NCBI RefSeq assembly: GCF_015732155.1
Contig: NZ_WIQK01000001.1
Span: 406,501-470,500 of the forward strand
Length of the DNA stretch: 64,000 nucleotides
Reading direction: 5' to 3'
From: Pectinatus sottacetonis
GTDB taxonomy: Bacteria; Bacillota; Negativicutes; Selenomonadales; Selenomonadaceae
Under the pieces are notes generated by a model. That model saw only the letters and a program-made list of their open reading frames with translations, was not told where the DNA came from and made no database searches. Position numbers and translations under genes: made by a program. This document shows, piece by piece, positions 1-64,000 of the stretch. How positions within the stretch are numbered: the first letter of the stretch is position 1; the number at the start of each line of letters is the position of its first letter.

Positions 1-214
1 GTTCCATTCCCGTTACTTTTTGGTCAGATGCTATTAATACAAAACTGGCATTTACTGCTTCTTCTTTACTGATTTTATTAATTGTACCCATAGCTCCCTG
101 TTGTTCTATCTTTATATTTATATTCATTTTTTCGCCAGCATTTTCTAAAGCTCTTGCTGCCATTGGCGTATGTGCTAATCCTGCCGGGCATGCTGTTATT
201 CCTACAATATTCAT
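1..214 (-). CDS. PTS fructose-type EIIB component, partial
   Basis: The first 71 residues of a fructose-family PTS IIB domain, cut by the left edge. The start MNIVGITACPAGLAHT carries the phosphocysteine (C9) in the ITACP context typical of fructose IIB, which accepts phosphate from IIA and passes it to the sugar on IIC. The ATG shares one base with the stop codon of the upstream IIA gene (TAATG), so the two are translationally coupled. The sequence does not show whether IIB stands alone or is fused to IIC, because the gene continues outside the window. Confidence 0.88.
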   Translation of the reverse strand, partial: MNIVGITACPAGLAHTPMAARALENAGEKMNINIKIEQQGAMGTINKISKEEAVNASFVLIASDQKVTGME

Positions 215-666
215 TATTTTCCCTCCATTTTTAATTGTAAAACATTTACTACTTTTTTACAGTCAAGTGCATTTTTTAAATCATCGCGAAATTCTTTTTC
301 CATTAAACATACTGCCAATTTGGATAATATCTGCAAATGTGCATTCCCGCTATGCTTTTCTGGTATCAGCAGGCACAAAATATTAACCACATCACTCCCA
401 TCAAACGTGTCCCATTTTAATGGTTTGCTCAATCTCACATACAGCAGCGAAGGATGTTCTACTATACTGCTCTTAGCATGCGGAATAGCAAAACCATCCT
501 GTAACCCTGTAGAAATTTCCTTTTCCCGCTTTTTAAGAACCTCCTTTAGCATATCCGGCTGTTTTGTAAGCCCAAGCTGCATTGCCTGCTTTGCTAAAAA
601 GGTAAATACCTCTTCTTTATTTTCTGCAAACACTTCCAAAAAAATATTTTCAGAAGAAATTTTCAT
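214..666 (-). CDS. PTS EIIA, fructose/mannitol type
   Basis: A 150-residue soluble phosphocarrier. The motif GFAIPHAKS places the phosphorylatable histidine at about residue 63, as in fructose/mannitol IIA proteins, and the length is that of a single IIA domain. It takes phosphate from HPr and hands it to the IIB encoded next, whose start overlaps its stop. It lies 17 bases downstream of a PRD regulator that carries its own IIA-like domain, so the order is regulator-IIA-IIB. The sugar cannot be read from the sequence; fructose, mannitol or a related hexitol are possible. Confidence 0.9.
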   Translation of the reverse strand: MKISSENIFLEVFAENKEEVFTFLAKQAMQLGLTKQPDMLKEVLKKREKEISTGLQDGFAIPHAKSSIVEHPSLLYVRLSKPLKWDTFDGSDVVNILCLLIPEKHSGNAHLQILSKLAVCLMEKEFRDDLKNALDCKKVVNVLQLKMEGK

Positions 667-683
667 CCAATCACGTCCTTTAC

Positions 684-2585
684 CTAATTAAACATTTTTA
701 CAAAAGAATCAAAGAATTTTGTAAAAGATTGTTCTCTTAATAAATTTTTTACCTCATTATTTTTTACTAAATAGTCATATAACTTTACTGCAATTGTATT
801 CCATAAATACAACAGTGATTTTTCTATATTTATCAGGAAAATCACCTGGACCATATTATCATCCCATTGAATAGGCTTCGTAAGAACAAGGATTGCGATT
901 GCTGAATTTTTCTGCCCATTTACTAATGGATGTGGCAATGCCACCAGATTTCCTATCTCTGTAGAAGATATTTTTTCTCTTGCAAATACTGAATCTCTGG
1001 TATTCTTAGTCATATAACCTGATTCCATAAGCTTTTTGGTCAAAAATTTTAATACAGCAACTTTATCAGGCAGCTCTTCCACAAAAAACCATTCTGGGCG
1101 GAACAATGTATTCAGATGCATTGATTCAATAACATCACTTTGAAACATTTTTGTTTCAATCCTTTGTAAATCTTCTTCATTACATAAATTATGCAGGCAA
1201 ATTACCTTTTTACCATTTATATTAGTTAACGGTTCTGTTGTAATGACATAATCCACATTGCATAAAAGTTCATCACTGATATCATAACCAGGAATAGTTT
1301 TCTCGACATCTATGGACTCACCAAAACGTTCTTTTAATTTACTGCGCAATAATATAGCCACCCCCATTCCTGAATCACAAGCAATAATGACCTTTTTAGG
1401 CAGTTTAGACTGGTGTATTCCCTTGCGACTCAACGCCGCCCCAAAATGAATAGCAATATACCCTATTTCATCTTCATCGGCGGTAATACTTTCCATTTCG
1501 CGAATTACGCTGCCTGCTGCTATTGCCAAGCGGAATGCTAATGGATATTCGGCCTTTATATTTTCCAGTAATTCATTTTTTACCTGCATATGAAATTTCA
1601 TTCGGCTCAATGCTACCTGCAGGTGCAGTGCCAAGCCATCAGCCAAACAATCATCTGCTGTAAAGTCTATGGCAAACTCCTTTTTTAATCTCATTAAAAT
1701 ACGTTTTACCATTCCCCCAACATATTTTTTCGACACCTTATCAATATTGGCAAAAAATTTCTTACTAGCAATCAAGTGCTGCGCAATATAATATATCTCA
1801 TTACCGGAAAGATTTATCTGCATATTATCATATAAAGAAAAGGCAATATCTCTGGCAATACTATACTCTACCCGTTCAATAAAATTTTTTATTTCACTGA
1901 TTGTATAAAACAAATCACATTGCAGCTTCGAACGTTGTATTGCCATTACAATATGCAGCTGTATCTCCTTTACTGCCTTATCTGTCAATTTTATAGAATG
2001 ACTACTAAGGCTTTTCTGTATAATCATATCCAGCCTGCCACAATCAATGTTTCTGAATAAAAAAACCGCTGCAGATGATTTCTTATTATCGTGGCAATAT
2101 TCAAATAAAAAACGCCTTAACTGTTTCTCTTCTCCTTCTATTTTTACCCCTTTGACTGAAGAACATATCTTTAAGTTATATTCCCTTAATATTTTACCGG
2201 CAGTTTTAAGCTGTTGTTTTAAGGTTGATACACTCATATATGTTTCCTCTGCCAACTTTATCTGAATTATCCACTTATCACATAAAACATTTTCTATAAG
2301 CTTATCCAGCAATAAAGTGATATCAGCTCCCATGTCCCATAATCTGTCCTGAAAAAAAACTTTTTGCAAAACTTCCATAGTATTCTCATCTGCATCCAGC
2401 ATATATCCACTATGAGGAACAGCATTGACATGTGCATTATAATCAGCCAATATGCTTTGCAGTGTCTTCATATAATTTCTTACACTTCTTTCGGAACAGC
2501 CTGCTTGTGCTGCCAGCTCCGCCCCTGTCACTGGTTCTATCGCTTTTAGCAAAATTTGTAAGATTAATTTACTTGCTCTATTCAT
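684..2585 (-). CDS. PRD-containing transcriptional regulator (MtlR/LicR type)
   Basis: A 633-residue DNA-binding activator controlled by PTS phosphorylation. It has an N-terminal HTH_11-type domain (about 5-45) and a second helix-turn-helix region, then two PRD domains (about 180-390) with histidines in the expected HIVMAI and HFGAAL contexts. A IIB-like domain follows from about 397, with the cysteine in IIACDSGMG, and a C-terminal IIA domain (about 490-633) has its histidine in VALPHPL. The HTH marks it as a DNA-binding activator rather than an RNA-binding antiterminator. It leads the fructose-type PTS operon and probably controls it. The start ATG follows GAGGGAG. Confidence 0.9.
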   Translation of the reverse strand: MNRASKLILQILLKAIEPVTGAELAAQAGCSERSVRNYMKTLQSILADYNAHVNAVPHSGYMLDADENTMEVLQKVFFQDRLWDMGADITLLLDKLIENVLCDKWIIQIKLAEETYMSVSTLKQQLKTAGKILREYNLKICSSVKGVKIEGEEKQLRRFLFEYCHDNKKSSAAVFLFRNIDCGRLDMIIQKSLSSHSIKLTDKAVKEIQLHIVMAIQRSKLQCDLFYTISEIKNFIERVEYSIARDIAFSLYDNMQINLSGNEIYYIAQHLIASKKFFANIDKVSKKYVGGMVKRILMRLKKEFAIDFTADDCLADGLALHLQVALSRMKFHMQVKNELLENIKAEYPLAFRLAIAAGSVIREMESITADEDEIGYIAIHFGAALSRKGIHQSKLPKKVIIACDSGMGVAILLRSKLKERFGESIDVEKTIPGYDISDELLCNVDYVITTEPLTNINGKKVICLHNLCNEEDLQRIETKMFQSDVIESMHLNTLFRPEWFFVEELPDKVAVLKFLTKKLMESGYMTKNTRDSVFAREKISSTEIGNLVALPHPLVNGQKNSAIAILVLTKPIQWDDNMVQVIFLINIEKSLLYLWNTIAVKLYDYLVKNNEVKNLLREQSFTKFFDSFVKMFN

Positions 2586-2605
2586 AAATCTCCCTCTTTA
2601 CTTTC

Positions 2606-2662
2606 ATTATAGCTATGTAAACTCAAAATCACAGATTAACTATTGCCGGTTAAATACGGCAA
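2606..2662 (-). promoter_or_regulatory. Promoter and upstream dyad of the PRD-regulator/PTS operon
   Basis: Reading leftward, a TATAAT -10 lies at 2611-2606 with only a weak -35 match. Just upstream is a perfect dyad, TTGCCG-N8-CGGCAA, at 2643-2662, and a further TTGCCG half-site lies near 2696. A weak -35 with a dyad directly above it suits an activator-dependent promoter. Binding by the PRD regulator itself is an inference. Confidence 0.45.
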
Positions 2663-2766
2663 ATATTACAAGCATAATATACACTTGCCGCATTATACTT
2701 TATTTACGGAAATTAAATCATGGACTATACCCATACATAAACTAAATTTACTCACGAAGAAAAATT

Positions 2767-2809
2767 AAGAAGCTATACTGATATAATCCATTTTACAGCA
2801 TAGCTTCTT
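2767..2809 (-). terminator. Hairpin terminator after the pab remnant
   Basis: A stem of about 13 bp with one mismatch (arms 2767-2780 and 2796-2809) is followed on the minus strand by AATTTTTC. It lies about 40 bases beyond the end of the decayed pab genes and probably terminated that transcript. Confidence 0.55.
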
Positions 2810-2849
2810 TTAAAGTCATATATTCAACCAGTAGCTCTTTCTTTTTTTG

Positions 2850-3339
2850 CTAGAACAACCATTTATTAATTTTCTCAGTTAATTCTCCTGCAACAGCAAA
2901 ATCATGTCCATCTATCTGGCAGACCGGCATTATCCCCAACAAAGAATTAGTAACAAAAACATATTTTGCTGTAAATTCCCATTTATACCTAATACAGCAA
3001 TATACATTATAGGCAGCTTATGATCAAATATATATATTCCATCATAAAATCCCAAAAAACAATCCGGCATTTTTACATCATCAATTGTAATATGCGGGAT
3101 ATTTTCAATAAAACATCCTATATCATAGCCAAAATATCCAACAGCACCACCAATAAATGCTAACTCTTTATAAGACACTGGCGGAAGTCCTTCTAATAAC
3201 TTTCTTAAATACTGCAGATGATTTCCTTCTAAGACTTTTTATGTGACATCAGCATATTTTAATTCACATTAGTCAGATTTTTTAAATAATGTCCTAATAA
3301 ATACGTAAATGAATCATAGTTATCTATCATTAAAAGCAA
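2850..3339 (-). pseudogene. Decayed pabA-pabB-pabC (p-aminobenzoate synthesis) remnant
   Basis: Three fragments lie in the order expected of aminodeoxychorismate synthase and lyase. At 3339-3259 a TTG start after GGGGG opens LLLMIDNYDSFTYLLGHYL, the N-terminus of a PabA/TrpG glutaminase, ending at a stop after 26 codons. At about 3235-2960 comes PabB-like sequence with FIGGAVGYFGYDIG, ending by frameshift. At about 2960-2850, in another frame, FVTNSLLGIMPV is the C-terminal signature of aminodeoxychorismate lyase, with a stop at 2850. Large internal deletions separate the pieces, so no functional enzyme remains. The sequence does not show whether PabB and PabC were fused. Between this remnant and the next gene (3340-3494) I see only AT-rich DNA. 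Confidence 0.8.
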
Positions 3340-3494
3340 TCTTGTCCCCCTTATAATATTTTTTGCTGATTATCTATCTTATTAGCATAATATAATAAAT
3401 AAAAAAAACCTCCCTACCATTCATGAATATTTTTAATAACAAATTTATATTCATGCCGCTTCGGAAAGTTTTTTTCAATATATAATAATTCATA

Positions 3495-5405
3495 TTACAC
3501 CAGCAAATGCTTAAATTCCTCAAAAGAATTACATTTTTTTAGTTCCTCTATCATAAGTGGCGTAGAAAAAATAGAAATAAGTGATTCATAAAGTTTTCGG
3601 AAAATTCTAACATGTATCTTGTTTATCGCCAGCAAAAATACAACATGTACTATATTTTTATCATCGCCCCATTTTATCCCTTTTTTTGATATAACTATAG
3701 AAACGCAGGTCTTTATTGCATCCATTTGGACAGAATGAGGTATTGCTATACCGTCAAAAGCCGTATTTGCCGCTCTTTCTCTTTGGAATATGTTATCCTT
3801 AAATCCCTTTTCCACATATTTTAATAACTTGAGGTTATTGCAAAGAAATTCAATGACTTCTTCTCTGGAATTATAAGGAATATCAGAAAAAAATAGTCTT
3901 TTTTCAAAATGCTCATCAAAATATCTTTTTAAAAGTCTGTTTTTCCTATTTTTCCATACATTATTAATAGCATCCTGGATAGAACCAAGACTATTTTCAA
4001 TAGCATAGGGAAAGATTTCTACTACGCTCCTGTTTGCATAGGCCGATGGCAATTTGATTCCCGTAAATAAAATATCATAGGACATTTTATTTAAATCATC
4101 TATATTATATGCAATGTCCACAATATTTAACTGGTTGCCAAAATTTATCATCAATTTATTTCGAAGGTAATTAGTTATATTCAAATAATTAGGACAAAAG
4201 ATAACTGCATTGAGTTTGTCCTGTGTTTTATTCTGCCTTTCTATTTCACCGGCAATGTGTATAGCCAAAAAAGCCGTTTCATCTTCTATTATATCCACTT
4301 GAAAATCTTTTTTAAGGCATAATGAAACATATATAGCAATATCATATATTATAGGATTTTCTGTTTTTATGACCATGGTCATAGGATTGCTGATCATTTT
4401 ATTTTCTCTGATGCGGAAAAGCAGATTACGTACATGAAGAGAAAAAGGAATAATAAAAGACTTATTGGACAAATCTATAAAATACATTTTAGCAATAGAT
4501 TTTATATATAGATTTATCTTATTAATAAGCTCTCTGCCTATTATATTCACAAGCTCCTTCATCGACTTAGGATATGATATTATCGTATTTGATTTTATGA
4601 GCAGATATATATCATATCTATCTGCTTTATCCCATGAAACAGCAAATTCATTTTGTAATTTCATGCATAAAAGTTCACATAGATGGTTATCCATATCACT
4701 GCTAATCTTATTATTATTTTTCGCAAATGTAACATTTTTATTGTTCTTTTTACAATCTATCATAATCGCTAAGTGCAACAATACAAAATTAAAACCAAAA
4801 TCATTTATATAAATATCATGACTCACAAAAAATGACTGCATTAATGCGGCCAGACCATCAATATCGACTTTATTAAAATATGTTCGCAGCTGGTAAATAT
4901 CCATAAAAAAGTTTTTCCCATTATTGTATATCCAGTTGCTAACCATTTTACGCACTTTTTTTTCTTGTCCATGCAGATAAACTTGTTCATTTTTAACTGA
5001 AACAGTAACTTCATATGGTGAAAAAATCTTGTTGAGCTTGGAAAAATCTCCCATTAACGTAGAATAACCTATATGCAGTTCCTCACATAAATCAAATACA
5101 TCAATAGGGTTATCATGCGTCATTAATATTTTTTTTATTATATACTTACGTCTTTGCTCTGAACTTACACCTGTATATTCATTATTTTCCTGACTTAAAA
5201 TATTTTTTACTGAACATTGCGGATTAATTTTATAGCCTCTGTTAGTAGATATAATAATTTTTTTGCCATGCTGCATATTAAATTTTTTTATATAACTTTT
5301 AACAGTGCGCATACTGACTTCAAAATGTGCCGCTATTTTTTTACTGCTGACAAAATCATGCTGCTTACTCAAAAACAGAAAAATATCCAGAGATTTTATA
5401 ACCAT
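3495..5405 (-). CDS. PRD-containing transcriptional regulator of the beta-glucoside PTS operon
   Basis: About 636 residues in the BglG/MtlR-type activator architecture: N-terminal HTH (FVSSKKIAAHFEVSMRTVKS), a second HTH, two PRD domains (the second around IIEDETAFLAIHIAGEI), a degenerate IIB-like domain, and a C-terminal IIA domain with its histidine in GIAIPHSVQ. In the IIB-like region the cysteine survives (IFCPNYLN) but the usual following glycines are gone, so signalling there may be reduced. I start it at the ATG at 5405, eight bases after AGGAGGTG; a TTG six bases upstream is too close to that site. It lies downstream of the PTS operon on the same strand, its likely target. Confidence 0.87.
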   Translation of the reverse strand: MVIKSLDIFLFLSKQHDFVSSKKIAAHFEVSMRTVKSYIKKFNMQHGKKIIISTNRGYKINPQCSVKNILSQENNEYTGVSSEQRRKYIIKKILMTHDNPIDVFDLCEELHIGYSTLMGDFSKLNKIFSPYEVTVSVKNEQVYLHGQEKKVRKMVSNWIYNNGKNFFMDIYQLRTYFNKVDIDGLAALMQSFFVSHDIYINDFGFNFVLLHLAIMIDCKKNNKNVTFAKNNNKISSDMDNHLCELLCMKLQNEFAVSWDKADRYDIYLLIKSNTIISYPKSMKELVNIIGRELINKINLYIKSIAKMYFIDLSNKSFIIPFSLHVRNLLFRIRENKMISNPMTMVIKTENPIIYDIAIYVSLCLKKDFQVDIIEDETAFLAIHIAGEIERQNKTQDKLNAVIFCPNYLNITNYLRNKLMINFGNQLNIVDIAYNIDDLNKMSYDILFTGIKLPSAYANRSVVEIFPYAIENSLGSIQDAINNVWKNRKNRLLKRYFDEHFEKRLFFSDIPYNSREEVIEFLCNNLKLLKYVEKGFKDNIFQRERAANTAFDGIAIPHSVQMDAIKTCVSIVISKKGIKWGDDKNIVHVVFLLAINKIHVRIFRKLYESLISIFSTPLMIEELKKCNSFEEFKHLLV

Positions 5406-5481
5406 ATACAAATCACCTCCTAATGATTGAATATAAAAACCATATCATATCTTCATATATTTCGCATCAACCACAAATAGA

Positions 5482-5526
5482 TTTCCAGCTTCCAGATAAA
5501 ATCCATATTAACCTGGAAGTCGGAAA
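5482..5526 (-). terminator. Hairpin between the PTS operon and its regulator
   Basis: Arms 5482-5495 and 5513-5526 pair through CTTCCAG/CTGGAAG and flanking TTTCC/GGAAA. Only a short T-rich stretch follows on the minus strand, so it may be a weak terminator or attenuator lowering regulator expression relative to the PTS genes. Confidence 0.45.
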
Positions 5527-5567
5527 TCATTATGCGTTATATACTAATCTTTTATAATAAACTTTAT

Positions 5568-5900
5568 TTAAACAGTTTTTTTAGCCAGCTCTTCATCCAT
5601 ATGCTTATAAACTTTAATAAATGATTCAGCAATAATTTTAAACATTTCTGCACCGATAAGCAAATCTTCGGCATGGATAAGCAAAAGTGATGTATTATTT
5701 TTTTTGCCGGCTGCTTCATTTTGCACTAGTTTAAAATGAACTTTATGTCCATCAGCATAAACTTTATCCCCTTCAGCTATTGCCTGGGCCGCTTTAGCAA
5801 AGTCTTTTTTTTCTGCCCAGTTTATTGCTTCTATATAAGCCGAACGTGCTGCCCCTGCATTTGATATTAACTCAAAGAATTGTAATTCATTATCTTCCAT
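5568..5900 (-). CDS. PTS lactose/cellobiose-type EIIA
   Basis: A 110-residue all-helical phosphocarrier of the lactose/cellobiose family. The active histidine is H76 in LLLIHAEDLL, and the length matches stand-alone LacF/ChbA-type proteins. It receives phosphate from HPr and passes it to the IIB encoded 12 bases upstream in the operon. The start follows GAGGAGG. It is the last PTS gene of the operon. The companion phospho-beta-glucosidase points to cellobiose or another beta-glucoside rather than lactose, though that is inferred from context. Confidence 0.92.
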   Translation of the reverse strand: MEDNELQFFELISNAGAARSAYIEAINWAEKKDFAKAAQAIAEGDKVYADGHKVHFKLVQNEAAGKKNNTSLLLIHAEDLLIGAEMFKIIAESFIKVYKHMDEELAKKTV

Positions 5901-5912
5901 TGTTTTTCCTCC

Positions 5913-6212
5913 TCAACCCAATATTGATAGAGCCCATTTTAAAACTTTTTCTCCCTGCATACGACCATAATCAGCTATACTGATAACTTCTACCGGTTTT
6001 TCTCCCAGCATTTTTTTATATTCTTTATATTTAAATTTCAATTGCGGACCCAATAATACAATATCAGCTTCAGCAAAATTATTATGAGCTTCTGCTTCCG
6101 ATACAGCCCAGATCCTTACTGTTATATCATTTTTCTCAGCAGCTTTTTCCATTTTCTGGACCAAAAGACTGGTTGACATTCCCGATAAACAAACTAATAA
6201 AATATTTTTCAT
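5913..6212 (-). CDS. PTS lactose/cellobiose-type EIIB
   Basis: A 99-residue cytoplasmic IIB protein. The phosphocysteine is C8 in LLVCLSGMSTS, the standard cellobiose IIB loop, and the full length is that of a single-domain IIB. It transfers phosphate from IIA to the sugar while the sugar is carried by IIC. Only two bases separate it from the stop of the IIC gene, so it is in the same transcript. The start is preceded by GGAAAGGATG. Confidence 0.92.
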   Translation of the reverse strand: MKNILLVCLSGMSTSLLVQKMEKAAEKNDITVRIWAVSEAEAHNNFAEADIVLLGPQLKFKYKEYKKMLGEKPVEVISIADYGRMQGEKVLKWALSILG

Positions 6213-6214
6213 TA

Positions 6215-7549
6215 TTATTCATCCTTTCCTTCACTCTGTACATCCAATTCATAAGTTCTTATCGCTACTTTTTCACTTATCTTCAAAAACGGAATATAAA
6301 ACAAGGTCGTAACTGCAATGATAATTATTTGTACTAAAACAACTTTCCAGTCACCACCACTGGATAAAAATCCTGATATTAACGGGGGTGTTGTCCATGG
6401 AACAAATATGAACAACGGCTTTATAAAACCTATAGCTGTTGCAAAATAGCCTATACATGCTCCGATAATTGGCGATAAAACAAAAGGTATCATCATAGGA
6501 ATATTAAACACGATCGGCAAGCCGAAAATTATTGGTTCATTTATTTCAAAAATACCAGGAGTAAGCCCTAATTTTGCTACTTCATTATAAGGTTTATATT
6601 TGTTAAATAAAAAGATTGCCAATAATAATGAAATTGTTAACCCTGTTCCTCCCATTTGCGCAAAACAAGTCTGAAAATCTGAATTTATAATATGCATGGC
6701 CTGATGACCAGCCTGGACTGCCTGCATATTTTCATTCATATTTACCAGCATTATTGGGTCAAGCAGGGAACCATTTATTACAGATTGATGTATCCCTAAG
6801 GAAAATAATATATTACCACAAGAATATATCAACAAATACCCCGGCAAAGATGTATTAACCTGGCGCAACGGTTCCTGCACTAAAGTCGATATTACCTTGA
6901 TAAGATCAGTATGCATTGCTACCTGCATAAAAGCAGATATAACACCCATGATTATAAGCGTGATCATTGATGATAAGAGGACACTAAATGTCTTTCCAAC
7001 TTGAGGTGGAACACCTTCCGGCATATTTATCTGCAAATGCTTCAATTCCGTAAGTTTTACATACAGCATAGACGATACAAGCCCTATTATAATACCTGCA
7101 AACATGCCTTTTGTCCCTATATGATTAAACGATAATACACTATTCATGACAGATACGGCTTCTTTACTGCCATCAGGAGTTACAAGCACAGTGCTTGACA
7201 TCATGATAATCAAGCTGGACAGCGAAATGACTACTGTAGAAATAGGATTCTTAAATTCCTTATTTACTGAATAAATATATGCTATCATTACTGATATTAA
7301 AAGCCCGGCAATATTCAGTGTCCCATTAGTCAATACATTACCAAACACCTGTAAATGCTTTAATTCTTCTCCACTGGAAACCAAAGGAAAAATAACGTTA
7401 TTTATAAGAACTGCTAAACCAGCCAATATAAATACCGGCATGATAGTTATAAATGAATCTCTCAGCGTACGCAAATAAATGTTATTTCCTACTTTTACTG
7501 CTATCTCGGCAAATTTATCGGTCATTGCAGAAAATCTTTCATTATCCAT
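6215..7549 (-). CDS. PTS cellobiose-type EIIC permease
   Basis: A 444-residue integral membrane permease of the CelB/PTS_EIIC family. It has about ten hydrophobic helices, an N-terminal segment MTDKFAEIAVKVGNNIYL typical of these proteins, and the conserved loop GIFEINEPIIFGLPIVFNP-like sequence (here ending FNIPMM) before the last helices. It binds the beta-glucoside at the membrane and delivers it phosphorylated to the cytoplasm together with the neighbouring IIA and IIB. It sits between the GH1 enzyme (16 bases upstream) and IIB. The start follows GGGGGCG. Confidence 0.93.
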   Translation of the reverse strand: MDNERFSAMTDKFAEIAVKVGNNIYLRTLRDSFITIMPVFILAGLAVLINNVIFPLVSSGEELKHLQVFGNVLTNGTLNIAGLLISVMIAYIYSVNKEFKNPISTVVISLSSLIIMMSSTVLVTPDGSKEAVSVMNSVLSFNHIGTKGMFAGIIIGLVSSMLYVKLTELKHLQINMPEGVPPQVGKTFSVLLSSMITLIIMGVISAFMQVAMHTDLIKVISTLVQEPLRQVNTSLPGYLLIYSCGNILFSLGIHQSVINGSLLDPIMLVNMNENMQAVQAGHQAMHIINSDFQTCFAQMGGTGLTISLLLAIFLFNKYKPYNEVAKLGLTPGIFEINEPIIFGLPIVFNIPMMIPFVLSPIIGACIGYFATAIGFIKPLFIFVPWTTPPLISGFLSSGGDWKVVLVQIIIIAVTTLFYIPFLKISEKVAIRTYELDVQSEGKDE

Positions 7550-7565
7550 GATTTATCGCCCCCTA

Positions 7566-8930
7566 TTACAAATTTTGTCCATTAGTTTTAATCAGACCCT
7601 TGAACCAATAATAACTTTTTTTAGGTACACGCTTCATATCGCGCAAATCATGATTTCCTCTGTTAACATAAACAACGCCATATCTCTTTTCCATATCTCC
7701 CTGAGAACTCAATATATCAATAAGCCCCCATCCTAAATAACCTATCACAGCTACACCATCCTTATTTATTGCTTCAAACATAGCTTTGATATGATCTGAA
7801 TGATATTTAATCCGATAATCATCCTGAATGATATTTTTCCCATCCCATTCTTCTCTTACCCCGATACCATTTTCTATTGGGAATACCGGCATACGATAAC
7901 GCTGATACATTTTATTCAAAACATCCCTAAAACCTAAAGCATCTATTTGCCAGCCCCACTCTGTTTCATCTACATGCGGATTCTTAGTCTTACCTTTAGC
8001 TAAATAATAATTAGGTATCGTTTTATCTGCTATTTTCGTTGAATCCACCGTTGTTGAAGCATAATAGCTGAAACTAAGAAAATCATTTTTTAAAGCTTTA
8101 ATATCATCCATTTCTTCTGGTAATGCTTTCATATCAATGCCATAAAATTTTACACCTTTAAGCATTGCTATAGAATAGCCCTTACCCGCATAACAATCTA
8201 AAAGAGAAAAATTGATAAATTCATCCCATTCTCTGGCACACTTAATATCTGCTGGCCTGCATGTTGCTGGATATACTTCACTATAAGCCAGCATTCCACC
8301 AATTTTTGCATCTGAAACCTCATGGACAAAATTAGAGATACGTGCATGGGCTGTCATTACATTATGGATTATCTGATATAACTCATCGGTTGTTTTTTCA
8401 CCCTTCACATATCCGGCTATTTTAAAAGCAATATCGGGTTGCGAATAAAGATTCTGCTCATTAAAGGTAATCCACCATTTACACTTTTTAGCAAAACGCC
8501 TTACCATTTCTTTACCAAACCGGACAAATGCATCCACTACTTTTTTATCAAGAAAACCATTATACTTTTCTGCTAGATGCAATGGCATATCAAAATGATA
8601 TAAGCAAATCATTGGTTCAATACCACGCTTTATGAGCTCATCTATAAACCGATTATAATAGGCTATCCCTTCTTCGTTCCATGCACCATCGCCATCTTTT
8701 ACTACTCTTGACCAACTTATCTGAAAACGATACATATTCATTCCCATATCTTGCATCAAATCAAAATCTTCCGTAAAATCATTATAATTATTATTAGCAA
8801 AATGCCAATCACTGGCATCTTCAGATGCTTTTCTTATATCATAGACTGATAAGCTTTTATCACCTTCATTCCAACCACCTTCAGTCTGCATACTACTGAC
8901 ACTGTTTCCCCAAAAAAATTTATCTGTCAT
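7566..8930 (-). CDS. 6-phospho-beta-glucosidase, glycoside hydrolase family 1
   Basis: A 454-residue GH1 enzyme, normal for the family. The acid/base glutamate is E158 in TFNEQN and the nucleophile E353 in PIENGIG. The N-terminal FFWGNSVSSMQTEGG matches the family start. It hydrolyses the phosphorylated disaccharide delivered by the PTS to glucose 6-phosphate and the aglycone or glucose. It is the first gene of a four-gene operon (GH1-IIC-IIB-IIA), and the start is preceded by a strong AAAGGAGG. The genes around it support a phospho-beta-glucosidase, but the exact sugar, or a phospho-beta-galactosidase activity, cannot be settled by reading. Confidence 0.92.
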   Translation of the reverse strand: MTDKFFWGNSVSSMQTEGGWNEGDKSLSVYDIRKASEDASDWHFANNNYNDFTEDFDLMQDMGMNMYRFQISWSRVVKDGDGAWNEEGIAYYNRFIDELIKRGIEPMICLYHFDMPLHLAEKYNGFLDKKVVDAFVRFGKEMVRRFAKKCKWWITFNEQNLYSQPDIAFKIAGYVKGEKTTDELYQIIHNVMTAHARISNFVHEVSDAKIGGMLAYSEVYPATCRPADIKCAREWDEFINFSLLDCYAGKGYSIAMLKGVKFYGIDMKALPEEMDDIKALKNDFLSFSYYASTTVDSTKIADKTIPNYYLAKGKTKNPHVDETEWGWQIDALGFRDVLNKMYQRYRMPVFPIENGIGVREEWDGKNIIQDDYRIKYHSDHIKAMFEAINKDGVAVIGYLGWGLIDILSSQGDMEKRYGVVYVNRGNHDLRDMKRVPKKSYYWFKGLIKTNGQNL

Positions 8931-8966
8931 TATATGTTCCTCCTTTATTGTCTTGTTTATATGTGT

Positions 8967-9024
8967 ATCTTACAGTACATCCCATTAATCACTCAACTTC
9001 TCTTTTGCACTACACAGTGCAAAA
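8967..9024 (-). promoter_or_regulatory. Promoter and activator-type dyad of the beta-glucoside PTS operon
   Basis: Reading leftward, -35 TTGAGT (8996-8991), an 18-base spacer and -10 TAAGAT (8972-8967) precede the GH1 gene. Seven bases above the -35 is a perfect 9-bp dyad, TTTTGCACT/AGTGCAAAA, at 9003-9011 and 9016-9024. The position fits an activator site, presumably for the PRD regulator at 3495-5405. No terminator follows in the leader, which argues against antitermination. Confidence 0.55.
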
Positions 9025-9206
9025 TAACTGCATAAATAATATCACTACACATTATTTAACATATAAAATTAATAATATTTTTTATTATTACATACATTTT
9101 AAACCATTCAATTACTGCTTGATTATATACATAAAATCCATTAATTAAAGAAATATTAATTTCAGACTTTTTTCAGTAAACTGTCACAAGAAAAACACAC
9201 ATTTGA

Positions 9207-9356
9207 TTATAAATAGTGTATAATACTATTTATAGATAGTAAATAGTTACTTACTATTATACATATTTTGCAACCATCACCAGCATGGTCATATATTGGC
9301 TCCCCCGTCAGTATCCACCCATCTGGATTATGATTCATGTATTGGTGAGATAACAT
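9207..9356 (-). pseudogene. Possible fragment of a lost protein-coding gene
   Basis: A 49-codon reading frame (MLSHQYMNHN..., with PDGWILTGEP and DHAGDGCKIC) has a protein-like composition unlike the AT-rich surroundings. The same frame continues upstream as coding-like sequence to a stop near 9408, with no ribosome-binding site. It may be the C-terminal remnant of a decayed gene; I do not recognise the family. The rest of 8997-9520 is AT-rich, with a short palindrome (TAAATAGT/ACTATTTA) near 9210-9232 and nothing else I can name. Confidence 0.25.
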
Positions 9357-9520
9357 ATATAATAAGACTGCTGTGTAAGCACATTCATCATCATATATTA
9401 ATTGAAATCACCCCTTCCCTGGTCTTTTAAGCTGCCTGCCAAAACCCACAGCCAGCTATTGATTTTGATAATTATATTTAATGAATCAATGCTTTATGCA
9501 ACAGTCTTATTTTTGCCCAT

Positions 9521-9575
9521 AAAAAAATGCCTTATCTGGTATGAGTAAAATCTTATCAGATGAGGCATTTTTATT
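9521..9575. terminator. Strong bidirectional hairpin terminator
   Basis: A stem of about 19 bp with two wobble pairs (arms 9523-9541 and 9554-9572) is flanked by A and T runs on both sides. It lies downstream of the small minus-strand gene at 9726-9935 and probably terminates it. Confidence 0.75.
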
Positions 9576-9725
9576 AAAAAATAACTTTTATTTAAAATAT
9601 ATTGTTTAAGAAAAGTACATAAGCGCGGCCTAATTTTATAAAATTATAATTACAAAAATTTATGAGCTCATATTATCACAAGACTAAATAACAGTGACAT
9701 TGATATATATCATTTATAAAATATT

Positions 9726-9935
9726 TTATGAGTTAACCAAATATTTTTTACCATTCTTGCAATCAGCATAAGCACAATTTATATGATTATTGCTGCATTC
9801 CCAGCAGTATTCACATTCTCTATTATCAACCCGAATCCCCGATTTTGTTTTTTTGTACGTAATCCACAGCATAACATTGTATTTTTTTAATTTGCAATAA
9901 TGTACTTCTCTTTGGGAAAAAAGATATTTTGGCAT
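9726..9935 (-). CDS. Small cysteine-rich hypothetical protein
   Basis: A 69-residue frame rich in cysteine (seven in all), with CEYCWEC and CAYADC clusters that could bind a metal. The start follows AGAAAGAAG at usable spacing, and a strong terminator lies downstream on the same strand; both favour a real gene. I do not recognise the family, and no neighbour suggests a role. Between it and the sigma-like gene (9936-10165) I see only AT-rich DNA. Confidence 0.4.
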   Translation of the reverse strand: MPKYLFSQREVHYCKLKKYNVMLWITYKKTKSGIRVDNRECEYCWECSNNHINCAYADCKNGKKYLVNS

Positions 9936-10170
9936 AACAGGACTTCTTTCTTATTAGACCGTACTGTACCTTTATCATTAATTCTATATTTCTAAGGTAA
10001 AAGCCTTTATTTATTTGTTATTTCATAAGAAATATCTATAAATTAATTTTTATGCAACATATCAACGAAAAATAGAAACTGTAAAATCATATTTGTTATT
10101 ATTAATTATTTAATTTTTCATATTATTCAATCTTATTAAGAATAAGGGATTATTTGTCTACTAAAAAAAT

Positions 10171-10230
10171 GCTATCTATTTTAAAGATAAGCGCTAATTT
10201 ACGGGAAACCGGTTTCTCACTAAAGGTGAG
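10171..10230 (+). promoter_or_regulatory. Three-hairpin leader of the sigma-like gene
   Basis: Three adjacent stem-loops precede the start codon: GCTATC/GATAAGC (10171-10192), CGG-GAAA-CCG with a GNRA loop (10202-10211), and CTCAC-TAAAG-GTGAG (10216-10230). The last one holds the ribosome-binding site AAAGGTGAG in its loop and 3' arm, so folding would hide it. I could not match this to a known riboswitch. Confidence 0.35.
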
Positions 10231-10233
10231 AAT

Positions 10234-10761
10234 ATGTATAAAAAAAGTTCTAATGAACTCAATTTCAGCAAAATTTTCAAGGATTACCAAGGTCTGCTTC
10301 ACAAGGCTGCCAGTCAAAACCATCTTCGTCCCATTTATGAAGAAGCTTATGCCTGTGCTTCAGTAAGTCTTTATGAGGCGCTACAAAACTATGACAAAAA
10401 CCGAAAAATTCCTTTTCCTGGCTATGCAAAGGCAAAAATTTACAGTGATCTGCGAACATTATTCAAAAAATATCGTCGTAATTGGCAGAGAGAAACTCCT
10501 GTTAATACCAATGCCAATAGTACGGAAGCTAAATATATACTCCATCACAATGCATATTTCATAGAAAATAATATTATTAATAAAACTATATTAATAAATG
10601 CACTGCAGCAGTTATCAACACAACAGCAAAAAATAATAAAATATACTATTATAGTTGGATATACGCAAAAAGAAACAGCTAGATTATTAAATATTTCTCA
10701 GCAAGCTGTAGCAGCAAATAAAAAACATGCCCTAGCTATTTTAAAAAAATTATTGTCTTAA
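10234..10761 (+). CDS. Sigma-70-family RNA polymerase sigma factor (small, group unassigned)
   Basis: A 175-residue protein with a region-2-like N-terminal half (YEEAYACASVSLYEALQNYD, then FPGYAKAKIYSDLRTLFKKY) and a region-4-like helix-turn-helix at about 118-172 (LSTQQQKIIKYTIIVGYTQKE, then LLNISQQAVAANKKHAL). It lacks regions 1 and 3, as in ECF-like and sporulation-derived small sigma factors. It presumably directs RNA polymerase to a small regulon. No anti-sigma gene is adjacent. The ATG at 10234 follows AAAGGTGAG at six-base spacing; an out-of-frame TTG frame that starts at 10154 is not supported. A strong terminator follows directly, so it is monocistronic. Confidence 0.75.
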   Translation: MYKKSSNELNFSKIFKDYQGLLHKAASQNHLRPIYEEAYACASVSLYEALQNYDKNRKIPFPGYAKAKIYSDLRTLFKKYRRNWQRETPVNTNANSTEAKYILHHNAYFIENNIINKTILINALQQLSTQQQKIIKYTIIVGYTQKETARLLNISQQAVAANKKHALAILKKLLS

Positions 10762-10762
10762 A

Positions 10763-10796
10763 CAAAAAAGTGCCGTTTCAACGGCACTTTTTTGTT
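10763..10796. terminator. Bidirectional terminator between the sigma-like gene and the chemoreceptor
   Basis: GTGCCGTT/AACGGCAC (10770-10787) is flanked by an A run and a T run, so it ends both converging genes. Confidence 0.9.
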
Positions 10797-10803
10797 TAAA
10801 TAT

Positions 10804-12534
10804 TTATATTTTAAATTTATTTATGGCATTTTGCAGATTTTCTGCTAATTGTGCCAGATGTGTACTTGCTGTGGCAATTTCCTGAACAACCGAAGACTGC
10901 TGTTCAGCAGCTGCTGATATCGTTTCTGTTTCTTCTGCTGTCTTTTGACTTTCGCCTTTTACATTCTGCGCAGAATTTATTACCTCATCGCTTCCTGCTG
11001 TTAATTCTTCTGCTGCTGCTGATATATCCTGTATTTCCCCTGATATTGATTGAACCATCTGCAGTATTTCGTTGAAATTTCTACCGGCAATATTCACCAG
11101 TTCACTACCATTCTCAACTTCACGCTTACTTTCATTCATAAATACAATAGCTGACCTTGTCTTAGCCTGCACATCATCTATAATAGTAACAATATCCTTT
11201 GTTGCCATGGCTGACTGTTCAGCAAGTTTTCTGACTTCATCAGCTACCACAGCAAATCCTCGTCCCGCTGAACCAGCACGAGCAGCCTCTATTGCTGCAT
11301 TGAGTGCCAAAAGGTTAGTCTGTTCTGCTATATCTGAAATCAGTTTTACAATCTTATCAATTTGCTTTGATTTTTCGCCCAAATTTTCAATAACATCGGC
11401 TGTATCATCCGTTTTACTGCCGATAGTTTTCATCTGTTCTACCGCTTTATTAATAACTTCATGTCCCTTATTTGCTGCTTCTGATGTCTGTTCTGCTGAA
11501 CCTGCCACTTCTACAGTGCTACTAGTAACCTGATGAATACCTTTGGCCATTTCCTCTACCACCTGATTAGTGGCAATTGCTATTTCTAACTGCCGATTTG
11601 CTCCCGCCGCGACTTCTGTAATTGAATCAGCTATTTGATTAGTTGCCAAAGAAGATTGTTCTGCACTGGCTGTCAATTCTTCTGATGCAGCAGCAAGCTG
11701 TTCAGAAGTAGTTAATAACTGTTTAATAAGTGTTCGTACATTACGATTCATCTGATCAATTGATTTAGCTAAAAAACCAAATTCACTTTTATCTTCAAGA
11801 TGTTTTTTAGCTACATCATTAGAAAAATCACCCGAGGCAATTTTATCTAGGAATTCAGTAGATTCGCTTAAACGTCCTATCACCTGTTTTATGATCAACC
11901 AGCCTAATGCTGCTCCTATCAAAATAGATGCTAAAATTATAATTATAAAAAATATCCGCATTTGTTCCAAATCTGCATCCGATTTTTGTTTCATTTCCTT
12001 TGCTTCATTTTTAGCTATTGTTGTCATGTCTGTCAGTATACCTGTAGTTTTAGCAGCAAGGTCAGTGACATTGGCCTGATAATATACATAGGCTTCCTGA
12101 TTTTTACCACTTCTTACCATATCCATTGCTATATTATTTTCTTTCTTATATCTAACCAAAATTTTGTTCAATGCATCCATTTTTTCTTTTTGTGCCGAAC
12201 TTAAGGACATAGAATTAAACTGTTCAATATTTTTTGTATATATTTTTCTCATATTGTCAATTTCTGCAAAGAGCCGCTCATTTTCTTTTTTATCTTTTGT
12301 TAAAATAATTTCAAATAAATCACTTTGTATCCTGCCGATATATACACGGTTTTGATAGGCCAAATCAATTTCTGTCATGTTTCCATTATATATCTTGTTA
12401 GTATTCTCATTGCTCTTTTTCAAATCAAGGTAACCTATACTTCCCACAATGAGGATTGCTGCACTGAAAATAATGATTAATAAGCCTAATTTTTGTTTGA
12501 TCCTTAAATTATCAAACCATTCCATTTTATTCAC
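10804..12534 (-). CDS. Methyl-accepting chemotaxis protein
   Basis: A 576-residue chemoreceptor. It has a transmembrane helix at about 16-34, a four-helix-bundle sensor domain (about 35-188), a second membrane helix (about 190-212), a HAMP domain (about 213-270) and a long cytoplasmic signalling coiled coil. The hairpin tip, around [20 protein letters not shown], binds CheA and CheW. It senses an extracytoplasmic stimulus that cannot be inferred. No other che gene is near, so it acts with a chemotaxis array encoded elsewhere. The start follows GGGGTG. Confidence 0.95.
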
Positions 12535-12742
12535 CCCTATTTTCCTAATGTTACAAGATTAATTTTGCCTGATCCTTTCATTTATAATAATACAGGATAC
12601 AAGTCAACATTGATTCTTCTAAAAGATAAAAGATTTTATTCAATATATTCTATATACTGTTTTGTATTCCTTTTTTTAATGTGCCTAGTCAACAGAGTAA
12701 TATTAGAAAAACTGCTTTTATATGGATGAGCATCATAAATAT

Positions 12743-12788
12743 AAAAAAGCCTGCCACTGCTACGTTACACGGTGACAAGCTTTTTTTA
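12743..12788 (-). terminator. Terminator of the radical-SAM gene pair
   Basis: AAAAAAGC/GCTTTTTT with an imperfect inner stem (12743-12788) lies about 50 bases past the end of the minus-strand gene pair. The rest of 12540-12836 is AT-rich without a recognisable gene. Confidence 0.7.
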
Positions 12789-12836
12789 TTAGTAATATAT
12801 TTTTATACGATGACCCCTTTAACAAAATTTTTACGT

Positions 12837-13541
12837 TTAGACAATATCCAGCAAATTCTTACCAGCTGCCAACAGTTCTGTCCGGTTTATAAGAATATCA
12901 TCATAATTAAAATCCGGTATATATTCACTGCATATAGCTTTTGTCACTTCACTAGGCTTTACCGTTCCTTCTGATGATACTCGCAGCTTTAATAAAAGGC
13001 TGTTTTCCTTATTATCATACTGTGGATCTGCTGCTAAAAATTTTTTTATATCAATTTCCTTTTTTACCATACGTCCCTTTTGTGCCTTTTTCCCCATGCG
13101 CTCTCTAACAAAAACAACCACAAGCGCATTATTGAATTTCCGTACAGCTTCCGTAAATTTTCTCTTATCAATATCCGCGGGCAGTATTACTTTGTATACC
13201 GCCATATCTACTAAAGCATTCATTGATTTATGATGTCTGTCCACAAGTTTTTTAGCCCGTAATAAATTTATTCCTTCAGGCAGTGATTCACTCAGCCTAG
13301 AAAAGAATTCCGGCTGACAAACATCTTTAGTCAGTTCAATATCTGCATATTCAGCATCAGTAGTAATCCCAAGTGCCAATGCTGAAGCAAAAGAAACTTT
13401 CATATGAGGATTAAAACCTTCTGAATAAGCCGCCGGCAGTTTTGCCCGACGAATACAACGCTGTAAAAGATTGGCATAATCTAAATGGGAAATATAACGT
13501 AACTGTTCATTTTTAGTTATCTCTACGCGATATATCATCAT
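12837..13541 (-). CDS. TIGR03936/DUF2344 family protein
   Basis: A 234-residue protein of the DUF2344 family that accompanies a radical-SAM partner in many Firmicutes. The N-terminal YRVEITKNEQLRYISHLDYA and SEGFNPHMKVSFASALALG are the family signature. In some lineages this domain is fused to the C-terminus of the radical-SAM protein; here the two genes overlap by 29 bases, which agrees with a joint function, still not established biochemically. I use the ATG at 13541, eight bases after GGAAGGGG, rather than an upstream TTG. Confidence 0.88.
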   Translation of the reverse strand: MMIYRVEITKNEQLRYISHLDYANLLQRCIRRAKLPAAYSEGFNPHMKVSFASALALGITTDAEYADIELTKDVCQPEFFSRLSESLPEGINLLRAKKLVDRHHKSMNALVDMAVYKVILPADIDKRKFTEAVRKFNNALVVVFVRERMGKKAQKGRMVKKEIDIKKFLAADPQYDNKENSLLLKLRVSSEGTVKPSEVTKAICSEYIPDFNYDDILINRTELLAAGKNLLDIV

Positions 13542-15393
13542 CGTTATTCCCCTTCCAATCAACAATATCTACCCCAAGTTCTTGGCAAATACCACAGCCT
13601 ATACATTTACTCCTGCGGCAATCAGGCGTTAATTCTTCAGCCGCAGCTTTTTTATATTCACTTAATAAAAATTCTTTTCTTACCCCCGGAGTTGTATAAT
13701 CCCATGGCAGTTTTTCTGTAACATCACGTGTACGCAAATTATATTGATTAGGTTCAACACCGATTTCCTCAAAAGCCTGCATCCACGTTTTAAAATTAAA
13801 CATTTCACTCCAGCCATCAAATTTAGCACCTTTTTTATAAGCCAGATAAATGACTTTTGCCAGACGCCTGTCACCACGCGAAATTATTCCTTCTAAAATA
13901 CTTGTAGAAGCATCATGATAATTGAAATGTATTGCCTTATTCTTTATATTAGCCTTTAACAATCGCTGCTTCCGCTCAAATTCTTCCTTACTGTTCTGCC
14001 CAAACCATTGAAAAGGAGTATAAGGTTTAGGTACAAAACAGGATACACTGACTGTTACTTTAACATCACGACGGCTCTTGACTTTTTTATACAAATCAAC
14101 AACCTTTTCCGCTAATTCAGCTATGCCAATAAGATCTTCATCGGTTTCAGTAGGCAACCCCATCATAAAATACAATTTTACTGTTTTCCATCCATGCTCA
14201 AAAGCAGCAGCACAGGCTCGCAGCAGATCAGCTTCTGTAACGCCTTTATTTATAACATCACGCAGTCTTTGTGTTCCTGCCTCTGGTGCAAAAGTAAGAC
14301 CACTTTTTCTTGTTGTCTGAAGTTTATGGGCTATATCTATGGAAAAACTGTCAATCCGCAATGAAGGCAGAGAAAAATTCATTTTTTCTCCAGCATATTC
14401 ATCGATCAGGTTCTCAATCAATACCGGCAGACAGGAATAATCTGCTGAACTCAATGACGTTAATGACATTTCATCATAACCTGTGTTATCAATCATTTTT
14501 TTTGCCAGAGCATACAAAGTTTCTCTACGTCGTTCACGCACTGGCCTATATTCTATTCCTGCTTGACAAAATCGACAACCGCGGCTGCAGCCGCGAAAAA
14601 GTTCTAGCATCAATCTATCATGAACAATATTTATATATGGCACAATTGGTTTTTCAATACTGGGAATATCATCCATATTTTTTATTACACGTTTTTTTAT
14701 CACTTTAGGTATATCAGGAAAAAGCGGTACTAGTTCTTTAAAAACCCCTTTTTCATTATATTCAGCCCGATAAAAAGATGGCACATATATTCCCCTTATT
14801 GCAGCAAGCCGATGCAAAAGTTCCTGCCTGTCATGCGTTTTTGTTTCTTTATCCCATGTTATAAATTCTGTTACTACTTCATTTATAACTTCTTCACCCT
14901 CACCAATAATAAAAAAGTCAAAAAAATCGGCTATTGGTTCCACATTATAGACACAGGGACCACCGCCGACAATGAAAGGTTCATAATTCTTTCGCTCTTT
15001 AGAAAGTATTGAAATACCCGCTAGATCAAGCATATTCAGTATATTAGTATAACTTAATTCATATTGTAACGTAAACCCGACAAAATCAAATTTTCCTAAT
15101 TCAGTAAATGATTCCAGAGTATATAGAGGAATATTATTTTGTCGCATTTTTTCTTCCATATCAGGCCATGGTGTATATACTCGTTCCGCTGCTGTATCAT
15201 TTCGCTTATTTAATATTTCATATAAAATCTTCAGTCCCAAATTGGACATTCCCACTTCATATACATCAGGCATTGACAAAGCAAATTTACAGGCAATTTT
15301 ATCTAAATCCTTACACACTGCATTTACTTCACCACCTGTATAACGAGCTGGTTTGCTGACCGCCTGTAAAATAGACGGAGATAATTTTATCAT
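13513..15393 (-). CDS. TIGR03960-family radical SAM protein with B12-binding-like N-terminus
   Basis: A 626-residue radical SAM protein. The N-terminal half resembles a cobalamin-binding domain (VGMSNLGLKILYEILNKR) and the centre has the cluster motif CSRGCRFCQAG that binds the SAM-cleaving 4Fe-4S cluster. Near the C-terminus a second set of cysteines (CRRSKCIGCGIC) could hold another cluster. It is transcribed with the DUF2344 gene that overlaps its end. The substrate is unknown; RNA or tRNA modification has been proposed for relatives, which is only an inference here. Confidence 0.88.
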   Translation of the reverse strand: MIKLSPSILQAVSKPARYTGGEVNAVCKDLDKIACKFALSMPDVYEVGMSNLGLKILYEILNKRNDTAAERVYTPWPDMEEKMRQNNIPLYTLESFTELGKFDFVGFTLQYELSYTNILNMLDLAGISILSKERKNYEPFIVGGGPCVYNVEPIADFFDFFIIGEGEEVINEVVTEFITWDKETKTHDRQELLHRLAAIRGIYVPSFYRAEYNEKGVFKELVPLFPDIPKVIKKRVIKNMDDIPSIEKPIVPYINIVHDRLMLELFRGCSRGCRFCQAGIEYRPVRERRRETLYALAKKMIDNTGYDEMSLTSLSSADYSCLPVLIENLIDEYAGEKMNFSLPSLRIDSFSIDIAHKLQTTRKSGLTFAPEAGTQRLRDVINKGVTEADLLRACAAAFEHGWKTVKLYFMMGLPTETDEDLIGIAELAEKVVDLYKKVKSRRDVKVTVSVSCFVPKPYTPFQWFGQNSKEEFERKQRLLKANIKNKAIHFNYHDASTSILEGIISRGDRRLAKVIYLAYKKGAKFDGWSEMFNFKTWMQAFEEIGVEPNQYNLRTRDVTEKLPWDYTTPGVRKEFLLSEYKKAAAEELTPDCRRSKCIGCGICQELGVDIVDWKGNNDDDISRRDN

Positions 15394-15418
15394 ACTATTA
15401 TTTCATTCCTATCATTTA

Positions 15419-15462
15419 TCAAAAAAGCTGCTGCCAAAATCTGCATAGGCAGTAGCTTTATG
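15419..15462 (-). terminator. Terminator downstream of the coiled-coil gene
   Basis: AAAGCTGCTGCC/GGCAGTAGCTTT (15424-15459) followed on the minus strand by a T run; it ends the nadE-side transcript before the radical SAM gene. Confidence 0.8.
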
Positions 15463-15500
15463 TTTATAAACTGGCACATATTATTAATTTATTACATCTA

Positions 15501-15986
15501 TCATTCATTTTTTTTCCCTTGGGCCTGCCTCGTATCACCACTGCCATCATCATTAAGTCCATTTTTAGCCTGTTGAACCACTTCTAAAATATTACCCAAA
15601 TTTCCCAAAAGATGATCAAATACCTGATTAGCATAATGCAATGAATCATTCTTCAAATCATCTGAATGCTCTATAGTCTTATCCATAATTTCTTTTGCCT
15701 GCACTCGTGCCTGTTCTACAATCTGATCTTCTGCCGTCATTTTGGTAGCATAAACTTTTGCTTGTTCGACTATCTTTGCTGCCTCATTTTTCGCATCATC
15801 TAGTATCATCTGCTTAGTGCGGATAACATCTTCTGCACTCTTTATCGTCTGCGGCAATTCCTTACGCAGACCATTAATAAGACGCATAATATCATCTTCT
15901 TCAATGATACATTTATTGGTAAATACAAGGCGACGGGCATCGACTACCAAGTTTTCCAATTCATCAAGTAGTGCGTTTATAGCCAT
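15501..15986 (-). CDS. Conserved coiled-coil protein (often annotated ATPase subunit-like)
   Basis: A 161-residue, highly charged helical protein. Residues about 50-110 (AKNEAAKIVEQAKVYATKM and similar) form a coiled coil reminiscent of ATP synthase subunit b or DivIVA-like proteins. It has no membrane segment and no catalytic motif. The position just downstream of coaD and rsmD is conserved in several Firmicutes, where it is annotated variously as ATPase or cell-division-like protein. The function is unknown. Confidence 0.65.
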   Translation of the reverse strand: MAINALLDELENLVVDARRLVFTNKCIIEEDDIMRLINGLRKELPQTIKSAEDVIRTKQMILDDAKNEAAKIVEQAKVYATKMTAEDQIVEQARVQAKEIMDKTIEHSDDLKNDSLHYANQVFDHLLGNLGNILEVVQQAKNGLNDDGSGDTRQAQGKKNE

Positions 15987-16153
15987 TTATACATCCTACC
16001 TTCATTTGTATTTTATACTTTTTTACTTTTATGGCTGCTTAAATAAAGCCTTTTCCTCCAAAATATCATTGACTAAGAATGATATTACTGCCAAATATTT
16101 AAGGATAAACTTTCTTTTTTTAAGCAAACTGACATCTAACAAAATTATCAATC

Positions 16154-16633
16154 TTAATGAATAGACTTTTCCTTTATAGTTTTTTCTACACAATCAGGAA
16201 CAAGTCCTTCAATATTTCCCTTAAATCTTACAAGCTCCCGTATTGCCGATGAACTTACATAAGAATATTTATGCTCACTCATAAGGTATACCATTTCCAC
16301 ATCAGGCACCATGCGTTTAAGCATTATCATCTGCGCCGTTTCATAAAAAAAATCATTTTGATCTCTAAGTCCTCTTACAACAATATCAGCTTTCTTATCT
16401 TTAACATAATCAGCCAAAAGTCCATCAAACGCATCTATTGTTATATTATTTATATGCCTAGTTGATTCTTGCAGTAAACTCAAGCGATCCTCTATTGTTA
16501 AAAAAGGGGTTTTTCTGATATTATTGAATACAGCAACAATAAGATGATCAAATATCCCTGCTGCCCGCTCAAAAATATTTATATGCCCGTTCGTCACCGG
16601 ATCAAAACTGCCAGGACATAATGCAATTGTCAA
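16154..16633 (-). CDS. coaD: Phosphopantetheine adenylyltransferase
   Basis: A 159-residue nucleotidyltransferase catalysing the fourth step of coenzyme A synthesis, from 4'-phosphopantetheine and ATP to dephospho-CoA. The family motif GSFDPVTNGH lies at residues 8-17, and the second ATP-binding motif at YSYVSSSAIRE. Full length for the family. The start is a TTG placed well after GGAGG, with no better alternative because the next ATG is inside the conserved first strand. It follows rsmD by 12 bases, a very common pairing. Confidence 0.96.
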   Translation of the reverse strand: MTIALCPGSFDPVTNGHINIFERAAGIFDHLIVAVFNNIRKTPFLTIEDRLSLLQESTRHINNITIDAFDGLLADYVKDKKADIVVRGLRDQNDFFYETAQMIMLKRMVPDVEMVYLMSEHKYSYVSSSAIRELVRFKGNIEGLVPDCVEKTIKEKSIH

Positions 16634-16645
16634 TATATTACCTCC

Positions 16646-17215
16646 TCAGGCATTATCTAAAACTGTACATTTATATATGTCTATTTTTGTTGTTGCTCCA
16701 TATACTTTACTGCGTATCAGCGAAAATCTATCCTTTTCTAAGGTAATTTGTTCATCTGCGCCGGTTTCAGCAATAAACATACCATTTTTAGATAAAATCT
16801 CATATGTCTCCACCATATTTAATACAGTCTCGCATATTCCTTTATGATATGGCGGATCACAAAATATAAAATCAAACTGCTGCCTTTTTCTTGCTAATAC
16901 TTTAATTAAATTTAATGCATCACCCTGAAATATATCAGCCTTATCCTGCAAATGTGTATGCAATACATTAGCTTGAACTACCTTTATGCTGTCACTATCC
17001 ATATCGATAAAAACAGCTTTTTTTGCTCCCCGGCTCAATGCTTCCAGTCCTAAAGACCCACTGCCAGCAAAAACATCCAGTATAATAGCACCCGCAAGCT
17101 TAAAATTCAATATATTAAAAAGTGATTCTTTTATCCGATCTGCTGTTGGACGGGTATTCATCCCTTTTGGTGCCTTTAATTTTGTGCCACGAGCACAGCC
17201 GGTAATTATTCTCAT
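16646..17215 (-). CDS. rsmD: 16S rRNA (guanine(966)-N2)-methyltransferase
   Basis: A 189-residue Rossmann-fold methyltransferase. It has the N-terminal RIITGCARGTKLKAPKG signature, the SAM-binding VFAGSGSLGLEALSRGA and the catalytic DPPY in FIFCDPPYHKG. It methylates the exocyclic amine of G966 in the small ribosomal subunit during assembly. It is cotranscribed with coaD downstream. The start follows AAAGGATG. Confidence 0.95.
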   Translation of the reverse strand: MRIITGCARGTKLKAPKGMNTRPTADRIKESLFNILNFKLAGAIILDVFAGSGSLGLEALSRGAKKAVFIDMDSDSIKVVQANVLHTHLQDKADIFQGDALNLIKVLARKRQQFDFIFCDPPYHKGICETVLNMVETYEILSKNGMFIAETGADEQITLEKDRFSLIRSKVYGATTKIDIYKCTVLDNA

Positions 17216-17281
17216 AGTTTCATCCTTTGCAAACCATTATTAATTATATAGTATAACAGAAAAAATATGTCCTGCCAAAAT

Positions 17282-19180
17282 TTATTTATTTAACAATTCC
17301 TGCTTAATTTTCTCATACTGTCTAGTATAATATGGTCCGTTCTGCGCTTCGCGCTGATCGAAGCCATATGCCCTGCGGCTTACAGCTAATATCGGTGGTG
17401 CCTGAATACGCTTGGCCACAGCCATGCCGGAAAACAAGTTCCACCAGTGCTCTAAATCAGTAATAAATTCACTGACATTAGCAAAATATTTTTTGACTAT
17501 TCCCGGTGCACAACCAATATTTTTTTCTAATACACCATCCTTATACCATTGTAATATATCTTCCGGTACAGCCTTGTCCCACCGCTCCACAAATGAACGA
17601 AATAAATAATCATGATATAAATACTTTATTGGGTCACCTTTACCTGCATCAACATTCTGTTCAACAGAAAGTTCTGCACTAGGAACTATATCTATTACAG
17701 CCTGAGGGATAACTTGTTTTTTATAGACCTTACCATTAAGATACCTTGCTAAGTTATATACCTGATATTTCCATAGATCCGCCAAAGCCGCCAAAAAACC
17801 TGACTGATCGCCATAAAGCGTAGAATACCCCACAGTGGTTTCTGCCTTATTAGCATTGCAAGTAAATCCAGCTCCAATAGCAGCTGCTACGCTTGCTAAA
17901 ATACGAGCAGACCGATCACGAGCCTGAATATTTTCCGCTGTAAATGATGACACTTTTATTTGTCGGGGAATATTTTCTGAAGCATTTTCTATTTCTGTAT
18001 TTTCTAATTGGTTTATTGTATAATCAACAACTTTTTGAATAGGTATTACCGCATATGGACACCCTAGATTTAATGACATTTCGTGAGCAAGGCTCTTAGT
18101 TGTGGAAGAGTTATATACACTAGGCATATTTACTAAAAGCACATTTTTAGGGCCAACAGCTTTAACATATAATGCTGCTGCAACAGCTGAATCTATCCCC
18201 CCAGATATTCCGATAACTACTTTCTTCATGTGTATTTTTCTTAAAAAATGCTTGATTCCATACAATAAAGCTTTATATATTGATGCAGTTTCATCTTCCT
18301 TAATTTTATCTATCCCATTTACAAAATTTTTTTGCCTGGCCGGTAGTATAATATAACTATTTTTTTCCTCATATGGTTTTATATAATCAATAATAGTTCC
18401 GTCATTATTATAAACAGTACTTGAACCATCAAATGTATATACTGTTTTACCATTATTTTGTATTCCAACTTTGTTTACAAATACAATAGGAACATTATTC
18501 CTTCTAGCATGTCTAGAAAATACTCTGTGCCGTTTATCATTCTTTCCTAAAGTATAGGGAGACGCTGATATATTAAAAATGACATCCAGTTTATTATTTT
18601 CACATAAAATATCTATAGGAGAGATAGGATAATCATCATCCCAGCCATCTTCACACAAAATACATCCTATTGATAACTTCTTTCCTTTTATAGATAATTT
18701 GAAGGGCTTTATAAGTTCCCTCACATTAACCTCTAAATCAGTAGCCAGCATCGCTGTACTATAAAAATAACGTGTATCATCAAATTCGCGATAATTAGGG
18801 TGAAGGGTTTTTATTGCAAACGGATACTTAGAGTCCTGCGGTCTTATCAGTTTTTTATCTTGCGCTACAAAAAGAGCATTATATTTTCGCTGTCGACCAT
18901 CTCGATTTTTTTTCTCCCAGTCAACTGCGATATTACCAAAAATTATTACAATATTTTCTGCTGCTTTTATTATTACTCTGCCACATTCTTCACAATCACG
19001 CAAAAAGGCTGATGAATCCCATGTATCACCAATGAAATAACCTGGCACAGCCATTTCCGGAAATACTATAATATCAGCTGCATTTTTTTTCGCACTTTCT
19101 ATATACGCAAGCATTTTTTTTAAATTACTGCTGGGATGTCCTGCCTCAACTTCAAACTGGCATGAACAGATTTTTATCAT
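17282..19180 (-). CDS. nadE: Glutamine-dependent NAD+ synthase
   Basis: A 632-residue two-domain enzyme converting deamido-NAD to NAD with glutamine as the nitrogen donor. The N-terminal nitrilase-type glutaminase carries E42 (FPEMAVPGY) and the nucleophile C176 in LCEDGW. The C-terminal synthetase domain has the ATP-pyrophosphatase loop SGGIDS at 326-331 and STLYGDQSGF. The length matches glutamine-dependent forms. The start ATG follows AAAGGCGG. It stands 66 bases upstream of rsmD on the same strand and may feed into that transcript. Confidence 0.96.
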   Translation of the reverse strand: MIKICSCQFEVEAGHPSSNLKKMLAYIESAKKNAADIIVFPEMAVPGYFIGDTWDSSAFLRDCEECGRVIIKAAENIVIIFGNIAVDWEKKNRDGRQRKYNALFVAQDKKLIRPQDSKYPFAIKTLHPNYREFDDTRYFYSTAMLATDLEVNVRELIKPFKLSIKGKKLSIGCILCEDGWDDDYPISPIDILCENNKLDVIFNISASPYTLGKNDKRHRVFSRHARRNNVPIVFVNKVGIQNNGKTVYTFDGSSTVYNNDGTIIDYIKPYEEKNSYIILPARQKNFVNGIDKIKEDETASIYKALLYGIKHFLRKIHMKKVVIGISGGIDSAVAAALYVKAVGPKNVLLVNMPSVYNSSTTKSLAHEMSLNLGCPYAVIPIQKVVDYTINQLENTEIENASENIPRQIKVSSFTAENIQARDRSARILASVAAAIGAGFTCNANKAETTVGYSTLYGDQSGFLAALADLWKYQVYNLARYLNGKVYKKQVIPQAVIDIVPSAELSVEQNVDAGKGDPIKYLYHDYLFRSFVERWDKAVPEDILQWYKDGVLEKNIGCAPGIVKKYFANVSEFITDLEHWWNLFSGMAVAKRIQAPPILAVSRRAYGFDQREAQNGPYYTRQYEKIKQELLNK

Positions 19181-19468
19181 AACATTTCCGCCTTTTCTAT
19201 ATTAATTCACTTCATATATAAAATATAGTCTATTTGCCTTCATCGACTTTATTACTGCATGTCTTATATTAGTTATAGTGCTTTTTATAATATTTAAATT
19301 GTCAGATAAATATTAAAATATCACGAAAATTATTCTTTGACAAGCAAAATATGTACATTGATACTTATTGTTAGCTAATTTTATTCATTTCTAGAACTAC
19401 CGCAGACAATTATAGCGCCCACAATCTATTCATATTTTATTTTCTTTTTACGGGTGATAATAAATTCC

Positions 19469-19634
19469 TAGTTTAAAACTACCGTACAACAAATATTTTA
19501 AATGCAACTATTTAAAACACATTGGATACAAAATTTTTCTTAATTATAACTTAGTAAAAATTAGATAATAATCATAATAATTTAAAGTTTTTTTGCCATG
19601 GTAGTTTACTAACTGCTATATTTTGTAGTAAACT
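19469..19634 (+). promoter_or_regulatory. Promoter and dyads upstream of the polyprenyl synthase gene
   Basis: -35 TTGCCA (19593-19598), an 18-base spacer and -10 TATATT (19617-19622). The -10 lies inside a perfect 9-bp dyad, AGTTTACTA/TAGTAAACT (19603-19611 and 19626-19634), so a dimer bound there would block polymerase. A related palindrome, TAGTTTAAAACTA, lies at 19469-19481. The remainder of 19181-19592 is AT-rich and featureless. Confidence 0.45.
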
Positions 19635-19668
19635 TAATTAGTTATGAATTTACTTGTAGGTGATTTAT

Positions 19669-20640
19669 TTGTTGATTAACAAAATGTTATACATTATAAA
19701 AAAAGATTTACAAGCTCTAGAAAGCGGCTTACACCGAGAGGTTCATTCAGATGTTGCTTTAATAACCGATATCGGTGAACATTTAGTCAAGTCAGGAGGA
19801 AAAAGACTCAGACCTTCACTTTATTTTTTAGCAGCACACAGTCAGCAAAAATACAACTTAAACTACACTTTACCGCTGGCAATAACCATAGAACTCATCC
19901 ACATGGCTTCACTGGTACACGATGATGTTTTAGATAATGCATCAACCAGACGAGGTTCTGCTACAGCTAATGCTAAGTGGGGCAATAATATATCTATCTT
20001 AAGTGGTGATTTTCTCTTTGCCCGTGCTTTTGCCATAGTCGCTGATAAAAATTACGATAAACGCATATTATTACGCCTGGCTAAAATTATTTGCGGATTA
20101 AGTGAAGGTGAGATTCACCAAAATGAAAAACATTACCAATTGAGGACAGAACAGGAATATTATGATGCTATTTCGAAAAAAACTGCTGATTTTATAGCTG
20201 CCAGCTGTGAAATAGGTGGTATTACCGCCGGCTTGTCAAAAGCTGATACTGACAGTCTTTATACATATGGTCTCTATTTAGGCATGGCATTCCAAATAAC
20301 TGATGATATTTTAGATTTAACTTCAAATGAACAAAAAATAGGCAAACCAGCTGGTAACGATATTCTGCAAGGCATTATAACACTACCTGTTATAAAAGCA
20401 ATAGAAGCCAGTCCGCAAAAAGATGAACTCATTACAATAATAACTAATAAAAACGTAGATTCCTTAATGGTCAAAGATGCAATAAAAATAATAAAAAATA
20501 GTAATGGTCTTGATTATGCCCGGGAAAAAGTTTATGATTATCTTGATAAGTCAAAAAGAGTGTTACCAGATACACTTCCGCCTATAATAAAAAAGTCATT
20601 TTACCAGGTAGCTGATTTTGTAAGAAAACGTGATTTTTAA
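19669..20640 (+). CDS. Polyprenyl diphosphate synthase (heptaprenyl-type, large subunit)
   Basis: About 323 residues of the trans-isoprenyl diphosphate synthase family. The first aspartate-rich motif is in LVHDDVLDNASTRRG and the second in ITDDILDLT. It condenses isopentenyl diphosphate on an allylic primer to make the long isoprenoid tail of quinones, or undecaprenol-type lipids. The ubiD and ubiA quinone genes downstream support the quinone role. No canonical ATG is well placed: AGGTG at 19658-19662 fits TTG at 19669 or 19672, while GTG at 19660 overlaps that site. Chain length cannot be read directly. Confidence 0.9.
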   Translation: MLINKMLYIIKKDLQALESGLHREVHSDVALITDIGEHLVKSGGKRLRPSLYFLAAHSQQKYNLNYTLPLAITIELIHMASLVHDDVLDNASTRRGSATANAKWGNNISILSGDFLFARAFAIVADKNYDKRILLRLAKIICGLSEGEIHQNEKHYQLRTEQEYYDAISKKTADFIAASCEIGGITAGLSKADTDSLYTYGLYLGMAFQITDDILDLTSNEQKIGKPAGNDILQGIITLPVIKAIEASPQKDELITIITNKNVDSLMVKDAIKIIKNSNGLDYAREKVYDYLDKSKRVLPDTLPPIIKKSFYQVADFVRKRDF

Positions 20641-20755
20641 AATTAAGTATGCTATAATACAATTGTATTTATAGTTATTGCTTATTTAATAAATATAATT
20701 AATAATTAATAACATTGATTTTTTATCTTATTAATTCTTAAAAGGAGCGATGAAA

Positions 20756-21046
20756 ATGTTTGGCATTGGTGTTCCTGAACTTATCGTCATTTTGATTATT
20801 GGTTTAGTTTTATTTGGACCGGGAAAACTTCCAGAGGTAGGTCGTGCAGTAGGAAAAAGCATTAATGAGCTGAAAAAAGCAACAGCAGGTATAACTGATG
20901 CCCCGCAACAGTCGTCTCAACAGCCGGCCCAGCAGCCAGCTGCTACTGCTTCAGTCAAAACAGAAGAACCAGCCAAGACCACAGCACAGAGTACTAACAT
21001 CAACACAGCAACACAAACCAATTCTACCAAAACAACTAATAAATAA
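20756..21046 (+). CDS. tatA: Twin-arginine translocase subunit TatA, first copy
   Basis: A 96-residue single-span membrane protein: the N-terminal helix MFGIGVPELIVILIIGLVLF, then [14 protein letters not shown] and an amphipathic helix, followed by a long Q/A/T-rich tail (about 45-96). It forms the pore for folded proteins with twin-arginine signals. The chosen ATG is eight bases after AAAGGAG; the ATG six bases earlier is too close. The tail is longer and more repetitive than that of the second copy. A terminator separates the two copies. Confidence 0.93.
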   Translation: MFGIGVPELIVILIIGLVLFGPGKLPEVGRAVGKSINELKKATAGITDAPQQSSQQPAQQPAATASVKTEEPAKTTAQSTNINTATQTNSTKTTNK

Positions 21047-21051
21047 TTGTA

Positions 21052-21084
21052 AGGCGTCTTTGAATTTTAAAGGCGCTTTTTAAT
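21052..21084 (+). terminator. Terminator after the first tatA
   Basis: GCGTCTTT/AAAGGCGC (one wobble pair) followed by TTTTT. It would limit read-through from the first tatA into the second tatA and tatC. Confidence 0.75.
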
Positions 21085-21191
21085 TATTTATCAGTTTAAT
21101 AATTAAAATATTATAAAGCCCTGTTTTGAAACACAAGATATTTTCTTAGATGAATTTAGGTTAATCATGTTAAATTATTAGGAGGATAAAA

Positions 21192-21404
21192 ATGTTTGAT
21201 ATAGGCGTACCTGAGTTACTACTCATTTTGATCATCGGGCTCATATTTTTTGGTCCCGGTAAATTACCTGAATTAGGCAAAGCCATAGGAAAAAGCATCA
21301 AAGAATTCAAAAATGCTTCATCAGAAAATGAATCATCCGCTTCAAAAGAAAAACCTTTTACTGAAGAAAAAATTATTGATGTAAAAGAAGAACAGAAAAA
21401 GTGA
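21192..21404 (+). CDS. tatA: Twin-arginine translocase subunit TatA, second copy
   Basis: A 70-residue TatA-type protein, with helix [20 protein letters not shown], then [14 protein letters not shown] and a short charged tail. It is 10 bases upstream of tatC and preceded by TAGGAGG, so it is likely translated with tatC. The two TatA paralogues are about 70% alike in the first 45 residues and differ in the tail. Either could play a TatB-like part, since no distinct TatB is present; that is inference. Confidence 0.92.
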
Positions 21405-21414
21405 GTGCTATGCT

Positions 21415-22191
21415 ATGACACAAGATAAATATCCTGCCGAATTGCAAAATACAAGAACGGATGAAATGCTGCCTTCAACTGAAATAAATGAGATTCCTGC
21501 GGGGAATATGACATTAATCGGTCATCTTGAGGAACTGCGCAAACGTATAATAAAAAGTCTTATTGCTATAGTTGCGGGCAGCACTATTTGTTATTATTTC
21601 ATAGATAATATAATGCATTATCTGACGCTCCCTGCTGGCAAACTCTATTATATGCAGCCAACAGAAGCCTTTTTCACTTATATAAAAGTTTCTATCTTTG
21701 CCGGTTTCTTATTAGCCCTACCCATAGTATTATATCAGATATGGTGTTTTGTCCTGCCTGCCCTGACCATAAAAGAAAAAAAGATTTTACTTTTAGTAGT
21801 TCCTTCTTCAGTATTATTATTTTTCTGTGGCCTGGCTTTCTCTTTCTTTTTAGTAATGCCAGCCGCTATAAAGTTTTTTATTGGTTTTAGTGATAATAAT
21901 CTAATGCCGCTTTTTTCTGTAAGCCATTATTTTACTTTTGTCATTTCTTTTGTCCTGCCATTTGGTTTAGTATTTGAACTACCGCTTATTGTTATACTAT
22001 TAGCAAAAATAGGGCTTGTAACATCTAAGTTTCTTATAAAAAAATGGCGTATTGTTGTTTTTCTGACATTTGTAATTGGTGCTGTTATTTCTCCTACACC
22101 TGATATGTTCACCCAGACAACCATTGCCCTTCCCATGATTTTTCTATATTTTTCCAGTTATTTTATTGTTCGTTTTATCCTAAAAAAATAA
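21415..22191 (+). CDS. tatC: Sec-independent translocase subunit TatC
   Basis: A 258-residue six-span membrane protein that recognises twin-arginine signal peptides. The N-terminal cytoplasmic motif LIGHLEELRKRIIKSL and the loop LTIKEKK are family hallmarks. The first 30 residues form a polar extension. It follows tatA by 10 bases; together with the two TatA copies it makes a complete translocase that exports cofactor-containing proteins of respiratory chains. Confidence 0.96.
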   Translation: MTQDKYPAELQNTRTDEMLPSTEINEIPAGNMTLIGHLEELRKRIIKSLIAIVAGSTICYYFIDNIMHYLTLPAGKLYYMQPTEAFFTYIKVSIFAGFLLALPIVLYQIWCFVLPALTIKEKKILLLVVPSSVLLFFCGLAFSFFLVMPAAIKFFIGFSDNNLMPLFSVSHYFTFVISFVLPFGLVFELPLIVILLAKIGLVTSKFLIKKWRIVVFLTFVIGAVISPTPDMFTQTTIALPMIFLYFSSYFIVRFILKK

Positions 22192-22233
22192 CAAATTATC
22201 TCGTTTAAAATATTTATGAAAAGAGGTTCCTGC

Positions 22234-23694
22234 ATGGCTTTTAATGATTTACGCGAATTCATAACCGTATTAGAAGAAAAAGGATTATTGAAACGCATAC
22301 ATACACCAGTAGATTGTTACTTGGAAATCACTGAAATAACTGATCGTATCTGTAAAATGGATGGCAATAAAAATGTTGCCCTATTATTTGAAAATGTTAA
22401 GGGATATGATATTCCTGTATTAATAAATGCTTTTGGTTCTATGCAGCGTATGGCTATTGCGCTCGGCGTGGAAAAACTCGAAGATGTGCCAAATGATTTA
22501 AGGGAAATTTTAAGACTTCCTTATATATCATTACAAAAGAAAATGGATCTTATCCATATTATTCCTATGGCTAAAAGAGCTATAAATTTCCCCAAATATG
22601 TAAAAAAAGCTCCCTGTAAAGAAGTTATTATAAAAGATAATCCTTCTTTGGATAAATTTCCTATTCTCACCTGCTGGCCACAGGACGGCGGTCCTTTTAT
22701 TACCTTGCCGCTAGTATTTACCAAAAATCCTGTTACTAAAAAAAGAAATGTCGGTATGTACCGCCTGCAGAAATATAATCGCAATACAACTGGTATGCAT
22801 TGGCATATCCACAAAAATGGAGCGGAAAATTTCCGGGAATATAAGCGTCTGGGATATACTAAACTAGAAGCAGCTGTTGCCATAGGAACAGATCCGGTCC
22901 TTACTTATGCTGCTACGGCACCTCTGCCACGTGATGTAGATGAAATGGTATTTGCTGGCTTTTTACGAAAAAAATCAGTAGAAATGGTAAAATGCGAAAC
23001 CGTCGACATAGAAGTCCCTGCATCTAGTGAAATAGTATTAGAAGGTTATGTAAATATAGATGAAACACGCCGCGAAGGTCCTTTCGGTGATCATACCGGT
23101 TATTATTCATTAGCTGATGAATATCCAGTATTTCATATAACCTGCATTACTCATCGAAAAAATCCTGTTTACTTCACAACCATTGTCGGTAAACCACCTA
23201 TGGAAGACTGCTATCTCGCCAAAGCCACTGAAAGAATTTTTCTACCTTTAATGCAACAATTAATACCTGAAATAGTAGATATAAATTGCCCGCTTGAAGG
23301 TGTTTTCCATAATTGCATGATGATTTCCATAAAAAAAACCTACCCCCAGCAGGCAAAAAAAGTAATGCAGGCTATTTGGGGCATGGGACAGGCCATGTTT
23401 ACAAAAATGATCATCATCGTAGACGCACATGTAAATGTACAGGATACAAAAGAAGTGTGGTGGCGTGTCTATAATAACATAGATGCTAAACAAGATATTA
23501 CAATGGTAGACGGTCCGCTTGATGTTCTGGATCACTCTTCACCAATGCCAAAGTGGGGTACCAAAATTGGCATTGATGCGACAAAGACTTGGCCAGAAGA
23601 AGGACATACCCGTGAATGGCCAGATGAAATTACAATGTCGGATGATATAAAAAAGACTGTTGATGAAAAATGGAAGGATCTTGGTCTTGAATAA
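22234..23694 (+). CDS. UbiD-family decarboxylase, probable menaquinone synthesis (MqnL-like)
   Basis: About 486 residues of the prenyl-FMN-dependent UbiD family. The conserved catalytic region is REGPFGDHTGYYS, and RNVGMYRLQ and TGMHWHIHKNGA are typical of the family. With the polyprenyl synthase and UbiA prenyltransferase beside it, it most likely removes the carboxylate of a prenylated naphthoate or benzoate in quinone synthesis, as MqnL does in the futalosine pathway. I place the start at 22234, after AAAAGAGG; the ATG 18 bases earlier overlaps no usable site. Its last eight bases overlap ubiA. Confidence 0.85.
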   Translation: MAFNDLREFITVLEEKGLLKRIHTPVDCYLEITEITDRICKMDGNKNVALLFENVKGYDIPVLINAFGSMQRMAIALGVEKLEDVPNDLREILRLPYISLQKKMDLIHIIPMAKRAINFPKYVKKAPCKEVIIKDNPSLDKFPILTCWPQDGGPFITLPLVFTKNPVTKKRNVGMYRLQKYNRNTTGMHWHIHKNGAENFREYKRLGYTKLEAAVAIGTDPVLTYAATAPLPRDVDEMVFAGFLRKKSVEMVKCETVDIEVPASSEIVLEGYVNIDETRREGPFGDHTGYYSLADEYPVFHITCITHRKNPVYFTTIVGKPPMEDCYLAKATERIFLPLMQQLIPEIVDINCPLEGVFHNCMMISIKKTYPQQAKKVMQAIWGMGQAMFTKMIIIVDAHVNVQDTKEVWWRVYNNIDAKQDITMVDGPLDVLDHSSPMPKWGTKIGIDATKTWPEEGHTREWPDEITMSDDIKKTVDEKWKDLGLE

Positions 23695-24538
23695 AATATC
23701 CGCTCATGTCAATAACATTGCTTTACATCATACTATCTTTGCCCTGCCATTTGCCTATATGGGAATGTTTTTAGCTACCGATGGACTTCCCTCATTACAT
23801 GATTTCATTTTCATAACCCTTGCCATGATTGGCGCAAGAAGTACTGCCTTAATCCTTGATAATCTCATAGATTTAAAATATGACCGGCTTCAACCGCGCT
23901 TGGCCAAAAGGCCCATGGTAACTGGCGATGTTAAAACTCCTGAAGTACTCATTTTAATGTTCATAAGCATCATTCTCTTTACTTTTTCTGCATTGCAACT
24001 TGCCCCTATATGCATATATCTTGCCCCGTTGGCTATCTTGATTCTTTTCCTATACCCTTATACAAAACGTTTTACATTCATGTGCCATTTTGTTTTGGGG
24101 AGTGCTCTAGCTATGGCACCAATAGGCAGTTATATTGCTGTGACCGGGACTATAAATCTTCCCATTTTAATTCTTGGGCTTGGTGTATGTTTATGGATTG
24201 GTGGGTTCGATGCTATTTACGGCAGTCAGGATGAAGCTTTTGATAAAAAACACGGACTGCACTCACTGGCAACAAAATTTACTGCCCGTAGGGTTTTTCC
24301 CATAATCTCTGTTGTCCATTTTATAAGTATTATCTGTTTTATTATCACTGGCTATGCCTATCATCTTACCTACACTTATTATATAGGTATATTAATTGCC
24401 ATAATAACATTAATTTATCAGCACTCAATCGTTTCACCTTATAATTACAGCCGATTAACACAAGTATATTTTATGCGTAATGGAATAGTTTCCATTGTCA
24501 TATTCATATTTACAGTAATCAGCATATCAGCAAAATAA
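23687..24538 (+). CDS. UbiA-family prenyltransferase (MqnP-like)
   Basis: A 283-residue membrane prenyltransferase with about eight helices. The first aspartate-rich motif is DNLIDLKYD at about 58-66, and the second is in GFDAIYGSQDEAFDK. It attaches the polyprenyl tail to an aromatic acid in menaquinone or ubiquinone-type synthesis. The start is taken as TTG at 23687, nine bases after GGAAGG, overlapping the ubiD stop; ATG codons at 23660 and 23663 lack a site. Gene order polyprenyl synthase, ubiD, ubiA supports a role in respiratory quinone production. Confidence 0.85.
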   Translation: MNKISAHVNNIALHHTIFALPFAYMGMFLATDGLPSLHDFIFITLAMIGARSTALILDNLIDLKYDRLQPRLAKRPMVTGDVKTPEVLILMFISIILFTFSALQLAPICIYLAPLAILILFLYPYTKRFTFMCHFVLGSALAMAPIGSYIAVTGTINLPILILGLGVCLWIGGFDAIYGSQDEAFDKKHGLHSLATKFTARRVFPIISVVHFISIICFIITGYAYHLTYTYYIGILIAIITLIYQHSIVSPYNYSRLTQVYFMRNGIVSIVIFIFTVISISAK

Positions 24539-24555
24539 ATTTTAGGAGGACTATG

Positions 24556-25416
24556 ATGTCAGCAATTATCCTCGCCGGAAAAATATATGCCGAGCAACTA
24601 AAACAAGCCGCTAAAAACAAAATAAATGCATTAATAGAAAAAACTGGTATTCATCCCGGTCTTACCGTTATAATCGTAGGAGAAGATCCTGCTTCACAAA
24701 TTTATGTGAGAAATAAACACCGTACTTGTGAAGAAATGGGTATAAACTCACAAATAGTACGATTGCCCGCAGATGTATCTAAAAATGAACTTATTAAAAA
24801 TATAAAAATGCTTAATGAAAATAAAACGGTGCACGGTATTTTACTGCAGCTTCCCTTACCTCAGCATTTACAAAAATATGAAAGTGAAATTCTTTATAAA
24901 ATAGCTCCACATAAAGATGTTGATGGTTTTCATCCTGTAAATGTTGGTAAATTATCTATTGGCGAAAAAGCTCTAGTACCATGTACACCTTTTGGTTGTA
25001 TAAAAATGCTGGAGCTTGCCAATATTCCTATAGATGGAAAAAATGCCGTTATAATCGGCAGAAGCAACATCGTAGGCAAACCTATGGCTAATTTATTGCT
25101 TGCACATAATGCAACAGTTACAATCTGTCATTCTCACACAAAAAATCTGCCATATATAACAGCCAATGCTGACATTCTTATTTCCGCAGTGGGTAAGCCA
25201 GGATTTGTTACAGCAGATATGGTAAAACCAGGTGCTACAGTAATCGATATAGGTATAAATCGTATAGCACCAAAAAAAATTGTCGGTGATGTAGATTTTC
25301 AAAATGTTAAAGAAAAAGCCGGTTTCATTACGCCTGTTCCAGGTGGTGTAGGTTTATTGACAATTGCAATGCTAATGCATAACACAGCTGACGCTGCTTA
25401 TCATCAATTATTATGA
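24556..25416 (+). CDS. folD: Bifunctional methylenetetrahydrofolate dehydrogenase/cyclohydrolase
   Basis: A 286-residue FolD. The N-terminal catalytic lysine is in YVRNKHRTCEEMG (the conserved YxxxK motif), GILLQLPLP is the substrate loop, and the NADP-binding VIIGRSNIVGKP lies near residue 160. PGGVGLLTIAMLMHNT closes the protein. It interconverts methylene-, methenyl- and formyl-tetrahydrofolate. With fhs just downstream it forms a one-carbon module that makes formyl-tetrahydrofolate from either end. Two adjacent ATGs follow AGGAGGA; the second fits the spacing better. Confidence 0.95.
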   Translation: MSAIILAGKIYAEQLKQAAKNKINALIEKTGIHPGLTVIIVGEDPASQIYVRNKHRTCEEMGINSQIVRLPADVSKNELIKNIKMLNENKTVHGILLQLPLPQHLQKYESEILYKIAPHKDVDGFHPVNVGKLSIGEKALVPCTPFGCIKMLELANIPIDGKNAVIIGRSNIVGKPMANLLLAHNATVTICHSHTKNLPYITANADILISAVGKPGFVTADMVKPGATVIDIGINRIAPKKIVGDVDFQNVKEKAGFITPVPGGVGLLTIAMLMHNTADAAYHQLL

Positions 25417-25487
25417 TGTCTGCTAATATAAAAAATATATTAACTAGAAAATAATGCTGCATAATTATAATTTTGGAGGGTTATAAA

Positions 25488-27155
25488 ATGAAAAGTGATG
25501 TAGAAATTGCCCAAGAAGCGAAAATGGAACGCATTGAGAAAATTGCTGCCCAACTTGATCTTGACGAAAATGATTTAGAATTATATGGTAAATACAAGGC
25601 AAAGTTATCTATACATACATGGGATAAAATAAAAAATAATAAAAATGGTAAACTTATTTTAGTAACGGCTATAAATCCCACACCTGCTGGTGAAGGCAAA
25701 ACAACAACTAGTATTGGCCTTGGTGATGCACTCCATTCTTTGGGTAAAAAAACAGCCTTAGCACTGCGAGAACCATCACTTGGTCCATGCTTCGGAATAA
25801 AAGGTGGTGCTGCCGGTGGCGGTTATTCACAGGTAGTGCCTATGGAAGATATAAATTTACATTTTACAGGGGACTTCCACGCCATAACTTCTGCTCATAA
25901 TTTACTTGCCGCTGTTCTTGATAATCATTTACAGCAAGGAAACGCGCTTGACATTGATGTACGCCGTATAACGTGGCGTCGCGTTGTCGATCTAAATGAC
26001 AGGGCTTTGCGCAATATAATATGTGGTCTTGGGGGCAAGGCTCACGGTATCCCCCGTGAAACAGGTTTTGATATTACTGTAGCTTCTGAATTAATGGCTA
26101 TACTATGCCTAGCTGATAATTTACAGGATGCCAAAAAACGTATTGGCCGTATCGTAGTTGCCTATACACGTGCCGGCAAGCCCGTATACGCTGATGATTT
26201 AAAGGTAACTGGGGCACTAGCACTTTTATTAAAAGATGCTATAAAACCAAATCTGGTTCAATCACTGGAAGAAACACCTGCTTTTATTCATGGCGGCCCA
26301 TTTGCCAATATTGCGCATGGCTGCAATAGTGTTCTAGCTACAAAATATGCTCTTAAATTAGCAGATTACGTTGTTACAGAGGCAGGTTTCGGAGCCGATC
26401 TCGGAGCCGAAAAATTTATAAATATAAAATGCCGTTTCGCCAACTTAAAACCAGACGCAGTAGTAATAGTTGCAACTATTCGTGCTTTAAAAATGCATGG
26501 TAGGCTTGCCAAAAATGAACTTAATAAACCAGATTTAAACGCCCTAAGGCTAGGAATAAATAATCTCACCAAACACATTGAAAACATAAAATCATTTGGT
26601 TTGCCTGCTGTTATAGCGATTAATCAATTTCCTACAGATACCGAAGAAGAAATAGCCTTACTAGAAGAACAATGTAAAAAACTCGGCGCAGAATTCTCCT
26701 TATCAACCGTATATACCGATGGCAGTCAGGGAGGTATTGACCTGGCCAATAAAGTTATTGCAGCAGCAAATTTACCATCGGAACTTAAATTTACATATAC
26801 TGATGACATGTCCATAAAAGAAAAAATTGCTGCTGTTGCCACTAAAATTTACGGTGCTGATGGAGTCAATTATACTAAGGCGGCAGAAAAAGCCATTGCT
26901 GAATTAACTCAGCTCAATTTTGCCAAACTTCCTGTATGCATGGCTAAAACTCAATATTCACTAAGCGATGATATGAATAAATTAGGTCGTCCTACTAATT
27001 TCAAAATAACTATTCGTGAGATTCATTTGTCTGCTGGCGCTGGTTTCATTGTTGCCCTTGCTGGAAATATACTGACGATGCCAGGTCTGCCCAAAAAACC
27101 AGCAGCTGAAAACATGGATATAGATATAAACGGGAAAATAACCGGATTATTTTAA
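25488..27155 (+). CDS. fhs: Formate-tetrahydrofolate ligase
   Basis: A 555-residue enzyme making 10-formyl-tetrahydrofolate from formate, ATP and tetrahydrofolate. The P-loop [10 protein letters not shown] is at about 65-74, and family blocks [20 protein letters not shown] and [13 protein letters not shown] are intact. Full length for the family. The true start is the ATG at 25488 after GGAGGG; a TTG 15 bases upstream is inside the binding site. A strong terminator follows, so folD-fhs is the end of the transcript begun around the tat or ubi genes. Confidence 0.96.
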
Positions 27156-27207
27156 AATTATTCTTGCATTTAATCACTATAGGGAATATTATAATGGTAG
27201 TTGTCAA

Positions 27208-27258
27208 CTAAAAGGTCAGACGCAGTTGTTATTGTCTGACCTTTAGTCTTGCTTTTTA
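27208..27258 (+). terminator. Terminator after fhs
   Basis: AAAGGTCAGAC/GTCTGACCTTT (27211-27221 and 27234-27244) is extended by flanking pairs and followed by GCTTTTTATT. The rest of 27156-27427 holds only AT-rich sequence and presumably the promoter of the next gene. Confidence 0.85.
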
Positions 27259-27427
27259 TTAGTTATACTTTTGCGCGGACAAACTAAATCTGTCTTTATG
27301 GTTTCACAGGAAAAGGAAATCGAAGGCAAATATCTATATAAAATATTCACTTAATTAATTATTTATATCTAAAATATTTTAATATAGGTATTTAAAAATT
27401 ATTTACAAATAAAACAAGGAGTGTTTT

Positions 27428-28684
27428 ATGCAAATACATCATATTAACCCATTGAATCTCATAAAATCTTTATCAATGGCCTTAGAATTATTATCAACTA
27501 ATTTATCTTTTCACCATTGGCGTGTTGCCATTATTTCTATGGCTATTGCTGAAGAAATGCCACTATCCTATACAGAGTGCTCCACCCTTCTGCAGGCTGC
27601 CCTGTTGCATGATATTGGTGCTGCTACAAGCTGGAGTGCAAGAATAAAATTAAGATCTAATGGATGGTATCATGAAAAAAAGATTAAGGGGAAATATGCT
27701 CTTCATGCCTATAATGGATACAAATTTTTACAACCATCGCATATTTTTGATGATATTGGAAAAATAATTCTTTACCATCATACAGATTGGCAAGATTCGA
27801 CTACTGCTAAAAAAACTATTCCCATACAATCAAGAATACTACGTCTGGCTGATTATCTGGAAGTATGTATAAAACCAGATAAACACATACTTTTACAAGC
27901 TGAAGATATAACAGAAGATATCATAAAAAAATCAGGTACAACTTTTTCTCCAGAAATAGTGAAATATTTTACTAAAATTTCCCACAGGGAAAGCTTTTGG
28001 CTTAACATAGTTGATAATTCTTATGCGGAACTTTTTTTCAGCCGCAATAATTTTTATGGCATGACTATGCCATATACAGAGGAAGATGTCATAGATGTTG
28101 CCAAAATTTTTGCTAACATAATTGATGAAGCCAGTGGTTTTACTTATAGACATTCCCGCAGTGTTTCTAAAGTATCTGTTTTTCTGGCTCAAAAAAAAGG
28201 CTTTTCCGAAAAAGAATTACAAGATATGATGATCGCTGGTCTGTTACACGATATCGGTAAACTATCTATTCCTAATTCTATTTTAGAAAAACCTGGTGCT
28301 TTAAACAAGGAAGAATTTGCCTTAATAAGACAGCATACTTATTATACTTATAGAATTCTTCAGCAGATAGACGGATTTCAGCAAATAGCTGAATGGGCTG
28401 CATATCATCACGAATATCTAGATGGCTCCGGCTATCCATTCCATCTTAAGGGAGCTGACTTATCTCTTGGTTCACGAATAGTAGCTGTTGCTGATGTCTT
28501 TACCGCTTTGCGAGAAGATCGCCCATACCGCCAGGGACTCCCTAAGGAAAAAATATTATCTATTGTATTAAATATGGCAGATAATAACAAACTCGATAAA
28601 AAAATAGTACATCTACTGGCAGAAAATTATTCAACAATTTCACTTTTAGTCAAAGGCAGTGGCAAGGGAATCGACCCACGCTAA
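27428..28684 (+). CDS. Tandem HD / HD-GYP domain phosphohydrolase
   Basis: A 418-residue cytoplasmic protein with two HD-type domains. The N-terminal one (about 28-150) has HHWRVAI, LLHDIGAAT and YHHTDW. The C-terminal one (about 235-400) is a complete HD-GYP domain, with HSRSVSKVS, LLHDIGKL, HHE at 327-329 and GYP at 335-337. HD-GYP domains hydrolyse cyclic di-GMP or related dinucleotides; the residues needed are present. No GGDEF or receiver domain is fused. The start follows AAGGAGTG. A companion HD gene lies convergently just beyond a shared hairpin. Confidence 0.88.
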   Translation: MQIHHINPLNLIKSLSMALELLSTNLSFHHWRVAIISMAIAEEMPLSYTECSTLLQAALLHDIGAATSWSARIKLRSNGWYHEKKIKGKYALHAYNGYKFLQPSHIFDDIGKIILYHHTDWQDSTTAKKTIPIQSRILRLADYLEVCIKPDKHILLQAEDITEDIIKKSGTTFSPEIVKYFTKISHRESFWLNIVDNSYAELFFSRNNFYGMTMPYTEEDVIDVAKIFANIIDEASGFTYRHSRSVSKVSVFLAQKKGFSEKELQDMMIAGLLHDIGKLSIPNSILEKPGALNKEEFALIRQHTYYTYRILQQIDGFQQIAEWAAYHHEYLDGSGYPFHLKGADLSLGSRIVAVADVFTALREDRPYRQGLPKEKILSIVLNMADNNKLDKKIVHLLAENYSTISLLVKGSGKGIDPR

Positions 28685-28808
28685 AAAGAACTGTCGCATG
28701 TAAACATTTTCATTCATAAATATGCACATATACTTCTTGTCTTTTCTAAAAAACAAAGCAGTTATGGCACCTTTATGGGGGCAATGTCATTCATGCGACA
28801 GCTTTTTT
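28684..28808. terminator. Long-range hairpin shared by two converging HD genes
   Basis: A perfect 10-bp stem, CTGTCGCATG (28691-28700) and CATGCGACAG (28792-28801), is extended by AAAAAG/CTTTTT and closes a 91-base loop. T runs flank both ends, so it can stop both convergent genes. The loop is far longer than in a normal terminator and could be a small RNA or an inserted repeat element. Confidence 0.55.
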
Positions 28809-28810
28809 TA

Positions 28811-29314
28811 TTATAAAGCAAACATACGTGAGCAGATATATCTTCCGGCAACTGTGCGAAAAATTCTATTATATGCTGATTTAACAGTTTCTTCACCCGC
28901 TGTATCTTCATATAAATTAACTAAAAAATCCGCCTCTACCAGAATTTGATAATCCTTCCCAATAATATTACTATAGGTATGATGATGGGCAATAAGAAAT
29001 AAGACCCGTTTTTTCACTGCTTCATCAACATGCAGTGCTGTCAAAATTTTCTCTGCTTCTGCCGGCCCCTCTTGTTCCTGCAGTTTCCCGCTACAGGAAC
29101 CATATTTTTCTTCCGCCGGCCTGATTCCAATATCGTGCATCAATGCTGCAATTTCTAAAATATTCTGCTCTTTATTAGAAAGTTTTTCCATTTTTCCTAT
29201 CATGGAGGCATACGTATACACTTTTGTAAAATGCTGAATACGCTTGGCATCCCCTTTAAAATAATCCAGCATACTGGTAAAAACTTTATTTGTAATACAT
29301 ATCTCTCCTTTCAT
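28811..29314 (-). CDS. HD-domain phosphohydrolase
   Basis: A 167-residue single HD-domain protein (HFTKVYTYASMIG, AALMHDIGIRP, IAHHHTY and EADFLVNL supply the metal ligands). The substrate is unknown; relatives act on nucleotides. It starts one base after the stop of the P-loop/Gls24 gene, so the two are translationally coupled. The ATG at 29314 has no clear binding site of its own; an AAAGGAGAG lies inside the first codons, which leaves the exact start open. Confidence 0.8.
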   Translation of the reverse strand: MKGEICITNKVFTSMLDYFKGDAKRIQHFTKVYTYASMIGKMEKLSNKEQNILEIAALMHDIGIRPAEEKYGSCSGKLQEQEGPAEAEKILTALHVDEAVKKRVLFLIAHHHTYSNIIGKDYQILVEADFLVNLYEDTAGEETVKSAYNRIFRTVAGRYICSRMFAL

Positions 29315-29315
29315 T

Positions 29316-30149
29316 TTAAACTAAAACCCGCAAAGCTTTAACAGTAATATCAATCCTTTGTACTACCATTCCTGTCATATATTCAATAGCTTTCTTGACT
29401 TTATCCTGCATATCATGCAATAACGTAGGAATATGTTTTCCATAGCATAAAACCACTTTAAAAGATATACAAATTCCCTGATCTTCATTATCCTTCAGTA
29501 CATGGCTTATACGAACACCAAACAATTTATCGACTATTTTTTTATCCGAACAAACCTGCAAGATAATAGAAGATATCGTAGAATCATCAATTATAAGCCT
29601 ACCATAATAACTAAAAACCGGCCGTACAATAGATTTTTCTCCCAGTTTACGCCGCTTGGTTCGTGACTTCTTAAAAAATGACTGTATTGGATCTATTAAA
29701 TACCCCGAAAAGTGTGGTTTAAGCTCAATAGTAGGCACAGGTATAATATGCTTACCCTCTTTCATTCTGCACTTATAGGCCTTTTGCATTTCTACACGTG
29801 TAGCTATATCCGCAATATTTATTATCTTTGCTATTGGTGGCAAACCTAATATATTACAAATTTTATGAACCATGTTTTCCGATGTACCCAATACCAAAAT
29901 TCGATGCGGCTTTTCCTTTCTTATTGCAGCTTTGACTTCATCCGCATGCCCTGGAAGAATAAAGATAGCGCGCCGTACAGCCATAATCTTACTAGTTTCT
30001 CGCTTAGCAGAATGACCTGCTATTATCTTCCCATCTTTAATTAAAATACCATCATCAATTATAGCATCAGCTTTATTCTCATGAGCCACTATAAGCGCAC
30101 GGTGGCTTTTGCCTGTTCCGCTTGGCCCGACTAAAGCAATAACATCCAT
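29316..30149 (-). CDS. P-loop NTPase with C-terminal Asp23/Gls24 domain
   Basis: A 277-residue protein. The N-terminal half has a Walker A loop, GPSGTGKS (about 8-15), and nucleoside-kinase-like features. The C-terminal half (about 200-275) reads FKVVLCYGKHIPTLLHDMQD, then VKKAIEYMTGMVVQRIDITV, the pattern of the Asp23/Gls24 (DUF322) envelope-stress family. That joins an ATP-binding module to a domain usually found alone. It has no membrane span. It is coupled to the downstream HD gene; the biological role is unknown. Confidence 0.75.
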   Translation of the reverse strand: MDVIALVGPSGTGKSHRALIVAHENKADAIIDDGILIKDGKIIAGHSAKRETSKIMAVRRAIFILPGHADEVKAAIRKEKPHRILVLGTSENMVHKICNILGLPPIAKIINIADIATRVEMQKAYKCRMKEGKHIIPVPTIELKPHFSGYLIDPIQSFFKKSRTKRRKLGEKSIVRPVFSYYGRLIIDDSTISSIILQVCSDKKIVDKLFGVRISHVLKDNEDQGICISFKVVLCYGKHIPTLLHDMQDKVKKAIEYMTGMVVQRIDITVKALRVLV

Positions 30150-30281
30150 CTTAGGCCGCTCCTCAAATCCGATTTTAATAAATATAGCCTCTTAAGCTTA
30201 ATTCTTAGAAATATTATATACTAAATAAATTCATTAATAGCCTATCTGGCAATAAAACTGTTCATGTTCTTTATTTTTAAT

Positions 30282-30542
30282 TCACCGCGGTTCTACTATC
30301 AATTTTATTGCCGTACGTTCTTCCCCATCAATTTCAATATCGGTAAACGCTGGTATGCAGATTAAATCTATACCATGTGGAGCAACAAATCCTCTGGCTA
30401 TGGCAATTGATTTTACTGCCTGATTAATAGCTCCTGCACCAATAGCCTGCATTTCAGCACTTTTAGTTTCACGCAAAACTCCGGCCAGAGCCCCTGCAAC
30501 AGAATTAGGATTAGATTTAGCTGATACTTTTAATATTTCCAT
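30282..30542 (-). CDS. spoVS: Stage V sporulation protein S
   Basis: An 86-residue SpoVS/Alba-like protein; MEILKVSAKSNPNSVAGALA and INQAVKSIAIARGFV are near-invariant family blocks. In spore formers it affects coat assembly and septation, and it is also found in many non-sporing relatives. The ATG at 30542 follows GGGAG at good spacing; an upstream GTG overlaps that site. It stands alone between the P-loop gene and ymdB. Confidence 0.95.
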   Translation of the reverse strand: MEILKVSAKSNPNSVAGALAGVLRETKSAEMQAIGAGAINQAVKSIAIARGFVAPHGIDLICIPAFTDIEIDGEERTAIKLIVEPR

Positions 30543-30651
30543 TATTAGCACGCTCCCTATAATATAACTAAACTACATGATATAGTAGAATATTCGCTAA
30601 AAAAAACCTATTCCCTTCATTTATAAATAAATACCGTAAAATAAAAAATTA

Positions 30652-30703
30652 CGAATATTAATAAAAGAACCGTATTTTAATACGGTTCTTTTATTAATAT
30701 TCG
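30652..30703. repeat. Perfect 25-bp palindrome spanning the ymdB stop codon
   Basis: Arms 30652-30676 and 30679-30703 are exact reverse complements with a two-base loop. The right arm is the last eight codons of ymdB (RILIKEPY); the left arm is downstream noncoding DNA. On the minus strand no long T run follows, but the hairpin would work as a 3'-end structure or bidirectional terminator. Confidence 0.85.
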
Positions 30704-31459
30704 CTCTACTGCGGATGCTTTATTGGTTTTATCATCAATATCTATAACCAGTGCACTAAAAATAGCCGGTCCTTCTGCTGCTTCAAATCTTGCCGGTCGA
30801 CATGATTTAAAACGTTCTATGACTGTATCTTTCTCCATTCCCAGAACAGATACACGCGGTCCTACCATTCCCAAATCACTCATATATGCTGTTCCCTGGG
30901 GTAATATTTGTTCATCAGCCGTCTGTACATGAGTATGGGTACCAGCAACACAAGTAACACGTCCATCCAAATACCATCCCATAGCAATTTTTTCCGAAGT
31001 TGTCTCTGCATGGAAATCAAGCATTATAATCTGACACTCACGACTTATTTTTTTCAATATCTGATCTATTTTTTGAAATGGACAATCCATCGGTGGCATA
31101 AAAGATCTCCCTGATAAATTAACTATCCCGATATTTTTGGCTTTAAAAGGATATATACAATATCCCTTTCCCGGTACTGGTTCAGGATAATTGGCCGGTC
31201 TGATTAAAAAAGGCTCATTGTCTATAAAATTTATTATTTCTCTTTTATCCCATATATGGTTACCTGATGTTATTACATCTGCACCAGCACGGTACATTTC
31301 ATCAAGAGTTTTTTTAGTGATACCTCTTCCACCTGCTGAATTTTCTCCATTAACTATAGCTGCGTCTATTTTCTTTTCCTTTTTTAAATTTGGCAGATAT
31401 TTCAACAAAGCCGTTCGACCTGTTCGTCCACATATATCCCCTACCATCAATATTCTCAT
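30677..31459 (-). CDS. ymdB: YmdB-family metallophosphoesterase
   Basis: A 260-residue metal-dependent phosphodiesterase. Metal ligands are seen at D8 (VGDICGRTG), E39-N40 (NGENSAGG), N67-H68 (SGNHIWD), and the later DFHAETTSEK and GTHTHVQTAD blocks. The family hydrolyses 2',3'-cyclic nucleotides and, in Bacillus, affects biofilm and motility choices, next to rny as here. I set the start at 31459, after GGAGA; an ATG 12 bases upstream has no site. The end of the gene forms one arm of a 25-bp palindrome. Confidence 0.93.
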   Translation of the reverse strand: MRILMVGDICGRTGRTALLKYLPNLKKEKKIDAAIVNGENSAGGRGITKKTLDEMYRAGADVITSGNHIWDKREIINFIDNEPFLIRPANYPEPVPGKGYCIYPFKAKNIGIVNLSGRSFMPPMDCPFQKIDQILKKISRECQIIMLDFHAETTSEKIAMGWYLDGRVTCVAGTHTHVQTADEQILPQGTAYMSDLGMVGPRVSVLGMEKDTVIERFKSCRPARFEAAEGPAIFSALVIDIDDKTNKASAVERILIKEPY

Positions 31460-31525
31460 TAAATTCTCCATTTCTAATAATATTTTACTACTTTTTTACA
31501 TAATCTTTGCTAGCAATAGGCAAAA

Positions 31526-31566
31526 TCAGCGGATGCGCTTATATATATTGTAAGCGCATCCGCTGA
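31526..31566. terminator. 16-bp perfect stem-loop between ymdB and the upstream gene
   Basis: TCAGCGGATGCGCTTA (31526-31541) and its complement (31551-31566) form a GC-rich stem with a nine-base loop; short T-rich flanks on both strands suggest a terminator for the gene at 31581-32099. Confidence 0.75.
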
Positions 31567-31580
31567 CTAATTCAAATTTG

Positions 31581-32099
31581 TCATTTATTAAATACTAACA
31601 CGCGACCTTCTTCCCATATCCCGATAATACGCTCACTTACATGATTAAGTTTTACATTTCCCAGCATACGATCAATAAGATCTTCCTGTACAAGTTCATT
31701 ATCATTTTCAGCCGTACTCCCACAGCCTTTTATTATTGCATCACCAAAATGCTCATTCATTAATGTACTTATAAGTTTAATTTCATTTTGCGAAACCGTA
31801 TCCATATCGCGTAATATATTCATAAACAAAGTATTCTCCTGCAAATCAGTATTTATCGAAATCTTGGCATTCTCTATTTTCTCAAGATAATGATACGCTG
31901 AAATACTGTCAAGCAACAACTTTTTAAATTTCTTAAATTCATCAGATAAAACCATTTTATCTAAAGTAAAAGTAATTTTTAAATACCCCGTGTCAGGATC
32001 AAAACTTATAGTGCCAATTTCTGGATAACGCAAAAGAATAGATACCAACAAATTCACACCATCCATATTAACAGTCTGTTCTTCTTTCAATCCCTGCAT
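31581..32099 (-). CDS. Conserved hypothetical protein between rny and ymdB
   Basis: A 172-residue soluble protein I do not recognise by function. The N-terminal part (YPEIGTISFDPDTGYLKITF) looks like a beta-rich domain, the middle is charged and helical, and the end is IIGIWEEGRVLVFNK. Its place between rny and ymdB suggests a link to RNA turnover, but that is only context. The ATG at 32099 is eight bases after GAGGTGG, preferable to two GTG codons further upstream. Confidence 0.6.
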   Translation of the reverse strand: MQGLKEEQTVNMDGVNLLVSILLRYPEIGTISFDPDTGYLKITFTLDKMVLSDEFKKFKKLLLDSISAYHYLEKIENAKISINTDLQENTLFMNILRDMDTVSQNEIKLISTLMNEHFGDAIIKGCGSTAENDNELVQEDLIDRMLGNVKLNHVSERIIGIWEEGRVLVFNK

Positions 32100-32172
32100 G
32101 ACATTCACCACCTCTACTATTATAAGTAATTATTATTATAGCAAGGCCTTATGATACAAGCAACAAAAGAAT

Positions 32173-32217
32173 AAAAAAACAGGCACGGCAAATAATTTTT
32201 TTGCACGATACCTGTCA
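32173..32217 (-). terminator. Terminator of rny
   Basis: On the minus strand ACAGG/CCTGT and GCAAA/TTTGC form a two-part stem (32179-32215) followed by seven T residues. Confidence 0.7.
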
Positions 32218-32226
32218 TTTGCTTAT

Positions 32227-33762
32227 TTATTTTGCATAATCAATTACTCGTGTTTCACGAATAACTGTTACTTTTATCTGACCAGGATATTCCAGTTCAC
32301 CTTCAACTTTTTTAACAATATCATGTGCGAGTCCTACCGAAGCAACATCATCTATTTTATCCGGTTTAACCATAATACGTATTTCACGACCGGCCTGAAT
32401 AGCAAAAGAGCGATCAACACCTTCAAAAGATTCAGCAATCTCTTCCAAACGTGTAAGTCGTTTAAGATATGATTCCAAACTTTCCCTGCGTGCACCTGGA
32501 CGAGCTGCTGAAATAGCATCAGCTGCTGCCACCAAAACTGCTTCAACAGTTCTTGGTTCTTCATCACCGTGATGTGCCGCAATTGCATTTACGATATTTG
32601 CTGATTCCCGATATTTTCTTGCCAAATCAGCCCCGATTGTTACATGGGACCCTTCTACTTCATGATCTACAGCCTTACCAATATCATGCAATAAGGCTGC
32701 ACGTTTGGCAAACTGCACATCTACTCCCAATTCAGCCGCCATAATTCCTGCTAAATGGGCTACTTCCATAGAATGATTTAAAACATTTTGTCCATAACTT
32801 GTACGATATTTCAACCGTCCTAATAAACGAATAAGTTCAGGATGAAGACCATGTACTCCCGTATCAAAAGAAGCTTGTTCGCCTGCTTCCTTTATACGCT
32901 GGTCTACCTCTTTCTTCGATTTTTCTACCATTTCTTCAATACGTGCCGGATGGATACGGCCATCTGTTATGAGTTTTTCCAAAGCAATACGCGCAATTTC
33001 ACGCCGTACCGGATCAAATCCTGATAAAATAACTGCTTCAGGTGTATCATCAATAATCAGATCTATTCCTGTAAGAGTTTCCAATGCCCTTATATTACGT
33101 CCTTCACGACCAATTATACGGCCTTTCATTTCGTCATTAGGGAGCGCCACTACAGAAACAGTAGTTTCTGCTACTTGATCTGCCGCACAGCGCTGGATAG
33201 CTTGAGCAATTATATTTTGGGCCTTTTTCTCGCCTTCATCTTTGGCTTGCTGTTCATATTCTTTTATCATAACCGCTTTATCATGCTTGATAGCTGTTTC
33301 AGCGTCGGATAAAAGTATTGATTTAGCTTCTTCCATGGTAAGTCCTGATATACGTTCCAACTCCATAAGCTGTCTTTTATGCATAGAGTTAACAGCTTCA
33401 CGTGTTTTATCGAGCTCACTTTCTTTACGAAAAAGTGATGCTTCTTTTTTTTCCAGCCCATCTATTTTACGATCAAGATTTTCTTCCTTTTGCATCAGAC
33501 GTCTTTCCTGGCGCTGAAGTTCATTTCTGCGTTCACGTGTTTCACGATCAACTTCCTGACGCAGACGATGCATTTCTTCTTTGGCTTCAAGTATAGATTC
33601 TTTTTTTCGTGTTTCAATATCTTTATGTGCTGAATCAATAATACGTTTTGCTTCCACTTCAGCTGAACCCACAATAGCTTCAGCTTTCTTTTTCCGTATA
33701 ACATATCCAACAACAATTCCCAAGATAATAGCAATAAGTGCCGCTAAAATTATCCCGATAAT
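32227..33762 (-). CDS. rny: Ribonuclease Y, with an apparent non-canonical start codon
   Basis: A 511-residue endoribonuclease when started at 33762. Domains: N-terminal membrane helix ([19 protein letters not shown]), long coiled coil (about 30-190), KH domain ([14 protein letters not shown]) and HD domain ([25 protein letters not shown]). It starts mRNA decay at the membrane. No ATG, GTG or TTG exists in frame near the strong AAAGGAGG at 33772-33779; the ATT at 33762 is the best-placed codon, giving the normal length and membrane anchor. The first canonical codon, TTG at 33723, has no binding site and would cut most of the anchor. A sequence error is the other possibility. Confidence 0.9.
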
Positions 33763-33780
33763 AACTCTCGTCCTCCTTTC

Positions 33781-34080
33781 AAATTTTTATATTTTTAATT
33801 TTTTACAAGTATACAATATTACTTGACAGTGATTCTACTAACCACTTTAGGCAAAGCTCCTGCACCATGCCAATATTATTGTCAATAAATAGACGTATCC
33901 GCAGTTTCACAGTTTATCCAGCAATTCTTACTACTTAAATTGCAAAAATCCTTACCACATTGGTCAAACATACTAGCATCACATATTGATTATTTTAAAG
34001 GTTTTTAATGACAGTGTCAAGCAATCTTACAGCCTGATACAGCAAGGGCTGTAAATATTAAAAGATAATATTTTACAAGT
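33781..34080. other. Noncoding region between rny and rel
   Basis: No gene is seen. It presumably holds the rny promoter (a TATACT -10 on the minus strand near 33813). An 8-bp dyad, TTACAGCC/GGCTGTAA, with a 12-base loop lies at 34027-34054; its role is unknown. Confidence 0.4.
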
Positions 34081-34090
34081 GTCTTTTCTA

Positions 34091-34120
34091 TTGCTATAAA
34101 ACTAACTAATATGATACAAT
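34091..34120 (+). promoter_or_regulatory. Promoter of rel
   Basis: -35 TTGCTA (34091-34096), 18-base spacer, -10 TACAAT (34115-34120), about 70 bases before the rel start. Confidence 0.55.
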
Positions 34121-34190
34121 CAATTACAAAAGTTTATTTAGTAAGAATCATTCAAATGAATTGATTTCTCACGGATATGAGGGTAATAAT

Positions 34191-36422
34191 ATGATTGATG
34201 ATAATGCTGTAAAAATAACTATTGACGACATAAAAAACGCCGTAAAAGAATACCAACCTAATGCTGACATAAGTCTTATCCAAAAAGCTTATGATTTGGC
34301 ATATGCAGCTCATTTTGACCAAAAACGCGCTTCCGGTGAACATTATATAATACACCCGCTCCATGTGGCAGCGATCCTGACACAAATGCATATAGATGAA
34401 GTAACTATAGCTGCAGCACTTTTACATGATGTCGTGGAAGACACCACTTTTACTCTAGAAGAAATGAAAAAAAAATTTGGTGAAGAAGTTGCTTTATTAA
34501 TCGACGGCGTAACAAAGTTAAACAAAATTCATTTTAAATCAAAAGAATTACAGCAATCAGAAAATTATCGTAAAATGTTTTTAGCTATGGCCAAGGATAT
34601 CCGTGTAATTATGATAAAATTAGCTGACCGCCTTCATAACATGCGCACCTTAAAATACATGCCCGAGGAAAAACAAAAACGCATTGCTAGAGAAACACTG
34701 GAAATATACGCACCACTGGCTAACCGCCTTGGTATTTCCAATATAAAATGGGAGTTGGAAGACTTATGTTTCCGCTATCTTTACCCGGAAGAATACTATG
34801 ATCTAGTAGAAAAAGTAAAACAAAAGCGCCAGGAACGACAGAAATTTATAGACGATTCTATAAAAGAAATGTGTAGGGAAATCAAAAAAGCAAATATAAA
34901 AGCTGAGATCCAGGGACGTGCCAAACATTTTTACAGTATCTGGCGCAAAATGAAACGCGACCACAAAGACATAAGTGAAATATATGATCTGTCAGCTGTA
35001 CGTGTTCTCGTAAACACCGTTCAGGAATGTTATACTATTTTAGGCATAATTCATAATATATGGAAACCTATACCAGGTAGATTCAAGGATTATATTGCCA
35101 TGCCAAAAAGCAACGGTTATCAATCACTTCATACCACTGTTATCGCTGCCAATGGCTATCCTCTGGAAATTCAAATACGGACATTTCAAATGCACCAGGT
35201 TTCCGAATATGGTATTGCCGCCCATTGGAAATATAAAGAATCTGGCAAAAGTATTGATGCTAGTAATGCTTATGATCAAAAACTTTCCTGGCTGCGACAA
35301 CTTATTTCTCTACAGAAAGAACTCAGCGATCCCGATGAATATGTAGAAGCTTTAAAAGTCGATATTTTTTCTGATGAGGTTTTCGTTTTTACCCCTCAGG
35401 GAGATGTAATTGGCCTTCCCAAAGGCTCCAATCCTATTGATTTTGCCTATCGCATTCATACTGATGTAGGTAATCACTGCGTAGGTGCCACCATAAATGG
35501 TAAAATTGTCCCATTAGAATACAAACTACGCAATGGTGACATAGTTTCTATAATAACTAATGAACAAAATAACGGCCCAAGTCCTGACTGGCTTAACATT
35601 GTGGCTTCTTCAGAAACACGTACCAAAATACGTCAATGGTTTAAAAAACAACGGCGAGAAGAAAACATCACCTCAGGCATAGAACTTATAGAAAAAGAAA
35701 TAAAACATCTTGGATATAACGTCAAAGAACTACTAAAAGAAGACCGCCTGGAAAATGTCGCGCAAAAAATGAACATTCAAAGTTCAAATGATCTTTTAGC
35801 CTCTCTCGGCTATGGGGGAATAACTGTAAATGGTGTTATCTCGCGTTTAATTGAACTTCATAAAAAAGACTTAAAAGAAATAACCCCACCTGACATTTCG
35901 CAAATGCTGGAAAAAATAAAAAAACCACAGGGAGAAAAGAAAAAAGGTAGCCACGGCATTCTGATCGACGGAGAAAGCGGTTTTCTCGTACATTTGGCAA
36001 AGTGCTGTAATCCTATTCCCGGTGATCCCATAATAGGTTATATAACCCGCGGTCGCGGTGTTTCCATTCATAGAATAGACTGTCCCAATGTAATAAAGGA
36101 TGATAATGATCTTTCGCGTGTCGTTGACGTCAGTTGGGATGTTGGCCTTGACAAGACTTATACTGTAACAATAGAAATAACCTGCAATGATCGCCCTGGA
36201 GTACTCACAGACTTACTTGCCATTCCATCTGAATCCAAGATAAATATACATTCCGTAACCGCTCGTCCTAACAAAAAAAATAAAACCTCCACTATTTTCA
36301 TGAGTCTGGAAGTTAGAAGCATGGCTCAGTCCGAAGCTATAATGAATAAATTCCGCCATAATAAAGATGTATTTAAAGTAATTCGCGCTTTAGGTGGTAT
36401 AAAAGAAACGAAAGGAAATTGA
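34191..36422 (+). CDS. rel: Bifunctional (p)ppGpp synthetase/hydrolase
   Basis: A 743-residue long RelA/SpoT homologue. The HD hydrolase domain is intact (HYIIHPLHVA, LLHDVVEDT with H79, D80), as is the synthetase (RFKDYIAMPKSNGYQSLH), then TGS (VFTPQGDVIGLPKGSNPIDF), a zinc-finger-like region (KCCNPIPGDPIIGY) and a C-terminal ACT domain. It makes and degrades the stringent-response alarmone. I start at 34191, seven bases after GAGGG, because an ATG-like start 30 bases earlier has no site. It heads a run with a metallo-hydrolase, a DHPS-like protein, ogt, gph and rlmD. Confidence 0.95.
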   Translation: MIDDNAVKITIDDIKNAVKEYQPNADISLIQKAYDLAYAAHFDQKRASGEHYIIHPLHVAAILTQMHIDEVTIAAALLHDVVEDTTFTLEEMKKKFGEEVALLIDGVTKLNKIHFKSKELQQSENYRKMFLAMAKDIRVIMIKLADRLHNMRTLKYMPEEKQKRIARETLEIYAPLANRLGISNIKWELEDLCFRYLYPEEYYDLVEKVKQKRQERQKFIDDSIKEMCREIKKANIKAEIQGRAKHFYSIWRKMKRDHKDISEIYDLSAVRVLVNTVQECYTILGIIHNIWKPIPGRFKDYIAMPKSNGYQSLHTTVIAANGYPLEIQIRTFQMHQVSEYGIAAHWKYKESGKSIDASNAYDQKLSWLRQLISLQKELSDPDEYVEALKVDIFSDEVFVFTPQGDVIGLPKGSNPIDFAYRIHTDVGNHCVGATINGKIVPLEYKLRNGDIVSIITNEQNNGPSPDWLNIVASSETRTKIRQWFKKQRREENITSGIELIEKEIKHLGYNVKELLKEDRLENVAQKMNIQSSNDLLASLGYGGITVNGVISRLIELHKKDLKEITPPDISQMLEKIKKPQGEKKKGSHGILIDGESGFLVHLAKCCNPIPGDPIIGYITRGRGVSIHRIDCPNVIKDDNDLSRVVDVSWDVGLDKTYTVTIEITCNDRPGVLTDLLAIPSESKINIHSVTARPNKKNKTSTIFMSLEVRSMAQSEAIMNKFRHNKDVFKVIRALGGIKETKGN

Positions 36423-36425
36423 TTT

Positions 36426-37049
36426 ATGAAAGTGAAAACTTTAATTAATGGTTCCTTTGAAGAAAATTGCTACATGGTAATCGATGAAACAACAAATGAG
36501 GCATTAGTCATTGACCCTGGTTCCGAGCCAGAACGTATTCTTAATTGGTTGAAAGGTGCAAACTGCACCATAAAATACGTTTTAAATACACATGGTCATA
36601 GCGATCATATTGGCTGCAATACTGCTGTATGTGACGAATTTAAAGTAAAGCTCGGCATTCACCCATTAGATGCCCCAATGCTTATCAATCCTCAGCTTAA
36701 CCTTTCCACTTTTTGGGGTATGGAAGTCATATCTAAGCCAGCCGATTTCTTTTTAAATGAAAATGATATAGTTACATTAGGGAAAAATACTTTCAAAATA
36801 ATTCACACCCCTGGACATTCACCCGGTGGAATCTGTATCGTTAATGACAATATAATATTTTCTGGGGACTCTCTTTTCGCCGAATCAATAGGACGCACTG
36901 ATTTTCCTGGTGGATCAACAAAAGCCCTTGTTACCAGTCTAAAAAATAAAATACTACCATTAGATAATAACGTTATTGTCTATCCCGGTCACGGTCCAAC
37001 GACAACAATCGGTCACGAAAAAGATTTTAACCCATATTTTTCCGTCTGA
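36426..37049 (+). CDS. MBL-fold metallo-hydrolase (glyoxalase II-like)
   Basis: A 207-residue metallo-beta-lactamase-fold hydrolase. The zinc motif THGHSDH gives H56, H58, D60 and H61; further ligands are in HTPGHSPGG, FSGDSLF and YPGHGP. It resembles hydroxyacylglutathione hydrolases, but small stand-alone members have many substrates. It begins three bases after the rel stop and is probably cotranscribed, an arrangement frequently seen in Firmicutes. Confidence 0.9.
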   Translation: MKVKTLINGSFEENCYMVIDETTNEALVIDPGSEPERILNWLKGANCTIKYVLNTHGHSDHIGCNTAVCDEFKVKLGIHPLDAPMLINPQLNLSTFWGMEVISKPADFFLNENDIVTLGKNTFKIIHTPGHSPGGICIVNDNIIFSGDSLFAESIGRTDFPGGSTKALVTSLKNKILPLDNNVIVYPGHGPTTTIGHEKDFNPYFSV

Positions 37050-37058
37050 GGAATAATT

Positions 37059-37409
37059 ATGAAAATACTTACTATAAATAATACTGATGACGCCAAAAAA
37101 GAAATATCAGCTATTGATTGTACAACAGAAGGTATTAATATGATGGCTGAAAAAGCTGTCTTTCGTGTAATAAAACTATCCCATATAACTACCAAAGCTG
37201 CTAATATCTTAAAACAAAGTATGCTTAGCAAAGGCGGTGAGGCAGCTATATCAAGGTATTGCGCTGATTTAAGCCGTGAATATACTGATGTAATACTAAT
37301 GGGTACATTAAAACAATACAGAGCGGTTATTCCCATTTTAATGATTCAACCCTGGGGATTAAAAAAAATTGCTGCGGACTTAAAAAGAACATTGGGATTT
37401 ACTATCTAA
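37059..37409 (+). CDS. Stand-alone dihydropteroate-synthase N-terminal-like domain
   Basis: A 116-residue protein. MKILTINNTDDAKKEISAID and AANILKQSMLSKGGEAAISR resemble the extra N-terminal domain found ahead of the FolP barrel in some Clostridia dihydropteroate synthases. The catalytic barrel itself is absent, so it is not an enzyme of that type on its own. It lies nine bases after the metallo-hydrolase, with no folP nearby. It may be a regulatory or partner protein of folate metabolism; that is inference from family recall rather than a search. Confidence 0.55.
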   Translation: MKILTINNTDDAKKEISAIDCTTEGINMMAEKAVFRVIKLSHITTKAANILKQSMLSKGGEAAISRYCADLSREYTDVILMGTLKQYRAVIPILMIQPWGLKKIAADLKRTLGFTI

Positions 37410-37460
37410 TAATCCTTGTATCCATTACTTTCATCATTTCATTAAAAAGAGGTATTTTTA

Positions 37461-37922
37461 TTGAAGAAAATATTTTTTTATAAAACAAAAATAGGCAATA
37501 TATATATTACTGAAGAAAATTCTTCAATTATCGGCATTAATTTCAAAAATCCACTTTCGCCGGCCGTAAAAAAAGAAACCCTGCTAATCCGAGAAACTTA
37601 TACACAAATACAAGAATATCTCGAGGGAAAAAGAAAAATATTTACTATTCCCTTAAAACCACGCGGAACAATTTTTCAAAAAAAAGTCTGGGAAGAACTT
37701 TTGAAAATTCCTTATGGACAGACATGTTCCTATAAAGAAATTGCCATTGCCATAAATAAACCCAAAGCAATGCGGGCAGTTGGATTAGCCAATAATAAGA
37801 ACCACATTGCCATATGCATTCCTTGTCACAGAGTCATTGCAGCTGATGGTAAGCTATCAGGATATAGCGGCGGTGTAAAAATAAAAAAATTTCTCTTAGA
37901 ACTTGAACGCAAAAATGCTTAA
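37461..37922 (+). CDS. ogt: Methylated-DNA--protein-cysteine methyltransferase
   Basis: A 153-residue suicidal DNA-repair protein. It has the acceptor cysteine C122 in IPCHRVIAADG, the helix-turn-helix region with PYGQTCSYKEIA, and MRAVGLANNKN. It removes alkyl groups from O6-alkylguanine. The start is TTG after AAAGAGGT, with no in-frame ATG before the conserved domain. Full length for Ogt-type proteins. Confidence 0.94.
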   Translation: MKKIFFYKTKIGNIYITEENSSIIGINFKNPLSPAVKKETLLIRETYTQIQEYLEGKRKIFTIPLKPRGTIFQKKVWEELLKIPYGQTCSYKEIAIAINKPKAMRAVGLANNKNHIAICIPCHRVIAADGKLSGYSGGVKIKKFLLELERKNA

Positions 37923-37939
37923 CTAAAGAAGGTAATAAA

Positions 37940-38599
37940 ATGCTTTATAAAGCAGTAATCTTTGATCTTGATGGAACACTAATAAATTCTCTTGACGATC
38001 TCGCAGACAGCGTCAATGCTGTACTTAATTCATATAAACTATCTGAGTATCCCATTGATTCATATCGCATGATGGTAGGAAACGGCATAAAAAAATTAAT
38101 AGAACGCGCCCTGCCAGCGGACAGTTCAGAAAATTTTATTGAAGAAGCATTAGCGAAATTTAAAAAAATATATGCCAGGCACCAGCTGGAAAAAACCATT
38201 CCTTATAATGGAATAAAAGAACTACTAAAAAATCTTCATACTAAAAACATCCCCGCAGCAGTATGTACCAATAAACACGACGAAGCAGCAAAAAAAATCA
38301 TCAGTACCCTATTTCCACCAAATACCTTTGTCGAAATAATCGGTGACTTACCAGGATTCAAACGCAAACCAGACCCCCAAAAAGTCCTGCTGATCGCACA
38401 GCACATGGGATTAAAACCTGAAGAAATAGCCTATGTCGGGGATTCATCCGTAGATATGCAGACCGGAGTAAACGCTTCAATGCTGCCGGTTGGTGTTTTA
38501 TGGGGCTTTAGGAATAAAAATGAACTTCTGGCAAATGGCGCTCGCATACTACTAAAAAAACCAAATGAATTTTTTAATAAAATCAATTTTATCAGTTAA
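37940..38599 (+). CDS. gph: HAD-family phosphatase, phosphoglycolate phosphatase-like
   Basis: A 219-residue haloacid dehalogenase-like hydrolase. The nucleophile and acid are D9 and D11 in IFDLDGT; the later motifs are VCTNKHDEAAKK and YVGDSSVDMQTG. It matches the Gph/PGP family in length and cap size. The likely reaction is dephosphorylation of 2-phosphoglycolate, which can arise from DNA repair, but related substrates are possible. It follows ogt by 17 bases. Confidence 0.85.
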   Translation: MLYKAVIFDLDGTLINSLDDLADSVNAVLNSYKLSEYPIDSYRMMVGNGIKKLIERALPADSSENFIEEALAKFKKIYARHQLEKTIPYNGIKELLKNLHTKNIPAAVCTNKHDEAAKKIISTLFPPNTFVEIIGDLPGFKRKPDPQKVLLIAQHMGLKPEEIAYVGDSSVDMQTGVNASMLPVGVLWGFRNKNELLANGARILLKKPNEFFNKINFIS

Positions 38600-38632
38600 A
38601 TAATAATATATAACAATGGAGTTTTTATAAAA

Positions 38633-40003
38633 ATGAAAGCTATACCTGTAAAAAATGGTAACACCTATACTATTAATATAACCAGTCTCGGCAGTAATGG
38701 AGAAGGGGTCGGACGTATTGACAATTTCACGGTATTTGTTCCTTATGCCCTAAAAAATGAAAACATCACAATCACTATAACTACCGTAAAAAAAACTTAT
38801 GCTGTCGGCAAGATAAAACACATAATAACAGCAAGCCCGCAGCGTGTTACCCCACGCTGCGGGCTTTATTATCAATGCGGCGGCTGCCAGCTCCAGCATA
38901 TTGCTTACCCGGAGCAGCTGAAAATTAAACGTCAGCAGGTAATAGACGCCATAGAACATATCGGCAAACAAAAAAATATTCTTATTCAGCCAACCTTAGG
39001 GGCACATGAACCTTGGAACTATCGCAATAAAATGCAATTTCCCATCGGAAAAGAAAACAAAAAAGTAATTATCGGCTGCTTTGCCCAGGGCAGCCATAAT
39101 ATTATAGATACAGAAAATTGTTATATCCAAAATAAATTAAACAACGATATAGCAAACGCCACACGTGACATTGTGCAAAAATTAGGCATAAGTGTATATG
39201 ATGAAGATCGCCACACCGGAACTCTGCGTCATATAGTAGGACGTGTGGGGAAAAACGGTGACTGTATGATCGTATTGGTAACCGCAACTAAAGAGTTGCG
39301 TCGTTCCAGGGAAATTATAACCCTCTTACGCAAAAAACTGCCAAAATTAGTCAGTGTCCATCAGAATGTCCAAACCTACCGCAACAACGTAATAATGGGA
39401 CGTGAAACTAATCTTTTATGGGGAAAACAAACCATCAAAGACTCATTAGGTCCCCTCTCCTTCCATATTTCTCCGCGTTCATTTTTTCAAGTAAATACCA
39501 TACAGGCAGAAAACCTTTATAAAAAGGCTCTCGAATTTGCTGCCCTTACAGGAAGTGAAACTGTAATTGATGCTTACTGCGGCACAGGTACTATAACACT
39601 TTTTCTTGCCCAGAAAGCCCGGAAAGTATATGGAATAGAAATAGTGAAACCCGCCATATATGATGCACGAAAAAATGCCCGTGACAACCACATAAAAAAT
39701 GCCGAATTTGTCATCGGCGATGCTACTGCTGTCATGCCGCGCCTTTATAGACAGGGCATACATCCCGATGTCGTCGTAGTTGACCCGCCGCGAGCCGGCT
39801 GCACTCCAATTGTACTGAAAACATTTGCTTCCATGAACCCCCAGCGTATTGTCTATGTTTCCTGTAATCCGGCATCTTTGGCCCGTGACATTGCTCTGCT
39901 CGCAGAACTGGGCTATAAGACCAAACAAATCCAGCCTGTGGATATGTTTCCTCAAACCAGCCACGTCGAGTGTGTAGCGTTGATGTCAAGGGTTCAGAAG
40001 TAA
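38633..40003 (+). CDS. rlmD: 23S rRNA (uracil-C5)-methyltransferase, integration target
   Basis: A 456-residue RNA m5U methyltransferase: N-terminal TRAM domain (about 1-60), iron-sulphur cysteines C76, C82 and C85 (CGLYYQCGGC), SAM-binding VIDAYCGTGTITLFLA, and the catalytic cysteine in YVSCNPASLARD. The C-terminus SHVECVALMSRVQK is the conserved end of the family and is the attachment site of the accessory DNA that follows: the last codons beyond the 12-bp core may be element-derived. A GC-rich hairpin lies inside the coding sequence. The exact uridine (1939 or 747) cannot be told by reading. Confidence 0.92.
   Translation: MKAIPVKNGNTYTINITSLGSNGEGVGRIDNFTVFVPYALKNENITITITTVKKTYAVGKIKHIITASPQRVTPRCGLYYQCGGCQLQHIAYPEQLKIKRQQVIDAIEHIGKQKNILIQPTLGAHEPWNYRNKMQFPIGKENKKVIIGCFAQGSHNIIDTENCYIQNKLNNDIANATRDIVQKLGISVYDEDRHTGTLRHIVGRVGKNGDCMIVLVTATKELRRSREIITLLRKKLPKLVSVHQNVQTYRNNVIMGRETNLLWGKQTIKDSLGPLSFHISPRSFFQVNTIQAENLYKKALEFAALTGSETVIDAYCGTGTITLFLAQKARKVYGIEIVKPAIYDARKNARDNHIKNAEFVIGDATAVMPRLYRQGIHPDVVVVDPPRAGCTPIVLKTFASMNPQRIVYVSCNPASLARDIALLAELGYKTKQIQPVDMFPQTSHVECVALMSRVQK
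38834..38865 (+). other. Terminator-like hairpin inside rlmD
   Basis: A perfect 13-bp GC-rich stem, AGCCCGCAGCGTG and its complement, with a six-base loop, followed by TTTATT. It codes for residues 68-78 (SPQRVTPRCGL) of rlmD. Confidence 0.6.
39980..39991 (+). other. Attachment-site core at the rlmD 3' end (left)
   Basis: TTGATGTCAAGG, coding for LMSR, is the longest identity between the rlmD end and the duplicate at 41765-41776. It is the probable crossover core of a serine-recombinase element. Confidence 0.6.
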
Positions 40004-40028
40004 TGTGTGAAAAGGGCTTGAAATAAGG

Positions 40029-40132
40029 GGATTTCCGAGGGTTGAAGGTTAAACTTCAGCTCTCGAATTTTTGGTTGTAATCGAGGAACTAAACATATCC
40101 ACGGCTAAAATGCCGTAGGGTCGAGTTGACAG
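40029..40132 (+). repeat. Element-end repeat, copy 1
   Basis: This noncoding stretch after rlmD shares blocks in the same order and spacing with 41814-41919: GGATTTCCGAGGGTT (40029), AACATATCCA (40092) and GGGTCGAGTTGACAG (40118, two differences). It is a diverged copy of the end of an integrative element. The remaining bases to 40299 hold the recombinase promoter region and nothing else recognised. Confidence 0.6.
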
Positions 40133-40299
40133 CTTGAAAACGGGTAGGTTGTGGAGATAGGATTGTTAAGATGTGATGGCAAGTTGACGGAATGATTGTA
40201 AATTGATTTTTCACTAGAGTATATGTGTGGTTTGAAGAAAAATAGGCTATTCATCATAGATAAAATGAAATTGATGTTGATTAGCCACAAGGAGTGAAA

Positions 40300-41223
40300 A
40301 TGGAAAAGAAAGTAAACTATATTCCGGCTGTACGTTCTAGAATTGAAAAGAAGGTTGGAATATATTGCAGGGTTAGTACAAATGACATGCAACAATTGAA
40401 TAGTCTTACTGCTCAGATTTCCGGACTTACTAGGCTTGTGGCTACAGTGGATACTTGGAGATTAGTTGATGTCTATATTGATATTGCATCCAGTAAGTCC
40501 AAATCTCTAAGAAAAGATTTTGCTCGTATGGTTGAAGATAGCAAGCAAAAGAAAATTAATATAGTGATAACCAAAAGTCTTAGTCGGTTTGGCAGGGATA
40601 CTGTTGATACACTCGAGGCTTTGAAGATACTAGGAGAATCCGATGTTCGTGTTATTTTTGAACAAGAAAATCTGGATTCCGCTGAAACCGACAACCAGCT
40701 GATGATTTCCATCGTGGAGGCACTGGCACAAGCAGAAAATGAAAGCAGAAGTGAAAATATAAAATGGGGTATTAAGAAGAAGGTAGAGCAAGGTACTTCA
40801 AAATTAGCAGATAGAAAATGTTATGGATATGATAACGATGAGAGCGGAAAATTGATTGTTAATGGTGAACAGGCATCTGTTGTTCAGAAGATTTTTAATT
40901 TTTATTTGGGTGGCAAAAGTATAAATGGTATCTTGAAAGAGCTGGAGAGCCTAGGAATCAAATCGCCAACTGGAAAAGATAAGTGGAGTAAGCGAACAGT
41001 TGAGGAAACGCTAATCAGAAGAAAGTATATCGGAGAAGCAGAACTTTTGAAATCTGATGAACAAGGTACATATTATTTGGTCAGCGACAATAACCCGGCA
41101 ATCATCTCTAAGGAAGTTTTTAATGCTGTACAAAAAAGAAAAATTCAAAGAAGTAACATTACTGTTGATGAAGACGGAACGAAGCACTGCAGTTCCAATA
41201 AGTATAGTTCCAAGACAAAGTAA
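40300..41223 (+). CDS. Serine recombinase, C-terminally truncated
   Basis: A 307-residue site-specific recombinase. The catalytic domain has the nucleophile S26 in YCRVSTNDM and arginines in SLSRFGRDT; the recombinase domain (about 165-265) has CYGYDNDESGKL and GKSINGILKELESLGI. Large serine recombinases normally go on with a zinc ribbon and coiled coil, to roughly 450-550 residues. Here the protein stops at KYSSKTK just where the zinc ribbon would begin, and no remnant continues in any frame. It is therefore probably unable to excise by itself. The start ATG follows AAGGAG. Confidence 0.85.
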   Translation: MEKKVNYIPAVRSRIEKKVGIYCRVSTNDMQQLNSLTAQISGLTRLVATVDTWRLVDVYIDIASSKSKSLRKDFARMVEDSKQKKINIVITKSLSRFGRDTVDTLEALKILGESDVRVIFEQENLDSAETDNQLMISIVEALAQAENESRSENIKWGIKKKVEQGTSKLADRKCYGYDNDESGKLIVNGEQASVVQKIFNFYLGGKSINGILKELESLGIKSPTGKDKWSKRTVEETLIRRKYIGEAELLKSDEQGTYYLVSDNNPAIISKEVFNAVQKRKIQRSNITVDEDGTKHCSSNKYSSKTK

Positions 41224-41259
41224 ACGGATAATCTGCATCATATTTGTACAATAAATGAC

Positions 41260-41288
41260 TTGCTATTATGTGCCTTACGAGTGATATA
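41260..41288 (+). promoter_or_regulatory. Element promoter motif, copy A
   Basis: TTGCTA, 17-base spacer, GATATA; the same arrangement recurs at 62092-62120 and 63170-63198, each before an accessory gene. Confidence 0.5.
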
Positions 41289-41323
41289 TAGTACTACCAA
41301 AAGAAGAAAGGTAGGGATTATAT

Positions 41324-41668
41324 ATGATGTACTTAAAGCTAAATGCTGATTATAAGCAGGGGGAACTTCTTCCATTATTGGATGATGCAATTTATGTGTA
41401 TTGTGATGTTTGCAAAAGTTTACATAGAATTGAAGATGTGAGTTATGCTGCATTTGGAGCTTGTTCTTTTGAACAGCTTAATGCCTGTGAGAAATGTAGT
41501 AAAGAATTTCAAAAGGAAGAGGAACGGAAGCAAATCGCAGAGGCTTTGGGTTGGTATCCTAAGGTTACACTAATGATGAATGATAGACTAGCCACAATAG
41601 ATGAAATGATTTCTTACATACAGCATAAGGGCAAAAATAGCCTAGTCGAAAATGATAGTGGTGAGTAG
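41324..41668 (+). CDS. Small element-encoded protein with two CxxC motifs
   Basis: A 114-residue protein I do not recognise. YCDVCKSLHRI and CEKCSKEFQKEE could make a zinc site (about 28-61); the C-terminus is helical and acidic. It sits between the truncated recombinase and the second attachment site, behind the element promoter motif. Two adjacent ATG codons follow GGTAGGG. Small zinc-ribbon proteins of this kind are common in conjugative and phage-like elements of Clostridia. Confidence 0.6.
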   Translation: MMYLKLNADYKQGELLPLLDDAIYVYCDVCKSLHRIEDVSYAAFGACSFEQLNACEKCSKEFQKEEERKQIAEALGWYPKVTLMMNDRLATIDEMISYIQHKGKNSLVENDSGE

Positions 41669-41740
41669 ATAGAATTAATGTAAAACATACATAAAATCAA
41701 GGTTTTACAGTGCTTGTAGATATATTTGGAAATAGCCTAA

Positions 41741-41788
41741 GTTTCTCACGTTGAAACAGTAGTATTGATGTCAAGGATAGAAAAGTAA
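41741..41788 (+). other. Duplicate rlmD 3' end / second attachment site
   Basis: Reads VSHVETVVLMSRIEK and stop, the same C-terminal motif as rlmD, but preceded by a stop codon, so no gene continues into it. The core TTGATGTCAAGG is at 41765-41776. It is the attachment site formed by integration of unit A, or the left site of the next element. Confidence 0.7.
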
Positions 41789-41813
41789 AAGTCTAGAAAG
41801 TGTAGAAAACAAA

Positions 41814-41919
41814 GGATTTCCGAGGGTTAGGACTTGTCATCCAGACGGTTATAGCTTTTGGAAATTCTTTTGATTGGGAACATATCCAAAACCACAAAAA
41901 TATGGGGTTGAGTGGACAG
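41814..41919 (+). repeat. Element-end repeat, copy 2
   Basis: GGATTTCCGAGGGTT (41814), AACATATCCA (41879) and GGGTTGAGTGGACAG (41905) occur in the order and spacing of copy 1. The two copies follow the two rlmD-end sequences at the same distance, so two related elements are in tandem. No gene is seen in 41789-42009. Confidence 0.6.
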
Positions 41920-42009
41920 GATTACTTTTGGCTTTGTGAGTTGACAAAAATGTTGTCAAATTGGCGGTGAGTAGATAAGATAGATATAATAAACGGAGGG
42001 AGATTTCCT

Positions 42010-42849
42010 ATGTCGTATTCAAAATCAATAAATATATTCTTGCCTACAGGAGCATCTGATGGGCCTATAGAGCTTGAAATGCTTAATTGGAACGGAATGA
42101 TAATCAAGATTCCAAGAAAAGAAATAAGTACATATTCAGATGTTGAATTAGATAAGCCAGGAATTTACTTCTTGTTTTGTAAAGATGACGGAGACGGCGA
42201 ATCAGTATACGTTGGAGAGGCAGAAAATCTGCTTTTAAGACTTAAACAACATATTCAGAGTAATAATGCAGGCAAGGAGAAATTCTTCTGGAATAACGCT
42301 GTCTGCGTTTCGGGAAAGGATTTAAATAAAGCACTCATCAAGTACTTAGAGAATTATTACTGTCAACAGGTTAAATCATCTAGTAAATATGAATTGTTGA
42401 CTCGAAAGTCATCACCCAATATGACACTTAAGAGAGCAGAACAGGCTGCAATGGATGAATTCACAGATAATGTTGACATGTTGATGGGTACGATTGGATA
42501 CAATATTTTAGAAAAAAGTAAGGAAAATGAATCAGCTTCACAAACATATTTTTATTGTGGGTCAAAGACAGGCGCTGATGCTAAGGGATATGTTTCAGAA
42601 AATGGTTTTACTGTTTGTGTTGGTAGCAAAATAGCAAGTAAATGTTCATCAAAAACATTTATGAATAAATATGCTAAAATTCTAGACAAGTTAGTTGAAA
42701 ACAAGATTATTGTTGATTTTATTTTTGAAAAAGATTACACTTTTGGATCACCGACTGCAGCAGCAGATGTTGTTTTGCAGAGCTATGTATCAGGTATGGA
42801 GTATTGGATTGATGCATCAGGAAAGAAATTAAAAGAGTATAATATCTAA
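42010..42849 (+). CDS. GIY-YIG nuclease-family protein with DUF4357
   Basis: A 279-residue protein. The GIY-YIG core has GIYFLF at 51-56, YVGEA at 67-71 and an arginine in LLLRLKQH, about right for catalysis; FLENYYCQQ-like helices follow (KYLENYYCQQ). The C-terminal part (about 190-275) matches the DUF4357 pattern (KGYVSENGFTVCVGSKIA). Such proteins are often found with restriction and other defence genes and may cut DNA. It faces the hsd operon and is separated from it by a terminator. Whether it is part of that system is unknown. Confidence 0.8.
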   Translation: MSYSKSINIFLPTGASDGPIELEMLNWNGMIIKIPRKEISTYSDVELDKPGIYFLFCKDDGDGESVYVGEAENLLLRLKQHIQSNNAGKEKFFWNNAVCVSGKDLNKALIKYLENYYCQQVKSSSKYELLTRKSSPNMTLKRAEQAAMDEFTDNVDMLMGTIGYNILEKSKENESASQTYFYCGSKTGADAKGYVSENGFTVCVGSKIASKCSSKTFMNKYAKILDKLVENKIIVDFIFEKDYTFGSPTAAADVVLQSYVSGMEYWIDASGKKLKEYNI

Positions 42850-42930
42850 ATGGCTTTTTTCATAAAAGCTGCTTTTAATGTGTAAACACTATAATTAAAA
42901 ATATAGATATATTACATTAGAATAATCATG

Positions 42931-42977
42931 AAAAACCCGACACATAAATGAAAAGTTTATATGTCGGGTTTGATTTT
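42931..42977. terminator. Terminator between the GIY-YIG gene and hsdR
   Basis: CCCGACA/TGTCGGG with an extended stem (42932-42971), A run on one side and T-rich sequence on the other; it serves the converging GIY-YIG and hsd transcripts. Confidence 0.8.
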
Positions 42978-43055
42978 GACTAATAGTTTTTATAAGGCGT
43001 TATTGTCAAAGCGTCCACATTAGTAAAAGCAGGTATATTATTCGGATAGGCTTAA

Positions 43056-46000
43056 TCATTGTGTAAATTTATTTGAGTTACCTACTCCAAAATATTTTTC
43101 GAAGAAAGCTTTTAACTTATCAATTACTGTTTGCTTTTTCTTTGCACGATTTCCGCCACCAAAACGGCTTATGGGCGGCATGATTTTATCAATGTCTGTA
43201 CCTAATGTTTTTACTTCACCTTGTTTGAATGATTTCTCTAAAAAAACTCGAGTTTCATCTGACTTTAATCTTTCATTTTTGATGAGTTCTTTAAGGTCCT
43301 TCTCGCGCTGCTCGGCAACGAAATTATTCCATTCAATTATAACATCATCTACGTCATTGATTCCGGCAATAAAGGTTTCAATTAATTGCTTTTTACTGCG
43401 GAGTTCTGGGCTGGCATCAATGGCTTTTTTTATCGTGATCATAACTTCTTTGTCTTCACCGTGTGTATCATGATATTTTTTCACCAGCATGAGAATGTAA
43501 TCTATGTTGATTTCAATTTGTTTAATGAGTTCAACTTCAAATACGATATCATCAATAATATCAGTGCTCTCACCATTTTCGCGTTTCCGTTTCCATTCGT
43601 CCCTTAAGTCTTGATATCTACCTAAGTAATCTTGTAAATCTCTTTCTGAAATGATTTCTTTACCGGCAAATTCATCAAAGGATACTAGTAAATTTCGCAT
43701 ACGTAATATTGCGCTAAACAAAGCAATAAAGTCTTTTTGCTTTTTCTCACCGGTAATCTGTGATTCGGATATCGGAAACTTATTTGAAAGATCTTTAATT
43801 AAATCTACATAACCAGGTACATGTTTATTTTCTGATATATACCCTTTATAGTAATCTTTAAAACTGTGAAGAAGAGCAATACCTCCTGCATCCTCGTCGC
43901 CAAATAAAGAGATGGCACTATCAACACGTTTTTGCAGGTTACGGAAGCACACAATATTACCAAATGTCTTGATGTTGTTGAGAATACGATTAGTTCGGCT
44001 AAAGGCTTGAATGAGTCCGTGCATTTTAAGATTCTTATCTACCCAAAGTGTATTCAAGGTGGTTGCATCAAAACCAGTCAGGAACATATTTACCACAATT
44101 AGGAGGTCAAGTTCCTTATTTTTCATACGAAGTGATACGTCTTTATAATAATTTTGGAATTTATCAGAAGATGTATCATAAGTCGTATTGAACATTTTGT
44201 TATAGTCATCTATAGCTTTTTCCAAAAAATCACGTGAATTTTTATCTAATGCAGAAGTATCCTCAGGATTTTCTTCGTCAAGAATGCCATCAGTCTCTTC
44301 TTCATTTTGTGCATAGCTATAAATTACAGCTATCTTTAGTTTTTTAGTTGGGTCTGCGTTCATCTGTTTGCGAAACTCGTCATAGTACAATTTTGCCATA
44401 GAAACAGAAGCGACCGCAAAAATGGAGTTAAATCCGCTAACACGTTGTTTTTGTTTTATCTCCTCAATGGCACCTCTCTTTGCGGAAGCGACATCGGAAA
44501 TATTTGTTAGTTGATTAAAAATATAGGATCTATCTCCTCGGTAGGTCTTCTGATCAAAGTGTTCCAAAATATAACGAGTAACAAGAGAAATACGCTTTGG
44601 TGCCATAAATGCGTTTTCACGATTAATATCCCATACTTGCTCATCATCGATATCATGGTCTGAGTCGATTGTTTTAATATAATCTACACGGAACGGCAAA
44701 ACATTTTTATCGTTAATTGCATTAACAATAGTATATGTGTGGAGCTGGTCGCCAAAGGTCTGTTCTGTAGTTAATAATAGACCACTTCTACTTGAACCCG
44801 AATTCGTAGAAAAGATTGGTGTTCCAGTAAAACCAAACATATAATATTTTTGGAAAGCGCCTTTTTTCTTTTTTCCATCTTTATCAACACCACCTGCAAT
44901 GGCGATGTGCATATCACCAAATTGGCTACGGTGACACTCATCGAAGATAATAACAACTTGTTTATTATAAACCGGGTGTTCTTTATTTTTCTTAATAAAA
45001 GTTGATAGTTTTTGAATGGTTGTAATAATGATACGGGACTTTTTATCACCCAGTTGTTTTGTAAGAATAGCCGTTGATGTGTTGCTGTTGGCAGCTCCTT
45101 TTTCAAAACGGTCATATTCTTTCATTGTTTGATAGTCTAAATCCTTACGGTCAACTACAAACAGTACCTTATCTATGTATGGCAACTGAGAGGCAAGTCT
45201 GGCAGTCTTAAATGACGTTAGAGTTTTACCAGAGCCTGTTGTATGCCAAATATATCCGCCTGCGGCAATATTTCCGTATTTTTTATAGTTATGAGCAATG
45301 TCAATTCGGTTAAGAATTCGCTCTGTCGCAGTAATCTGATATGGGCGCATAACCATCAGCATATTTTCTGCAGTGAAAACACAGTACTTTGTTAAAATAT
45401 TTAAAAGGGAGTGCTTTGCAAAAAATGTCTTTGTAAAGTCAATTAAGTCAGAGATGACGTGATTTTTTGCATCAGCCCAAAAAGATGTAAATTCAAAGCT
45501 ATTACTTGTTTTACCTTTTTTTGACTTACCTGAGGATGTATCCTTAATAGCATTGAAACGTGTACTATTTGAGTAATACTTGGTGTTCGTTCCATTGGAG
45601 ATAACAAAGAGTTGCACATATTCAAAAAGGCCACAACCCGCCCAAAAGGAATCACGCTGATAGCGATTTATCTGATTAAAGGCCTCTCGAATAGCAACAC
45701 CTCTACGCTTTAGCTCAATATGAACCAAAGGTAGTCCATTTACAAGAATGGTCACGTCATAACGATTATCATATTTTGCACCCTGTTCTTTGCCATTAAC
45801 ATACTGATTGATAACCTGAAGACGGTTGTTGTGTATGTTTGTCTTATCAATTAATTTGATATTTTTTGAAAGCGCATCGTCACGCTTAAGTACCTGAACA
45901 TAGTCTTCTTGTATTTTGCGAGTTTTATCTGCAATATCATCATTTTTGTTATCAATGCAGTCAGCAAAAAATCTTTCCCATTCGGTATCGGAAAAATGAT

Positions 46001-46217
46001 AACTGTTGAGTTCTTCCAGTTTGGTTCGAAGATTTGCAATCAAATCTGCTTCCGTGTGAATAGGAAGATACTCATAGCCTTGTTCACAAAGCAGACGTAT
46101 AAACTCTTGTTCTAGTGCGGCCTCGCTTTGATAACTATCAGAACGATTTTTAACTGGTTCATATTCCGTAACAACGGTATTTTCGTTCGTTTCTGCTACA
46201 ATATTAAAATATGGCAT
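43056..46217 (-). CDS. hsdR: Type I restriction enzyme, R subunit
   Basis: A 1053-residue motor and nuclease subunit. The N-terminal PD-(D/E)xK nuclease has D154 and E168-x-K170 (HIELKRRG). The helicase part has Walker A TGSGKT at 327-332, DECH at 426-429 and later motifs such as FLTGFDATTLNTLW and AFSRTNRI. The C-terminal region (about 860-1040) is the helical part that binds the methylase. It translocates and cuts unmodified DNA with HsdM and HsdS. Intact and full length. It starts after AAGGAGGTG and is the last gene of the operon. Confidence 0.96.
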   Translation of the reverse strand: MPYFNIVAETNENTVVTEYEPVKNRSDSYQSEAALEQEFIRLLCEQGYEYLPIHTEADLIANLRTKLEELNSYHFSDTEWERFFADCIDNKNDDIADKTRKIQEDYVQVLKRDDALSKNIKLIDKTNIHNNRLQVINQYVNGKEQGAKYDNRYDVTILVNGLPLVHIELKRRGVAIREAFNQINRYQRDSFWAGCGLFEYVQLFVISNGTNTKYYSNSTRFNAIKDTSSGKSKKGKTSNSFEFTSFWADAKNHVISDLIDFTKTFFAKHSLLNILTKYCVFTAENMLMVMRPYQITATERILNRIDIAHNYKKYGNIAAGGYIWHTTGSGKTLTSFKTARLASQLPYIDKVLFVVDRKDLDYQTMKEYDRFEKGAANSNTSTAILTKQLGDKKSRIIITTIQKLSTFIKKNKEHPVYNKQVVIIFDECHRSQFGDMHIAIAGGVDKDGKKKKGAFQKYYMFGFTGTPIFSTNSGSSRSGLLLTTEQTFGDQLHTYTIVNAINDKNVLPFRVDYIKTIDSDHDIDDEQVWDINRENAFMAPKRISLVTRYILEHFDQKTYRGDRSYIFNQLTNISDVASAKRGAIEEIKQKQRVSGFNSIFAVASVSMAKLYYDEFRKQMNADPTKKLKIAVIYSYAQNEEETDGILDEENPEDTSALDKNSRDFLEKAIDDYNKMFNTTYDTSSDKFQNYYKDVSLRMKNKELDLLIVVNMFLTGFDATTLNTLWVDKNLKMHGLIQAFSRTNRILNNIKTFGNIVCFRNLQKRVDSAISLFGDEDAGGIALLHSFKDYYKGYISENKHVPGYVDLIKDLSNKFPISESQITGEKKQKDFIALFSAILRMRNLLVSFDEFAGKEIISERDLQDYLGRYQDLRDEWKRKRENGESTDIIDDIVFEVELIKQIEINIDYILMLVKKYHDTHGEDKEVMITIKKAIDASPELRSKKQLIETFIAGINDVDDVIIEWNNFVAEQREKDLKELIKNERLKSDETRVFLEKSFKQGEVKTLGTDIDKIMPPISRFGGGNRAKKKQTVIDKLKAFFEKYFGVGNSNKFTQ

Positions 46218-46229
46218 ATGTTCACCTCC

Positions 46230-47486
46230 TTAGGATAATTCTTTAAATGTCAAAAGTTTATCTCGATAATATTCATACTGCTTTTTACGTGCATAGATTT
46301 CAGCAGGTAGACCTGTAGAAATATCGTTGCATAGAGTATCAAAGCGATCGAGAATATCAACAATATGTTGTTGTTCTTCGATTGATGGTACTGGAATTTT
46401 TAATTTTCGCATTGCCTTCATTGAAACACTTTTAACTGTACCACCTGCCGCTTTAGCCAGATAGTTTGACCTAATATCATTAGATTGTAATAAGTGCATT
46501 AAAAATCGAGGTAGTAGTTTATTTTGGTTTGGTTTTATTGCATAAACACCCTCTTTAATGTTCCAATTTGTAGGGGGAGCACTTAATACAGCAGTTTCAC
46601 CAATTGTTCCAGTTCCGGAAAAGAGCACATCTCCAACTTCAAGATTTGATCGGTTATTGCATAATTTTAATGCCACGTTATTAATACGATCAGTTTTATC
46701 AGAAAATACAATAGTATTATTCTGTATTTCCCGTATTGTAACGTAATAGTTAAGTGCATCATCGGTGTTTAATCTAAAAAATTGTCGTGGATTTAGTCCT
46801 GTGGTGAGAGAAATAATTAATTCTTCTAATGTTTTCCATTCCACCTCATCCCCAAAAGTAAGCAACTCATCCCTATAATACTCATACTGTTTTTTTCTTG
46901 CTGTAAGCTCCGCTGTAAGCTCCGCTGTAAGCTCCGTGAAATTGTCCAATATACGTACAATTTCCTCCTGCACGGGTAAAGGGGGGAGGGGAATAACAAT
47001 CTTCGCCATTAATTTCTTTGACACGTTAAATCTTGTTACTCCGTTAGCAGTTTTACTAATTTGGTATCTGAGGTTGCTTGAACGAAAAAGGTGTTTTGCA
47101 AAATCTGGTTCAATTATGCTAAGGTTGTTAAAGCGAAAGAAAAAACAAAAGCTGTTAAGATAAAGTGGCTTCTCTGGCTTTTTAGTAACTACGGATGAAA
47201 ATCCACATTCATTCGGTGTTTCTGAGGAACCAGTAAATATGACATCTCCATATTTAAGAGTTCGTTGATTTTCTCGTTCTGCAATTTTTACGGTGTCATT
47301 AGGAGCGATATTCAAGGCAGGGTTAGAATACACATTTTTGTATGTAATAAATGTAGCATTTCCATTTGTAAAATCATCTTTAGATTTTCCTGTAAGCCCG
47401 CCAAAAAAATGACCAAGTGCTTCAAGTGGTTTGTAGGTTACTCCCTCTGGACATAACTCCGTAATTAATTCTTCTAACTTACTCAT
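46230..47486 (-). CDS. hsdS: Type I restriction enzyme, specificity subunit (type IC-like spacer)
   Basis: A 418-residue specificity subunit with two target-recognition domains (about 15-170 and 215-370), each followed by a conserved helix ending in ARKKQYEYYRD. The central helix contains TELTAELTAELTARKK (184-199), built from a 12-bp repeat in three DNA copies. In EcoR124-type systems a change of one copy alters the spacing between half-sites. It overlaps hsdM by four bases (ATGA). The recognised sequence cannot be predicted by reading. Confidence 0.93.
   Translation of the reverse strand: MSKLEELITELCPEGVTYKPLEALGHFFGGLTGKSKDDFTNGNATFITYKNVYSNPALNIAPNDTVKIAERENQRTLKYGDVIFTGSSETPNECGFSSVVTKKPEKPLYLNSFCFFFRFNNLSIIEPDFAKHLFRSSNLRYQISKTANGVTRFNVSKKLMAKIVIPLPPLPVQEEIVRILDNFTELTAELTAELTARKKQYEYYRDELLTFGDEVEWKTLEELIISLTTGLNPRQFFRLNTDDALNYYVTIREIQNNTIVFSDKTDRINNVALKLCNNRSNLEVGDVLFSGTGTIGETAVLSAPPTNWNIKEGVYAIKPNQNKLLPRFLMHLLQSNDIRSNYLAKAAGGTVKSVSMKAMRKLKIPVPSIEEQQHIVDILDRFDTLCNDISTGLPAEIYARKKQYEYYRDKLLTFKELS
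46900..46935 (-). repeat. 12-bp tandem repeat in hsdS, three copies
   Basis: GCTGTAAGCTCC (plus strand) is repeated exactly three times. On the coding strand it reads GGAGCTTACAGC, giving the TAEL units between the two recognition domains. Length is a multiple of three, so copy-number change keeps the frame. Confidence 0.95.
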
Positions 47487-49051
47487 TTGCTCACCTCAAT
47501 TTCTTCAATGATGGTGCTAATGGCTTTACGAAGTTCATCTTCATGCTTAACAATTTTTTCTATTTTAGCATTTAAAACTTTTATATCAATTTTTTCTCTT
47601 GTGTCTTCTGCTTCTACATAAGTAGAAACTGAAAGAGTATAATCGTGTTCAACTATTTCGTCATAGCTTGCAATGTGGGAAAAACACTCTATTTCTTCAC
47701 GGTTTGCAAATGTATCAACAATTTTATTTATATTTTTTGGTTCTAATTTATTATTGTTTGTGACCTTAACGCATTCATTACTTGCATCAATAAAAAGAGT
47801 TTTGTTGTCATTTTTATTTTTTTTCATTACCATAATACAAGTGGCAATGGAAGTGCCGAAAAATAGATTGCTAGGTAGCTGAATGATACAGTCAATGTAA
47901 TTGTTATCAATTAAATATTTACGGATTTTCTTTTCAGCGCCACCACGGTACATAATGCCGGGAAAACATACAATGGCAGCAGTACCATTAGACGCAAGCC
48001 AAGATAGGCTATGTAAAACAAATGCAAGGTCAGCTTTGCTCTTTGGCGCCAGAACTCCTGCAGGAGAAAAACGAGGGTCATTTATAAGTAGAGGGTTCTC
48101 GTCACCGGCCCATTTGATAGAGTATGGAGGATTTGAAACAATTAGTTCAAATGGTTCATCATCCCAATGTTGTGGGTTTGTCAGTGTGTCTTCACACTCC
48201 ACATCAAATTTATCAAAGCCAATATCATGAAGAAACATATTGATACGACAAAGGTTGTAAGTGGTAATATTAATCTCTTGACCATAGAACCCTGTAGTAA
48301 TGGCATCCTTACCGAGAATTTTTACAGCTTTTAACAAAAGTGAGCCAGAGCCACAAGCAGGGTCATATACCTTGTTAATAGTTTTCTTACCAACTGTGCC
48401 AAGGCGTGTGAGTAGTTCAGAAACATCGGCAGGAGTAAAAAACTCACCACCTGACTTGCCTGCATTGGATGCATACATGGTCATCAAATATTCGTAAGCG
48501 TCACCAAAAGCGTCAATATCGTGGTCCTTAACAGAACCAAGGTTCATTGCGGAAATACCATTTAAAAGCTTAGCTAGTCTTTCGTTCCTCTTGGCAACTG
48601 TGCTACCAAGCTTGTTGCTGTTGACATCAAAGTCATCAAAAAGGCCAGTAAAACTGTTTTCAGAGGCTCCACCTTTTGCTGAGTTTTCAATGTTACGAAA
48701 CACATTTTCTAATGTTTCATTTAGGTTCTCATCTATCATTGCCCTTGCTCTGACATTACAAAAAAGTTCGCTAGGAAGCATAAAGAAACCTTTTTCCTCG
48801 ACTAAGCCAGCACGAGCTTCTTCAGCTTCTTCGTCGGTTAATTTTGCATAGTTAAAGTCGTTGTTTCCAGCTTTGATTTCACCATCGTTGATATATGCTG
48901 TTAAATTTTCGGAAATATATCTATAGAACATTGTTCCAAGAACATAATTCTTAAAATCCCATCCATCAACAGCACCTCGTAACTCGTCAGCAATTGCCCA
49001 AATAGCACGGTGTAATTCTTCACGTTCTTGTTTTTTCTTGTTTTCAATCAT
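47483..49051 (-). CDS. hsdM: Type I restriction enzyme, methylation subunit
   Basis: A 522-residue adenine-N6 methyltransferase. It has an N-terminal helical domain (HsdM_N, about 1-160), the SAM motif DPACGSGS at about 230-237 and the catalytic NPPY at 307-310. It modifies the site chosen by HsdS and is part of the restriction complex. The start is the ATG at 49051 after GGGAGG, within the last codons of the upstream HTH gene (eight-base overlap); an upstream frame of 34 further codons has no binding site. It overlaps hsdS by four bases. Confidence 0.95.
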   Translation of the reverse strand: MIENKKKQEREELHRAIWAIADELRGAVDGWDFKNYVLGTMFYRYISENLTAYINDGEIKAGNNDFNYAKLTDEEAEEARAGLVEEKGFFMLPSELFCNVRARAMIDENLNETLENVFRNIENSAKGGASENSFTGLFDDFDVNSNKLGSTVAKRNERLAKLLNGISAMNLGSVKDHDIDAFGDAYEYLMTMYASNAGKSGGEFFTPADVSELLTRLGTVGKKTINKVYDPACGSGSLLLKAVKILGKDAITTGFYGQEINITTYNLCRINMFLHDIGFDKFDVECEDTLTNPQHWDDEPFELIVSNPPYSIKWAGDENPLLINDPRFSPAGVLAPKSKADLAFVLHSLSWLASNGTAAIVCFPGIMYRGGAEKKIRKYLIDNNYIDCIIQLPSNLFFGTSIATCIMVMKKNKNDNKTLFIDASNECVKVTNNNKLEPKNINKIVDTFANREEIECFSHIASYDEIVEHDYTLSVSTYVEAEDTREKIDIKVLNAKIEKIVKHEDELRKAISTIIEEIEVSK

Positions 49052-49280
49052 TATTTGTAACCTCCCAATTGTTTTGTTTATCTGCATTTGCACTAGCACC
49101 ACTCTCAATCCAAGAATCAACTTCAGAGGCCCTAAATTTATACAATCTACCAACTTTGTAATATGGTATTGTTTCTTTTTTTATCCAAGTTCTAATTGTG
49201 TCTTTGCTACAGCCCACATGTTTTGAAATCTCATCAAGGCTAAGCCAACGTTCAAGTTCATCTGGTTTATTATTTTTCAT
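49044..49280 (-). CDS. Small helix-turn-helix (excisionase/MerR-type) DNA-binding protein
   Basis: A 78-residue protein of the HTH_17 kind: WLSLDEISKHVGCSKDTIRT and WIKKETIPYYKVGRLYKF make the winged helix, followed by FRASEVDSWIES. Such proteins precede hsdM in several type I operons and may control expression, or may act as an excisionase. It sits 17 bases after the NACHT gene and overlaps hsdM. The start follows AAGGAG. Confidence 0.85.
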   Translation of the reverse strand: MKNNKPDELERWLSLDEISKHVGCSKDTIRTWIKKETIPYYKVGRLYKFRASEVDSWIESGASANADKQNNWEVTNND

Positions 49281-49297
49281 TTTAATAAAACTCCTTC

Positions 49298-51637
49298 CTA
49301 AGAATTAATCACCGTATTTTTCATTAAGTTTTCATAATATTTTTTTACGTCGCAGTAGATTTTGCAAATATCTTTTTCTGGATCCTTCAAGATATTAATT
49401 AAATCACTGTATTTTTCTGGACTTTTCATAACCTTATCAAAGTCAATTGTATATTCATATCCAAAGCAAACTAAATGCATATCATTATCGCGAATAAAAT
49501 TTTCAACATTATGTGTCTTTTGGTATGATTGCAGGTTATCAAATTCATGTTGCAACAATCTACGGGGAAGGATTTTTTCCTTGCCGTCATGTGGGTCAAA
49601 ATAATGTTCTCCAAATATTCCTGCTGTTATAAATTCTTGGTAATCAGGTGCATTTTCAAAGACATTCAAACACAACAAGTTAGAAATCTTTAGATGCCGC
49701 AAAAGAATAGAATAAATAACATTTGCTGGTTCTGAAATAGTATTTTTAGGTGGTACCCATTCTGCATCATTTATTTGGGAGTAATTTGTTACTGTATCAG
49801 AATAAATTAAATGATATGTTATCTCTTTGTATCCGTATTTCAAAAAAGAGATGAGTGAACTATCTTTAGTTTTACCATTAAAAACATTATGTAAGTAGGG
49901 CTTAAGTAAACACCTCTCAAATTTTTCTTCTGAAAACTCTTTTAGCATTTCGAATGCATCAATTCCATCAAACTCAGTTTCAGCAACTCCCCAGAGATTA
50001 TGACCGAGGGTTTCTAGTTCTTCAGGATTGGCAGAATAATAGTACCGAGCAAACAAATACTCCTGAAAGCCAGGGTCAATATATAAAAGTTTTATATCTT
50101 CTTCATACATCATGCAGGCCGTTGCACAAGCATCATGGATGAAATTCTTACTGGTCATAATTTTTGGATTTTCAAGAGTTTCCTTACTAGCCAAATTTTC
50201 AAAATACTCATCGAATGTGTCATGGTCGAATTCTATGGCATGATTTAAGTATGTAGTAGCACAAAATTCTCTAAATACTTTTGTAAATTCCTCGACATCC
50301 TGTGAACTTCTAAATACTCTTGAATAACCTTTCTTTTCTTCATCATGACCATATACAATTGCATCATATACAGTTCTGTAAAAAAGCCTCTTTTTCCCAT
50401 CAAAGCAATCTACTATTGGATATTTCATGATAACGAAAGTTAAGAGCATTGGATTTGAGGCAAAAACCTTATGTTTTTGAAGATAATCACCTTCAATGTA
50501 ATTTGTGATTTCATCCCGGATTGACTCTTCTTCAGTATCATCTAAAAGATTATTAATTAATGAAGAAGCCTGTTCTTTGTTAAATGGACGAAGATACATC
50601 CTAGAAAATCCCTTGACAGCTTTTATTATATCGCATTCTCTTGATGCAATGATATATTGATTGTAGGGGTATCTATCAGCAAGTTCATCTATTTGTCGCT
50701 GAAAGGCATTTACATCCGATGGGTCGATTTCATCGGCACCATCCATTAAAATTTGGCATTTGCCAGAGGACATCAAATTTTCAAGTATTTTGGTAGTTAG
50801 ACTCTTGTCATATATCTCAGCGGTCTTTACAATATAATCTTTAAATAAATCATTGCTTTCGTTAAAGTCACGTAGTTCTAGTATTATAGGTAACAAACCT
50901 GTTTGCATGTGTTTATTAATAGATTCAAGAAATAGATGCTTGAGCATCATAGATTTGCCCATTCCTCCGTTTGCGACAAGGATAACTTTTTTTGAATATT
51001 CCGCTATCAATTCTAGGTTTACATTCTGAATAATTTTTTCTTGAGTCCTACTATGCCTGTTTTTTGTAGCTGTAAGGCGACTACTCAAAATATTACAAAC
51101 ATAAATATCTTCTAATAAACGTTCTTCTCCATCCGAGAAGGGCGTTTTTGTTTTCTCATATTTTATTTTTGTTCTATTTGTATACTCAGGAAAAGAGATT
51201 ATATGCGCTTCTGGCTTGTAATAATCTTTAACTATATTATCAGCATTACCGTTACCTTGAGCAATTGCATAAAACTGTTTAGCTAAAGCAGATGCAAAGA
51301 GCCGTTTGTCTGGATCTTCACCTTCTTGTAGACCAATTTTAAAATCAACCATGATATTACGCAGTACACTGTCGTTTAGGTCTCTTGAAATTTTATCAAC
51401 AAAACCATCTTCATTAAAATTAGATACAACTGTGTTCCAAAGCGTACTTTCAGGGTTGCGATTTCCACTGAACCATTTTCCATAAGTGCTACTAGATAGG
51501 GGTAACAAATCATGGAACTCCTCAAGAAGTGCAGCTTTCATAAAGTATTCCGGTATTTTTTCTTTAGACTTGTGTCCAAGGATGCCACCAGAGCTTCTAC
51601 CCATATAAAATTTTGAGAAAAAATCCGTATATTTCAT
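49298..51637 (-). CDS. NACHT/STAND-type NTPase, candidate defence protein
   Basis: A 779-residue protein. The N-terminal region (about 1-150) has a possible DNA-binding or adaptor motif, SSSTYGKWFSGNRNPES. A NACHT-like NTPase starts near 200 with Walker A in VANGGMGKSMML (221-232), Walker B in QILMDGADEID (295-305) and a sensor ASRECD (331-336). The C-terminal half (about 450-779) is helical and may be the sensor; it has no obvious known repeat. Such proteins in bacteria act against phage. It opens the operon that contains hsdM, hsdS and hsdR. The start follows GAGAGGGG. Confidence 0.75.
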   Translation of the reverse strand: MKYTDFFSKFYMGRSSGGILGHKSKEKIPEYFMKAALLEEFHDLLPLSSSTYGKWFSGNRNPESTLWNTVVSNFNEDGFVDKISRDLNDSVLRNIMVDFKIGLQEGEDPDKRLFASALAKQFYAIAQGNGNADNIVKDYYKPEAHIISFPEYTNRTKIKYEKTKTPFSDGEERLLEDIYVCNILSSRLTATKNRHSRTQEKIIQNVNLELIAEYSKKVILVANGGMGKSMMLKHLFLESINKHMQTGLLPIILELRDFNESNDLFKDYIVKTAEIYDKSLTTKILENLMSSGKCQILMDGADEIDPSDVNAFQRQIDELADRYPYNQYIIASRECDIIKAVKGFSRMYLRPFNKEQASSLINNLLDDTEEESIRDEITNYIEGDYLQKHKVFASNPMLLTFVIMKYPIVDCFDGKKRLFYRTVYDAIVYGHDEEKKGYSRVFRSSQDVEEFTKVFREFCATTYLNHAIEFDHDTFDEYFENLASKETLENPKIMTSKNFIHDACATACMMYEEDIKLLYIDPGFQEYLFARYYYSANPEELETLGHNLWGVAETEFDGIDAFEMLKEFSEEKFERCLLKPYLHNVFNGKTKDSSLISFLKYGYKEITYHLIYSDTVTNYSQINDAEWVPPKNTISEPANVIYSILLRHLKISNLLCLNVFENAPDYQEFITAGIFGEHYFDPHDGKEKILPRRLLQHEFDNLQSYQKTHNVENFIRDNDMHLVCFGYEYTIDFDKVMKSPEKYSDLINILKDPEKDICKIYCDVKKYYENLMKNTVINS

Positions 51638-51672
51638 TCTAGCGCCCCTCTCATAGTTGTTAATTTATATTC

Positions 51673-51718
51673 TTGTCCGAATTGTCCCAATAATGTCCTA
51701 GCTTGTCCCAATAATGTC
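51673..51718 (-). promoter_or_regulatory. Direct repeats in the NACHT-hsd operon promoter
   Basis: TTGTCCCAATAATGTC occurs at 51682-51697 and again at 51703-51718, 21 bp apart (two helical turns), with a partial TTGTCCGA copy at 51673. They lie 36-81 bases above the start codon, with a TATAAA box next to them on the minus strand (51673-51668). They look like operator sites. Confidence 0.5.
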
Positions 51719-52041
51719 TAAATTCAAGTCGGTGAAGCTAGAAGCAATATTTTCTATAATTAGATTATAAGGTTGGACAAGGTAAAGTATTGAGCAAGAA
51801 ATATTGAATGTGTACTGAATTTTTGAAAACAGTTTAATACCTCTTGTATATACAAAGCTTACCATGGGCTATTTGGATTTATAAGATTTTATGTAATGAA
51901 TTAGTGTAGATGTATAAAGTCTAATCATTACTAATTCAACTAAAATCAACTTATTCATACATAAACCTTCTTGATTATATAGCATTGTGTATGAAATTAC
52001 AAGATATTTTAACGTTGATAGGTACATGAAATCCACTAAAT

Positions 52042-52302
52042 CCTCTGACATATAGAGGTCAGATAGGCCGTAAAAGCCTTAAGAAATACAATTTAACAAA
52101 CCAATATCTCAATGTCCGAGATGCGCATTAGGACGGCGGGATGCATAAGAGTTCAGAACACAGCGATAAAGGCTGTGTTTGGAATGAAGATGCACCCACC
52201 GTGATTTCGTGCGCCCATTTTTCGGACAAGCGGAGTCTGTGGTGCATCTGAAACCATAGGCTCTTTTTGTATTCCGCCGTCAATGCCATGACGGAAAGGA
52301 AT
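52042..52302 (+). ncRNA. Highly folded leader before the phage sigma-like gene
   Basis: Four hairpins in sequence: TCTGAC/GTCAGA (52044-52063, with the alternative CCTCT/AGAGG), AACACAGC/GCTGTGTT (52157-52179), AGATGCACC/GGTGCATCT (52188-52249, with inner pairing) and CCGTCA/TGACGG inside ATTCC/GGAAT (52271-52302). The last one hides the binding site AAAGGA of the next gene. No known RNA family is recognised. From 51719 to 52040 I see only AT-rich DNA. Confidence 0.45.
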
Positions 52303-52307
52303 ACTTA

Positions 52308-52856
52308 ATGAAGATTCGAGTTTTATATGAAGACAACATCAAAAACGGTCACAAGAGCTACACCACTATTGAAATTCCAGATGGAGATTATAGTGTCATG
52401 CTGGATATCGACTATGAGCAGCGTCTTACAGAGGCAAAGCCTGAAAAGAAAGCGGAAGTAAAGCGCTGTGAAACGGTGCAAGAAATGTTCGACCTGATGA
52501 GCAAAAAGGAATACAACCACTGGCGTAGGTACCATAGACATCTTGGAAATCCAAAGACTCCATATCGCAAGGATGATGAATCAGAAGATAATACGGATGT
52601 CATGGATACATTAGCTGATAATTCTCAGGAAATAGAGCGTAATTATCAGGATGAGTATGAAGATGTATGCCAAAAGATACGTCAAGCACTTGGTAAAAAG
52701 CAGGACTGGGCGGATATGTTTATTGCAGTCCGTATCGATAGCATTCCAATTAGAGAATATGCGACTTCAATAGGTACAGACGAAAACAATATCACACATA
52801 AACTAAAGAGAGCCGAGAAAAAACTTCAAGGTATTTTTAAAAATCGTCAGATTTGA
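52308..52856 (+). CDS. Phage-type sigma-70-like protein
   Basis: A 182-residue protein. The N-terminal half is acidic; the C-terminal part (about 115-180) has a region-4-like helix-turn-helix: WADMFIAVRIDSIPIREYAT, then SIGTDENNITHKLKRAEKKL. This type opens early regions of Clostridia phages and integrative elements and probably drives late genes. The start ATG follows AAAGGA, which lies inside a hairpin of the leader. It is followed by the antirepressor gene. Confidence 0.65.
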   Translation: MKIRVLYEDNIKNGHKSYTTIEIPDGDYSVMLDIDYEQRLTEAKPEKKAEVKRCETVQEMFDLMSKKEYNHWRRYHRHLGNPKTPYRKDDESEDNTDVMDTLADNSQEIERNYQDEYEDVCQKIRQALGKKQDWADMFIAVRIDSIPIREYATSIGTDENNITHKLKRAEKKLQGIFKNRQI

Positions 52857-52918
52857 CCTTCTGCCGTGGCTATGAGGTAGGAGGACTAATCCTCCAAATA
52901 TGAATGGGAGGTATTTCA

Positions 52919-53719
52919 ATGAACGGAATACAGATTTTTCAAAATGCTGAGTTTGGCTCGGTGAGAACAGCAGACATTAATGGAGTTCCTTATTTTGTGG
53001 GAAAGGACGTAGCTGAAATTCTTGGCTATAGCAATACAAGGAAAGCTTTGCTAGACCATGTGGATGAAGAGGATAAAACCGATGGGGTAACGATTCGTGA
53101 CTCCATCGGACGTGAACAGGCTCCGGTTCTGATAAATGAGTCTGGCCTTTACAGCCTTATTCTTTCTAGCAAGATGCCGAATGCAAGAAGGTTTAAACGT
53201 TGGGTAACAAGCGAGATTCTTCCAACTATAAGAAAACATGGTGTGTATGCGACAGATGAACTAATTGCAAATCCTGACCTTGCGATTGCAGCATTTACTG
53301 CATTAAAGGAAGAGCGAGAAAAGAACCGACTGCTTGAACAAACTACTGCCGTCCAAAAACAGCAGATTGCGGAAATGAAGCCAAAGGCAAGCTATTACGA
53401 TGTGGTACTTAACTGCAAAGACCTTATTTCCACTTCTACGGTAGCGAAAGATTATGGAAAGTCTGCTATTTGGATGAATCGTTATCTCCATGAAAAAGGT
53501 GTGCAGTTTAAACAGGGCGAGATTTGGCTGTTATATCAGAAATACGCAGAAAAAGGTTATACAAACACCAAGACACATAGCTATTCTGCTAATGACGGAA
53601 CGATTCATACTAAGCCACATACCTACTGGACACAAAAAGGCAGATTGTTTGTCTATGAATTATTAAAAGCAGATGGGATTTTGCCAACAATGGAACAGGA
53701 GGATAGTGATGTCGATTAG
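52919..53719 (+). CDS. Phage antirepressor (BRO-N / KilA-C type)
   Basis: A 266-residue DNA-binding protein. The N-terminal BRO domain (about 1-110) has VGKDVAEILGYSNTRKAL and FKRWVTSEILPTIRKHGVYA. A coiled linker follows, then a C-terminal antirepressor domain (about 150-260) with STVAKDYGKSAIWMNRYL and TYWTQKGRLFVYELL. It probably relieves repression in the phage lytic switch. The start is the ATG at 52919 after GGGAGG; an earlier ATG overlaps that site. Confidence 0.92.
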   Translation: MNGIQIFQNAEFGSVRTADINGVPYFVGKDVAEILGYSNTRKALLDHVDEEDKTDGVTIRDSIGREQAPVLINESGLYSLILSSKMPNARRFKRWVTSEILPTIRKHGVYATDELIANPDLAIAAFTALKEEREKNRLLEQTTAVQKQQIAEMKPKASYYDVVLNCKDLISTSTVAKDYGKSAIWMNRYLHEKGVQFKQGEIWLLYQKYAEKGYTNTKTHSYSANDGTIHTKPHTYWTQKGRLFVYELLKADGILPTMEQEDSDVD

Positions 53720-54140
53720 CAGGTATAACAGCGAGGGCTATCCTGATCCGACCACTTACGGTGCCTTATCCAATATCGAACAGGAAACGAAGGTGGCTCG
53801 GAGCTACAGACCGATGGTGTATGTATGCTCCCCATTTTCGGGAGATGTTGTCGGAAACACAGCAAATGCACGAAAGTACAGCCGTTATGCTGTGGAGCAG
53901 GGGTATATTCCCATTGCTCCGCATTTGCTGTTTCCGCAGTTTCTTAACGATAACGATTTAACGGAACGTGAGATGGGACTGCACTTTGGAAATGTGCTGA
54001 TGAGCCACTGTGCTGAGGTGTGGGTGTTCGGAGAAGTGATGTCAGCAGGAATGGATGCAGAAATCAGGAGAGCCAAAAGAAAAAATTACAGACTGCGGTA
54101 TTTCAGCAGTGGATTGGAGGAGGTAAGCAAAGATGCGTGA
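53709..54140 (+). CDS. DUF4406-like phage protein
   Basis: A 143-residue protein with a Rossmann-like nucleoside 2-deoxyribosyltransferase-related core: MVYVCSPFSGDVVGNTANAR, APHLLFPQF and SAGMDAEIRRAKRKN. The family, common in phages, may act on nucleotides; the role is not known. It overlaps both neighbours (antirepressor and VapE) by a few bases, so it is in the same operon. The start at 53709 follows GGAGG. Confidence 0.7.
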   Translation: MSISRYNSEGYPDPTTYGALSNIEQETKVARSYRPMVYVCSPFSGDVVGNTANARKYSRYAVEQGYIPIAPHLLFPQFLNDNDLTEREMGLHFGNVLMSHCAEVWVFGEVMSAGMDAEIRRAKRKNYRLRYFSSGLEEVSKDA

Positions 54141-56460
54141 TTTGAATATTGCCTATGGCAACAGCAGGACGGCAAAGCATTGGAGTAATAAGACCATTCG
54201 CTTTTCTGATTTGAAGGAGCGTCTGAAGACAACAATCAGAACCTCAGAGTCTGCGGAGGAGTATGCCAAGTTTAACAAGGCACAGCGTGATGCTGTAAAA
54301 GACCATGGCGGTTTTGTTGCCGGGGTACTGAAGGGCGGCAGACGAAAGATTGATACTGTGGAGTCCCGTTCTATGGTGGCACTGGACGGAGACAGAATCG
54401 ATGCAGAGTTTTTGAAGGACTATGAGAAAAATGCACGCTATACTTCTGCTCTTTATACCACCCATAGTCATACGGATGAGAACCCAAGAGTGAGAGCAGT
54501 GTTTCCCCTTACAAGGGATGTAACCTCAGAGGAATACGTGGCGGTGGCAAGATATCTGGCACAGGCACTGGGTATGGATTATTTTGATGAATGCTCCTAT
54601 CAGCCGAATCAGCTGATGTACTGGCCAAGTACTCCGTCAAACGGTGTGTTCTTGTACAAGGAAGTCGATAAGGACTGGCTTGACCCGGACGAGATTTTAT
54701 CGGCACATCCGGAATGGAAAGACCCTACCAGACTGCCTACATCCTCAAGGGAGAGCAAGGCAAATACAGCCAGCTTCAAAAAGGTGCAGAACCCGCTCGA
54801 AAAAGAAGGTGTGGTCGGTCTTTTCAACAGGGTCTACTTCCCTGTGAATCTTGCCGTGGATGAGTTCCTTTCAGATATTTATGAGCCGACCGATACGGAC
54901 AGCCGTTACCATCTGATTGAATCCAGCAGTATGGCAGGTGTGGAAATCAAGGAGAACGGCAAGTTTGTCTACAGTCACCATGCAAAAGATCCTGCTTACT
55001 TAAAGCTGTGCAATGCCTTTGATATTGTCCGCATTCATAAATTTGGCGATGACGATGATAAAAAGTCCTATAAGCAGATGTGCGAGTTCGTCATGACACT
55101 GGATAAGGTAAAGCTGGCAGACCTTGAGGAAAAGAAAAGGATGGCGGCAGAGGAATTTGCCGAAGATACCGACTGGCAGACGAAGCTCCGCTATATGCCG
55201 AGAAGCAAATGCCTTGAAAACAGCGTGTGGAATCTGATGCTGATTCTGAATAATGACCCTGATTTTGCAAATATCGCCTTTAATGAGCTGGTGGGCAGAG
55301 TGCAGATTACGGGAGCCGTGCCGTGGACAAGACCCGGTGACAACAAATTCTGGAGGGATGCAGATACAGCACAGATGAAGGCGCTGATTGACATCCGCTA
55401 TGAAACATTCTCCAGCCGAAACCATGATGTGGCATTTACGAAGGTGGTCGAGGACAGGCATTTCAATCCCCTGCGTGAATGGCTGGATGCTCTGCCGGAG
55501 TGGGATGGTGTGACAAGGCTCGAAAATCTCTATATTGATTTCCTTGGTGCGAACAGCACCGGGTATGTGAAGGCTGCGACCAGAAAATCCTTTGTGGCGG
55601 CGGTAGCGAGAATTTACGAGCCGGGTATCAAGTTCGATTCCGTGGTGGTGATTGTAGGTCCGCAGGGCTGCGGCAAGTCCACCATCTTTGCCAGAATGGG
55701 GAAAGAGTATTATTCTGACAGTCTGAATCTGACGGATATGAAGGATAAGGCAGGAGCGGAGAAACTGCAGGGATATTGGATTCTGGAGCTGGGTGAACTG
55801 GCTGGTCTTAAGAAAGCGGACATTGAAGTTGTAAAAGCCTTTGTTAGCCGCACAGATGATATCTATCGCCCGTCCTATGGCAGAACCGTGGAAAGTCACC
55901 CAAGGCAGTGTGTCATTGTGGGTACCACCAATTCTGATACGGGATTCCTGCGTGATATTACAGGCAACCGCCGCTTTTGGCCGATTAAGGTAACTGGGAA
56001 ATCCAAGCGTAAATCGTGGGATATAACCAGTGAAGATGTTTTGCAGATGTGGGCGGAGGCGAAGTACCTGTATGGGCAGGGCGAGCCTTTGTATCTGAAT
56101 ATGGAGGAAAGCAGTGAAGCCTTGAGTGAACAGATTGATGCGATGGAAACCGATGAGCGTCAGGGCATCGTGGAGGAATATCTGAACACCATCCTGCCGG
56201 ATAACTGGAACAGTATGGATTTGTATGAGAGAAGGAATTTCTTCACGGACAACACAGTGGTCAAGGGTACGGTTCAAAGAAAGACGGTCAGCAATACGGA
56301 AATTTGGAGCGAATGCTTCTGCAGGAACTTATCTGACCTCAAGCCATCCGATTCCTATGCGATAGCTGCCCTTATGAGCAAAGTGGACGGCTGGCAGAGA
56401 ACAGATAAAATCAGAAAGCTTGCCATCTACGGCAGGCAGAGGATTTATGAGAGGTTGTGA
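54133..56460 (+). CDS. Virulence-associated E family helicase/primase-like protein
   Basis: A 775-residue replication protein. The N-terminal part (about 1-250) looks like a primase-polymerase-like domain (MVALDGDRID, YTTHSHTDENPRVRAVFP). The C-terminal VapE domain has Walker A GPQGCGKS at 509-516 and Walker B around residues 550-556 (ILELGEL), then RRFWPIKV. It is the usual replication ATPase of these phage elements. Its stop is followed by a stretch of 220 bases without a gene (56461-56680), holding a small hairpin, CCTGTG/CACAGG. Confidence 0.93.
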   Translation: MRDLNIAYGNSRTAKHWSNKTIRFSDLKERLKTTIRTSESAEEYAKFNKAQRDAVKDHGGFVAGVLKGGRRKIDTVESRSMVALDGDRIDAEFLKDYEKNARYTSALYTTHSHTDENPRVRAVFPLTRDVTSEEYVAVARYLAQALGMDYFDECSYQPNQLMYWPSTPSNGVFLYKEVDKDWLDPDEILSAHPEWKDPTRLPTSSRESKANTASFKKVQNPLEKEGVVGLFNRVYFPVNLAVDEFLSDIYEPTDTDSRYHLIESSSMAGVEIKENGKFVYSHHAKDPAYLKLCNAFDIVRIHKFGDDDDKKSYKQMCEFVMTLDKVKLADLEEKKRMAAEEFAEDTDWQTKLRYMPRSKCLENSVWNLMLILNNDPDFANIAFNELVGRVQITGAVPWTRPGDNKFWRDADTAQMKALIDIRYETFSSRNHDVAFTKVVEDRHFNPLREWLDALPEWDGVTRLENLYIDFLGANSTGYVKAATRKSFVAAVARIYEPGIKFDSVVVIVGPQGCGKSTIFARMGKEYYSDSLNLTDMKDKAGAEKLQGYWILELGELAGLKKADIEVVKAFVSRTDDIYRPSYGRTVESHPRQCVIVGTTNSDTGFLRDITGNRRFWPIKVTGKSKRKSWDITSEDVLQMWAEAKYLYGQGEPLYLNMEESSEALSEQIDAMETDERQGIVEEYLNTILPDNWNSMDLYERRNFFTDNTVVKGTVQRKTVSNTEIWSECFCRNLSDLKPSDSYAIAALMSKVDGWQRTDKIRKLAIYGRQRIYERL

Positions 56461-56680
56461 TTTCAACAGCCTGTGTTTTATGCCACAGGTTGTGAACTGC
56501 AAAAAAGCCTTGAAAATAGGCACTTTCAGACATCATCTGACACAAGTATCACAAGAATTACTATATAAATTAAATCTATTTTATATAGGGTAATGCAAGC
56601 GTGTGTAGGCACATACGCGCGTATAGAAATTTTCCGAGGTAGTTGTGTCAGTTGTGTCTTGTGATTTTAGGAGAGAAAAC

Positions 56681-56965
56681 ATGAGAGAAAAAATAATAGA
56701 ACAGAAACTTGCAGCAGCAGTAAAAAAGCATGGCGGGATATGTCCCAAGTTTACTTCTCCAAGTTTCGATGGTATGCCGGACCGCTTATTGCTTCTTCCT
56801 CATGGTAAGTTTGCCTTTGTGGAAGTCAAAGCACCGGGAGAAAAGCCAAGACCGTTACAGTTGGCAAGGCACAAACTGCTGAGCCGTCTGGGATTTCGAG
56901 TGTATGTTCTTGACAGTGAGGGACAGATTGGAGGGGTTCTTGATGAAATTGAAAATTCAATGTGA
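56681..56965 (+). CDS. VRR-NUC domain protein
   Basis: A 94-residue nuclease-fold protein. The core is PSFDGMPDRLLLLPHGKFAF, then VEVKAPGEKPRPLQ, giving the D...ExK residues of the VRR-NUC family. It is thought to act on branched DNA in phage replication. It starts after TAGGAGAG; an earlier ATG-like start (56645) lacks a site. It overlaps the following HNH gene by 23 bases. Confidence 0.88.
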   Translation: MREKIIEQKLAAAVKKHGGICPKFTSPSFDGMPDRLLLLPHGKFAFVEVKAPGEKPRPLQLARHKLLSRLGFRVYVLDSEGQIGGVLDEIENSM

Positions 56966-57536
56966 CTGGTGTGGAAAAGAATTTGAGAGAAACCATAATC
57001 ACATTCATGAAAAAAAATATTGCTGCAGAGCGTGTTTAGGAAAAGCAAACGCAGAACGTTTTCGATTGAAGAGTCTGCGAACGTGTGATAACTGTGGGAA
57101 AATTTTTGAATACAGAGGTAACCATAAAAAGAGAAACGAACATTTCTTCTGTTGCCCAGAATGCAGCTATGAATTCAAAGTGAAAAAAATATATGTATCA
57201 TGCGATTGGTGTGGCAATCCAATTTACAAAAAGCGTTCTGATGTTGCAAGAAACGAGCATAATTTTTGTGATTATGGGTGCTATATCGACTACGTCAATT
57301 TTGAAAAAGCTGGTGCAGATAATCAAATGATATCAGGAGAAAAACTGTATCGCAGGCTTGCAGAAATGAAGATTGGACGAAAACTTCAAGAGAATGAGGA
57401 TGTTCATCATATTGACGGCAATCATCTAAATAATGATTTTGCCAATTTAAAAGTTGTTACAGCTTCAGAGCATATGAAAATACACGCTTCCCAGAAAGAG
57501 AGGGACTGTCATGGCAGATTTATTAAAAAAGAATGA
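56943..57536 (+). CDS. HNH endonuclease with N-terminal zinc fingers
   Basis: A 197-residue protein. Three cysteine-rich modules (CDWCGKEF...CCRAC, CDNCGKIF...CCPEC, CDWCGNPI...CDYGC; about 7-120) are followed by an HNH motif, EDVHHIDGNHLNNDFANLKV. It could be a homing-type or phage packaging-related nuclease. Base composition is more AT-rich than that of the neighbours, which suggests a later insertion. The start at 56943 follows GGAGGGG. Confidence 0.8.
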   Translation: MKLKIQCDWCGKEFERNHNHIHEKKYCCRACLGKANAERFRLKSLRTCDNCGKIFEYRGNHKKRNEHFFCCPECSYEFKVKKIYVSCDWCGNPIYKKRSDVARNEHNFCDYGCYIDYVNFEKAGADNQMISGEKLYRRLAEMKIGRKLQENEDVHHIDGNHLNNDFANLKVVTASEHMKIHASQKERDCHGRFIKKE

Positions 57537-58875
57537 TTTGCATGGGTATCAGGAATATAGTGTCAATTTTATTATTGAACATCCTGTAGCTGCAGTCCTT
57601 TTAGATTGTGGACTTGGGAAAACTGTAACATCACTTACGGCTATAAATGATTTGATGTTTGACTATTTTGATATTCATCGTGTTTTAGTTATATGCCCTT
57701 TGAGAGTAGGTAATGTTTGGGCGAATGAGATACAACATTGGGAGCATCTGCACCTTTTGCGGTATTCGGTGGCAGTCGGTTCTGAGTCAGAACGACTGTC
57801 GGCACTGAAAACACAGGCGGATATTTACATCATCAACCGTGAAAATGTACAGTGGCTGATTGAGAAAAGCGGGGTTTCCTTTGACTTTGATATGGTGGTT
57901 GTGGATGAGCTTTCGTCCTTCAAGAATTATCAGTCCAAGCGGTTCAAGGCACTGATGAAGGCAAGACCGAAGGTAAAAAGAATGGTAGGTCTGACTGGCA
58001 CTCCTTCCAGTAACGGCTTAATGGATTTATTCGCAGAGTTCAAACTTTTGGATATGGGTGCAAGGCTTGGACGATTTATCGGTCAATACAGAAATGCCTA
58101 TTTCTCTCCGGACAAGCGGAACGGTCAAATTATTTACAATTACAAGCCGCTGCCAAATGCCGAACAGCAGATATACGATAAGATTTCGGACATTACGATT
58201 TCCATGAAATCCACCGACCATCTGAAAATGCCGGAAATGATCAGCACCAAGTATGAGGTGGAATTGTCGGATTCAGAAAAGAAGAAATACGAGGAACTGA
58301 AAAAAGACCTCATTCTTCAGCTGCCAGACGGAGAGATTACTGCCGCCAATGCCGCATCGCTTACAGGCAAGCTGTCCCAGATGGCAAACGGAGCAGTCTA
58401 TTCCGATGATGAGAGCATTTTGGAGATACACCAAAGAAAGCTGGATGCACTGGAGGATATTATCGAATCGGCAAACGGCAAGCCTGTCCTTGTGGCATAT
58501 TGGTTCCGTCACGATTTGGAGCGTATCAGAAAACGTTTTGATGTGAGGGCAATCAAGACTGCAAAGGATATAGCCGACTGGAATAACGGCAGGATACCGG
58601 TGGCACTTATTCACCCAGCCTCGGCTGGTCATGGGCTGAACCTGCAGGCAGGCGGCAACCACTTGGTGTGGTTTGGATTAACCTGGAGTTTGGAACTATA
58701 TCAGCAGACGAATGCCAGACTGTGGCGTCAGGGACAGACGGCTGAGACCGTGGTCATACAACATATCGTGGCCAAGGCTACAGTCGATGAACACATCATG
58801 AAAGCCTTGGCGCAGAAGAATACAACGCAGCTTGCTTTGATGGATGCAGTCAGAGCAGAATTGGAGGAAATATGA
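57511..58875 (+). CDS. SNF2-like DEAD/DEAH-box helicase
   Basis: A 454-residue superfamily 2 ATPase. Walker A is LDCGLGKT (31-38), motif II is DELS at 132-135, motif III is LTGTPSSNG and motif VI is NARLWRQGQ. Such helicases are standard in the replication module of these phages and probably remodel DNA-protein complexes. It overlaps the HNH gene by 26 bases and the next small gene by four. The start follows GAGAGGGA. Confidence 0.92.
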   Translation: MADLLKKNDLHGYQEYSVNFIIEHPVAAVLLDCGLGKTVTSLTAINDLMFDYFDIHRVLVICPLRVGNVWANEIQHWEHLHLLRYSVAVGSESERLSALKTQADIYIINRENVQWLIEKSGVSFDFDMVVVDELSSFKNYQSKRFKALMKARPKVKRMVGLTGTPSSNGLMDLFAEFKLLDMGARLGRFIGQYRNAYFSPDKRNGQIIYNYKPLPNAEQQIYDKISDITISMKSTDHLKMPEMISTKYEVELSDSEKKKYEELKKDLILQLPDGEITAANAASLTGKLSQMANGAVYSDDESILEIHQRKLDALEDIIESANGKPVLVAYWFRHDLERIRKRFDVRAIKTAKDIADWNNGRIPVALIHPASAGHGLNLQAGGNHLVWFGLTWSLELYQQTNARLWRQGQTAETVVIQHIVAKATVDEHIMKALAQKNTTQLALMDAVRAELEEI

Positions 58876-59063
58876 ATGGGTATGAACAGCTTGCTAATGC
58901 CATTGTCCTGCAGGCAGTTAATGATTATCGGCTGGCAAAGAAAAAGAAAGAGTCAGAAGATCAGGCTGTCTTGGTGCAGTTCTTTAGGTCAAAGTGGTTT
59001 GCCATGCTGACTAATATAGATGGCCGGCTTTTAGAACAGAAACTCAAGGAGGAATGCCGATGA
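58872..59063 (+). CDS. Small phage hypothetical protein
   Basis: A 63-residue helical protein (ANAIVLQAVNDYRLAKKKKE, FFRSKWFAMLTNIDGRLL). It overlaps the helicase and the following gene by four bases each, so it is in the operon. No function is known; similar short ORFs appear at this place in Clostridia phages. Confidence 0.7.
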   Translation: MNGYEQLANAIVLQAVNDYRLAKKKKESEDQAVLVQFFRSKWFAMLTNIDGRLLEQKLKEECR

Positions 59064-59476
59064 ACGCCAAGGAATATCTGAGCAGGGCAATACAGATAGA
59101 GCGGGAGATAAAGAGCCAACTAGAATATCTGAGTGTGCTTAGAACATTGGTTACTAAGGCTACAGCTGCGGTCAGCGATATGCCCGGCAGTCCGACAAGG
59201 AACACCTGCAAGATGGAAAATGCTATTATGAAGATCATCGAGCAGGAAGAACTGATAGATGCTGAGATTGACCGTTTGGTGGATTGCAAGAAAGCTATGC
59301 AGCTGTCCATCGAGCGAGTGGAAAACCCTGAGTATCGGCAGGTACTGCGGATGCGATACCTCGCTTTTAAGTCCTGGAATGAAGTGGCAGCAGTCATGCA
59401 CTATAATGTCCGGCATGTGTACCGCATTCACAAAGAAGCTTTAAAAAGTTTCATTCCACCGCAAGATGTCAGTTAA
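59060..59476 (+). CDS. DUF1492/ArpU-like phage regulator
   Basis: A 138-residue protein. It is helical, with a coiled-coil N-terminus and a C-terminal region resembling sigma region 4 (YLAFKSWNEVAAVMHYNVRH, then VYRIHKEAL). Proteins of this kind sit at the end of the early region and control late genes in phages of Firmicutes. The ATG at 59060 follows AAGGAGG; an ATG six bases upstream is less well placed. Confidence 0.8.
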   Translation: MNAKEYLSRAIQIEREIKSQLEYLSVLRTLVTKATAAVSDMPGSPTRNTCKMENAIMKIIEQEELIDAEIDRLVDCKKAMQLSIERVENPEYRQVLRMRYLAFKSWNEVAAVMHYNVRHVYRIHKEALKSFIPPQDVS

Positions 59477-59544
59477 ATGCACTAGATGTCAGTCGAATGT
59501 TTGTGATATGCTATAGTCAGCAAAAGAAGCAGATAAAGAGTAGC

Positions 59545-59580
59545 AGCCTTCGCAGGAGCAATCCTTCGAGGGCTTTTATT
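59545..59580 (+). terminator. Terminator ending the phage early operon
   Basis: AGCCTTCG/CGAGGGCT (59545-59552, 59567-59574; one wobble) followed by TTTTATT. Confidence 0.65.
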
Positions 59581-59603
59581 ATGCCCGAAAAGAGGTGGCA
59601 GGT

Positions 59604-59996
59604 GTGCCGAAAAGACCAAAGAAACCCTGTGCGTATCCAAGCTGCCCAAGGCTGACGGATGAACGATACTGCGAGAAACATAAAAAGCTCGCGGTCAAAC
59701 AATACGATAAGTACGGCCGAAACCCCGAGGTCAAGAAAAGATATGGCTGGCAGTGGCAGAAGGTCAGACGTGCGTTCCTCAGCAAGCATCCACTCTGTGA
59801 AATGTGCGAGAAGGAACATCGGCTGACGAAAGCTACCGAGGTTCATCATATTCTGCCGCTGGCTGCTGGCGGGACAAGCGATGAGGACAACCTCATGGCA
59901 CTGTGCAAAGTCTGCCATTCCAGAATCACAGCTAAAACTGGCGGCAGATGGTCCAGGGGAGGGGGAGGTCAAATCTCTAAAAACCCGCCAAGCTAG
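59604..59996 (+). CDS. Phage HNH endonuclease (packaging-associated)
   Basis: A 130-residue HNH nuclease. The start MPKRPKKPCAYPSCPRLTDE is typical of these proteins, and the catalytic motif is HHILPLAAGGTSDEDNLMAL, then CKVCHSR. It lies just before the terminase small subunit, its usual position, where it works with the terminase at cos sites. The start is a GTG at 59604 after GAGGTG; an upstream in-frame GTG is inside that region. Confidence 0.9.
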   Translation: MPKRPKKPCAYPSCPRLTDERYCEKHKKLAVKQYDKYGRNPEVKKRYGWQWQKVRRAFLSKHPLCEMCEKEHRLTKATEVHHILPLAAGGTSDEDNLMALCKVCHSRITAKTGGRWSRGGGGQISKNPPS

Positions 59997-60077
59997 ACCG
60001 GGCATAGGCTCTCACGCACAAAAATTGCAGTTCAAACAGGGGATTAACCCCAAAAATCAGATTTAGGAGTGTAAGGT

Positions 60078-60653
60078 ATGGCAAGAGACGGTACAAATCG
60101 TGGCGGCAGAAGGGTTCGGGCAGGAGATAAGCCAGCCGCTGCTGCCGATAAAATACAAAGTGGAAAAACAGTAAAAATACTGGTAAATGATATACCGGTT
60201 TTAAAAACAGCAGAACTTGCTGCAGTAGATTTGCCGGAAGGGGCAGTCCTGGAAGGAATGGATATGCCAAAACCCAGCGAATATTTATCGGCAAGACAGA
60301 AAAATGGTGTTCCTTTAGGCGCTGATGAAATATATAAAGAAACCTGGCTGTGGCTAAAAGAGCGAAATTGTGAAAGGCTGGTCAATCCCAGACTTATAGA
60401 AACCTATTCACAGGCACTGGCCAGATATATTCAGTGCGAAGATGCAACGAGTGCGTATGGCCTACTAGGAAAGCATCCAACTACAGGCGGGGTTATGACC
60501 TCGCCTTTTGTGCAGATGTCACAGCAATACCAGAAAAGTGCCAATCTTATCTGGTATGAAATTTACGATATTGTAAAGCAGAACTGTACGGAGGTATTTG
60601 AGGATAATACCACAGATACTATGGAACTGCTTTTGCGGGCAAGGAGAAAATAA
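60078..60653 (+). CDS. Phage terminase small subunit, P27 family
   Basis: A 191-residue DNA-packaging protein. The basic N-terminus MARDGTNRGGRRVRAGDKP and the helical core (ADEIYKETWLWLKERNCERL and PRLIETYSQALARYIQCED) fit the P27 family. It recognises the packaging site with the large subunit, which is not encoded in the window. It overlaps the next small gene by one base (TAATG). The start follows TAGGAG. Confidence 0.9.
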   Translation: MARDGTNRGGRRVRAGDKPAAAADKIQSGKTVKILVNDIPVLKTAELAAVDLPEGAVLEGMDMPKPSEYLSARQKNGVPLGADEIYKETWLWLKERNCERLVNPRLIETYSQALARYIQCEDATSAYGLLGKHPTTGGVMTSPFVQMSQQYQKSANLIWYEIYDIVKQNCTEVFEDNTTDTMELLLRARRK

Positions 60654-60817
60654 TGGCGGACAGAAATGAGCTGACAGTGTTTTTGCATAAGTTGAAATTT
60701 CACAGACCTAAGCTTACGCGGCAACAAGTCAGAAGTTTAAAGGGTCAGGCACTGTCCAGTAATATCAGCGGTGCTGAAAAAGGCCTTAGTAAGATTTTGG
60801 AAAGGAGCAGTGCTTAA
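60653..60817 (+). CDS. 54-residue phage protein
   Basis: MADRNELTVFLHKLKFHRPK continues to LERSSA. It is joined by one-base TAATG overlaps to the terminase gene before and the methyltransferase after, so it is clearly a translated part of the operon. The sequence LTRQQVRSLKGQALSSNISG and the following AEKGLSKIL are typical of small proteins found next to phage terminases. Function unknown. Confidence 0.8.
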   Translation: MADRNELTVFLHKLKFHRPKLTRQQVRSLKGQALSSNISGAEKGLSKILERSSA

Positions 60818-62067
60818 TGGGAAAAACGACAACAGAAATGCAGCTGGTGGATGTAGCAAAGCTTATTCCATATGTAAATAATGCAAGGACTCATAATTCC
60901 CAGCAAATTTTGAAACTGCGTTCTTCGCTTAGAGAATTTGGCTTTATTAATCCGGTTATTATAGACAGGGACTACAATGTGATCGCTGGGCATGGACGGA
61001 TTCTTGCAGCCAAGGAAGAAGGCATCAGAGAAGTACCATGTGTATTTGTTGATTACCTTACTCCGGCACAAAAGAAAGCCTATATCCTGGCTGATAATCG
61101 TATGGCAATGGATGCCGGTTGGGATGAAGAGCTTCTAAGAGTGGAAATCGAAACTCTGCAAGGTGCGGATTTTGACATTGCTTTAACCGGCTTTGATGAA
61201 AAGGACATCGCAAAACTTTTTGCAGTCGAAGACGGTGATGCAAAGGATGATGATTTCGATGTGGATGAGGAACTGCAAAAATCGCCTGTTTCCAAGAGTG
61301 GTGATGTTTGGCTTCTGGGAAATCATCGTCTAGTCTGCGGTGATAGCACAAAGAAAGAAACCTATATGGTGCTCATGGACGGTAAAAATGCTAACCTCGT
61401 AGTAACAGACCCGCCATACAACGTCAACTACGAAGGCAGTGCAGGAAAAATTAAAAATGACAATATGGAGAACGGCAAGTTCTATCAGTTCCTATTCGAT
61501 GCGTTTACAAATGTGGAAAAAGCCATGGCAGATGATGCCAGTATTTATGTATTTCATGCCGATACTGAAGGCCTTAATTTCAGAAAGGCATTCTCAGAGG
61601 CAGGTTTTTATCTGTCCGGAACGTGTATTTGGAAAAAACAAAGTCTGGTTTTAGGACGTTCACCGTACCAATGGCAGCATGAACCATGCCTTTACGGTTG
61701 GAAGAAAAAAGGCAAGCATCAGTGGTATTCCGATAGAAAGCAGACTACCATCTGGGAGTTTGATAAGCCAAAGAAAAATGGTGACCATCCAACAATGAAG
61801 CCGATTCCGCTCATTGCCTATCCAATTAAGAATTCCAGTATGAGCAACTGTATTGTTCTAGATCCCTTTGGTGGCAGTGGCAGTACCTTAATTGCCTGCG
61901 AACAGCTAGGCAGAATCTGTCACACCATTGAACTGGATGAGAAATACTGCGATGTTATCGTAAAACGCTATATTGAGCAGGTTGGCTCTGCGGATACAGT
62001 ATCCGTATTTCGTGATGGCAAGACCATCCGTTTTGAGGATTTGGAGGTCAGTGCCAATGGAGAATAA
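60817..62067 (+). CDS. ParB-domain DNA methyltransferase
   Basis: A 416-residue fusion. The N-terminal ParB/sulfiredoxin-like domain (about 8-100) has IIDRDYNVIAGHGRILAAK; the C-terminal methyltransferase has DPPYN at 198-202 followed by DPFGGSGST at 349-357, the beta-class order. It is likely an N6-adenine or N4-cytosine methylase protecting phage DNA. No cognate restriction enzyme is adjacent, so it is an orphan methylase. Full length for the family. Confidence 0.93.
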   Translation: MGKTTTEMQLVDVAKLIPYVNNARTHNSQQILKLRSSLREFGFINPVIIDRDYNVIAGHGRILAAKEEGIREVPCVFVDYLTPAQKKAYILADNRMAMDAGWDEELLRVEIETLQGADFDIALTGFDEKDIAKLFAVEDGDAKDDDFDVDEELQKSPVSKSGDVWLLGNHRLVCGDSTKKETYMVLMDGKNANLVVTDPPYNVNYEGSAGKIKNDNMENGKFYQFLFDAFTNVEKAMADDASIYVFHADTEGLNFRKAFSEAGFYLSGTCIWKKQSLVLGRSPYQWQHEPCLYGWKKKGKHQWYSDRKQTTIWEFDKPKKNGDHPTMKPIPLIAYPIKNSSMSNCIVLDPFGGSGSTLIACEQLGRICHTIELDEKYCDVIVKRYIEQVGSADTVSVFRDGKTIRFEDLEVSANGE

Positions 62068-62091
62068 CTTAAAAGTTTCTACATAATTAGC

Positions 62092-62120
62092 TTGCTATTT
62101 ATTCCTTTTAGAGTGATATA
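62092..62120 (+). promoter_or_regulatory. Element promoter motif, copy B
   Basis: TTGCTA, 17-base spacer, GATATA, 33 bases before the start of the next gene. It matches copies A and C. Confidence 0.5.
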
Positions 62121-62152
62121 TGTAGTACCGAAGAAAAGGAGGTACTTACAAA

Positions 62153-62902
62153 ATGAAAGTTATTTACAACATCACCGACAGAAAGCCTTTTGTAAAGGCA
62201 CTGGAAGAAATCACAGGGGCGAAAGCAGTCTACATGAGAACCCCAACCTACGCATACACGGTGGACTATTTTACCGTGACTCGTGAGGGCAACCTTACCT
62301 TCAATGACATGGCAGGCAGCGAGGAAATCGAGCGTGTGCTGGAGGGACTTGATCAGAGAGGTTTTCACTGCGCGAGTTCGGAGTACGATGAACCACAGCC
62401 GGAAATCGACTGTGAGGAGCTTTTGGAGGACTGCCCGTCTGCATATGGAGTTCCGGAAACCGCGCCACAGGGCGAAACCATGGGGCTTACGGTGGTGATG
62501 CCGCTAGATAAGGTGCTGGTCGGCAACCTTACGAATCTCTTGGAAGCCAAGGGCAGTTTGATTAAGAAGGCACTGGGAATCAGCGAACTGCCGATTGAAA
62601 TTACAGAGAAGCAGATTTCCTTCCCTTGGTTTGCAGACGGATTGGATGCCGAAACGGTTAAAGCCTACACCAACTTCATCGCCGCTATGTGCAAAATGAG
62701 CCTGGAGCAGAAACGTATCTCCAATACCGAAAAGACTGTGAAAAATGAAAAGTATGCATTCCGATGCCTGCTTCTTCGACTGGGATTTGTGGGTGCCGAG
62801 TACAAGGCTGACCGAAAAATCCTGCTGAAGAATCTGACTGGCAGCAGTGCATTCAAGAGCGGTGCGAAAAAGGAGGCGGCAGACGATGAGATTTCCGAGT
62901 AA
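62153..62902 (+). CDS. Phage/element accessory protein (virulence-protein-like)
   Basis: A 249-residue protein found in Clostridia elements under names such as virulence protein. The N-terminal MKVIYNITDRKPFVKALEEI and the block FPWFADGLDAETVKAYTNFI are recognisable; the C-terminus is basic. No catalytic motif is seen. It follows a good GGAGG and the element promoter motif B, so it may be expressed apart from the packaging genes. It overlaps the next gene by 17 bases. Confidence 0.7.
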   Translation: MKVIYNITDRKPFVKALEEITGAKAVYMRTPTYAYTVDYFTVTREGNLTFNDMAGSEEIERVLEGLDQRGFHCASSEYDEPQPEIDCEELLEDCPSAYGVPETAPQGETMGLTVVMPLDKVLVGNLTNLLEAKGSLIKKALGISELPIEITEKQISFPWFADGLDAETVKAYTNFIAAMCKMSLEQKRISNTEKTVKNEKYAFRCLLLRLGFVGAEYKADRKILLKNLTGSSAFKSGAKKEAADDEISE

Positions 62903-63107
62903 AGAAATTGTGGAGATGGTACGCAGACAGTATCCGGCAGGAACTAGAGTGGAGATTTTAAAGATGGACGATGTGCAGGCTCCGCCAGTCGGCACAAAAG
63001 GAACCGTGACTGGCGTGGATGATACTGCCAGTATTTTAGTAAATTGGGATAACGGGAGCAGTCTTAATGTAGTCTATGGCGAGGATCTTTGCCGGAAGGA
63101 TACATAA
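62886..63107 (+). CDS. DUF4314 domain protein
   Basis: A 73-residue protein with an SH3-like KOW-type beta-barrel: RRQYPAGTRVEILKMDD, then VGTKGTVTGVDDTASILVNW and NWDNGSSLNVVYGED. Typical of the DUF4314 family of phage and conjugative elements. The ATG at 62886 follows GGAGG; an earlier frame start is inside the upstream gene. The role is unknown. Confidence 0.85.
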   Translation: MRFPSKEIVEMVRRQYPAGTRVEILKMDDVQAPPVGTKGTVTGVDDTASILVNWDNGSSLNVVYGEDLCRKDT

Positions 63108-63169
63108 TAAGACCTGCTGAAAGGTGCTGATTATAAGAACAGAGATAATGTATACTTGCCGATAATGAG

Positions 63170-63198
63170 TTGCTATTATGCACATAAAGAGCGAATAT
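63170..63198 (+). promoter_or_regulatory. Element promoter motif, copy C
   Basis: TTGCTA, 17-base spacer, GAATAT, ahead of the small frameshifted gene; same layout as copies A and B. Confidence 0.45.
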
Positions 63199-63228
63199 GT
63201 GTATAACAAAAACAAGGAGGCAAGAACC

Positions 63229-63421
63229 ATGAACGAAAAGATTATAAGACAAGCGGTACAAGGCGAAACAGTTTTTAAAAATCATAACTGAAACAGGGCG
63301 AATCAAGGAATTCGATATTGACCTATATTTTGCGTTAACGGAAAAAGTAGTAGTTTATGCTGACAGCAGGTTGACAGTGAGTTGGCTTGATAGTACAGAA
63401 GTCGAGTGTTTCATTAAATAG
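63229..63421 (+). pseudogene. Frameshifted small accessory gene (about 63 codons)
   Basis: The frame starting MNEKIIRQAVQGETVFK stops soon at a TGA, but a +1 shift in the AAAAA run at 63276-63280 gives FKIITETGRIKEFDIDLYFA and a continuous protein to LDSTEVECFIK and stop. Removing one A would restore a protein of about 63 residues. It follows GGAGG and promoter motif C. It may be a real mutation or a sequencing error in the homopolymer. Confidence 0.65.
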
Positions 63422-63436
63422 AGACAGAAATAAGCA

Positions 63437-63477
63437 GGTTGGGGTTGCTGTAAAAGTAATCCTGACCGATTTTTTTG
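63437..63477 (+). terminator. Terminator at the right end of the phage-like module
   Basis: GGTTGGGGTT/AATCCTGACC (63437-63446 and 63458-63467, three wobble pairs) followed by seven T residues. Nothing else is seen up to the promoter at 63618. Confidence 0.75.
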
Positions 63478-63617
63478 TTTTAGGTATTTCTATAAAAAAC
63501 CAAAGCAACAAACTGGAAATTCTTTACCCTATAAGCTTCAGTAGATGGGCCTAATTTTGAATTATGCGAGGGACAAATGAAATTTTAAATAAAATGTTTT
63601 TTAAAATGATAGAACAG

Positions 63618-63672
63618 TTGCTTTTTGCAATACTTCGTGTTATATTTTAAGTGAAAGTGAATTTACATTCAC
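63618..63672 (+). promoter_or_regulatory. Promoter and TetR-like dyad for the HlyD gene
   Basis: -35 TTGCTT (63618-63623), 17-base spacer, -10 TATATT (63641-63646). The dyad GTGAAT-TTAC-ATTCAC at 63657-63672 lies on the expected start site, the layout of a TetR-type repressor operator. No repressor gene is seen in the window. Confidence 0.55.
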
Positions 63673-63730
63673 GAATAATATTGAGTAAATTATTAGGCGT
63701 GCTATCCAAAAATTTCTTGGGGGCGTTGGT

Positions 63731-64000
63731 ATGAATAAGAGAAAGAAAGTATTGATCTTTGTTTTGATCATCGCATTGGCGGCAAGCGGTTATTTCCTTT
63801 ATTTCAAAAAACAAGTTGACCCGAATCAGGTCAAGGTATCCGGCAATATCGAAACCACTACCGTTGGCGTAGGATTTAAAATTGCCGGGCATGTTGTCCA
63901 GCGTCTTGTAGAAGAAGGGGACAGTATCAAGAAAGGGCAACCGATAGCCAAACTGGAAACCGCAGACCTCGAGCTTGAGGTTGCCAACGCCAAAGCACAA
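63731..64000 (+). CDS. HlyD-family efflux adaptor subunit, partial
   Basis: The first 90 residues of a membrane-fusion protein cut by the right edge. A single membrane helix (VLIFVLIIALAASGYFLYF, about 7-25) is followed by the barrel and lipoyl-like part: VKVSGNIETTTVGVGFKIAG, then VVQRLVEEGDSIKKGQPIAK. It links an inner-membrane pump to the outer envelope, probably an ABC exporter encoded beyond. The start ATG follows GGGGGCG. The sequence is more GC-rich than the core genes to the left. Confidence 0.85.
   Translation, partial: MNKRKKVLIFVLIIALAASGYFLYFKKQVDPNQVKVSGNIETTTVGVGFKIAGHVVQRLVEEGDSIKKGQPIAKLETADLELEVANAKAQ

What the first reader, a model, noticed from the sequence alone, without database searches (positions are those of the whole stretch)
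43056..51637. NACHT NTPase at the head of a type I restriction-modification operon
Five minus-strand genes run without room for internal promoters: NACHT protein (49298-51637), 17-base gap, HTH (49044-49280), hsdM (overlap 8), hsdS (overlap 4), hsdR (12-base gap). NACHT/STAND proteins and type I systems are each known antiphage modules. One transcript in this order suggests joint action, for example the NACHT protein acting as back-up abortive defence when restriction is blocked, or sensing its failure. The joint function is inference.
Basis: partly seen in the sequence, partly recalled or inferred. Interest (0 to 1): 0.72.

Follow-up and report, generated by a model that had tools for sequence, protein, structure and literature searches.

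The report
NLR-like gene heading restriction operons
A bacterial relative of animal NLR immune sensors is the first gene of a phage-borne restriction operon, and its relatives head several unrelated DNA-modification defences in the same position, which suggests an exchangeable back-up layer for when restriction fails.

Summary
The operon is real and at the stated coordinates: NACHT protein, excisionase-type HTH, hsdM, hsdS, hsdR (gaps 17, -8, -4, 12 bases). The restriction enzyme is of the EcoR124I kind; the NACHT protein is modelled with an NLRC4/NLRP3-like core. It lies beside phage-type genes, divergent from a sigma-like phage gene, in a slot seen in many phage contigs. Of 102 dereplicated NACHT relatives with at least 3 kb downstream, a restriction or BREX core follows in 40 of 63 that carry one of two N-terminal domains (ntA, ntB) and in 1 of 39 without. 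Seven core classes were counted, among them type I, type III, BREX-1 and NgoFVII-like. Closely related type I cores occur with near or distant NACHT alleles, an ABC-3C leader, or no leader. ntA and ntB also occur on non-NACHT leaders (NBR1-type Ig, ABC-3C, HamA). But the slot often holds restriction cores without NACHT (12 of 20), so shared cargo is a strong rival. Most likely an exchangeable second-tier leader, analogous to PrrC-EcoprrI and PARIS; that it senses failed restriction is inference. Nothing was tested in cells.

The parts
49298..51637 (-). NACHT (NLR-related) STAND NTPase, 779 aa, first gene of the operon
   Evidence: Pfam NACHT E 7.3e-7 over cut-off; AF2 model pLDDT 82.9, Foldseek best PDB match NLRC4 4kxf E 5.2e-10; Walker A GGMGKS and Walker B LMDGADEID kept, G225/G227/K228 and D299/D302/E303 invariant in 16 relatives
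51197..51637 (-). ntA domain, residues 1-147, all-helical, unnamed
   Evidence: AF2 model of residues 1-150 pLDDT 91.5; no PDB match at E <= 0.001; profile match to the N-terminal domain of NBR1-Ig leaders, hhalign probability 96.6, E 6.1e-10
50543..50986 (-). NACHT domain, residues 218-365
   Evidence: Pfam PF05729
49319..49924 (-). SNaCT14-like C-terminal region, residues 572-773
   Evidence: 17.9 bits, E 0.0039, under the cut-off of 27 for this protein; 11 of 16 relatives match SNaCT14 at E <= 0.001, best 1.1e-16
49044..49280 (-). HTH_17 excisionase-type DNA-binding protein, 78 aa
   Evidence: HTH_17 E 8.4e-14; TIGR01764 over cut-off and MAD1 under cut-off; follows NACHT in 34 of 134 dereplicated loci
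47483..49051 (-). hsdM, type I methyltransferase, EcoR124-like
   Evidence: TIGR00497 740.8 bits; PDB EcoR124II M protein E 1.6e-184
46230..47486 (-). hsdS, specificity subunit with two Methylase_S stretches
   Evidence: Pfam Methylase_S E 9.4e-37
43056..46217 (-). hsdR, type I restriction subunit, EcoR124-like
   Evidence: TIGR00348 544.1 bits; PDB HsdR 4bec/2w00 (EcoR124) E about 1e-249
52308..52856 (+). sigma-like phage gene divergent from NACHT; marks the slot
   Evidence: PHROG phrog_11138 (unknown function) E 6.7e-30; weak sigma70-ECF E 0.0019 under cut-off; homologous divergent gene beside NACHT in 44 of 134 dereplicated loci

Best explanation
A two-tier defence operon carried as cargo by a phage-type element. 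First tier: an EcoR124-like type I restriction-modification enzyme. Second tier: an NLR-related NACHT protein encoded at the head of the same operon, followed by a small HTH protein that probably regulates the operon. The NACHT gene is an exchangeable leader: relatives with the same kind of N-terminal domain stand in the same place before type III, BREX-1, BREX-3-like, C5-methylase, NgoFVII-like and other modification-based cores, and other leaders (ABC-3C, NBR1-type Ig, HamA fusions) replace it. Shown: gene order, families, recurrence, leader exchange on closely related cores, fit of NACHT clade to core class. Inferred: the NACHT protein stays off while the core is intact and oligomerises to stop the infected cell when a phage blocks or overwhelms restriction, as PrrC does with EcoprrI. 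The trigger and the toxic activity are unknown.
For: NACHT-HTH-hsdM-hsdS-hsdR recurs with NACHT 33-40% identical to the window's while HsdM is 82% identical. Core follows in 40 of 63 relatives with ntA/ntB against 1 of 39 without (Fisher 7e-11); the one exception, L102, has ntB in an adjoining gene. HTH follows in 11 of 12 type I, 7 of 8 type III, 6 of 6 BREX-1, 4 of 5 BREX-3-like and 4 of 7 C5-methylase loci, its open frame within 150 bases of the NACHT stop in 31 of 34. Core class needs 12 changes on the NACHT tree against 26-35 in 300 shuffles. Alternative leaders in the slot include ABC-3C and a gene with DUF4209, which PMC3710099 lists as overlapping a HEPN family found in R-M operons (passages). 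Precedents: PrrC is silenced by linked type Ic EcoprrI and freed by T4 Stp (PMC2610378, passages); PARIS is triggered by the anti-restriction protein Ocr (PMC9122126, passages).
Against: No expression, binding or infection data. 23 of 63 domain-bearing relatives with 3 kb downstream have no recognised core, among them NACHT-HTH without a core (L097) and NACHT alone (L013, L015). Cores are common in the slot without NACHT (12 of 20 slots), and the HTH stands before hsdM without NACHT (L181-L183). HTH is absent from all 10 NgoFVII-like and both Eco57I loci. The loci are related by descent, so the Fisher value and the tree count overstate independence; co-inheritance of whole cassettes would also make NACHT clades fit core classes. 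The tree is a quick one with long branches that meet, L133 among them. PARIS, the nearest analogue in phages, does not need a restriction system in the cell.
Confidence: 0.52

Rival explanations
1. Shared cargo without coupling: the phage slot collects defence genes behind one promoter, restriction cores are its commonest cargo, and NACHT works on its own phage signal. Sharing a transcript is convenience.
For: Restriction or methylase genes in 12 of 20 NACHT-less slots of at least 4.5 kb; NACHT alone in L013, L015 and others; NACHT proteins act singly elsewhere, as bNACHT25 sensing through DnaJ (PMC12169576, passages); PARIS is independent of EcoKI.
Against: Relatives lacking ntA/ntB head a core in 1 of 39. 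NACHT is first, adjacent and co-directional with HTH and core over seven core classes. Outside the detected sigma-like slot, domain-bearing relatives still head a core in 16 of 33, although an undetected, diverged marker gene could explain part of this.
Confidence: 0.33
2. Regulatory leader: the ntA or ntB protein, with the HTH protein, mainly sets expression of the restriction core, for example holding it down during establishment or when the resident element is induced.
For: Leader lies at the promoter-proximal end beside a divergent sigma-like gene; a repressor, RptR, heads a type I island in E. coli (PMC12255303, abstract and passages); ntA is a small helical domain, and the second BFVD match is a 279-aa uncharacterised phage protein (TMq 0.59, E 0.48, so not significant).
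Against: A 779-aa NTPase with intact Walker motifs is much for a repressor; ntB is fused to HamA and ABC-3C parts, which are defence components; no ntA match to a solved DNA-binding fold at E <= 0.001.
Confidence: 0.1
3. Inverted roles: NACHT is the phage sensor and unleashes the linked nuclease as its effector, so the core is the killing arm.
For: No effector domain was recognised in the NACHT protein; clade 14 bNACHT proteins are said to lack readily discernible effectors (PMC12169576, passages).
Against: Relatives without any core exist, and the nucleases of the cores are unrelated, so one interface for all is unlikely.
Confidence: 0.05

Closest known systems
PrrC-EcoprrI (anticodon nuclease linked to a type Ic restriction system)
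   Same: A translation- or cell-stopping module genetically linked to a type I enzyme; the window's enzyme is EcoR124-like. That EcoR124I is type IC is recalled.
   Different: PrrC is an ABC-ATPase/HEPN anticodon nuclease; here the linked gene is a NACHT protein at the head of the operon with an HTH between, and silencing by the enzyme is untested.
PARIS (AriA/AriB)
   Same: Phage-borne defence in a cargo hotspot, proposed second line when restriction is blocked
   Different: OLD-ABC ATPase plus TOPRIM nuclease, not in a restriction operon, works without EcoKI (PMC9122126, passages)
bNACHT clade 14 proteins (SNaCT14)
   Same: Central NACHT, short C-terminal domain, no recognised effector; 11 of 16 close relatives match SNaCT14
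   Different: N-terminal ntA domain; operonic with HTH and restriction genes; the window's own SNaCT14 score is under the cut-off
RptR / DarTG2 type I islands
   Same: Type I operon with an extra defence module and a small DNA-binding regulator
   Different: Regulator is first and the module lies between hsdS and hsdR; protein families differ (PMC12255303, abstract and passages)
ABC-3C systems
   Same: Occupy the same place before HTH and a related type I core (L184) and in the phage slot (L235, L266)
   Different: Three components built on an ABC-type ATPase; no NACHT
MADS (MAD1 HTH)
   Same: HTH protein resembles MAD1 (E 2e-15)
   Different: Score 56.7 under the cut-off of 80; hsdM, hsdS far under the MAD2 and MAD5 cut-offs

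Membership tests
Type I restriction-modification, EcoR124-like | hsdM, hsdS and hsdR intact and adjacent | tested here: met
Type I restriction-modification, EcoR124-like | closest solved relatives are EcoR124 subunits | tested here: met
   HsdM E 1.6e-184, HsdR about 1e-249
Type I restriction-modification, EcoR124-like | methylation and cleavage at a defined site | not testable with these tools
   no methylome data
NACHT / NLR-related STAND NTPase | NACHT domain over the curated cut-off, Walker motifs intact | tested here: met
   29.6 against 26.7 bits; conserved columns
NACHT / NLR-related STAND NTPase | NLR-like fold | tested here: met
   Foldseek NLRC4 E 5.2e-10, probability 1.00; whole-chain TM-scores low (0.30/0.26), so only the core matches
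bNACHT clade 14 | SNaCT14 domain over the cut-off | tested here: not met
   17.9 bits against 27 for the window protein; 11 of 16 relatives match at E <= 0.001
PrrC-type restriction-linked back-up | genetic linkage to a type I system | tested here: met
PrrC-type restriction-linked back-up | ABC-ATPase/HEPN anticodon nuclease | tested here: not met
   only NACHT passes its Pfam cut-off
PrrC-type restriction-linked back-up | silenced by the enzyme, freed by an anti-restriction factor | not testable with these tools
   needs experiment
PARIS | OLD-ABC ATPase with TOPRIM nuclease | tested here: not met
MADS | MAD1, MAD2, MAD5 over their cut-offs | tested here: not met
   56.7/80, 48.2/720, 36.2/400 bits

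The most novel reading that the evidence does not exclude
ntA and ntB are coupling domains that plug different second-tier executors (NACHT, ABC-3C, HamA, Ig-type leaders with HEPN-like partners) onto whatever modification-based core sits downstream, so that many phages carry a standard two-tier defence with interchangeable parts in which the leader monitors the core.
Probability: 0.25. Interest if true: 0.87.

Novelty: new variant of a known kind. Interest (0 to 1): 0.64.

Why it matters
NLR-type proteins in bacteria are mostly studied as single genes. A recurring operon that puts one at the head of many different restriction systems would make a guard or second-line role directly testable, would add a NACHT counterpart to PrrC and PARIS, and would point to two unnamed domains (ntA, ntB) as the common element of the leaders. 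It would also show phages carrying layered immunity as a unit.

Tried and rejected
Considered and set aside. (1) NACHT tied to hsd genes alone: rejected, seven core classes follow it. (2) HTH as part of the NACHT module alone: rejected, it precedes hsdM without NACHT (L181-L183) and with ABC-3C (L184). (3) ntA and ntB as one family: no support, hhalign probability 0.3. (4) A known fold for ntA: no PDB or BFVD match at E <= 0.001. (5) A homologue in solved structures by sequence: P0001 gave one match at E 0.86, profile A4 none. (6) PADLOC and NCBIfam: no model for P0001 at E <= 0.01. (7) MADS membership: not met.

Limits and handling. Dropped before counts: short duplicate loci L001-L008 and L100, then 14 loci sharing over 75% of 5-mers with a kept one (148 to 134). 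Classes were assigned by phmmer at E 1e-6 to seeds from representatives, over six genes downstream; helicase cross-matches may misplace single loci. L058 was set by hand to Eco57I/GmrSD for the tree only. The seeds were scanned with Pfam or PADLOC, except the BREX-1 seeds from L014, which I first named from memory and checked afterwards: BrxX E 5.7e-251, BrxA E 2e-11, BrxC 1234.8 bits, BrxB 143.4 bits. The ~1-in-12 type I locus without a found HTH is L039, whose HsdM is only 25% identical to the window's. The slot table is a hand tally and includes near-duplicates (L228/L230, L235/L236) and contigs already seen as NACHT loci (L203, L207, L232, L234). In one search one row, L196, was wrong (transposase-like); one search repeats the comparison without it. 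DUF2800, DUF2815 and MORC are labels from memory.
Full report
Observation. The five minus-strand genes are present as described. Spacing from NACHT to hsdR is 17, -8, -4 and 12 bases. Pfam and NCBIfam identify a NACHT protein, an HTH_17 excisionase-type protein and complete hsdM, hsdS and hsdR. The enzyme is EcoR124-like: HsdM matches EcoR124II M at E 1.6e-184 and HsdR matches EcoR124 HsdR at about 1e-249. No terminator-like site lies at a junction on the coding strand, and promoter-like sites are no more frequent than in shuffles, so a single transcript is likely but unproven.

Setting. Right of the operon lie, on the plus strand, a sigma-like gene (phrog_11138), an antirepressor, a primase-helicase, an HNH gene, a helicase, a ParB/methyltransferase gene and an amidoligase gene; left lies a serine-integrase-like ORF matching positions 72-363 of a 651-position PHROG profile. 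None of the 20 proteins scanned with PHROGs was named capsid, portal or terminase, so I call it a phage-type element, not a proven intact prophage. Close relatives were found in IMG/VR contigs: L009 (74%) and L010 (67%), both NACHT-HTH-hsdM, both beside a divergent sigma-like gene.

The NACHT protein. It is rare: 5 of 189 genomes of the family and 8 of 380 of the class sample match at E <= 0.001, one of the 8 at only 9e-4. Of those 8, three are followed by HTH and a core (the window, G135 with type I, G252 with BREX-1). The model has pLDDT 82.9 and its best PDB matches are NLRC4, NLRP3 and NOD2, with low whole-chain TM-scores. SNaCT14 is under its cut-off in the window protein but found in 11 of 16 relatives. 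PMC12169576 (passages) says that clade 14 proteins carry SNaCT domains and lack readily discernible effectors. I found no effector domain here either.

Recurrence. With earlier loci and after removal of duplicates 134 remained. Downstream, on the same strand, 50 head a recognised core: type I 12, NgoFVII-like 10, type III 8, C5-methylase/HATPase 7, BREX-1 6, BREX-3-like 5, Eco57I/GmrSD 2; 84 head none or end too soon. Representatives were identified by Pfam and PADLOC and BREX-1 by BrxX, BrxA, BrxB and BrxC matches. A further locus, L251, has NACHT-HTH and a DpnII gene.

N-terminal domains. Two unrelated domains precede NACHT: ntA (the window's, about 150 aa) and ntB (about 290 aa). With at least 3 kb downstream, a core follows in 9 of 12 ntA, 31 of 51 ntB and 1 of 39 others; the one exception has ntB in an adjoining gene. 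These loci are kin, so the Fisher value of 7e-11 is a description, not a probability. ntA also forms the N-terminus of leaders with an NBR1-type Ig domain (L193, L209, L224, L256; hhalign 96.6, E 6.1e-10; controls 0.3-0.4), some of which stand before HTH and other type I genes. ntB is fused to ABC-3C CTD11 (L226), to HamA (L249) and, weakly by ntB score, to CTD6 (L184). In the class sample ntB occurs in 16 of 380 genomes and ntA in 2 of 380, the latter both NACHT before type I. Many ntB genes there are without NACHT and stand before genes of about 215 and 780 aa that I could not name.

Leader exchange. Type I cores whose HsdM is 71-89% identical to the window's carry near NACHT alleles (L025, L009, L026: 62-75%), distant ones (L099 40%; L011, L017 33%), a NACHT with ntB instead of ntA (L133, HsdM 82%, HsdR 86%), an ABC-3C leader (L184) or no such leader (L181-L183). 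On a tree of 82 NACHT cores, 47 with a known core class, the class needs 12 changes; 300 shuffles need 26 to 35. Matched descent of leader and core, or whole-cassette transfer, would both give this. The tree is a quick one with long branches, including L133.

Controls against the reading. The HTH is not a NACHT marker: 24 places in 21 of 380 genomes match it; of 20 regions fetched, none of which held a NACHT relative, several have HTH directly before hsdM. In 25 phage contigs with at least 4.5 kb beyond the sigma-like gene, I read the leader as NACHT in 5, NBR1-Ig in 3, ABC-3C in 3, ntB with HamA or an unknown part in 2, other in 2 and none in 10; 12 of the 20 without NACHT hold restriction or methylase genes, four of these in the opposite orientation. 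Thus the slot attracts restriction genes anyway.

Mechanism. Best supported is an exchangeable second-tier leader joined to a modification-based core. The logic is that of PrrC, which is silenced by linked EcoprrI and released by T4 Stp (PMC2610378 and PMC3710099, passages), and of PARIS, which responds to Ocr (PMC9122126, passages). T7 Ocr inhibits BREX as well as type I enzymes (PMC7261183, abstract in a listing only), so a single cue could serve several of the cores, but not obviously the type II-like ones. Shown here: anatomy, recurrence, exchange. Inferred: one transcript, silencing, trigger, cell arrest. The main rival, shared cargo, stays at one third.

Literature. PMC12839542 (section 35 part 1 and passages) reviews back-up nucleases in BREX and has no occurrence of the word NACHT. 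PMC10853773 (passages) mentions STAND/NACHT fusions to Orc/CDC6 proteins beside DndH-like systems. In the open library, searches pairing NACHT with type I restriction, HTH and phage defence, with BREX, type III restriction and prophage, with hsdM, and with STAND NTPase and methylase listed no paper whose title or abstract describes this operon; most subscription papers are not held, and the bNACHT paper I sought is not.

Noticed in passing
window 42010-42849 (+): GIY-YIG/DUF4357 gene convergent with hsdR matches PADLOC candidate defence family PDC-S14 (E 1.2e-80).
   Followed up: no
window 40294-41223 (+): Serine-integrase-like ORF of 309 aa covers only positions 72-363 of a 651-position integrase profile; it may be shortened.
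   Followed up: no
L288, L289, L290, L291, L293, L187, L191: A repeated cassette: ntB gene, a gene of about 215 aa and one of about 760-800 aa, with the HTH between the last two in L187 and L191; one of the large proteins has no match among solved structures.
   Followed up: partly
L249:2607-4109 (-): ntB domain fused to HamA, the nuclease of Hachiman.
   Followed up: partly
L209:2536-5548 (-): ntA-Ig leader followed by a DUF4209 gene, a family overlapping HEPN C6orf70 according to PMC3710099.
   Followed up: partly
L201:17845-19609 (+), outside the window: Exonuclease and Gp2.5-like annealing genes (phrog_69, phrog_112) about 16 kb beyond the window; perhaps a second phage element or the same one.
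   Followed up: no
L243, L248, L254, L259: The slot holds a type I system in the opposite orientation with a gene of 637 aa beside the sigma-like gene.
   Followed up: no
L024, L037: NACHT loci in records titled Parabacteroides (MAG) although relatives are Clostridia; binning error is likely.
   Followed up: no
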